From: a virus
Strand: one strand, 5' to 3'
IMG/VR virus record: IMGVR_UViG_3300025941_000012
Span: 1 to 24,968 of that record
DNA length: 24,968 nt
Shown here: positions 1 to 24,968 of the stretch, piece after piece
Layout: every line of letters begins with the position of its first letter
How positions within the stretch are numbered: the stretch's first letter is position 1
Made by a program: the position numbers and the translations under genes
The notes under the pieces: generated by a model
What the model was told of the DNA's origin: nothing
The model's input: only the letters and a program-made list of their open reading frames with translations
Database searches by the model: none

Positions 1-127
1 CACGAAGAAGCGGATGGACGAGGTGAACAAGAAGATCGAGCCGCTCGTCGAGATGCGCCGCATCTCGGGCGACTCGGCGGAGCGGATCGCCCAGCTCGCC
101 CGGTACATGAGCGATAAGCCGCAGGCG
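1..127. repeat. Terminal direct repeat, copy 1 (circular closure)
   Basis: Bases 1-127 are identical to 24842-24968. The repeat lies inside the capsid gene and keeps its reading frame across the join. The plain reading is an assembly overlap of a circular or circularly permuted molecule, giving a unit length of 24,841 bp. The length 127 is also a commonly used maximum k-mer, which favours an assembly overlap over a true packaged terminal repeat. Confidence 0.95.
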
Positions 128-1066
128 CCGCAGCAGGTCGAGTACCGCTCCGCCGGCGAGTACATCCTCGACTACTGGAAGGGCAGCCTGGGCGCGGACG
201 ACGCGATGCAGCGCCTGAACCTGTACAACCGCGCCGCCAGCCACCAGACCACGAGCGATAACCCGGGGCTGTTGCCGACCCCGATCGTCGGCCCGGTCGT
301 GAACTTTATCGACGCCGCCCGCCCCCTCGTCGGCCAGCTCGGCCCGAGGCAGCTGCCCGGCTCGACGTTCAGCCGGCCGAAGGTGACGCAGCACACCGCC
401 GTCGCGGCGCAGGCCGGGGAGAAGCAGGAGCTCACGAGCCAGAAGATGATCATCGGCAAGTTGTCAGTCACGCCAACGACTCTGGGCGGATATGTCAACA
501 TCTCGAGGCAGGACATCGACTGGAGCCAGCCGGCCGTGATGGACATCGTCATCAACGACCTCGCGGCGCAGTACGCGATCCTGACCGAGAAGACCGCGGT
601 GCAGGCGTTCTACGCCGGCGGCACCGCGGGCGGCACGATCCCCGCCACCCCCGACGCGGCCGCCGTCGCCGGCCAGCTGTGGGCCGCCGCCGCATCGGTG
701 TACACGGCGACGAAGGGGCAGGGCCGGCTGATCGCCGTCGCCAGCCCGGACGTGTTGGGGATCCTCGGGCCGCTGTTCGCCCCCGTGAACCCGCTGAACG
801 CGCAGTCGTTGGGGTTCAGCGCCGCCGACTTCGGCCAGGGCGTCATGGGAACCATCAGCGGGATCACCGTGGTCGTGTCGAGCGGGTTCGCGGCCGCCAA
901 GAGCCTGATGGTGCTCTCGACCGCCGCCGCCGAGGTGTACGAGGACCGCATCGGATCCCTCCAGGTCGTCGAGCCGTCCGTGCTCGGCGTCCAGGTCGCC
1001 TACGCCGGCTACTTCGCCGACCTGATCGTCGAGGCGGGCGGGATCGTGAAGGTGACGGTCACGTGA
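2..1066 (+). CDS. Major capsid protein, 3' part (HK97 fold)
   Basis: Continuation of the capsid gene that starts at 24711; together they encode 398 residues. Roughly the first 105 residues form a coiled delta domain. The remainder looks like an HK97-fold shell protein: a region with LLPTPIVGPVVNFIDAARPL, the E-loop area around TSQKMIIGKLSVTPTTLGGY, an NISRQDIDWSQPAVMD helix, and a C-terminal A/P domain ending IVKVTVT. This N-arm, E-loop and spine order, together with portal and S78 protease genes just before it, supports the call. The stop overlaps the next start (GTGA at 1063), so the head operon continues without a gap. Confidence 0.9.
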   Translation, partial: TKKRMDEVNKKIEPLVEMRRISGDSAERIAQLARYMSDKPQAPQQVEYRSAGEYILDYWKGSLGADDAMQRLNLYNRAASHQTTSDNPGLLPTPIVGPVVNFIDAARPLVGQLGPRQLPGSTFSRPKVTQHTAVAAQAGEKQELTSQKMIIGKLSVTPTTLGGYVNISRQDIDWSQPAVMDIVINDLAAQYAILTEKTAVQAFYAGGTAGGTIPATPDAAAVAGQLWAAAASVYTATKGQGRLIAVASPDVLGILGPLFAPVNPLNAQSLGFSAADFGQGVMGTISGITVVVSSGFAAAKSLMVLSTAAAEVYEDRIGSLQVVEPSVLGVQVAYAGYFADLIVEAGGIVKVTVT

Positions 1067-1344
1067 GCAGCACCAGCCTCGACGAGATGACCAAAGCCGA
1101 GCTGCTCGACTACGCCAGGAGCCTCGGCGTCACCCCCGCGAACAACGACATGACGAAGGAGGAGCTGCGCGCAGCGATCGACCAGCACGAGAGCGACCCG
1201 GGCGTTGAGGGGCAGGCGACCAGCACCGCGAGCAAAGACTACATGGGCCGCGCGCTGATCACGCCGGGCGTCAACTCCCGCGACTACCTCGGCCGCGCCA
1301 CCTCCTCGGCGCTCGACTACATGGGCCGGACGCTGGTGATGTGA
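1063..1344 (+). CDS. Small head-completion-region protein with HeH/Rho-N-like domain and DYMGR repeats
   Basis: A 93-residue protein starting at GTG 1063, which overlaps the capsid stop. Residues 5-40 (LDEMTKAELLDYARSLGV ... TKEELRAAI) look like a helix-extension-helix (HeH/LEM) or Rho N-terminal domain, common in small actinophage proteins beside capsid genes. The C-terminal half has three spaced repeats: DYMGRALI, DYLGRATS and DYMGRTLV. Proteins of this kind are usually annotated only as head-proximal hypothetical proteins. A decoration or capsid-fibre role would be inference. The next gene encodes a second copy of the same helical domain. Confidence 0.7.
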   Translation: MSSTSLDEMTKAELLDYARSLGVTPANNDMTKEELRAAIDQHESDPGVEGQATSTASKDYMGRALITPGVNSRDYLGRATSSALDYMGRTLVM

Positions 1345-1568
1345 TGAGCAGCCTCTGGGACGCCCCCAACCAGCAGGTCGTCCGCCCGGACGAGTCGCCG
1401 CCGTGGGAGGAGGGCACCGGCGGCGCCGGCCCCCGCGACGCGCCGCCGACGCTGGACGAGATGACGAAGGCGCAGCTGATCGACTACGCCGACCAGCACG
1501 ACATCACCGTCGACCAGGCGTGGGCGAAATCCGACATCCGGGCGGCGATCGACGAGGCCGGGGTGTAG
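1344..1568 (+). CDS. Small protein, second HeH/Rho-N-like domain (paralogue of preceding gene)
   Basis: A 74-residue protein starting at ATG 1344 in a TGATG overlap with the previous stop (GTG 1341 is an alternative that adds one residue). A proline- and glycine-rich N terminus is followed by TLDEMTKAQLIDYADQHDITVDQAWAKSDIRAAID-type sequence, clearly related to the LDEMTKAELLDYARSLGV segment of the gene before it. It lacks the DYMGR repeats. The pair probably arose by tandem duplication of the helical domain. Function unknown; the position suggests a head or neck component. Confidence 0.65.
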   Translation: MSSLWDAPNQQVVRPDESPPWEEGTGGAGPRDAPPTLDEMTKAQLIDYADQHDITVDQAWAKSDIRAAIDEAGV

Positions 1569-1910
1569 ATGCCCGCGTATGCGACCGTCACGGAGCTCGC
1601 CCGGCTCCTCGAGCTGCGCAGCCCGTCGGCGCCGCAAACGGACGCGATGCAACGCTGCCTCGACGCCGCCACCTACGAGATCGACTCGTACGTTGGGCAC
1701 GACCTGACGACCGGCGAGCAGTACGTCGTGCCGTACCCGCCGCTGGCGGTCGAGGTGACGTTGGAGCGGGCGGTGGAGCACTGGTCGCAGTCGTTCACCC
1801 CGTACGGGGTGTTCCAGGCGTCCGGGCAGCCGATCCTCACCGCCCGCGACACGTTCATCCGGCACGCGCACAAGCTGCTGCCGCTGAAGGAAACGTTCGG
1901 GGTGGCGTAG
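1569..1910 (+). CDS. Head-tail connector (HK97 gp6-like adaptor)
   Basis: A 113-residue protein starting at ATG directly after the previous TAG. It begins YATVTELARLLEL and has a helical repeat with CLDAATYEIDSYVGHDL, then a pattern of VEVTLERAVEHWSQSF type. This all-helical layout and length match head-tail connector adaptors that form a ring under the portal. The neighbours (capsid side upstream, tail-terminator-like protein downstream) fit that place in the neck. The assignment rests on pattern and context; a structural comparison would be decisive. Confidence 0.65.
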   Translation: MPAYATVTELARLLELRSPSAPQTDAMQRCLDAATYEIDSYVGHDLTTGEQYVVPYPPLAVEVTLERAVEHWSQSFTPYGVFQASGQPILTARDTFIRHAHKLLPLKETFGVA

Positions 1911-2336
1911 GTGCCGAGCGTCACTCAGATCGTCGAGGGGATCAACGACGCCCTCCAGCCGCTGGTCGGGGCGCTGGAGGGCGTCCAGATCTACCCGTAC
2001 TGGGTCAGGAACCCCACCCCACCGTGCCTGGACGTGTACCCGGCGGATCCGTTCCAGACCCCCGCCGGGTACGGGCCCGGGCGCGGCCTGTTCTTCACGA
2101 TCCGCGCCCGCGTCGCGTTGAACGACCTCGAGGCCGGCCAGAAGCTGCTGCTCGATCTGCTCGACACCGAATCCCCCACCAGCGTCGAGCAGCTCCTGAC
2201 GGCGGACGGGCTCGGGTTGGGGGTCGGCACCGGGTTCCCCGCCGACGGATCCTCCCCGACCGGGTACCGCACCTACGAGGACGGGCTGGGCGGCGAGTTC
2301 CTCGGCTGCGAATGGCGACTGGAGGTGTTGACGTGA
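1911..2336 (+). CDS. Neck / tail-terminator-like protein
   Basis: A 141-residue protein starting at GTG 1911, directly after the previous stop. It opens with a helix (VTQIVEGINDALQPLVGAL), then short strands (GVQIYPYWV, LDVYPADP, FFTIRARVAL), a helix with DLEAGQKLLLDLLD, and a closing segment ending GCEWRLEVLT. This alpha-beta arrangement is usual for tail terminator or neck proteins of siphophages, which cap the tail tube and join it to the head. Position between the connector and the major tail protein supports this. Sequence alone does not separate tail terminator from stopper. Confidence 0.5.
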   Translation: MPSVTQIVEGINDALQPLVGALEGVQIYPYWVRNPTPPCLDVYPADPFQTPAGYGPGRGLFFTIRARVALNDLEAGQKLLLDLLDTESPTSVEQLLTADGLGLGVGTGFPADGSSPTGYRTYEDGLGGEFLGCEWRLEVLT

Positions 2337-2503
2337 CCACATACAGGGTGGCCGGCCCGGCCGCGTTCATGGGCCACAAGACCGGCGAGAAGTTCGACGC
2401 GGACCTCGACCCGGAACAGGAGAAACGGGCGCTCGCCCGCGGCTCGATCAAGATCGTGAACCGCAAACCCAAGGACGAGAAGGAGGAGAGCGACGATGCC
2501 TAA
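2333..2503 (+). CDS. Small charged protein between neck and major tail genes
   Basis: A 56-residue protein starting at GTG 2333 in a GTGA overlap and overlapping the major tail start by 8 bases. It reads MTTYRVAGPAAFMGHKTGE, then an acidic and basic tail ending KPKDEKEESDDA. The pattern YRV-G...F.GHK.GE.F resembles short actinophage proteins of unknown function coded just before major tail proteins. No enzymatic motif is visible. Tight overlaps on both sides make it very likely to be a real gene. Confidence 0.6.
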   Translation: MTTYRVAGPAAFMGHKTGEKFDADLDPEQEKRALARGSIKIVNRKPKDEKEESDDA

Positions 2504-2927
2504 GCGGGTCGCCCTGAAAGACTCAGTCGAGGTCGACAGCGTCGACCTGAGCAACTTCGCGCGCAGCGTCCGGCTGACGAGCGAGCACAGCCGCGAGGAC
2601 GTGTCCGGGTTCTCCGCGACCGGCGCGAACGAGTACCTGGCCGGCCCCACCGACCAGTCGGTCGAGGTGGAGTTCTTCGGCTCGTACGGGACCGGTGAGG
2701 TGCACGAAACGATCTACCCGATCCACCAGGGCCGCGACATCGTCCCGTTCGCGTGGCGCCCCGACCAGACCACCCCCGCGTCCGCGACGAACCCGGAGCT
2801 CAGGGGGAACGTGCAGGTGTACACGTACGGGCCGGGCGGGACACGCGGCGACGTCGACACGTTCCCGGTCACGTTCAACGCCGCCGACGCCGCCGGGTTG
2901 GCCTTCTTCACGACACCGCTGCCGTAG
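2496..2927 (+). CDS. Major tail protein (tail tube subunit)
   Basis: A 143-residue protein starting at ATG 2496, preceded by an AGGAGAG ribosome site inside the previous gene. The sequence is rich in beta strands and has features of siphophage tube proteins: an early DSVEVDSVDLSNFARSV segment, a central VEVEFFGSYGTGEVHETIY strand pair, and a late VQVYTYGPGG...VDTFPVTFNAADA segment. It stands just before the frameshifted chaperone pair, the standard place for the tube subunit. No extra immunoglobulin-like domain is present, so this is a short minimal tube protein. Confidence 0.75.
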   Translation: MPKRVALKDSVEVDSVDLSNFARSVRLTSEHSREDVSGFSATGANEYLAGPTDQSVEVEFFGSYGTGEVHETIYPIHQGRDIVPFAWRPDQTTPASATNPELRGNVQVYTYGPGGTRGDVDTFPVTFNAADAAGLAFFTTPLP

Positions 2928-3398
2928 ATGGACTGGATCGTGATCGAGGGGGTGAAACCCTATGACGGCCGCTACGAGCTGAACTTGGGCGGGGCGCCGC
3001 TCACCGTTCGTGAGTGGGGCTGGATGAAACGCCATACCGGCTACCTGCCCGTCACCTTGGACGGGGACACGTTCAGCGACCCGGAGGTGATCACGATCCT
3101 GGCGCTGATCGCGATGCGGCGCGCCGGAAAGATCACCGCCACCCAGGTCGGCGAGGTGTGGGACAGGTTCGCCGACGCGCCGTTCGGGTCCGCGATCACG
3201 TTCGAGGCCGGCCCCGCCACCGCCGAGGAGGAGGAGGATGATGCCGGCCCCCCAGCGGAAAGCTCGAACGGGAACGAGCGCTCTTCTGGGGACGCTTCAA
3301 CGAGGAGCTCGGGGATATCGCGGTGGCCGACCCTCGCGACCTCTGGGACCCCCGCGTCGGCTACTTCGGCGTCGATCCCGAGCAGGTTGGGGAGTTGA
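2928..3398 (+). CDS. Tail assembly chaperone G (unshifted product)
   Basis: A 156-residue product starting at ATG 2928, directly after the major tail stop. Residues 1-105 form a compact helical domain (LGGAPLTVREWGWMKRHTG, SDPEVITILALIAMRRAG, VGEVWDRFADAPFG), then an acidic run EEEEDD at about 100-105. The last 45 residues in this frame are low in structure and serine-rich. That is usual when the downstream reading is by-passed: a -1 shift at 3248-3254 gives the GT fusion instead. These chaperones bind the tape measure during tail assembly and do not enter the particle. Confidence 0.8.
   Translation: MDWIVIEGVKPYDGRYELNLGGAPLTVREWGWMKRHTGYLPVTLDGDTFSDPEVITILALIAMRRAGKITATQVGEVWDRFADAPFGSAITFEAGPATAEEEEDDAGPPAESSNGNERSSGDASTRSSGISRWPTLATSGTPASATSASIPSRLGS
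3248..3254 (+). promoter_or_regulatory. -1 ribosomal slippery site CCCCCCA
   Basis: In the chaperone frame the codons read GGC CCC CCA GCG, so the heptamer C CCC CCA has the X XXY YYZ form. After slipping one base back both tRNAs still pair with CCC CCC. The new frame then reads AGC GGA AAG CTC and runs to 3457. No downstream structure was established. Confidence 0.75.
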
Positions 3399-3457
3399 CC
3401 CCGGCGAAGCTCCTCAGCTGCGTCCAGCTGTTCGACGCGATCCACGGCGGCCAGTGA
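3254..3457 (+). CDS. Tail assembly chaperone T segment (made by -1 frameshift from 2928)
   Basis: This frame has no sensible start of its own and is read as the extension of the gene at 2928 after a -1 slip on C CCC CCA. It encodes 67 residues including ERERALFWGRFNEELGDIA, VADPRDLWDPRVGYFGVDP and LLSCVQLFDAIHGGQ, then TGA at 3455-3457. The fusion would be 176 residues (109 before the slip, 67 after). Its predicted helices and balanced composition contrast with the unstructured unshifted tail, which supports this as the real second domain. Gene order (major tail, G, T, then tape measure) agrees. Confidence 0.8.
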   Translation, partial: SGKLERERALFWGRFNEELGDIAVADPRDLWDPRVGYFGVDPEQVGELTPAKLLSCVQLFDAIHGGQ

Positions 3458-3458
3458 C

Positions 3459-3851
3459 ATGCCGCCGCTCGAGGTCGAGAACCTGCGGGAGCTGCAGCGG
3501 CTGTTCGCGAAGGCCGACAAGGACGTCCGGCTGGGTGAGCGGAAGGCGATGCGGGACGTCGCCGAACCCGTCCGCCGCGACGTCGAGACGCTGACCGAGA
3601 CACGGATCCGGCGGATGCCGCGCTCCCCGAAATGGTCGCGTATGCGGACCGGCGTCACACAGAACCTCGTCTACGTTGCGCCGCGCCAGCGCGGCATCGG
3701 CCGCGGCGACCATCCCGCGAAACGGCCCAACCTCGCGGTGCTGATCCGCACCCGCGCGATGGACCCGGCCGAGGCGAAGAACGCGCCGATCGTGCGCGCC
3801 AGGTTCGAGCAGCTGCTCGACCGGATAGCGGCCGGCTTCAACCGGGGCTAG
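3459..3851 (+). CDS. HK97 gp10-like / minor neck protein
   Basis: A 130-residue basic protein starting at ATG 3459, one base after the chaperone T stop. It has an N-terminal helix (LRELQRLFAKADKDV), then a stretch of conserved type with MRDVAEPVRRDVETLTETRIRRM, a middle with RTGVTQNLVYVAPRQRG, and a final helix FEQLLDRIAAGF. This helix, R.G.L...V strand, helix order is that of HK97 gp10-type head-tail joining proteins. Those usually lie before the major tail gene; here it lies between the chaperones and the tape measure, so the assignment is tentative. Confidence 0.55.
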   Translation: MPPLEVENLRELQRLFAKADKDVRLGERKAMRDVAEPVRRDVETLTETRIRRMPRSPKWSRMRTGVTQNLVYVAPRQRGIGRGDHPAKRPNLAVLIRTRAMDPAEAKNAPIVRARFEQLLDRIAAGFNRG

Positions 3852-3855
3852 CACG

Positions 3856-6198
3856 GTGGCGGCCGAGCTTGTCGTCAGGATCGTCGGCGACTCAACGTCG
3901 CTGCGGAAAGAACTCGACCGGTCAACGAAGGCGTCGAAGAAGTTCGGGCGCGACATCGAGAACGCCGGCCGCGGCGCAACCGTCGCCGCCCTCGGGTTCC
4001 ACGGGCTCGGCCGCGCCGTCGGCTACGCGTCCGCGTCGTTCCTGGGCGCCGCCGGCCTCACCGCCGCCGCGAAGGCCGGGTTCGATGAGATGTTCGCGGG
4101 GCAGAAGGTCGCGGCGCAAACCGCGGCGGCGCTCGAATCAACCGGGCGGGTCGCCGGCGTGACCGCGAACCAGATCAACACGCTCGCCGGGTCGCTGCAG
4201 AAACTGACCGGCTACGACGACGAGGCGATCCAGTCCGCCGAGAACCTGCTGCTCACGTTCACGAACGTCCGGAACGTCGCCGGCCGAAACAACGACATCT
4301 TCAACCAGGCGACCGAAGCGACGCTGAACCTGAGCCGCACCTTCGACCAGGACCTTTCCTCCTCCGCGGTGCAGCTCGGCAAAGCCCTCCAGGACCCGGT
4401 CCGCGGCGTGACCGCGCTACGCCGGATCGGCGTCTCGTTCACCTCGGCGCAGCAGAAACTGATCGACCGGCTCGTCAGCACCGGCGACGTTCTCGGCGCG
4501 CAAAAAATCATTCTGCGTGAGGTCACGCGGGAGACCGGCAACAGCGCCCGCGCCTACGGGCAGACGCTCCCGGGCCAGCTCGACATCCTGAAAGGGAACC
4601 TGCAGAACCTCGCCGGCGAGCTCGCGAAAACAGTCGCGCCCGAGGTCGAGAACCTCACGACCCAGTTCAACAAGTGGCTCGAGGACCCGGAGAACAAGAA
4701 GAAGGTGATCGACGATTTCGCGGCGGCCATGCACGGGCTCGGGGTGATGGCGAAGTTCGCCGCCGACACGATCGGGACGCTGAAAAGCGTCTGGGACGCG
4801 CTCCCCGACTTCTCGAAGAACAAAGGGATCCTCGACCTGATCCCCGGCGGCAACGTCAGCGGCCTCGACCTGCTGCACAAGCTCGGGATCGGCGGCGGCG
4901 GCGGCGGTGGTGGTGGGGCCGGCGGGAACCTGTTCTCGCCCGGGTTCAAGTTCCCGAACATCACCGCGAACATCCCGCCGCCGCGCGGGCCGGTCAGCGG
5001 CGGCGCCGCACCGCCCGGGGTGGTGCCGCCGCCACCGCAGCCCCGCGGCGCGGGCGCGCAGCAGCGGAACGCCTGGTTCGACGCGATGATCAACCGGCAG
5101 CTCAGCCGGGTGCAGGACATCACCTCCCTGAAAGGCCAGATCACGCGGCTGCAGCAGATCGGGGAGCTGATCCAGCAGCGGATGGATGCCACGAAGGACA
5201 TCACCCGCCGCCTGACATTGGAGGACAAGCTGCTCGAGGTGCAACGCACGATCCGCTCCGACCGGGCCGAGCAGGCGCAGAACGCCGCCGACGCGGCGCA
5301 GCGGACAGCCGACGCGGCGCAGAAGGCCGCTGAGGCGGCGAAGGCCGCCCGTCAGGCCGCCGCCGAACGGAACGCCGCCGCGCAACAGGCGGTGCTCGAC
5401 CAGCTCCAGTTCAACGTCGACCAGACCCAGCTCACGAAAGGCACGCAGGACGACCTGGCCAGGCTCAAAGAGCAGGAGGCCGGGATCAGGAAGATCATCG
5501 CGACCGAAGGGTCGACGCTCGACCTCCGCAACCAGCTATTGGCGGTCGAGTTGGCGATCAACTCGAAGAATCAGGAGATCGCCGCCGCGCGCCAGGCCGG
5601 CCGCGACGCGATCAAGCAAGCGGCTGCGGACGCGGAGCAGTCGAAGCTCGACTGGGCGCAGCTCGCGATCGACCGGGCCGGGCTCACCGACACGCTCACC
5701 GACAACCTGAAAGCCGAGCAGAACATGCTGGCGATCATCAATCAGCAGATCGCGGCGCACGGCAAAACACTCTCGCTCGAGCAGCAGAAGGTCGGGATCC
5801 TCGGCCAGATCAAGGACACCCGCAAGCAGCAGGCCGACCAGGCCGCGCAGGCGGCGCAGGCCGGGAAGGACGCGACCGACAAGGCGCTCGCGGATGTTAC
5901 GCAGGCGAACCGGAACACCCGCAAGCTGTTCAAGACGTTGAACGCGACCGCGTTCGTGAACCAGTTCGGCGCCGACCTGACACGCGGCCAGAAACGGCGG
6001 CTCGAGGTTGGGCTCGCGATGATGGGGCCGGGCGGCACGATCCCCCGCGGCGCCGGGCGGGGCGGGCAGTTCACCGCCGGCGTGACGATCAACGGCGGCG
6101 TGCACATGCACGGCGTCCAGGACGTCCCCGGGTTGGAGAACCAGATCGCGAAACGCGCCAAGGCGCGGCCGCACGTCCGTCGCGGGGCGCGTGGCTGA
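3856..6198 (+). CDS. Tape measure protein
   Basis: A 780-residue protein and the longest gene here, starting at GTG 3856. N-terminal residues 1-60 (LVVRIVGDSTSLRKELDRSTKA) are typical of tape measure proteins. A hydrophobic glycine/alanine region at about 45-75 and a conserved phage tail minor domain follow (about 80-260, including LTGYDDEAIQSAENLLLTF and ALRRIGVSFTSAQQKLI). A poly-glycine and proline linker lies near 345-400, then long alanine/glutamine-rich coiled coils to about 700 (QTADAAQKAAEAAKAARQAA-like heptads). At roughly 1.5 angstrom per residue the tail would be about 115-120 nm. It ends with a basic region and overlaps the next gene by 8 bases. Confidence 0.9.
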   Translation: MAAELVVRIVGDSTSLRKELDRSTKASKKFGRDIENAGRGATVAALGFHGLGRAVGYASASFLGAAGLTAAAKAGFDEMFAGQKVAAQTAAALESTGRVAGVTANQINTLAGSLQKLTGYDDEAIQSAENLLLTFTNVRNVAGRNNDIFNQATEATLNLSRTFDQDLSSSAVQLGKALQDPVRGVTALRRIGVSFTSAQQKLIDRLVSTGDVLGAQKIILREVTRETGNSARAYGQTLPGQLDILKGNLQNLAGELAKTVAPEVENLTTQFNKWLEDPENKKKVIDDFAAAMHGLGVMAKFAADTIGTLKSVWDALPDFSKNKGILDLIPGGNVSGLDLLHKLGIGGGGGGGGGAGGNLFSPGFKFPNITANIPPPRGPVSGGAAPPGVVPPPPQPRGAGAQQRNAWFDAMINRQLSRVQDITSLKGQITRLQQIGELIQQRMDATKDITRRLTLEDKLLEVQRTIRSDRAEQAQNAADAAQRTADAAQKAAEAAKAARQAAAERNAAAQQAVLDQLQFNVDQTQLTKGTQDDLARLKEQEAGIRKIIATEGSTLDLRNQLLAVELAINSKNQEIAAARQAGRDAIKQAAADAEQSKLDWAQLAIDRAGLTDTLTDNLKAEQNMLAIINQQIAAHGKTLSLEQQKVGILGQIKDTRKQQADQAAQAAQAGKDATDKALADVTQANRNTRKLFKTLNATAFVNQFGADLTRGQKRRLEVGLAMMGPGGTIPRGAGRGGQFTAGVTINGGVHMHGVQDVPGLENQIAKRAKARPHVRRGARG

Positions 6199-7594
6199 CC
6201 CCGTCGGCCGGGTCAACATCGCGTTCGGGCAGCCGACGCTGCTGTACGACTGCGTCTGGACGCGGCTCGACGACCACCCGAACCTGGTGACGAGCTACCA
6301 GATCGATCGGGGCCGCCAGTACGAGCTCGACCGCACCGACACCGGCCGCGCGACGGTGCAGATCGCCGACCGCACCGGGATCCTCGACCCGACCAACCCC
6401 GACGGGCCCTACTACGGGCAGCTCGAACCGCTGATCCAGATCGCGCTCGGCCGGCTGAACCCCGTGACCGGTGAGTGGTTCACGCGGTTCCGCGGTTTCG
6501 TCGAGGACTACAACTACACGCTCGACCCATCGCAGCAGGTGAACCGGCTGGAGATCAGCTGCTTCGACCTGTTCGAGATCCTCGCCGCGATCCAGATGAC
6601 CCCCGCGAAGACCGGCGACCCGCCCCGGTTCGGTGACGACCCCGCCACCGTTGCCCCCGACAGCCAGGACCAGGTCGTGTTCGCCAACGAGAGCATGCAG
6701 TCGCGCGTGGAGGGGGTGCTCGGCGACGCCGCCATCCCCGACGAGTGGTTCGTTTGCTTCACGGGCACGGTCGAGCTCGCCACCTCGACGTACTCGCCGA
6801 CCGAGAACATCATGACTGTGATCCAAGAGGCGTGCGACGGCGAGTTCCCCGCCGTCTCGAACGCCTACTGCGAGGGCCGCACCGGCCGGCTCGCGGTGCA
6901 CGGCCGCGGCGCGAAGCTCGACCCGGCCGGCACCGCCGCGAGTGCAGGGGACGCCGCGTGGGACTGGCACCACTGGACCGCCGGCGACGGCGCCGCCGTC
7001 AACGCCGGCTCCGGGTTGGCTCACATCCGCGAGTTCGCGTTCAACCGCGGCATGAGCAAGATCATCAACGACGCGTTCACCACGTCCGCCTACCTGCTCA
7101 GGGGCGGTGTGCAGGTGCAGGCGGAGACCGACGACTGGGCGCGCACCTGGCACGCCGGCTCCCAGGCGACCTACGGGATCCGCTCCTGGTCAGCGGAGAG
7201 CCTGCTCACCCTGCGAGGCTGGAGCGGCGGCGCGCCAGTGCTCGGCAGCCTCACGCTGACCGAGATCGCCCGCTTCGGCGCGTACTACGTCGCGAACTAC
7301 CACGACCCGAAGAACCGCGTGACGCTGTGCGGGTTCCGGACGATGCACCCCGACGCGCCCCACGCCGCCGCCACCTGGGCGCTGCTGTCGCAGATCGAGA
7401 TCGCCGACCTGATCGACCTCACCGTCGCGACCCCCGGCGGCGGCTTCGACGAGTCGTTCTTCGTTGAGGGCGTCCACGAAACCGTCACGCCGCTGACCCC
7501 TGAGTACGACAACGTCACGTTGACGCTCGACCTGTCCCCGCAGGCGTATTTCGATGACGTGTCGATGTTCGATCCGGACTGGTCGCCGGTCTGA
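6191..7594 (+). CDS. Minor tail protein (baseplate / tail hub region)
   Basis: A 467-residue protein starting at GTG 6191, overlapping the tape measure end. It is largely beta-rich. The N-terminal part reads VNIAFGQPTLL...WTRLDDHPNLVTSYQIDRGRQYELDRTDTG, a common start for actinophage minor tail proteins that follow the tape measure (distal tail or hub). Motifs such as GRATVQIADRTGILDPTN and QIALGRLNPVTGEWFTRFRGFVEDY support this family. Order after the tape measure and before the fibres fits a hub or tail-tip component. It has no obvious enzymatic domain. Confidence 0.75.
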   Translation: MADPVGRVNIAFGQPTLLYDCVWTRLDDHPNLVTSYQIDRGRQYELDRTDTGRATVQIADRTGILDPTNPDGPYYGQLEPLIQIALGRLNPVTGEWFTRFRGFVEDYNYTLDPSQQVNRLEISCFDLFEILAAIQMTPAKTGDPPRFGDDPATVAPDSQDQVVFANESMQSRVEGVLGDAAIPDEWFVCFTGTVELATSTYSPTENIMTVIQEACDGEFPAVSNAYCEGRTGRLAVHGRGAKLDPAGTAASAGDAAWDWHHWTAGDGAAVNAGSGLAHIREFAFNRGMSKIINDAFTTSAYLLRGGVQVQAETDDWARTWHAGSQATYGIRSWSAESLLTLRGWSGGAPVLGSLTLTEIARFGAYYVANYHDPKNRVTLCGFRTMHPDAPHAAATWALLSQIEIADLIDLTVATPGGGFDESFFVEGVHETVTPLTPEYDNVTLTLDLSPQAYFDDVSMFDPDWSPV

Positions 7595-8205
7595 TGGCGA
7601 ACAAACCTGTTCTGCACCGCAGGGATCACGAGCACGGCGGCGCCGACACCGTCCGGATCGTCTACGAAACGGTCGGCGACGGCGGTGGCGGTGGCGGCGG
7701 GATCCAGTTCGACACTGACAACGAGGGCGGCTGGCTGTACGTCCAGGTCAACGACGCGACCGAAGGCGACGGCGCCGTGGCGGGATACGCGCTTGATCTG
7801 CAGGACCAGTCGACCTCGAGCGGCGGCAGCGGCGGGATCCGCTTGAAAACGTTCAACGGGATGGTGCTCGAGGCGAACGAGTCGATCGGGGTGCTGTCGA
7901 ACAGCGCCCTAGTGAACATCGAGTCTGATCAGGTGTCGGACCCGTACACGTTGGGGATCCAGTTGAAGGCGCTCAACTCTGGTATCTCGATCACCGGTGC
8001 GACGATCGAGATCCAGGGCGCCGGCGCGGCCGGGCAGATCACGATCAGCCCCACCGGTCAGGTGCAGATCACCGGCACCGAGGTCGCCTACGTCGGCGGC
8101 GCCACGCTCGGGTTCTACGGCGCGACACCCGTGACGCAGCCGTCGACGCCCGCCACGACCGCCGACGTGATCGCCGCCCTGCAAGCGCTGGGGCTCGTCG
8201 CGTGA
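7594..8205 (+). CDS. Minor tail protein, glycine-rich, beta-rich
   Basis: A 203-residue protein starting at ATG 7594 (TGATG overlap). The start [22 protein letters not shown] matches openings common in actinophage minor tail proteins. A poly-glycine linker (about residues 30-36) leads to repeating short strands ([39 protein letters not shown]) suggestive of a beta-helical or triple-stranded fibre. The C terminus carries a helical segment [14 protein letters not shown]. Probable receptor-side tail component; no more specific function is visible. Confidence 0.65.
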
Positions 8206-8363
8206 CCGCCGTCGAACGGTTCAAGATGCTGCTCGCGAACGCGCTCGAGCGGGTGTGCGTCCTCGAGGAGCAGCTCGAGCTGGCGCAGCAGCGTGTCGCG
8301 GAGCTCGAACAGGCCGCGCCGGCGGCCGCGAACGGGAAACCGGCCGGGAAGGTCGCGCTGTGA
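8202..8363 (+). CDS. Small coiled-coil protein in tail module
   Basis: A 53-residue protein starting at GTG 8202 in a GTGA overlap with the previous stop, with its own stop overlapping the following start (GTG 8360). It has a clear coiled coil ([20 protein letters not shown]) and a short alanine- and lysine-containing tail. Its size and place suggest a structural accessory such as a fibre trimerisation or chaperone peptide, but no family is recognised. Confidence 0.6.
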
Positions 8364-9109
8364 CGGTCACGAAGTTCTCGAAGATCCAGTGGGGCGACGG
8401 CCTCACCGTCACCCCTGACGCGGACGACCCGAACGTGATCCGCGTCGACGGGAGCGGCGGCGTCGGGCCAGCCGGCCCCGAGGGCCCCGCCGGCCCGCCA
8501 GGCCCCGAGGGCCCCGCCGGCCCATCGGGCGGCCCCCCCGGCCCAACGGGTCCCGCAGGCCCCACAGGCCCGGCCGGGCCTCCGGGAGCCGACGGCGCCA
8601 CCGGGGCGACTGGCCCCACCGGACCCGCCGGGCCAACCGGAGCGACCGGAGCCACGGGCGCTACCGGTCCCGCCGGGCCGGGCGTCCCGACAGGCGGCAC
8701 AACCGGGCAGGTGCTCACGAAGACCAGCTCGACCGATTACGCGACGAACTGGCAGACCCCCACCACTGGCGGCGCCCCCACGGGCCCCGCCGGCGGCGTC
8801 CTGTCCGGCACCTACCCCAACCCGGGCTTCGCGGTTGACATGGCGACGCAGGCCGAGCTCGACGCGGTCGCCGCCGCCAAGCTCAGCCTGGGGCTGCTGG
8901 ACGCGAAGGGCGACCTGATCGCCGCGTCCGCGGACGACACCGCCGCCCGGCTCCCCGTCGGCACGAACGGGCAGGTCCTGACAGCGGACTCGACGCAGAC
9001 GCTCGGTGTGAAGTGGGCCGCCGCCCCCGCCGGGTTCTTGTTCTACGAGCAGACCAGCGTCCCGGCCGGCGCCCCGTTGGGCGCGGTCTGGGTGGACACG
9101 GACGGCTGA
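8360..9109 (+). CDS. Collagen-like tail fibre protein
   Basis: A 249-residue protein starting at GTG 8360. It has an N-terminal attachment segment ([20 protein letters not shown]), then a Gly-X-Y run at about 34-108 ([19 protein letters not shown] and [19 protein letters not shown]). The run has one register break near residue 57. After it come fibre modules with paired [13 protein letters not shown] and [13 protein letters not shown] repeats. Collagen-like stretches of this kind form trimeric rods in phage tail fibres. The stop overlaps the next start. Repetitive DNA here (8460-8690) would be prone to length change by recombination. Confidence 0.85.
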
Positions 9110-10800
9110 TGGCGATCGCGTTCCGTTCGGCGGGCACGCTCGCCGTCACCAGCGACCTCGCCCCCGCGATCCCGTACCCGGCCGGGCTCGTCGCGGGTGA
9201 CCTGCTGCTGCTCCAGTTCGCGTGCATCCACTCGTTGACCCCCGCGACCCCGTCCGGCTGGACGAAGCTGCTCGGCCCGGTCGCGATGGCCGGCACCAGC
9301 CCCGCCACCGACGGGCACATGTACTGGAAGGTCGCCGCCGGGAGCGAGTCCGGGTCGTTGACGGTGACGCTGAGCGGCACGTCGAACTGGGCGGGCGGTG
9401 TCATGACCGCCTGGTCGGGTGTCAGCGGCAGCGGCCCCGTCGACGCGTCCGCTACCGCGACGTTGGCGACGAGCGGCACCACGGCGACCGCCCCGTCGGT
9501 CACGACCACGGTTGCGAACACCCGGCTGCTGCACATCTACTGGGGCTACGTCAACAACAGCACCGTCACGCCGAACGCGTCCGACACGGAACGCTACGAC
9601 GCCTGGAACATCTCGATCAACCTCGGGTACGAGCTCGCCGACCGGGCGCAGGCCGCGACCGGCGCGACCGGGACGTCGGCGGCGACCTGGGTCGGGTCGG
9701 CGCTGTTCGGGGGCCTCGCGGCCACGGTCGCGCTCGCGCCCGCCGCCGCCGCCTCCGTCCCTACCGCCGGCTTCACCGGCACCCCCCTCAGCGGCACCGA
9801 GCCACTCGCGGTGACGTTCACGGACAGCTCGACGAACACCCCCACGTCGTGGGCGTGGGACTTCGGCGACGGCGGCACCAGCACCGCGCAGAACCCCACC
9901 CACAGCTACACGGCGGCGGGCACGTACACGGTTGCGTTGACGGCGACGAACAGCGCCGGCTCGAACACGTTGACCCGCACCGGCTACGTCACCGTGTCGG
10001 ATCAGCCGCGGCCGATCCGGATCAACACGTCGCAGGGCTGGCGCGACATCGCCGACGACACCAGCTTCGTGTCCGGCAGCGGCACCCCAACCGCCGCCGT
10101 CGGCGCGACCGGGGCGATCTACCTGAACACCGCCACCGGACTCCACTACGGCCCCAAAGCCGCCGGCGCGTGGCCCGGCACCGCCCTCCCTGTCCCGGCG
10201 GGGACACCGTCGGACGCGACCACCAGCGCCAAGGGTGTCGTGCAGCTCGCCGGCGACCTCGCGGGCACCGCCGCCGCGCCGCAGCTGAATCTCCCGTACA
10301 GCAGCACGCCGCCCGCGAGCCCCGCCGACGGGCAGCTGTGGGTGCTCCCCGCCGACGCCAGCAAGGGCGTGATGTGGATGTTCCGCTACCGCGCCGGCTC
10401 CAGCTCGAGCTACAAGTGGGAGCTCGTCGGCGGCGTCCCGCTCTACCTCGAGGTGCTCACCAACGACGCGCTCGGCGCGAACAACGTCTGGGTCGTCGAC
10501 GTGAACGCGCTGACCGCGCCCCGCGCCGGCGAGTACCGGGTCAGCTACGGGTTCTACTGCTCCTCATCGGCTGCGGCTGCGATCTACGGCGGTGTGCTCG
10601 TCAGCGCGCAGACGAGCCCGGGCGCCGCCACCCAGACCGGCGCGACCGTCTCCCAGTCCGGGGTGCTCGCGAACGCCGCCAAAGCCGAGGTGCCGTTGAC
10701 ACTGGCGGCGGCGGACACGGTGCATCTCGCCTACCAGGCGTCGACGACGACCAGCGTCGGGAACCGCTACGTGACGCTACGGCCGGTCAGGATCAGCTGA
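9109..10800 (+). CDS. Large minor tail / adhesin protein with PKD domain
   Basis: A 563-residue protein starting at ATG 9109 (TGATG overlap). Residues about 1-215 form a beta-rich domain (RSAGTLAVTSDLAPAIPYPAG and WSGVSGSGPVDAS). A PKD domain follows at about 218-300, with the diagnostic WDFGDGGTSTAQNPTHSY and YTVALTATNSAGSN segments. The C-terminal half includes ATSAKGVVQLAGDLAGTAAAPQL-like and SPADGQLWVL fibre modules, then a terminal beta domain ending RYVTLRPVRIS. PKD domains bind carbohydrate or other surface polymers in many secreted proteins. The call is a host-contact protein at the fibre tip. Confidence 0.8.
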   Translation: MAIAFRSAGTLAVTSDLAPAIPYPAGLVAGDLLLLQFACIHSLTPATPSGWTKLLGPVAMAGTSPATDGHMYWKVAAGSESGSLTVTLSGTSNWAGGVMTAWSGVSGSGPVDASATATLATSGTTATAPSVTTTVANTRLLHIYWGYVNNSTVTPNASDTERYDAWNISINLGYELADRAQAATGATGTSAATWVGSALFGGLAATVALAPAAAASVPTAGFTGTPLSGTEPLAVTFTDSSTNTPTSWAWDFGDGGTSTAQNPTHSYTAAGTYTVALTATNSAGSNTLTRTGYVTVSDQPRPIRINTSQGWRDIADDTSFVSGSGTPTAAVGATGAIYLNTATGLHYGPKAAGAWPGTALPVPAGTPSDATTSAKGVVQLAGDLAGTAAAPQLNLPYSSTPPASPADGQLWVLPADASKGVMWMFRYRAGSSSSYKWELVGGVPLYLEVLTNDALGANNVWVVDVNALTAPRAGEYRVSYGFYCSSSAAAAIYGGVLVSAQTSPGAATQTGATVSQSGVLANAAKAEVPLTLAAADTVHLAYQASTTTSVGNRYVTLRPVRIS

Positions 10801-10821
10801 CAAACCAGGAAGGAGAGCTCG

Positions 10822-11022
10822 TTGCACATCACGACAAGGATCGAGCTGGGCGACGGCGACAACCTCGCCTACACCCCCGACGCGGCGGCGGCGCAGGTGC
10901 TGGCGGCGCTCGGCGGGAACCCAACCAACGACTACAGCGTCGTCACCGTCGTGATGCCCGCGACGGAGGGCACCGCCGGCACGGCGCCACCACCGATCGA
11001 GACACCACCGACGCAGGAATGA
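10822..11022 (+). CDS. Small protein before endolysin
   Basis: A 66-residue protein that appears to start at TTG 10822, chosen because a strong GGAAGGAG site lies about 8 bases before it. It reads MHITTRIELGDGDNLAYTPDAAAAQVLAALGGNP, then a hydrophobic strand (YSVVTVVMPATEG) and a proline/threonine-rich tail. Its stop overlaps the endolysin ATG (ATGA). It is not recognised. It is the first gene after a 21-base gap and may begin the lysis unit, but it has no membrane segment, so it is not a holin. Confidence 0.6.
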   Translation: MHITTRIELGDGDNLAYTPDAAAAQVLAALGGNPTNDYSVVTVVMPATEGTAGTAPPPIETPPTQE

Positions 11023-11966
11023 ACGACTGGTGGATGGAACCGTACCGGGGCGGCCCGATGGCCGTCCCCCCCACCATGTTCCCCCGGCCGCTGTACCCGC
11101 CGGACGCGAACCGGCAAGGCAAGAAACCCAGTCCGGACGGACCCGACGCGGAGGCGTACAAGCGGGGTGTCTGGCGCGCGGGGCGTTGGCCCGGCCCCGC
11201 CTCCGGGTTCGACCGTCAGTTCTCCAACGCATTCAGCCACGGCCAGCCGGGCGGGAACGTCGGCTCGAGCGGGATCGCGGGGTTTCAGCGGCAGATGGGG
11301 ATCGACCCGACCGGCTGGGTAGGCCGCTCAACGTTCAACACATTGGCGTCCGCGCTGGTGCCGGAGGGGCCGCACAAGGGGGAGCCGGTGTTGGACGCGA
11401 ACGCGTGCAACCTGATCGCGGAGGCGTTCGCGATCTACGGCGGCGAGCCCGACCCGCCCGACCCGCCCGTGAAGGAGGCCACCACGCGGGAGCGGGCGTT
11501 CGCCGGCGCGCTCAAGTGGCTGGGCACCACCGAGAACCCGTCCGGGACGAACAAGACCCCGTTCGGGAAGTGGTACGGGGTTGACGGTCAGCCGTGGTGC
11601 GCCATCTTTTGCAGCTACTGCTACGAGGTCGAGGCGGGCGGCAACCCCAGCTTCGACCCCGCCGCCGCCCACTACGCCTACTGCCCCTATATCGTCAGCG
11701 ATGCCCGCAACGGCCGGAACGGTCTCAGCATCCCGAGCTCACCGATCCGCGGCGATCTCGTCGTCTACGCGTGGGGCTCGAGCGGCGCGAGCACGGAGGA
11801 GTTCGACCACGTCGGGTTCTTCGAAGCATGGGTGAGCGGCTCGACGTTCACCGCGATCGAAGGCAACACGTCGGTTGACAACGACAGTAACGGCGGCCAG
11901 GTGATGCGGCGGCAGCGCACCACCACCGGGCAGGGCACCGTGTTCGTCCGGGTCGCGGAGCCGTGA
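11019..11966 (+). CDS. Endolysin: peptidoglycan-binding segment plus CHAP amidase/peptidase
   Basis: A 315-residue lysis enzyme starting at ATG 11019 in an ATGA overlap. Residues about 65-140 resemble a peptidoglycan-binding domain (SSGIAGFQRQMGIDPTGWVG). Residues about 155-315 form a CHAP domain with catalytic cysteine near 194 in QPWCAIFCSY, histidine near 264 in EFDHVGFFE, and an acidic residue in TAIEGNTS. These enzymes cleave cell-wall peptide or amide bonds at the end of infection. No signal peptide is visible, so release would need a holin; the next gene is a candidate. Confidence 0.9.
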   Translation: MNDWWMEPYRGGPMAVPPTMFPRPLYPPDANRQGKKPSPDGPDAEAYKRGVWRAGRWPGPASGFDRQFSNAFSHGQPGGNVGSSGIAGFQRQMGIDPTGWVGRSTFNTLASALVPEGPHKGEPVLDANACNLIAEAFAIYGGEPDPPDPPVKEATTRERAFAGALKWLGTTENPSGTNKTPFGKWYGVDGQPWCAIFCSYCYEVEAGGNPSFDPAAAHYAYCPYIVSDARNGRNGLSIPSSPIRGDLVVYAWGSSGASTEEFDHVGFFEAWVSGSTFTAIEGNTSVDNDSNGGQVMRRQRTTTGQGTVFVRVAEP

Positions 11967-12193
11967 CCTTCGTCCAGGTGACGAGCGACGGCTGGGGATT
12001 CGCCGCCGTGCTCGTCATCGTCACCGCCGCGATCGTTGTGATCGTTCTGGGCTACCGGATCCTGCGCGGCGAGTCGCTGATCCACCGCACCCGGCTCGGG
12101 GTGTTCGTCGAACGCGACCGGTACGAGGAGCCGGAGGAGCCCGGGGAGCCCGCGGCGGAGGACACCCGCGAGCTCGACCCGGGCGACTACTAG
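11963..12193 (+). CDS. Single-TM membrane protein, holin candidate
   Basis: A 76-residue protein starting at GTG 11963, overlapping the endolysin stop. One transmembrane helix at about 12-32 (GFAAVLVIVTAAIVVIVLGY) is followed by a basic, then acidic, cytoplasmic tail (ERDRYEEPEEPGEPAAED). A small single-TM protein coded right after an endolysin is a common holin or spanin-like arrangement in actinophages. Its stop TAG (12191-12193) lies inside a CTAG that also holds the stop of the opposite-strand gene. Confidence 0.6.
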   Translation: MTFVQVTSDGWGFAAVLVIVTAAIVVIVLGYRILRGESLIHRTRLGVFVERDRYEEPEEPGEPAAEDTRELDPGDY

Positions 12194-12381
12194 CTGTCGA
12201 GGAAGCGGGGCTGTTCGGGGCCGGCGGGCAGGACGGCCAGGGCGAGAACACCGAGCCAGCTGAGGCAGAGACCCCACGCGAGGCCGCGCCGGTTCTTGGG
12301 CTTGCCCTGCTCGTAGCAGATGTAGCACGGGATCACCCAGAGGAAGATCGCGATCATGCTGAGAAATACGACTGGTGCCAT
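12190..12381 (-). CDS. Small two-TM membrane protein on minus strand
   Basis: A 63-residue protein read right to left from ATG 12381, with GGAAGG about 10 bases ahead of it. Two hydrophobic helices are visible: residues 3-23 (PVVFLSMIAIFLWVIPCYICY) and about 33-52 (GLAWGLCLSWLGVLALAVLP), joined by a basic loop EQGKPKNRR. It is convergent with the holin candidate, and the two stops share bases 12190-12193. Minus-strand membrane proteins next to the immunity region are often expressed in the lysogen and act in superinfection exclusion. A second holin is the alternative. Role is inference only. Confidence 0.65.
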   Translation of the reverse strand: MAPVVFLSMIAIFLWVIPCYICYEQGKPKNRRGLAWGLCLSWLGVLALAVLPAGPEQPRFLDS

Positions 12382-12551
12382 TAAAAGTTTCCTTCCGGGG
12401 GGAGGTGATTACAGGCTCAACACCAATCGAGACTAGCGGCCCCCACTCGCGGGCCGCGACCCCCAAACGGGGTGTTCTACGATCAGGGGTGCGGGCCGGG
12501 CTCACCGTTCAGGCTCAACACCGGTGCGGGGATGACGCGCCCGGCCCGCAC
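12382..12551. promoter_or_regulatory. Intergenic region with 13-base direct repeat and hairpin
   Basis: This gap lies upstream of the minus-strand membrane gene and downstream of the minus-strand regulator. It contains CAGGCTCAACACC at 12412-12424 and again at 12510-12522. Between them is an inverted repeat GCGGCCC (12436-12442) with GGGCCGC (12451-12457). The hairpin could end regulator transcription, and the direct repeats could be protein sites. No confident promoter hexamers were found. Confidence 0.4.
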
Positions 12552-12854
12552 TCACCCGCCGTCGCGTTGGAGGATCCGTTCGCCGGCCTCGATCCAGTTC
12601 TGCACGGTCGGGTGCGGCTCGCCGAGCGCGTCGGCGAGGGCGCGTTGTGACCAGCCGGCTCGGCTTGCGTGGGCGGCCGCGACGTACAGGGCCTCCTCGA
12701 GCTCGACCTGGCGGCTGCGGTGGCGGAGGAGTGCTTTGCGGGCGCGGCGTACCCGGTCGGCGAGTCGTTTGGGTGGGTCGGTGGGGCGGGGCATGTCTGC
12801 GGCCGCGCCGTAGCCTATGCATGGCCCGTCGGCCGGTTCCGCAGCGTCCATCAT
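12552..12854 (-). CDS. HTH regulator, minus strand (divergent from repressor)
   Basis: A roughly 100-residue protein read from ATG 12854. The frame is open to GTG 12926, but that codon lies inside the predicted operator and ahead of the predicted -10, so a downstream start is preferred; 12794 is also possible. The C-terminal 45 residues (ASRAGWSQRALADALGEPHPTVQNW) form a helix-turn-helix, preceded by a basic helical region RLADRVRRARKALLRHR. It is divergently transcribed from a Cro/CI-like gene across a shared operator, so it is likely one side of the lysogeny switch. Which of the two keeps lysogeny cannot be told from sequence. Confidence 0.65.
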   Translation of the reverse strand: MMDAAEPADGPCIGYGAAADMPRPTDPPKRLADRVRRARKALLRHRSRQVELEEALYVAAAHASRAGWSQRALADALGEPHPTVQNWIEAGERILQRDGG

Positions 12855-12882
12855 GCAGCCAATCCGGGCTGCTGCATGATGT

Positions 12883-12912
12883 TTCATACAGTCTGATCCC
12901 AACTGATCGCAA
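12883..12912 (-). promoter_or_regulatory. Candidate minus-strand promoter of HTH regulator
   Basis: Read on the minus strand, TTGCGA (12912-12907) and TATGAA (12888-12883) stand 18 bases apart, a fair match to sigma-70 boxes. The -35 abuts the palindromic operator. Strength is unknown. Confidence 0.4.
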
Positions 12913-12928
12913 GTGTCTATTGACACTT
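12911..12928. promoter_or_regulatory. Palindromic operator in divergent immunity region
   Basis: AAGTGTC-TATT-GACACTT is a perfect 7-base inverted repeat with a 4-base spacer. It covers the -35 TTGACA of the rightward promoter and touches the -35 of the leftward one. It sits between two divergent HTH genes, the classic place for a repressor site. No further copies were noticed. Confidence 0.6.
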
Positions 12929-12949
12929 CTTGACTACCGGTGCTTCACT
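12920..12949 (+). promoter_or_regulatory. Candidate rightward promoter for repressor-integrase operon
   Basis: A perfect -35 TTGACA (12920-12925), an 18-base spacer, and TTCACT (12944-12949) preceded by TGC as an extended -10. It would drive the repressor, the small zinc protein and the integrase. The -35 lies inside the palindromic operator, so a bound regulator would block it. Confidence 0.5.
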
Positions 12950-12998
12950 CTGACTTCTGTTCGGGGCGGCGACCCAACTCCAATCAGGGGGGACGGAA

Positions 12999-13223
12999 AT
13001 GGTGGCGCAGGCGGCTGATCCCGCTGCAACATTCGGCGTCGAGCTGCGAACGGCACGGCTCGAACGGGGAATGACGCGGAAGGAGCTTGCCGCCCGATCC
13101 GGGGTGTCGTATGTCAACATCCGCCGGATCGAAACGACCACGCAGCTGCCGCAGGAAGGCACCCTGATCGGGCTCGCCAAGGCGCTCGATCTCCCCATCG
13201 CGACGCTGCTCCAGTGGCGTTGA
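12999..13223 (+). CDS. Cro/CI-type HTH repressor
   Basis: A 74-residue protein starting at ATG 12999 after a GGGGGGA purine run. Almost the whole protein is an XRE-type helix-turn-helix: FGVELRTARLERGMTRKELA, AARSGVSYVNIRRIE, then LIGLAKALDLPIATLLQW. It has no cleavage or oligomerisation domain and is small even for phage Cro proteins. It is the first gene of an operon with the integrase and is divergent from the minus-strand HTH gene. It probably binds the operator at 12911-12928 and controls lysogeny; whether it acts as CI or Cro is open. Confidence 0.8.
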   Translation: MVAQAADPAATFGVELRTARLERGMTRKELAARSGVSYVNIRRIETTTQLPQEGTLIGLAKALDLPIATLLQWR

Positions 13224-13429
13224 CCTGCCACTTCTGCGGCGAGCCGCTCGACCCCCTCGCCCGCGACAGCTACCGGCGCGTCACCGGCTGGGAACGCAAA
13301 GCCCTCGCCGAGAGCCGGAAGGGCGGCAGCGACATCGTGCTCCGCGAGCCGGTCGACGAGTATGCCCACTCCGGGTGCGTGATCCTGGTGCAGCAGGGGC
13401 TGTCGCCGAGACAGGCGTCGCTGCTGTGA
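13214..13429 (+). CDS. Small zinc-finger-like protein
   Basis: A 71-residue protein starting at GTG 13214, overlapping the repressor by 10 bases. It carries a CHFC pair near the N terminus and a second possible zinc pair in YAHSGC near residues 50-54. The middle has RVTGWERKALAESRKGGSD. Its stop overlaps the integrase start (GTGA). The CxxC...HxxC pattern suggests one structural zinc. Between repressor and integrase it could be an accessory regulator or a recombination directionality factor, but no family is recognised with confidence. Confidence 0.6.
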   Translation: MALTCHFCGEPLDPLARDSYRRVTGWERKALAESRKGGSDIVLREPVDEYAHSGCVILVQQGLSPRQASLL

Positions 13430-14568
13430 GCGGTACCATCCTGGCCGACAACAAGAAGCCCGGCGCCGCCGAAACGGCCCGGGCACGGCACAGGAGGGTC
13501 AAGCTCCCATGCAGCACCGATCTTACGGCTCCCCCCCTCGAGGCGGAGCTCCTCACGCTCGCGCAAGCGGTCGCGATCCTGGCGGACCCGATGCGTGACG
13601 AGGCATACAAGCGCACCGCGCTCGGCCCCGACATCGTCGACCACCTGAACCGCGCCCGCCTGGGCCGGAACAAACCAACGACGCTCGACGCGAAAGAACG
13701 GATCCTCGCCAGGCTCGCCGTCTCGTGTCCCGACGTCGGGATCGCCGACCTCGCCTACGAGCACCTCGAGCGGTACCTGCTCACCGTCCCGGAGAAGTCA
13801 TGGCGGATCCACCGGTCGCACATCAACACGTTCGTGAAGTGGGCGATCATGTTCGACCGTCGACCCGCGAAGAACCCGGTCGAGTTGCTCCCCGAGCTCC
13901 GCCCGAACGAGCAGCGCGTCCTGAACGTGTTCGACGACCACGAGCGGCGAGAGATCATCGACGCCAGCCGCTACATGGACGACCCCGCCCGCGACCGCGT
14001 CCGAGCTCACCTGATGCTCGACGCCGGCATCCGCAAGGGCGAGGCGAGAGGGCTCCTGCATGGCGGCGTCGACCCGAACCGCCGCGAGGTCACCGTCCTC
14101 GGCAAGGGCGGCAAGGAGCGCAGCATCCCGATCGAGGAACCCTCGTTCTGGCTCGCATGGGAGACCGCTCTGCTGACGCCGCTCCCCCGGCTCGGTCGTC
14201 TCCCAGACGCGGCCGACTACGTCTGGTTCCCGATGCGGGTCGCGGGTGAGTACCGCGGCCGGGCGAGGCAAGTGACCCGCGCCTACCCGGACAGGCCGAT
14301 GGGGCAGCGCGGCTTCCACGACTGGTGGGAACGGCTGCTCTCCCATTCCGGCGTCGAGTACCGCAAGCCGCACATGACCCGGCACACGTTCGCGACCGAG
14401 GCGCTGGACGCGTCCGAGGGCGACATCTACGGCGTCCAGCAGTTGCTCGGCCACGTGAACATCGCGACAACCCAGCTGTACGTGCACTCGTCGATGCGGC
14501 GGAAGGAATCGGTCGTGCGGGCGCTCACTCGGGCCCGCGCCAAGGACGACAACGCTCCGCCCAAATGA
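13426..14568 (+). CDS. int: Tyrosine integrase
   Basis: A 380-residue tyrosine recombinase. GTG 13426 is chosen because it overlaps the previous stop in the GTGA style of this genome. The N-terminal half holds a SAM-like core-binding domain (about 85-160, WRIHRSHINTFVKWAI). The catalytic domain has Arg203 (DAGIRKGEARGL), Lys227 (LGKGGKERSIPI), His316 and Arg319 (HMTRHTFATEAL), His343 (LGHVNIATTQLYVH) and the nucleophile Tyr352. All expected residues are present, so it should be active. It would integrate the phage at a host site; a tRNA-like core lies 50 bases after its stop. Confidence 0.93.
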   Translation: MSGTILADNKKPGAAETARARHRRVKLPCSTDLTAPPLEAELLTLAQAVAILADPMRDEAYKRTALGPDIVDHLNRARLGRNKPTTLDAKERILARLAVSCPDVGIADLAYEHLERYLLTVPEKSWRIHRSHINTFVKWAIMFDRRPAKNPVELLPELRPNEQRVLNVFDDHERREIIDASRYMDDPARDRVRAHLMLDAGIRKGEARGLLHGGVDPNRREVTVLGKGGKERSIPIEEPSFWLAWETALLTPLPRLGRLPDAADYVWFPMRVAGEYRGRARQVTRAYPDRPMGQRGFHDWWERLLSHSGVEYRKPHMTRHTFATEALDASEGDIYGVQQLLGHVNIATTQLYVHSSMRRKESVVRALTRARAKDDNAPPK

Positions 14569-14584
14569 TCCGATAACCAGTGCC

Positions 14585-14617
14585 GAAAAACCCCCGCAAA
14601 ATGCAAGATTTTAGGCG
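14585..14617 (+). repeat. Copy A of A5C5GCAAAA...TTTTAGGCG element beside attP
   Basis: GAAAAACCCCCGCAAAATGC followed by AAGATTTTAGGCG, directly before the attP core. A close relative occurs at 20809-20841 (GAAAACCCCTGCAAAACGC, then TTTTTTAGGCG). A partial inverted copy, GCGGGGTTTTG, occurs at 14681-14691 on the other side of the core. Flanking copies could be integrase arm-type sites; this is inference. Confidence 0.45.
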
Positions 14618-14650
14618 CCTAGCGGATTCGAACCGCTGTTACAGGCATAA
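14611..14650 (-). other. attP: Probable attP core resembling a tRNA 3' end
   Basis: Read on the minus strand, this contains AGCGG-TTCGAAT-CCGCT, a perfect 5-bp T-stem with the canonical T-loop, followed by AGGCGCC and T, which fits the 3' acceptor strand and discriminator. No matching 5' acceptor (GGCGCCT) is found farther along, so it is only the 3' part of a tRNA. A tRNA 3' end directly after a tyrosine integrase gene is the usual attP layout. The plus-strand form CCTAGCGGATTCGAACC also starts the repeat family described from 14849 on. Confidence 0.7.
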
Positions 14651-14680
14651 GGCCGCAAAACCATATTTCCCTGCCAAACG

Positions 14681-14691
14681 CGGGGTTTTGA
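14681..14691 (-). repeat. Partial inverted copy of the attP-flanking element
   Basis: GCGGGGTTTTG here is, on the minus strand, CAAAACCCCGC, matching AAAACCCCCGC at 14587-14597. It lies on the far side of the attP core, as expected for a P' arm site. Confidence 0.35.
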
Positions 14692-14692
14692 C

Positions 14693-14887
14693 GTGAAAGA
14701 TCCCGTGGAGGCATCCGCGGGCCAGGGGCACCGGGCAGCGATACGGGACAGATCACCGGGCAGGTACGACAAGCCAGGGAGCCTAGCCCGGGGCCCGCGC
14801 ATCACGGGTGATGCCACCGACCTCCCTGGGGTCCGGTGCTCCGAAAGCCTTGCGGATTCGAACCAGCGTTCCAGGCGGACAGCGTGA
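14693..14887 (+). CDS. Uncertain small ORF ending in the repeat motif
   Basis: A possible 64-residue frame from GTG 14693 (GTG 14705 is an alternative) to TGA 14885-14887. Most of it is low-complexity and overlaps the structured leader. Near its end it reads SLADSNQRSRRTA, the same reading of the repeat used at N termini downstream. Its stop overlaps GTG 14884 in the array's RTGA style. It may be a leader reading that couples translation into the next gene, or a remnant whose original frame was lost. Coding status is doubtful. Confidence 0.3.
   Translation: MKDPVEASAGQGHRAAIRDRSPGRYDKPGSLARGPRITGDATDLPGVRCSESLADSNQRSRRTA
14774..14829. promoter_or_regulatory. Structured leader before early operon
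   Basis: Outer arms CCAGGGAG (14774-14781) and CTCCCTGG (14822-14829) enclose a perfect hairpin, GCATCAC-GG-GTGATGC (14799-14814). The inner hairpin shares the 10-base core TCACGGGTGA with the iterons of the probable origin (18763-18860). It could be a binding site for the initiator, giving feedback on the early operon, or an RNA structure such as an attenuator. Apart from these structures and the low-confidence frame from 14693, the stretch 14569-14883 holds no clear gene. Confidence 0.45.
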
Positions 14888-15084
14888 AGAGACGCGGCGG
14901 ATGGGAGTGCGGCGAGTGCGGCGGGTGGTGGCCGAGCGCCGTCCCGACCTGCATCGACTGCCTGATTCGTGACCGCGACGGCGCGGTGAACGCGCTGGCT
15001 CAGATGTGCCGCGAGCGTGACCAGGCCCGGCGCGAGATCGCAGAGTTGAAGAAGCGGCTCGGCTATCCGGGGTTCGCACGATGA
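14884..15084 (+). CDS. Small zinc-ribbon / coiled-coil protein
   Basis: A 66-residue protein starting at GTG 14884. The frame extends to GTG 14836, which would add MLRKPCGFEPAFQADS, the repeat read in a different frame from all other copies. Residues 7-26 carry ECGECGG...CIDC, a C-x2-C / C-x2-C zinc ribbon. A coiled coil with RERDQARREIAELKKRLG follows. Its stop overlaps the next ATG (ATGA at 15081). The zinc-plus-coil layout suggests a small DNA- or protein-binding factor; no family is recognised. Confidence 0.6.
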   Translation: MKRRGGWECGECGGWWPSAVPTCIDCLIRDRDGAVNALAQMCRERDQARREIAELKKRLGYPGFAR

Positions 15085-15485
15085 ACGGTCTAGCGGATTC
15101 GAATCCCAGTTCTAGGTGTGGTGCTGGCCGGGGCAGCGATACCACAGGGGCGGGTGCCCGGAATACCCGCCCGACTTCTTTAGCGGACGGTAATCCCAGG
15201 AAACGGGCGACTGCCTGCGGGCACTGCGGCGCGGATAGGGGCATCGCATCGACGGAGTACATCGCGAACCGTGTCCCTGGCTGGACGTGTAAGGCGTGCC
15301 GCTGGTGGAACTGGCTAACGGAGCCGCTGGCTGGGCGGGATCCTCTAGCGGACGGTAATCCCAGTTATGGGCCGATGGGCGAAGGGCGCTGGGAGAAGGA
15401 CGGGCAGCGATGGATCGCCGCGAATGGGGCGCTTACCTCGACAGTGCCGGTGCGGGTGACGATCGTCGTCACGGTGAAGCCGTGA
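15081..15485 (+). CDS. Composite zinc-ribbon protein carrying three in-frame repeat motifs
   Basis: A 134-residue protein starting at ATG 15081. It contains the tag three times in one frame: LADSNPSS at residues 4-11, LADGNPRK at about 34-41 and LADGNPSY at about 89-96. The middle segment holds a zinc ribbon (CGHCGADRG ... WTCKACRWW), the last a basic/aromatic segment (GEGRWEKDGQRWIAANG) ending in a strand VPVRVTIVVTVKP. It looks like three small repeat-headed units that lost the stop/start pairs between them. Function unknown; the stop overlaps the next GTG. Confidence 0.65.
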   Translation: MNGLADSNPSSRCGAGRGSDTTGAGARNTRPTSLADGNPRKRATACGHCGADRGIASTEYIANRVPGWTCKACRWWNWLTEPLAGRDPLADGNPSYGPMGEGRWEKDGQRWIAANGALTSTVPVRVTIVVTVKP

Positions 15486-15676
15486 CCGTTCCGGACTCGA
15501 ATCCCAGTTCGCCTCCGTTCACGGTCTGCCATCGGTGCGAGCGCGTCTACGAGCTGGGGCACCCGTGGCTCACAGTCGCGAAATACGGCGCTCGCCCGGA
15601 GAAGTGGGAGTTCTGCACGATCGAGTGCCTCGCCACGCATTTCGAGGTTCCCGATTACTCATGGGTGCCGAAGTGA
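15482..15676 (+). CDS. Small zinc-binding protein with repeat-encoded N terminus
   Basis: A 64-residue protein starting at GTG 15482 in a GTGA overlap. It begins MTVPDSNPSSPPFTVCHRC (type B repeat), then has CHRCERVYELGHPW and a second cysteine pair in FCTIECLATHF, so one zinc site of C-x2-C / C-x3-C type is likely. The rest reads KYGARPEKWEF and ends FEVPDYSWVPK. It resembles short phage zinc-finger proteins that bind nucleic acid, without a match I can name. Confidence 0.65.
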   Translation: MTVPDSNPSSPPFTVCHRCERVYELGHPWLTVAKYGARPEKWEFCTIECLATHFEVPDYSWVPK

Positions 15677-15918
15677 CCGGCCTAGCGGACGGTAATCCCA
15701 GTAAACCGCCGATAGCCGACATCCGTGAGACGGGTGCGGCTTGGATCACCGAGGCCGAGCTTGCCGCACTGTTTGCAGATCGGGACACGCTCCGCGATCG
15801 ACTCGTCCGCATAGAGGCGATCGCCACGCGAGGCGTTGGCCCGGACACGACGCCCGAAGTGGCGCTCGCGACGATCGCTCACTTCGTCTCGCTGACCTTG
15901 GCACGGGTGCCCGCGTGA
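15673..15918 (+). CDS. Small helical protein with repeat-encoded N terminus
   Basis: An 81-residue protein starting at GTG 15673 (GTGA overlap). It begins MTGLADGNPSKPPIADI, an exact type A repeat, then helices with WITEAELAALFADRDTLRDRLVRIEAIA and TPEVALATIAHFVSLTLA. The ERDxLRxxLxRI pattern is close to the second half of the protein at 16651 (DERDQLREALQRIADG), and both follow SK-x-x-IAD directly after the repeat. The two therefore share more than the tag. No function is recognised. Confidence 0.6.
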   Translation: MTGLADGNPSKPPIADIRETGAAWITEAELAALFADRDTLRDRLVRIEAIATRGVGPDTTPEVALATIAHFVSLTLARVPA

Positions 15919-16466
15919 CCCTTCCGGAGTCGAATCCCAGTTATAGGACGATCGTCGCCGATCCGCCCTGGGAGTACGACGAGGGGACGGGAGCGAGCTA
16001 CTCCACCCGCGGCCGTCGTGATTGCGACCTCCCGTATCCCACGATGACCGTCGATGAGATAGCCGCTCTCCCCGTACCATCGCTAGCCGCCAAAACCTCG
16101 TCCCTTTTCCTCTGGACTACCAACCGATATTTGCGGGACGCTTACGAGATCGTCGCCGAGTGGCGATTTCCGCATATCGCGACGCTGGTCTGGTGTAAAC
16201 AGCACGGTCTCGGCAGCGGCGGTGTCTTCTACTCCAATGTTGAGTTCATCCTCTATTGCCGACGGCCGCAGACCTTGGCACCAGCGCGGATTCATTCGCG
16301 CTGGTTTACGTGGCCGCGAAGCGACCACAGCGCAAAACCGGAGGCGTTCCTCGACCTCGTCGAGCAGGTCTCGCCGGGACCGTACCTAGAGCTGTTCGCT
16401 CGCCGCAACCGGCTCGGGTGGGACACGTGGGGCGACGAGGCGCTCGAGCTCGTGGAGATGGCATGA
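15915..16466 (+). CDS. MT-A70 family adenine methyltransferase
   Basis: A 183-residue protein starting at GTG 15915 (GTGA overlap). The tag MTLPESNPSYR runs directly into TIVADPPWEY, with the catalytic DPPW at about 16-19. Further MT-A70 features are MTVDEIAALPVPSLA, LFLWTTNRYL, ATLVWCKQHGLGSGG, FILYCRRP, SDHSAKPEAFLDLVEQVSPGPYLELFARR and GWDTWGDE. It would transfer a methyl group from SAM to adenine N6 in DNA. In phages this can protect against restriction or mark replication. Its natural start would be close to the DPPW, so the repeat-coded tag looks like an addition. Confidence 0.88.
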   Translation: MTLPESNPSYRTIVADPPWEYDEGTGASYSTRGRRDCDLPYPTMTVDEIAALPVPSLAAKTSSLFLWTTNRYLRDAYEIVAEWRFPHIATLVWCKQHGLGSGGVFYSNVEFILYCRRPQTLAPARIHSRWFTWPRSDHSAKPEAFLDLVEQVSPGPYLELFARRNRLGWDTWGDEALELVEMA

Positions 16467-16654
16467 GCGGCCTAGCGGACGGTGATCCCAGTTATAGGCG
16501 GCCGAAGGTCTCGGAGCGGACGACCCGCGACTATGCCTGCGGCGAATGTGGCGCCGAACCCGGCGAACGGTGCAGGCCACCGAAGCCGAGCATCTATCAC
16601 CGCGATCGCGAGCGTCGATTCATCCGGTCCGTGAATAGACAGGCCGCCGAATGA
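16463..16654 (+). CDS. Actinophage-type zinc-finger protein with repeat-encoded N terminus
   Basis: A 63-residue protein starting at ATG 16463 (ATGA overlap). It begins MSGLADGDPSYRRPK (type A repeat with one change), then YACGECGAEPGERCRPPKP, followed by IYHRDRERRFIR. The C-x2-CGAxPGxxC...H pattern is a well-known small zinc finger in actinobacterial phages and hosts, presumed to bind nucleic acid. In this gene the family domain begins only after the tag. Confidence 0.75.
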   Translation: MSGLADGDPSYRRPKVSERTTRDYACGECGAEPGERCRPPKPSIYHRDRERRFIRSVNRQAAE

Positions 16655-16944
16655 CCCTTCCGGATTCGAATCCCAGTTACCGGCCGAAGGCTTCGGAGGC
16701 GGCGAGTCCGCAGGATTGCGATCCGGTGGGAACAGGGCCGAGTTCACGCCCGGGCGTTCCATCCGCCTCCGAACTATCACTAGCGGACGGTAATCCCAGT
16801 AAACGGCTGATAGCCGACGAGCGGGATCAGCTACGCGAAGCACTACAGCGAATCGCGGATGGTGCCGAATCAAATCCGCCACACGAAGTCGCCGCAATAG
16901 CTCGCGAGGCCTTGCGCGTCACCGACCAAGAACCGAAGCCGTGA
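16651..16944 (+). CDS. Composite small protein with two in-frame repeat motifs
   Basis: A 97-residue protein starting at ATG 16651 (ATGA overlap). The type B tag LPDSNPSYRPK opens it, a serine/proline-rich stretch follows, and an exact type A tag SLADGNPSKRLIAD occurs at about residues 43-56. The second half is helical (ERDQLREALQRIADG and HEVAAIAREALRV) and resembles the protein at 15673. It appears to be two units fused by loss of the internal stop/start. Function unknown. Confidence 0.6.
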   Translation: MTLPDSNPSYRPKASEAASPQDCDPVGTGPSSRPGVPSASELSLADGNPSKRLIADERDQLREALQRIADGAESNPPHEVAAIAREALRVTDQEPKP

Positions 16945-17345
16945 GCCCTGCGGAACCTAACCCCAGTTATAGGCGCATGGGCGGGGCTCGGCGTCCAGAG
17001 AACGCTGTGGGAAGCGGCGCAGTGACTGGCCGCGCCGCCGCGATCGCGATGCTGGTCGCGTTCCTGGCCGCGATAGCGGTCGCCGTGTCCAAGGCGGCGG
17101 CGGCGGGGTACTGGGACCGGTTGGCGTGGTGCGAAACCCGCGGCCAGTGGCACCAACGCGGCACCTACTACGTCGGCGGGCTGGGGATCTGGTACGGGAA
17201 CTGGTGGAAATGGGCGCCGGCCGTGGGTGTCCACGGGCCCGCCTACCTCGCCTCGAGGGAGGAGCAGATCCGGGTCGCCAGGTACGGCCGCCGCGTCGAC
17301 GGGGCGTACTGGGGCTGCATGCGGATCGTCGGGTTGCCGTGGTGA
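16941..17345 (+). CDS. Rpf-like transglycosylase-domain protein with repeat-encoded N terminus
   Basis: A 134-residue protein starting at GTG 16941 (GTGA overlap). After the tag (MSPAEPNPSYRR) and a linker comes a hydrophobic segment at about 31-50 and then YWDRLAWCETRGQW, YYVGGLGIWYGNWW and LASREEQIRVARYG ... WGCMR. This is the resuscitation-promoting-factor fold, with the catalytic Glu in CE near residue 65 and a likely Cys64-Cys126 disulfide. Such domains cleave peptidoglycan outside the membrane in Actinomycetota. GTG 17022 would start a normal signal peptide, which makes the first 27 residues look added. Confidence 0.8.
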   Translation: MSPAEPNPSYRRMGGARRPENAVGSGAVTGRAAAIAMLVAFLAAIAVAVSKAAAAGYWDRLAWCETRGQWHQRGTYYVGGLGIWYGNWWKWAPAVGVHGPAYLASREEQIRVARYGRRVDGAYWGCMRIVGLPW

Positions 17346-17512
17346 GCGAGGATGGGGTGGACGAGATCGACGAGCCAGTGATCTTCGACCTGGTCGAGCT
17401 CGCGTTGGAGTGGGCCGCGTGCCGGCGCGCGTTGACTGTGCTGGCTGATCTCACCGATGAGGAACGCGCCGAGTTCGCCATGTTGGCCGCGACGACGCTG
17501 CTGACGCCGTGA
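17342..17512 (+). CDS. Small acidic helical protein
   Basis: A 56-residue protein starting at GTG 17342 and ending in an overlap with GTG 17509. It reads MSEDGVDEIDEPVIFDLVEL, then ALEWAACRRALTVLADLTDEERAEF. It is helical and strongly acidic, has no membrane helix, and lacks the repeat tag. It is the first gene after the tag array. Function unknown. Confidence 0.6.
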   Translation: MSEDGVDEIDEPVIFDLVELALEWAACRRALTVLADLTDEERAEFAMLAATTLLTP

Positions 17513-18360
17513 TCAGGATCGGTGACCGTGTCCGCACCGCACTCGACCTGCCCGGCCTGGTCGTCGGGGTCACGGAGGAGCGCGGCTACAGCCGCATCCT
17601 CGTGAAGTTGGACGCGAAGCCCAACAGCCCGCCGATCTCGTACCCGCCCAGTCTCGTGAGGAAGGAGCAGCCCGTGTCCGTTCAAGAAGACCAGAAGCCG
17701 TCTGCACCACCCACCCCGGTACAGCCCTCGAGGGATCTCGTGGAGCGCCCGGAACCCACCGAGACCGCCGGCAGCCTCGCCGAGCTCCGCACGCTTGGCT
17801 GGTGGCTCGCACTGGCGGAGACCGGGGCGGACACGAAGGAGGCGCTCGGCGCCGCCGCCGCGCTGCGGTTCTACTTCGTCCGCGAGCTCGGCCTTCCTCC
17901 CCTCGCCGCCGCCGAGGTGAGCGTGATCAAAGGCAAGCTGTTCGTGCAGAGCAAGCTGCTCCGCGCGCTCGCGGCCCGTGCCGGCTACCGGGTCGTAAGA
18001 ACCAGGGACTCGAACGACGATTCGTGTACGGCGGTCGTGATCGACGAGCGCGGCGTCGAGGTCGGACGCTCGACGTTCACGATGGCGGACGCGAAACGCG
18101 CCGGGCTGGTGCGCGACCGCAGCGCGTGGGTGACCCACCCTGGTCGGATGCTGTGGGCCCGCGCGGCGAAGTTCGCGATCGACGACTACGCCCCAGAAGT
18201 CAGCCTCGGCCTGATGACCGACGACGAGCGCGCCGAGATCCTCGACCAGCCGTTCATCGAGGTCGACGACCCGTCGCCGGAGATCACGCTGGACGGGCCC
18301 CGGACGGATCAGGTCGAGCAGTACGACCTCGAGCGAGAGGCGGTCGTCGACGAGCCATGA
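17509..18360 (+). CDS. RecT-like recombination protein (with optional N-terminal extension)
   Basis: A 283-residue frame from GTG 17509, with a strong internal start at GTG 17674 preceded by GGAAGGAG; from there it is 228 residues. The first 55 residues (IRIGDRVRTALDLPGLVVGV) look like a separate small beta domain. The main part has ALGAAAALRFYFVRELGLPP, VSVIKGKLFVQSKLLRALA, FTMADAKRAGL and LWARAAKFAIDDYAPEV, which resemble RecT-type single-strand annealing proteins of actinophages. It would aid phage DNA recombination or replication. The stop overlaps the next ATG. No exonuclease partner is seen. Confidence 0.6.
   Translation: MIRIGDRVRTALDLPGLVVGVTEERGYSRILVKLDAKPNSPPISYPPSLVRKEQPVSVQEDQKPSAPPTPVQPSRDLVERPEPTETAGSLAELRTLGWWLALAETGADTKEALGAAAALRFYFVRELGLPPLAAAEVSVIKGKLFVQSKLLRALAARAGYRVVRTRDSNDDSCTAVVIDERGVEVGRSTFTMADAKRAGLVRDRSAWVTHPGRMLWARAAKFAIDDYAPEVSLGLMTDDERAEILDQPFIEVDDPSPEITLDGPRTDQVEQYDLEREAVVDEP
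17674..18360 (+). CDS. RecT-like protein, alternative internal start
   Basis: Same frame as the entry from 17509. GTG 17674 has a GGAAGGAG ribosome site 7 bases before it, the strongest in this part of the operon, and begins MSVQEDQKPSAPPTPVQP. Either this is the true start and the region 17509-17673 codes a short separate peptide by read-through, or two nested products are made. Confidence 0.5.
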   Translation: MSVQEDQKPSAPPTPVQPSRDLVERPEPTETAGSLAELRTLGWWLALAETGADTKEALGAAAALRFYFVRELGLPPLAAAEVSVIKGKLFVQSKLLRALAARAGYRVVRTRDSNDDSCTAVVIDERGVEVGRSTFTMADAKRAGLVRDRSAWVTHPGRMLWARAAKFAIDDYAPEVSLGLMTDDERAEILDQPFIEVDDPSPEITLDGPRTDQVEQYDLEREAVVDEP

Positions 18361-18506
18361 GCGAGGAGCAGTGGCGGGATCATCTCGCGCGGCGGGTGGC
18401 GGAGCTGACCCGTGAGGTGCAGCGGTTGAGGACGAAGGTTCGCTATGAGCATCTGCGCGCCGAAGCCTGGAAAAACCGGGCGTTGCGGAAAACGGTCCGG
18501 AGGTGA
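18357..18506 (+). CDS. Small coiled-coil protein before initiator
   Basis: A 49-residue basic protein starting at ATG 18357 (ATGA overlap) and overlapping GTG 18503. It reads MSEEQWRDHLARRVAELTRE, then VQRLRTKVRYEHLRAEAWKNRALRKTV, one continuous amphipathic helix. It probably pairs with the initiator or RecT-like protein coded beside it; function unknown. Confidence 0.6.
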   Translation: MSEEQWRDHLARRVAELTREVQRLRTKVRYEHLRAEAWKNRALRKTVRR

Positions 18507-18991
18507 ACCATCTGCTGGCGTGGCGGATCGCGGTGCGCGAGTCCGAGCTCGACCGGGTCGCGAAGCTTGTCGCGCTGACGCTGGGCATCTACATGAACCG
18601 GCGCGGGATCGCGTGGCCCTCGAAGCAATCGCTCGCCGAGGGCACCGGGTACTCGATCAGGACGGTCGACCGGGCGATTATCCGGCTCGAGCAAGCAGGC
18701 TTCCTGATCGTCACGCGCACGGCGGGGAGACGGTCGAACCGCTACACGTCAGTTATCCACAACCCCGTCACGGGTGACGGGGTTAAGTTATCCACAACCC
18801 CGTCAGCAGCGACGCCAACCCCGTCACGGGTGACGTTCAACCCCGTCACGGGTGACGGGGGAAGCAGTCAAGAAGTAGTCATTAGAAATAGAGGGGCCGA
18901 TCGCGCACGCGATCAAAACCAAAACCACGTCGACCCGGCCGTGGTCGAGCTCGCGCACCGCTGGATCGCCGACCACCGGACGCCGCCATGA
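18503..18991 (+). CDS. Winged-helix replication initiator (contains ori)
   Basis: A 162-residue protein starting at GTG 18503. Residues 1-80 form a winged helix like the N-terminal part of lambda O-type initiators: VALTLGIYMNRRGIAWPS, LAEGTGYSIRTVDRAIIRLEQAGFLIV. The DNA coding residues about 83-120 is an iteron and DnaA-box array, so the peptide there is repetitive (NPVTGDG twice). A short C-terminal helix follows (VVELAHRWIADH). As in lambda, the origin lies inside the gene for the protein that binds it. No helicase loader or helicase gene is seen, so it probably recruits host DnaA and DnaB. Confidence 0.75.
   Translation: MNHLLAWRIAVRESELDRVAKLVALTLGIYMNRRGIAWPSKQSLAEGTGYSIRTVDRAIIRLEQAGFLIVTRTAGRRSNRYTSVIHNPVTGDGVKLSTTPSAATPTPSRVTFNPVTGDGGSSQEVVIRNRGADRARDQNQNHVDPAVVELAHRWIADHRTPP
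18753..18920. other. ori: Probable replication origin: DnaA boxes and iterons
   Basis: Two perfect DnaA boxes TTATCCACA lie at 18753-18761 and 18788-18796. Iterons of the form CCCCGTCACGGGTGACGGGG occur at 18763-18782 and 18841-18860, with a shortened copy at 18819-18835 and a half copy at 18798-18805. The arms are inverted (CCCCGTCAC / GTGACGGGG). An AT-richer stretch at about 18868-18890 and a palindrome GATCGCG-CA-CGCGATC (18899-18914) follow, possible unwinding and control sites. All lie within the initiator gene. Confidence 0.8.
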
Positions 18992-19242
18992 CCTGGAGCG
19001 ACGGCGACAGCCGCACCTGCCTCCACTGCGGCCAGCTGTTGCGGATCACGGGGCAGCAGGCGCTATGGATCCACACCAACGACCAGACCGGGGTACACAC
19101 TTCGAGCCACGCCGCATGCGGCCCACCATGGAAGGAGCACACCGATGAGCGAAACCACAACAACGACCACGACGGAGACCACCAGCGACCCGCAGCCCGA
19201 GCCGCAGCCCGTCCCGGCGCCGCCACCCGAGCCCGACGATGA
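18988..19242 (+). CDS. Small zinc-binding protein
   Basis: An 84-residue protein starting at ATG 18988 (ATGA overlap). Residues 10-50 carry CLHCGQLLRITGQQALWIH and SSHAAC, giving a C-x2-C...H...H-x2-C type site. The part after residue 52 overlaps another coding frame (19145-19267) and is low-complexity (HNNDHDGDH then RPAARAAARPG), so the C terminus may not be under selection. Function unknown; a small nucleic-acid-binding protein is likely. Confidence 0.55.
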   Translation: MTWSDGDSRTCLHCGQLLRITGQQALWIHTNDQTGVHTSSHAACGPPWKEHTDERNHNNDHDGDHQRPAARAAARPGAATRARR

Positions 19243-19267
19243 CCAGGACGAGGACGAGGAGGAGTGA
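19145..19267 (+). CDS. Short Thr/Pro/acidic peptide
   Basis: A 40-residue peptide starting at ATG 19145 after AAGGAG. It has a run of threonines, then prolines with glutamate (PQPEPQPVPAPPPEP), then an acidic tail DDDQDEDEEE. It overlaps the preceding gene in a different frame and its stop overlaps the next GTG (GTGA). Its good ribosome site and coupling suggest it is real. The acidic, DNA-mimic-like composition is noteworthy, but no function can be stated. Confidence 0.5.
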   Translation: MSETTTTTTTETTSDPQPEPQPVPAPPPEPDDDQDEDEEE

Positions 19268-19353
19268 ACGGCGTCGGTATCAACCTCCCCGGCGTCGCAT
19301 TGGTCGTGATCGCGGTCGTGGTGGTGATCGCGCTCTTCCACGGGTGGGGTTGA
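19264..19353 (+). CDS. Very short single-TM peptide
   Basis: A 29-residue peptide starting at GTG 19264 (GTGA overlap): MNGVGINLPGVALVVIAVVV, then VIALFHGWG. It is almost entirely one membrane helix. It ends the early operon just before a large stem structure. Small membrane peptides like this may act in lysis timing or membrane signalling; role unknown. Confidence 0.5.
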   Translation: MNGVGINLPGVALVVIAVVVVIALFHGWG

Positions 19354-19363
19354 CCCAAAGGCT

Positions 19364-19419
19364 CCCCGCCGCCCGTTTCGCCGATACGGCGAGAAGCCCG
19401 CAGAGCGCGGGCGGCGGGG
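19364..19419. terminator. Large branched stem structure at end of early operon
   Basis: Perfect 12-base arms CCCCGCCGCCCG (19364-19375) and CGGGCGGCGGGG (19408-19419) enclose a second hairpin CGCCG-ATA-CGGCG (19379-19391) and a possible alternative GCCCGC/GCGGGC pair. It follows the last early gene by 10 bases. It lacks a trailing T run, so it may be a strong structured terminator of the high-GC type or a structured RNA. TAGCTAGCTA (19446-19455) lies between it and the next gene. Confidence 0.5.
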
Positions 19420-19462
19420 ACTACCACTCGGCCCCGAAAAGTGATTAGCTAGCTATCGAACA

Positions 19463-20533
19463 ATGACGAGCACCGAGGAACTAGCCCAGCAGGCCGTCGA
19501 CGCCGCCCAAAGGTCGCTCGACGCCAGTGAGGCTGTCCTGGCTGCGGTCACCGCCGAACCAGAACCAGGCCCGCCCGAGGATTCGACTCCCTTCGAGCGG
19601 GCCTGGGCGGCGGTGCAACCACCCGACCTCCCGTGGAACCCCGTCAAGAACATCACGTCCCAGCAGGCGATGCAGTCCTGGATCGGCAGCCGCAAAGCCG
19701 GCGACCACGTCAAAGTGACCGGGTTCCAGTACAACGGCCGGTTGGAGATCCGCGGCGGTGGCCCCTGCTGGCTCGAATGCGACCCCACATTCAAGATCCG
19801 CAACGCCGTCAAAGGCACCAGCAACATCGGCCTCTGGCTCGTCGGGGTCGACGGGATCCACGTCACCGGCTTCCCGCAGGTCTACGACTGCGGCAACCAG
19901 GGCCTGCGCGCCCAGGGCTGCGTCGACACCTACATCGAGGTCGACTGCTTCGACAACGGCGGCAACGGCGCCCTGATCGACGAGTACGAAGGCCGCCCGC
20001 ACGGCACCTACAAGATCCGGGGTGGCGGGAACGGCCGCGGCGCGATGCCGCCAGGCTCGCCAGGCCACGACCCCGCCTACTACGTCCCGGACATGGACCC
20101 GCACGCGCAGAAAGGCACCGGCGTTCACATGATCAACGTCTGGCGCCTCGACCCCGGATCGGTGCTGATGCTCGACTGCGACCGCGACCAGCCCTACGGG
20201 GCCGGCATCCAAACCACCGAGCTGCTCGGCACACCCGAAGAACCGGTGATCCTCGCCGTCCGCGCCGAATCGCTCAGTTGCGACGTCAACGTGATACCGC
20301 CATCCTCGAGCGGCGGCCGACAAACAGCCGGGAACGCGTGGCAGCCGTGGGGCGGCGCGCACCGCAACGTCATCGTCGAAGCGATCGAGGTCGGCTCCTG
20401 CGCCCGCGGCGTCGAAGCCGCCTCAAGCTTCACCGACTGCGTCGTCGAATACGGCCGCGTCCAACACCACCGCCTCAACCCAACGTGGAACGCTGGCGGT
20501 GTCACGCTCGAGGATGTCCAACCAACCCCGTGA
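19463..20533 (+). CDS. Right-handed beta-helix tailspike-like protein
   Basis: A 356-residue protein starting at ATG 19463 with no clear ribosome site. Residues 1-45 are helical and acidic (TEELAQQAVDAAQRSLDASE). The rest is a right-handed parallel beta-helix pattern with repeated short strands and turns: VKVTGFQYNGRLEIRGGGPC, NIGLWLVGVDGIHVTGF, GLRAQGCVDTYIEVDCFDNGG, TYKIRGGGNGRG, HRNVIVEAIEVGSCARGVEA. Such folds occur in phage tailspikes and polysaccharide lyases. It lies away from the tail module, between replication and packaging, so it may be a depolymerase or a gene expressed separately. Confidence 0.7.
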   Translation: MTSTEELAQQAVDAAQRSLDASEAVLAAVTAEPEPGPPEDSTPFERAWAAVQPPDLPWNPVKNITSQQAMQSWIGSRKAGDHVKVTGFQYNGRLEIRGGGPCWLECDPTFKIRNAVKGTSNIGLWLVGVDGIHVTGFPQVYDCGNQGLRAQGCVDTYIEVDCFDNGGNGALIDEYEGRPHGTYKIRGGGNGRGAMPPGSPGHDPAYYVPDMDPHAQKGTGVHMINVWRLDPGSVLMLDCDRDQPYGAGIQTTELLGTPEEPVILAVRAESLSCDVNVIPPSSSGGRQTAGNAWQPWGGAHRNVIVEAIEVGSCARGVEAASSFTDCVVEYGRVQHHRLNPTWNAGGVTLEDVQPTP

Positions 20534-20733
20534 CCAGGCTCGTCAAGGTCGCGCTCTGGACCGTTGGCTGGGGATTGGTCTGCGCCGCGTTCGTCGTCGC
20601 CGGCGCAGCCACAGACGGCGACTGGCGACGCCTCAAAACATGGCTGCGCTCCTGGCGCGTCTACATGGGCGACCCGCCGATCCCCGACCGGGTATGGCGA
20701 CGTGACCCCGACGTCATGAGCCCCGACAGGTAG
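20530..20733 (+). CDS. Small single-TM membrane protein
   Basis: A 67-residue protein starting at GTG 20530 (GTGA overlap with the beta-helix gene). One membrane helix at about 5-25 (VKVALWTVGWGLVCAAFVVAGA) is followed by a basic, tryptophan-rich soluble tail (DWRRLKTWLRSWRVYMGDPP). It could be an alternative holin, an anchor, or an exclusion protein. The coupling suggests it works with the beta-helix protein. Confidence 0.6.
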   Translation: MTRLVKVALWTVGWGLVCAAFVVAGAATDGDWRRLKTWLRSWRVYMGDPPIPDRVWRRDPDVMSPDR

Positions 20734-20794
20734 CCGCAAGGTTCCCGCCCCGGTCGATGGTTAGCCTGCCGCAAGGAAGCCACCCGGGGCGGGA
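20733..20794. other. Inverted and direct repeats upstream of terminase (candidate cos region or terminator)
   Basis: Perfect 11-base arms TCCCGCCCCGG (20743-20753) and CCGGGGCGGGA (20784-20794), with the direct repeat GCCGCAAGG at 20733-20741 and 20768-20776. Located in the only sizeable gap before the terminase gene, as cos sites often are. A terminator for the upstream genes is the alternative. Confidence 0.45.
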
Positions 20795-20808
20795 CACACA
20801 ACCAGCGT

Positions 20809-20841
20809 GAAAACCCCTGCAAAACGCCTGTTTTTTAGGCG
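20809..20841 (+). repeat. Copy B of A4C4TGCAAAA...TTTTTTAGGCG element upstream of terminase
   Basis: GAAAACCCCTGCAAAACGC followed by CTGTTTTTTAGGCG, closely matching copy A at 14585-14617 next to attP. It also forms a CGCCT-GTTTTTT-AGGCG hairpin (20825-20841). Together with the palindrome before it, it fills the 20734-20902 gap, which otherwise holds only a short CA repeat near 20873-20885. Confidence 0.5.
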
Positions 20842-20902
20842 GGGCGCGCATGCTTGACCCCGCAATCAGATCGCACACACACACAGCCGATCGGAGCCCA
20901 CG

Positions 20903-22621
20903 TTGGCAGGGTTGACGACAGCGCAGGGGTATGGGCGCCAGCATCAGCTGCATCGGCAGAGATGGGCAGCGGTGGTGCTCGCGGGCCGTGTGCAGTGCGC
21001 CCGTTGCGGTGAGCTGATCCGGCCGGGCGAGCCGTGGGATCTCGGGCATGTCGATGGTGACCGGTCGCGGTATGCGGGGCCGGAGCATGAGCGGTGCAAC
21101 CGGGCGACGTCGGGCCGGAACAGGTTCCTGCTCGAGCTCGAGCCTGAACGGGCGGGGCTGCCCGCCGATGACCGGTGTTGGCGGGTGCCGTGGCTCAAGA
21201 ACCTCCGTGAGGTGCCGGAGGACGCGACCTGGCCGCGGTTGATGACGGTGCCGCACCCGCGGGCTGTCGGTTCGCTGGGTGACGAGTTCGCGGACTGGGC
21301 GGAGGAGCGGTCGGGGAAGCCGTTGCGCTGGTGGCAGCGGTTGGTCGCGACGCGGGCGCTCGAGGTCGACGACGCCGGCGAGCTGGTGTGGGAGACGGTG
21401 CTGTTGACGATGGCGCGGCAGTTGGGGAAGTCGTGGCTGCTGCGGGAGGTGCTGCTGTGGCGGATCCATCAGGGCGACCGGTTCGGGGAGCCGCAGACGG
21501 TGGTGCATATCGCGATGAACCTGGCGGTGGTGAAGGAGGTGCAGCGCGACGCGCGGCTGTGGGCGGCGCACGACCCGGGCCGGTACAGGATCGTGCAGAC
21601 GAACGGGCAGGAGTACATCGAGCTGCGCGAGGACGGGTCGCGGTGGCTGCTGCGGGCCCGCTCGGGCACGTACGGGTTTTCGGCGAACCTGGCGGCGGTC
21701 GACGAGGTGTGGAAGGTCGACAGCGAGGCGGTCGACGACGGGTTGGCGCCGACGATGGTCGAGCGGGCGCAGGCGCAGCTGTGGCTGGTCTCGACGGCGC
21801 ACCGGATGGCGACACCGCTGATGCTCCGCGAACGGAAGGTCGCGCTCGACGATCTGGAGACGGCCGAGAACGCGATGCTGCTGGTCGAGTGGTCGGCGCC
21901 GGAGATGTGCGAGCTCGACGATCTGGCGTCGTGGCGGTTGGCGTCGCCGCACTGGACGCCGAAGCGGCAGCGGCTGATCGCGCGCCGGCTCGAGGCGGCG
22001 CAGGCGAACGAGACGTTGGACGCGACCGAGCCGGATGCGGTGCAGGCGTTCCGGGCGCAGTGGCTGAATCAGTGGCCGCGGATGCCGATGAGCGCCGGGG
22101 AAGCTTTGCTACCGGAGGGGCTGTGGGAGAAACTCGCGGAGCATGTGGAGTCGGACGGGCCGTTGTGGTTGGCGCTCGAGGACGACTTCGGGTTGGGCGC
22201 GGCGGTCGGTGCGGCGGCGCAGCTCGACGACGGCCGGATCGAGGTCGCCGGCTGGCGGTTCGATGACTGGGATCAGGCGGTCGGGTGGGCGGCGCTGCTC
22301 GCCGGCCGGCCGGTGCGGCAGCTGCTGGTGGGCGCATCGATGTTGGACCGGATGCCGCCGGGGACGGTGCCGCGGCCGCTGCCGGCGGCGGTGGCGCAGA
22401 CCCGGGTCGGGCTCGCGGTGTTCCGCGACCTCGCGATGAACGGGATGCTCGTTCACGAGCCGGACACGAAGGACCTCGACCACGCGCTCGAGCAGACGAA
22501 GGTGCGTGAGTTGCCGACTGGTCTGACGCTCGCGTCGCGCGACCAGGCGCACGTGGTGAAGGCGGCGGCGTGGGCGGTATCGGCCGCGCACCGGCCGAGC
22601 AGGATCCCGGCGATCCGTTGA
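20903..22621 (+). CDS. HNH endonuclease-large terminase fusion
   Basis: A 572-residue protein starting at TTG 20903 with GGAG about 8 bases before. Residues 1-75 form a phage HNH nuclease: Cys32-x2-Cys35, DLGHVD with His49, and GPEHERCNRATSGR with His62, Cys65 and Asn66. From about 90 on it is a large terminase: Walker A ARQLGKS at 171-177, Walker B LAAVDE at 263-268, coupling STAH at 297-300, then a nuclease domain with acidic LALEDDFGLGAA. HNH proteins are usually a separate gene beside TerL in cos phages; here both lie in one frame. No small terminase gene is recognised. Confidence 0.85.
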   Translation: MAGLTTAQGYGRQHQLHRQRWAAVVLAGRVQCARCGELIRPGEPWDLGHVDGDRSRYAGPEHERCNRATSGRNRFLLELEPERAGLPADDRCWRVPWLKNLREVPEDATWPRLMTVPHPRAVGSLGDEFADWAEERSGKPLRWWQRLVATRALEVDDAGELVWETVLLTMARQLGKSWLLREVLLWRIHQGDRFGEPQTVVHIAMNLAVVKEVQRDARLWAAHDPGRYRIVQTNGQEYIELREDGSRWLLRARSGTYGFSANLAAVDEVWKVDSEAVDDGLAPTMVERAQAQLWLVSTAHRMATPLMLRERKVALDDLETAENAMLLVEWSAPEMCELDDLASWRLASPHWTPKRQRLIARRLEAAQANETLDATEPDAVQAFRAQWLNQWPRMPMSAGEALLPEGLWEKLAEHVESDGPLWLALEDDFGLGAAVGAAAQLDDGRIEVAGWRFDDWDQAVGWAALLAGRPVRQLLVGASMLDRMPPGTVPRPLPAAVAQTRVGLAVFRDLAMNGMLVHEPDTKDLDHALEQTKVRELPTGLTLASRDQAHVVKAAAWAVSAAHRPSRIPAIR

Positions 22622-22673
22622 TTTTCTCGTCCTTCCCGACCGGTTTAGTCGAAAAGCCGTACACTCGGCGGTG

Positions 22674-23930
22674 ATGGGCCTGTTTACCAGGGCCATCCGG
22701 CCCGCTGATTCCTCCGGTGAGATCCCGAACGGGAACGATCCCGTGACGGCAGCGCCCGGGACCGTTGGCCCCCCCTCCGCGGTTCCGGGCGACCCTAGCG
22801 GCGTCGTCATCACCGGCGACGACCCGCCTTGGACACCCCTGCCGCGGGTGCTGCCGTCGGCGTGGTCTGGGTGGCCGGACGGGTGGCAGGCCACGTGGGG
22901 CAGCGGCATCATGCGCCTCACCGATATCGCGTGGGCGTGCGTCGACCTCAACGCGTCGCTGCTGTCGACGATGCCGCCCTACCTGGTGAACGCCGCGCCG
23001 ACGTTGGACGCGGGCTGGATGACGAACCCCGACCCGGACGTGTACACGTCGTGGGAGGAGTTCGCGAAGCAGCTGTTCACGGACTTCCAGATGGGCGAGG
23101 CGTTCGTGCTTGCGACCTCAAGATACTCAACCGGCTGGCCGGCCAGGTTCCACGTCGTCGCGCCGTGGTACGTCGAGATCACGTTGCAGCAGGGGCTGCG
23201 CCGGTACGCGATCGGCGGCGAGGACGTCACCGACGACATGCTCCACCTGCGCTACTCGTCCCGGGTCGGTTACCTGCACGGGCAGGGGCCGCTGGATGCC
23301 GGCGCGGCACGGGTGGTGGCGGCGCAGACGCTGATGAACTACGCGTCTTCCCTGGTCGCGAATGGCGGCGTGCCGACGTCGGTGCTCGAGCACCCGGACG
23401 AGCTCACGCCGGCGCAGGCGCAGACGCTGAAAGCCGAATGGGTGCAAGCGAGGATCAGCGGGATCGGCGAGCCGGCGGTGCTGTCGGGGGGGATCACGTG
23501 GAAGCCGGTGCAGCTGAACGCGCAGGACATGGCGCTGGTGGAGCTGGCGCAGTTCAACGAGTCCCGGATCGCCGTCATGCTCGGCGTCCCACCCCATTTG
23601 GTCGGATTGTCGTCCGGGCCCGACTCGATGACCTACAAGAACGTCCAGTCGATCTTCGACTACCACTGGCGCGCCGGCCTGCGGCCGAAGGCGCAGACCG
23701 TGATGTCGGGGCTGTCCGGCTGGCTGCTCCCCAGGGGCACGTCGGTGGAGGTGAACCGTGACGCGTACACGCAGCCGGCCCCGTTGGAGCGGGCGCAGAC
23801 CGCGCAGATCCTCAACAGCATCGTCGACAAGAACGGTAACCCGGCGATGACGGTGGAGGAGATCCGCGACCGGGAACGCCTCGACGACTCCACCACTCCG
23901 CAGGACCTATCGGAAGGGATCCTGAAATGA
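22674..23930 (+). CDS. Portal protein (HK97 gp3 family)
   Basis: A 418-residue protein starting at ATG 22674 (GTG 22671 just before is an alternative). Portal features: IMRLTDIAWACVDLNASLLS near the start, a wing with AFVLATSRYSTGWPARFHVVAP, MLHLRYSSR...YLHGQGPLDAGAARVV, NGGVPTSVL, ALVELAQFNESRIAVMLGVPPHLVGL and SIFDYHWRAGLRPKAQ. It forms the dodecameric ring through which DNA is packed. It is followed by the protease in an ATGA overlap. A weak TACACT (22660-22665) 8 bases upstream could be a -10, without a clear -35. Confidence 0.88.
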   Translation: MGLFTRAIRPADSSGEIPNGNDPVTAAPGTVGPPSAVPGDPSGVVITGDDPPWTPLPRVLPSAWSGWPDGWQATWGSGIMRLTDIAWACVDLNASLLSTMPPYLVNAAPTLDAGWMTNPDPDVYTSWEEFAKQLFTDFQMGEAFVLATSRYSTGWPARFHVVAPWYVEITLQQGLRRYAIGGEDVTDDMLHLRYSSRVGYLHGQGPLDAGAARVVAAQTLMNYASSLVANGGVPTSVLEHPDELTPAQAQTLKAEWVQARISGIGEPAVLSGGITWKPVQLNAQDMALVELAQFNESRIAVMLGVPPHLVGLSSGPDSMTYKNVQSIFDYHWRAGLRPKAQTVMSGLSGWLLPRGTSVEVNRDAYTQPAPLERAQTAQILNSIVDKNGNPAMTVEEIRDRERLDDSTTPQDLSEGILK

Positions 23931-24574
23931 GCGACACGCTTACCGAGCCGGTCGCGGCGCCGGCGGTGGAGACCCGGTCGGCGCAGGTCGCCGACGTGAA
24001 CTTCCCGAAACGGCTGGTGACGGTGATCGCGATGCCGTACGAGCAGCCAACGACGATCCACACCAACAAACGCTCGTTCACTGAGGTCGTCTCGAGGGGC
24101 GCGTTCGACGGGATCGAGAAACGCGCGAGCCGGATCCGGGCGTACCGCGACCATCGCTACGACAACGTCGTCGGGAAGATCACCGGGATGCACCCGTCCC
24201 GCAGCGAAGGACTCGTCACCGAAGTCAGGATGTTCGGGACCGATCGGGGCGACGAGACGTTGACGCTCTGCGACGAGGACGGGTTGGGCGCATCCGCAGG
24301 GTTCGGTTTGCTGCGCCGCGACGACGGTCGCGTCTGGGACGACGCCGAAGTGTGGGAGGGCCGGTCCGTCCGCCGCCTCAACCGCTTGTGGCTGGACCAC
24401 CTGGCGTTTGTCCCCAACCCCGCCTACCCGGGCGCGACGGTGCTGTCGGTCAGGGATGCCGCTGTGAGGCCACAGGAACCCTTCTCCGGCGACGCGACCC
24501 CGAACCGGGACCGGCTCGCCCTGGAGGAGCAGCGGGCGCTCAAGGCCGAGATAGACCGCCGCTGGTTGCGCTAG
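23927..24574 (+). CDS. Prohead protease (HK97 S78 family)
   Basis: A 215-residue protein starting at ATG 23927 (ATGA overlap with portal). It has the family core: VTVIAMPYEQPTTI, VSRGAFDGI, YRDHRYDNVVGKITG with catalytic histidine near 76, GLGASAGFGLL with the serine near 123, and LDHLAFVPNPAYPGA. It cuts the capsid delta domain after shell assembly. A helical charged C terminus (RLALEEQRALKAEIDRRW) ends it. The next gene is the capsid protein. Confidence 0.88.
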   Translation: MSDTLTEPVAAPAVETRSAQVADVNFPKRLVTVIAMPYEQPTTIHTNKRSFTEVVSRGAFDGIEKRASRIRAYRDHRYDNVVGKITGMHPSRSEGLVTEVRMFGTDRGDETLTLCDEDGLGASAGFGLLRRDDGRVWDDAEVWEGRSVRRLNRLWLDHLAFVPNPAYPGATVLSVRDAAVRPQEPFSGDATPNRDRLALEEQRALKAEIDRRWLR

Positions 24575-24710
24575 AGTCTCCAGCGCACCGAACGCAGGCT
24601 CCTCAACGGCTAGAGACTAAACCGCAGGGCGGGGTCGTTGTAGCAGGGGTTAGGCGCTCGAGCAGGGATCCCACGTCCCCAGTTCGCGCAACCCCGAAAG
24701 GAGCCCCCTG
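24575..24710. promoter_or_regulatory. Leader before major capsid gene
   Basis: A 136-base gap, unusual in a genome where most genes overlap. It holds short inverted arms AGTCTC (24575-24580) and GAGACT (24613-24618) and ends with the strong ribosome site AAAGGAG before ATG 24711. It may carry a promoter or processing structure that raises capsid expression; no confident sigma-70 boxes were found. Confidence 0.35.
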
Positions 24711-24968
24711 ATGGGCGCAACCGACCAGATGATCGCCCGCTACGTCGCGGAGATCGAGGAAAGGCAGCAGTTCGTCGACGGGATCTTCCAGGCCGCCGAC
24801 GGCAAGGACCTGACCGAGGACCAGCTCGAGCTCGTCACCGACACGAAGAAGCGGATGGACGAGGTGAACAAGAAGATCGAGCCGCTCGTCGAGATGCGCC
24901 GCATCTCGGGCGACTCGGCGGAGCGGATCGCCCAGCTCGCCCGGTACATGAGCGATAAGCCGCAGGCG
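24711..24968 (+). CDS. Major capsid protein, 5' part (continues at window start)
   Basis: This is the true start of the major capsid gene. An AAAGGAG ribosome site lies about 8 bases before ATG 24711. The 43 residues encoded before the repeat join are followed in frame by the sequence at base 2, giving a full protein of 398 residues. The N-terminal hundred residues are charged and helical (for example IARYVAEIEERQQF and TKKRMDEVNKKIEPL). This is typical of the HK97 delta or scaffolding domain, which the prohead protease encoded just upstream removes. It is split here only because the circular genome was opened inside it. Confidence 0.9.
   Translation, partial: MGATDQMIARYVAEIEERQQFVDGIFQAADGKDLTEDQLELVTDTKKRMDEVNKKIEPLVEMRRISGDSAERIAQLARYMSDKPQA
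24842..24968. repeat. Terminal direct repeat, copy 2 (circular closure)
   Basis: Second copy of the 127-base overlap, identical to bases 1-127. Joining the copies restores one uninterrupted capsid reading frame from 24711 to 1066. Confidence 0.95.

Follow-up and report, generated by a model that had tools for sequence, protein, structure and literature searches.

Stoperators of L5 and other cluster A mycobacteriophages are short asymmetric repeats that lie in one orientation and act in transcription regulation. They are named as 13-bp sequences in the work on cluster K mycobacteriophages (PMC3203893), whose Start-Associated Sequences, 13-bp repeats of the GGGATAGGAGCCC type, sit at the ribosome-binding site, a few bp ahead of the start codon; the function of these sequences, like that of the motifs of Microbacterium phages (PMC7302621), is unknown. 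Conserved boundary (linker) sequences have been proposed in connection with phage mosaicism (cited in PMC3029335), a short sequence shared at gene boundaries being thought to seed the homologous exchange of modules, and phage annealing proteins exchange diverged DNA in temperate phages (PMC3945230). In integrons, a tyrosine recombinase of the IntI type and an att site head an array of small gene units, whose attC sites fold as single strands and are specific to the adjacent integrase.

The window of this work (the whole stretch of 24,968 nucleotides analysed, from an IMG/VR virus record) carries 12 related copies of an element, all on the plus strand and within positions 14619-16974. An earlier note on this DNA had given the element a length of 21 bp; the conserved block is closer to 28 bp, with the consensus CT..CGGA-NNN-GAAY-NNNN-GT-NNNN-GGC, in which the two G at positions 5-6 are invariant and several further positions near-invariant across 111 copies, and the spacer is variable. 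The repeat itself is real, since all 12 window copies were found by a profile built from other phages only, attP-type copies excluded, with scores of 12.6-28.4 bits (E <= 0.007), and 100 Markov-shuffled windows gave no match at E<0.01 and a top score of 9.7 bits.

Copy 1 (14619..14646) has perfect inverted arms and lies about 50 nt past the stop of a tyrosine integrase gene (13375..14568, plus strand; matched to the general family PF00589, E 2.9e-24, and to phrog_1, E 9.8e-31), itself preceded by an HTH gene (12999-13223). Downstream is an array of eight cassette genes, not nine as previously counted, on the plus strand (14884..17345), whose RTGA-overlapping open reading frames are in phase with the elements. 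Seven of them open with the element right after RTGA, as the earlier note had stated: genes 15081-15485 (copy 3, an N-terminal tag, 15090..15117), 15482-15676 (copy 6, 15488..15515), 15673-15918 (copy 7, 15682..15709), the MT-A70 methyltransferase gene 15915-16466 (copy 8, 15921..15948), the zinc-finger gene 16463-16654 (copy 9, 16472..16499), gene 16651-16944 (copy 10, 16657..16684) and the transglycosylase-like gene 16941-17345 (copy 12, 16947..16974). Immediately in front of the eighth, gene 14884, stands copy 2 (14849..14876, with right arm CCAGC), which makes up the final 12 codons of an open reading frame; the TGA of that frame overlaps the GTG of gene 14884. Placement at gene starts therefore describes these seven genes, not copy 1 and not the three copies that lie inside open reading frames, namely copies 4 (15180..15207) and 5 (15345..15372) in gene 15081-15485 and copy 11 (16780..16807) in gene 16651-16944. 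Because these internal copies share the frame of the others, the two genes are in-frame fusions, of three and two cassettes respectively. An alternation of two element types, also proposed earlier, is seen from 15345 to 16780 only and is no general rule, since over all arrays neighbouring copies resemble each other slightly more than random ordering would give. Rfam and tRNA searches of the window gave no match, and no sigma-70 promoters were found in 14500-17500. Missed previously were the probable identity of the first copy as an attP core, the presence of the element in many related phages, and the position of some copies within fused reading frames.

Comparison of the copies and their flanks shows the element to be a junction, kept in frame and conserved as DNA, at which the small early-gene cassettes of a phage family meet. 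It shares with the Start-Associated Sequences and the Microbacterium motifs its many copies in one orientation, near the starts of genes that are all non-structural. Those occupy the ribosome-binding site ahead of the start, or the gaps between genes, whereas the present element lies mostly within coding frames (in the window the core sets in 6-9 bp past the start or else ends in a leader reading frame), is longer and attP-like, and lacks the AGGAG core. It has in common with the proposed linkers a short homology shared where non-homologous genes join; it differs from them, as that source presents them, in forming a repeated array that is translated in frame, att-related and common to phages with unrelated cassettes.

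Related arrays were collected from IMG/VR by pattern and integrase searches, all relatives being metagenomic fragments. The profile search suggested earlier recovered the element widely: a refined profile run over 40 sequences (703 kb) detected 111 elements in 29 contigs, plus 13 attP-like copies. Within every contig the matches fall on a single strand and are clustered in the array, a few contigs having a single copy; in ten whole records a simple pattern search located the motif exclusively on the strand of the array, and the reversed control gave 0. No DNA relative of the window was present among 50,697 phage records and no isolate phage matched, the concatenated tag peptide used as query had no match, and a scan of genome contigs returned distant integrases only. 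Such an element was found nowhere described in the literature covered, which leaves out most subscription papers.

By its position, inverted arms and tRNA likeness, copy 1 is the predicted attP core of a tRNA-targeting integrase. It reads AGCGG-ATTCGAA-CCGCT, a tRNA T-arm in reverse, after an AGGCGCC acceptor stem (i.e., it is the reverse complement of a tRNA 3′ end), and its place and flank match the attP-type sites of related phages; of the 12 copies, it alone combines tRNA 3′-end sequence with inverted arms next to the integrase gene. With the profile made without attP copies it nonetheless scores 28.0 bits, the second best of the 12, and the array element is homologous to this core at the head of the array, itself a derivative of a tRNA 3′ end. 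The array copies retain the left arm and the outer right sequence, and the complementary right arm is absent from them. In one relative (L014, the L010 contig) the equivalent site is taken by another tRNA-type core, with a similar downstream flank. The host tRNA (attB) was sought in 396 genomes drawn from the phylum of a Pseudarthrobacter genome, where nothing matched, and in 121 drawn from that of a Chloroflexi MAG, which gave only tRNA-like matches with 3 mismatches.

The left half of the element contains the preceding gene's stop, the start that overlaps it (RTGA) and the CTAGCGGA arm, and its right half runs into the body of the next gene. Right arms come in types whose order along the array is largely fixed: the attP arm, CCAGC/CCAGG, then CGAGC and CTGGT in one lineage, and TCCCA, then mostly CCCCA-like arms in another. 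Left halves have two main forms, including the spacing to the start codon and, unlike the right halves, show no positional order.

The same frame is open in 110 of the 111 copies (each other frame in 51), with an in-frame start just upstream in 77 of them, 66 being RTGA, and 31 of the other 34 extend an open frame from upstream. Forty-two copies end as short leaders, the stop overlapping the next start in 36 of these, and in several upstream genes the element forms the C-terminus (e.g., ...ALADPYWCDRP before the stop). Even so, their conservation exceeds what the peptide would demand. Wobble positions in this frame carry a mean of 1.00 bit against 0.59 expected from the amino acids and backbone codon usage, and rare codons number 269 against 96 expected. 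They are indeed rare in this genome, as had been claimed: eight long backbone genes have AAT 3 times and AAC 106, TAT 2 and TAC 66, AGT 4 and AGC 50, and CTA makes up 21 of their 298 Leu codons. In the second codon, NCG, it is the first base that varies and the wobble base that stays constant. Wobble information, rare codons and this pattern together thus indicate conservation at the DNA level, in agreement with the suggested selection on DNA rather than peptide, and the free codon variation that would have spoken against it is not seen. Translation coupling, proposed earlier, accounts for the RTGA overlaps and the frame, though not for the conserved rare codons. A stretch that serves as leader peptide, N-terminal tag, internal linker or C-terminal tail is unlikely to have a peptide function, which disfavours the shared tag once suggested; these positions do not make a requirement to remain in phase unlikely.

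The earlier note had proposed a search for genes present with and without the element, and five gene families occur in both states, with junctions at the element edge. The window methyltransferase reads MTLPESNPS-YRTIVADPPW, its counterparts in contigs L016 and L023 read VRYRTIVADPPW and VKYRTIVADPPW, and the methyltransferase gene of Gordonia phage Mcklovin starts three codons ahead of the aligned part. Homology between the transglycosylase of the window and that of L006, which lacks the element, starts at +27, the right edge of the element. Likewise, the VVIDLKV gene has the element in L015 and lacks it in L006 and L019, the gene common to L047 and L048 has it and the L019 version does not, and L047 gene 5146 has it where the L006 version is without. 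Homologues elsewhere go without the tag, contrary to what would be expected if the genes always carried it. Ends of shared segments fall inside elements in 16 of 35 cases against 6.4 expected (p=0.0014, in a test built on 16 shared segments). Some breaks lie within the element: L047 and L048 share everything from +4 rightward and nothing leftward, whilst L006 and L024 share a gene end and left arm up to +8, and over all copies left and right halves are statistically independent (MI z 0.6). In addition, a zinc-ribbon-like gene has right arm CCAGC in the window and CGAGC in L024, and a gene common to contigs G402 and G420 has CTGGC and CTGGT; one gene behind different right arms indicates that gene bodies move between more stable elements. 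Turnover is visible in the 84 cassette genes, of which only 19 are related to a gene on another contig of the set; the replication and integrase genes flanking the arrays are widely shared. Families that could be named are MT-A70 and Dam methylases, a Mom-like protein, DUF1643, transglycosylases, zinc ribbons and an excisionase-like protein; PADLOC recognised methyltransferases only.

Gene turnover, junctions and independent half-elements support the cassette-exchange idea of the earlier note, and the reading we prefer, at about even probability, is that the element is an attP-derived cassette junction serving the in-frame exchange of small genes, with homologous recombination as the most likely route. 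Crossovers within the short shared sequences would swap one gene body for another, and the swapped-in gene would be translated at once, coupled to or fused with its neighbour, because nearly all copies are in one frame and most have the stop/start overlap. The DNA sequence, rare codons included, may be kept by selection for exchange or homogenised by exchange itself. The ancestral copy would be the attP core, from which array copies lost the complementary right arm, a loss that would also prevent the integrase from excising the cassettes. The agent is most likely the phage's own single-strand annealing protein, acting in replication or co-infection. In the window, the candidate is a RecT-like gene (17509..18360, plus strand; phrog_561, E 1.1e-16), and an annealing protein gene (RecT-like, Erf-like or phrog_3290) lies downstream of all 10 arrays tested, i.e., the window and nine others. 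Homologous exchange is favoured because such a gene follows every tested array and such proteins exchange diverged DNA, though they are common in temperate phages and their presence is therefore weak evidence. The likeness to the relaxed recombination of Rad52-like phage recombinases, as treated in the accessible part of PMC3945230, is the exchange of genes via diverged homology; the dedicated repeated linker would be particular to the phages studied here. Two points weigh against this reading: random exchange followed by selection would also give gene-edge junctions, and simple homology does not explain the positional order of the right arms.

That order counts in favour of the main rival, a possible though clearly less probable role of the element in controlling expression, in the manner of Start-Associated Sequences or stoperators: a phage protein or RNA would bind it and so govern transcription or translation of each early gene. 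The copies are mostly at gene starts, on a single strand, in the early region only, DNA-conserved and asymmetric, much as stoperators are short asymmetric repeats of one orientation, although these are known to act in transcription regulation. Moreover, in phages of other integrase clades the integrase-proximal copy has its palindromic arms intact whilst its 7-nt loop diverges, even where a tmRNA-type attP core is present. Against this role, elements also occur within fused reading frames, as C-terminal tails and next to cassettes that code better on the other strand (the coding-strand test gave no decision for 51 of 76 cassettes, these being short). Its place relative to the start codon also varies by lineage, either after the start or about 30 nt before the next one, and folding of the 111 copies gave no structure beyond chance (mean z -0.10 as RNA, 0.07 as DNA).

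A further, doubtful proposal pairs one constant att half-site with an ordered series of half-sites resembling tRNA T-stems, across which a recombinase would swap in-frame cassettes; this would be a dedicated, evolving phage gene-capture system, akin to the integron but also preserving the phase of translation. Unlikely too is an integron-like process, with the phage integrase recognising the left arm and strand exchange in a 7-bp overlap inserting or excising cassettes, even though the array starts at attP beside the integrase, shares with attP the left arm and a 7-nt spacer, has all copies in one orientation and shows halves that decouple at the spacer. The integrases of array-bearing phages belong to five clades, and in one clade (L015, L021) the attP core is of tmRNA type, GCGGG-AATCGAA-CCCGC; the elements are unchanged across all five, which disfavours, on this in silico evidence, the integrase as agent. 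Besides, the array copies are without the complementary right arm, their overlaps frequently mismatch the phage's own attP, some 5′ junctions are at +27, beyond the overlap, and the fold required of attC sites is absent at the DNA z given above. Unlike an integron, then, the array has no folding site, is independent of integrase type and has unit boundaries at varied crossover points.

Very unlikely is that the copies are neutral debris, old attP duplications travelling with genes and of no present function: attP homology and the variable spacer would fit, but rare codons are retained in highly diverged phages, and so are invariant and near-invariant positions. Least credible of all is a functional peptide tag on early proteins, for which the single open frame speaks and against which speak its occurrence at either protein end, internally or alone, wobble bases conserved beyond amino-acid prediction, and homologues without it.

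How phages line up small, unrelated early genes while keeping their operons intact has yet to be explained. Conserved boundary sequences have seldom been found, and here most boundaries carry one, in a fixed frame and of probable attachment-site origin, so that modular exchange becomes testable with this phage family. The arrays also flag a rich set of small proteins, mostly orphans, among them methyltransferases, a Mom-like protein and zinc ribbons, and the element is a natural design for gene swapping in an operon. Judging from the comparisons made, a repeated in-frame linker that resembles the phage's own integration site, in uncultured temperate phages, looks like a previously undescribed form of gene shuffling.

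Along all arrays of the element, the in-frame repeat joining the small early genes, an order of the right-arm types is maintained across unrelated gene contexts. On its left side the element is lengthened by the ...KP* gene ends (AAGCCGTGA), which form the terminus of many cassette genes, both in the window (15476-15484 and 16933-16943) and in several arrays. In the related contig L011 a right half stands alone (AACCAGCGTTCAAGC, about 11287-11305), without the left half, directly past the attP region.

The strand opposite the element codes better in L011 11397-11818, in the first cassette of contig G402 and in L023 12217-12639; judging by codon score, opposite-strand coding is clear in three cassettes and only suggestive in the second L011 cassette. 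In both L011 cassettes the frame on the element strand is still open, and stops exactly at the start region of the next element.

Two other array-bearing contigs, L015 (11240-11346) and L021 (11205-11310), carry a tmRNA (ssrA) 3′-end-type attP core and, some 60 bp downstream of it, a second palindromic site, CTAGCGG-N7-CCGCTG, whose loop has diverged and whose arms are retained.

In the window, a Cro/C1-type HTH protein is encoded at 12999-13223, upstream of the integrase, and is a candidate immunity regulator. No terminal repeat was found in contig G402 (28272 bp), where the array occupies one end and the integrase and attP the opposite one, a layout consistent with a circularly permuted genome.
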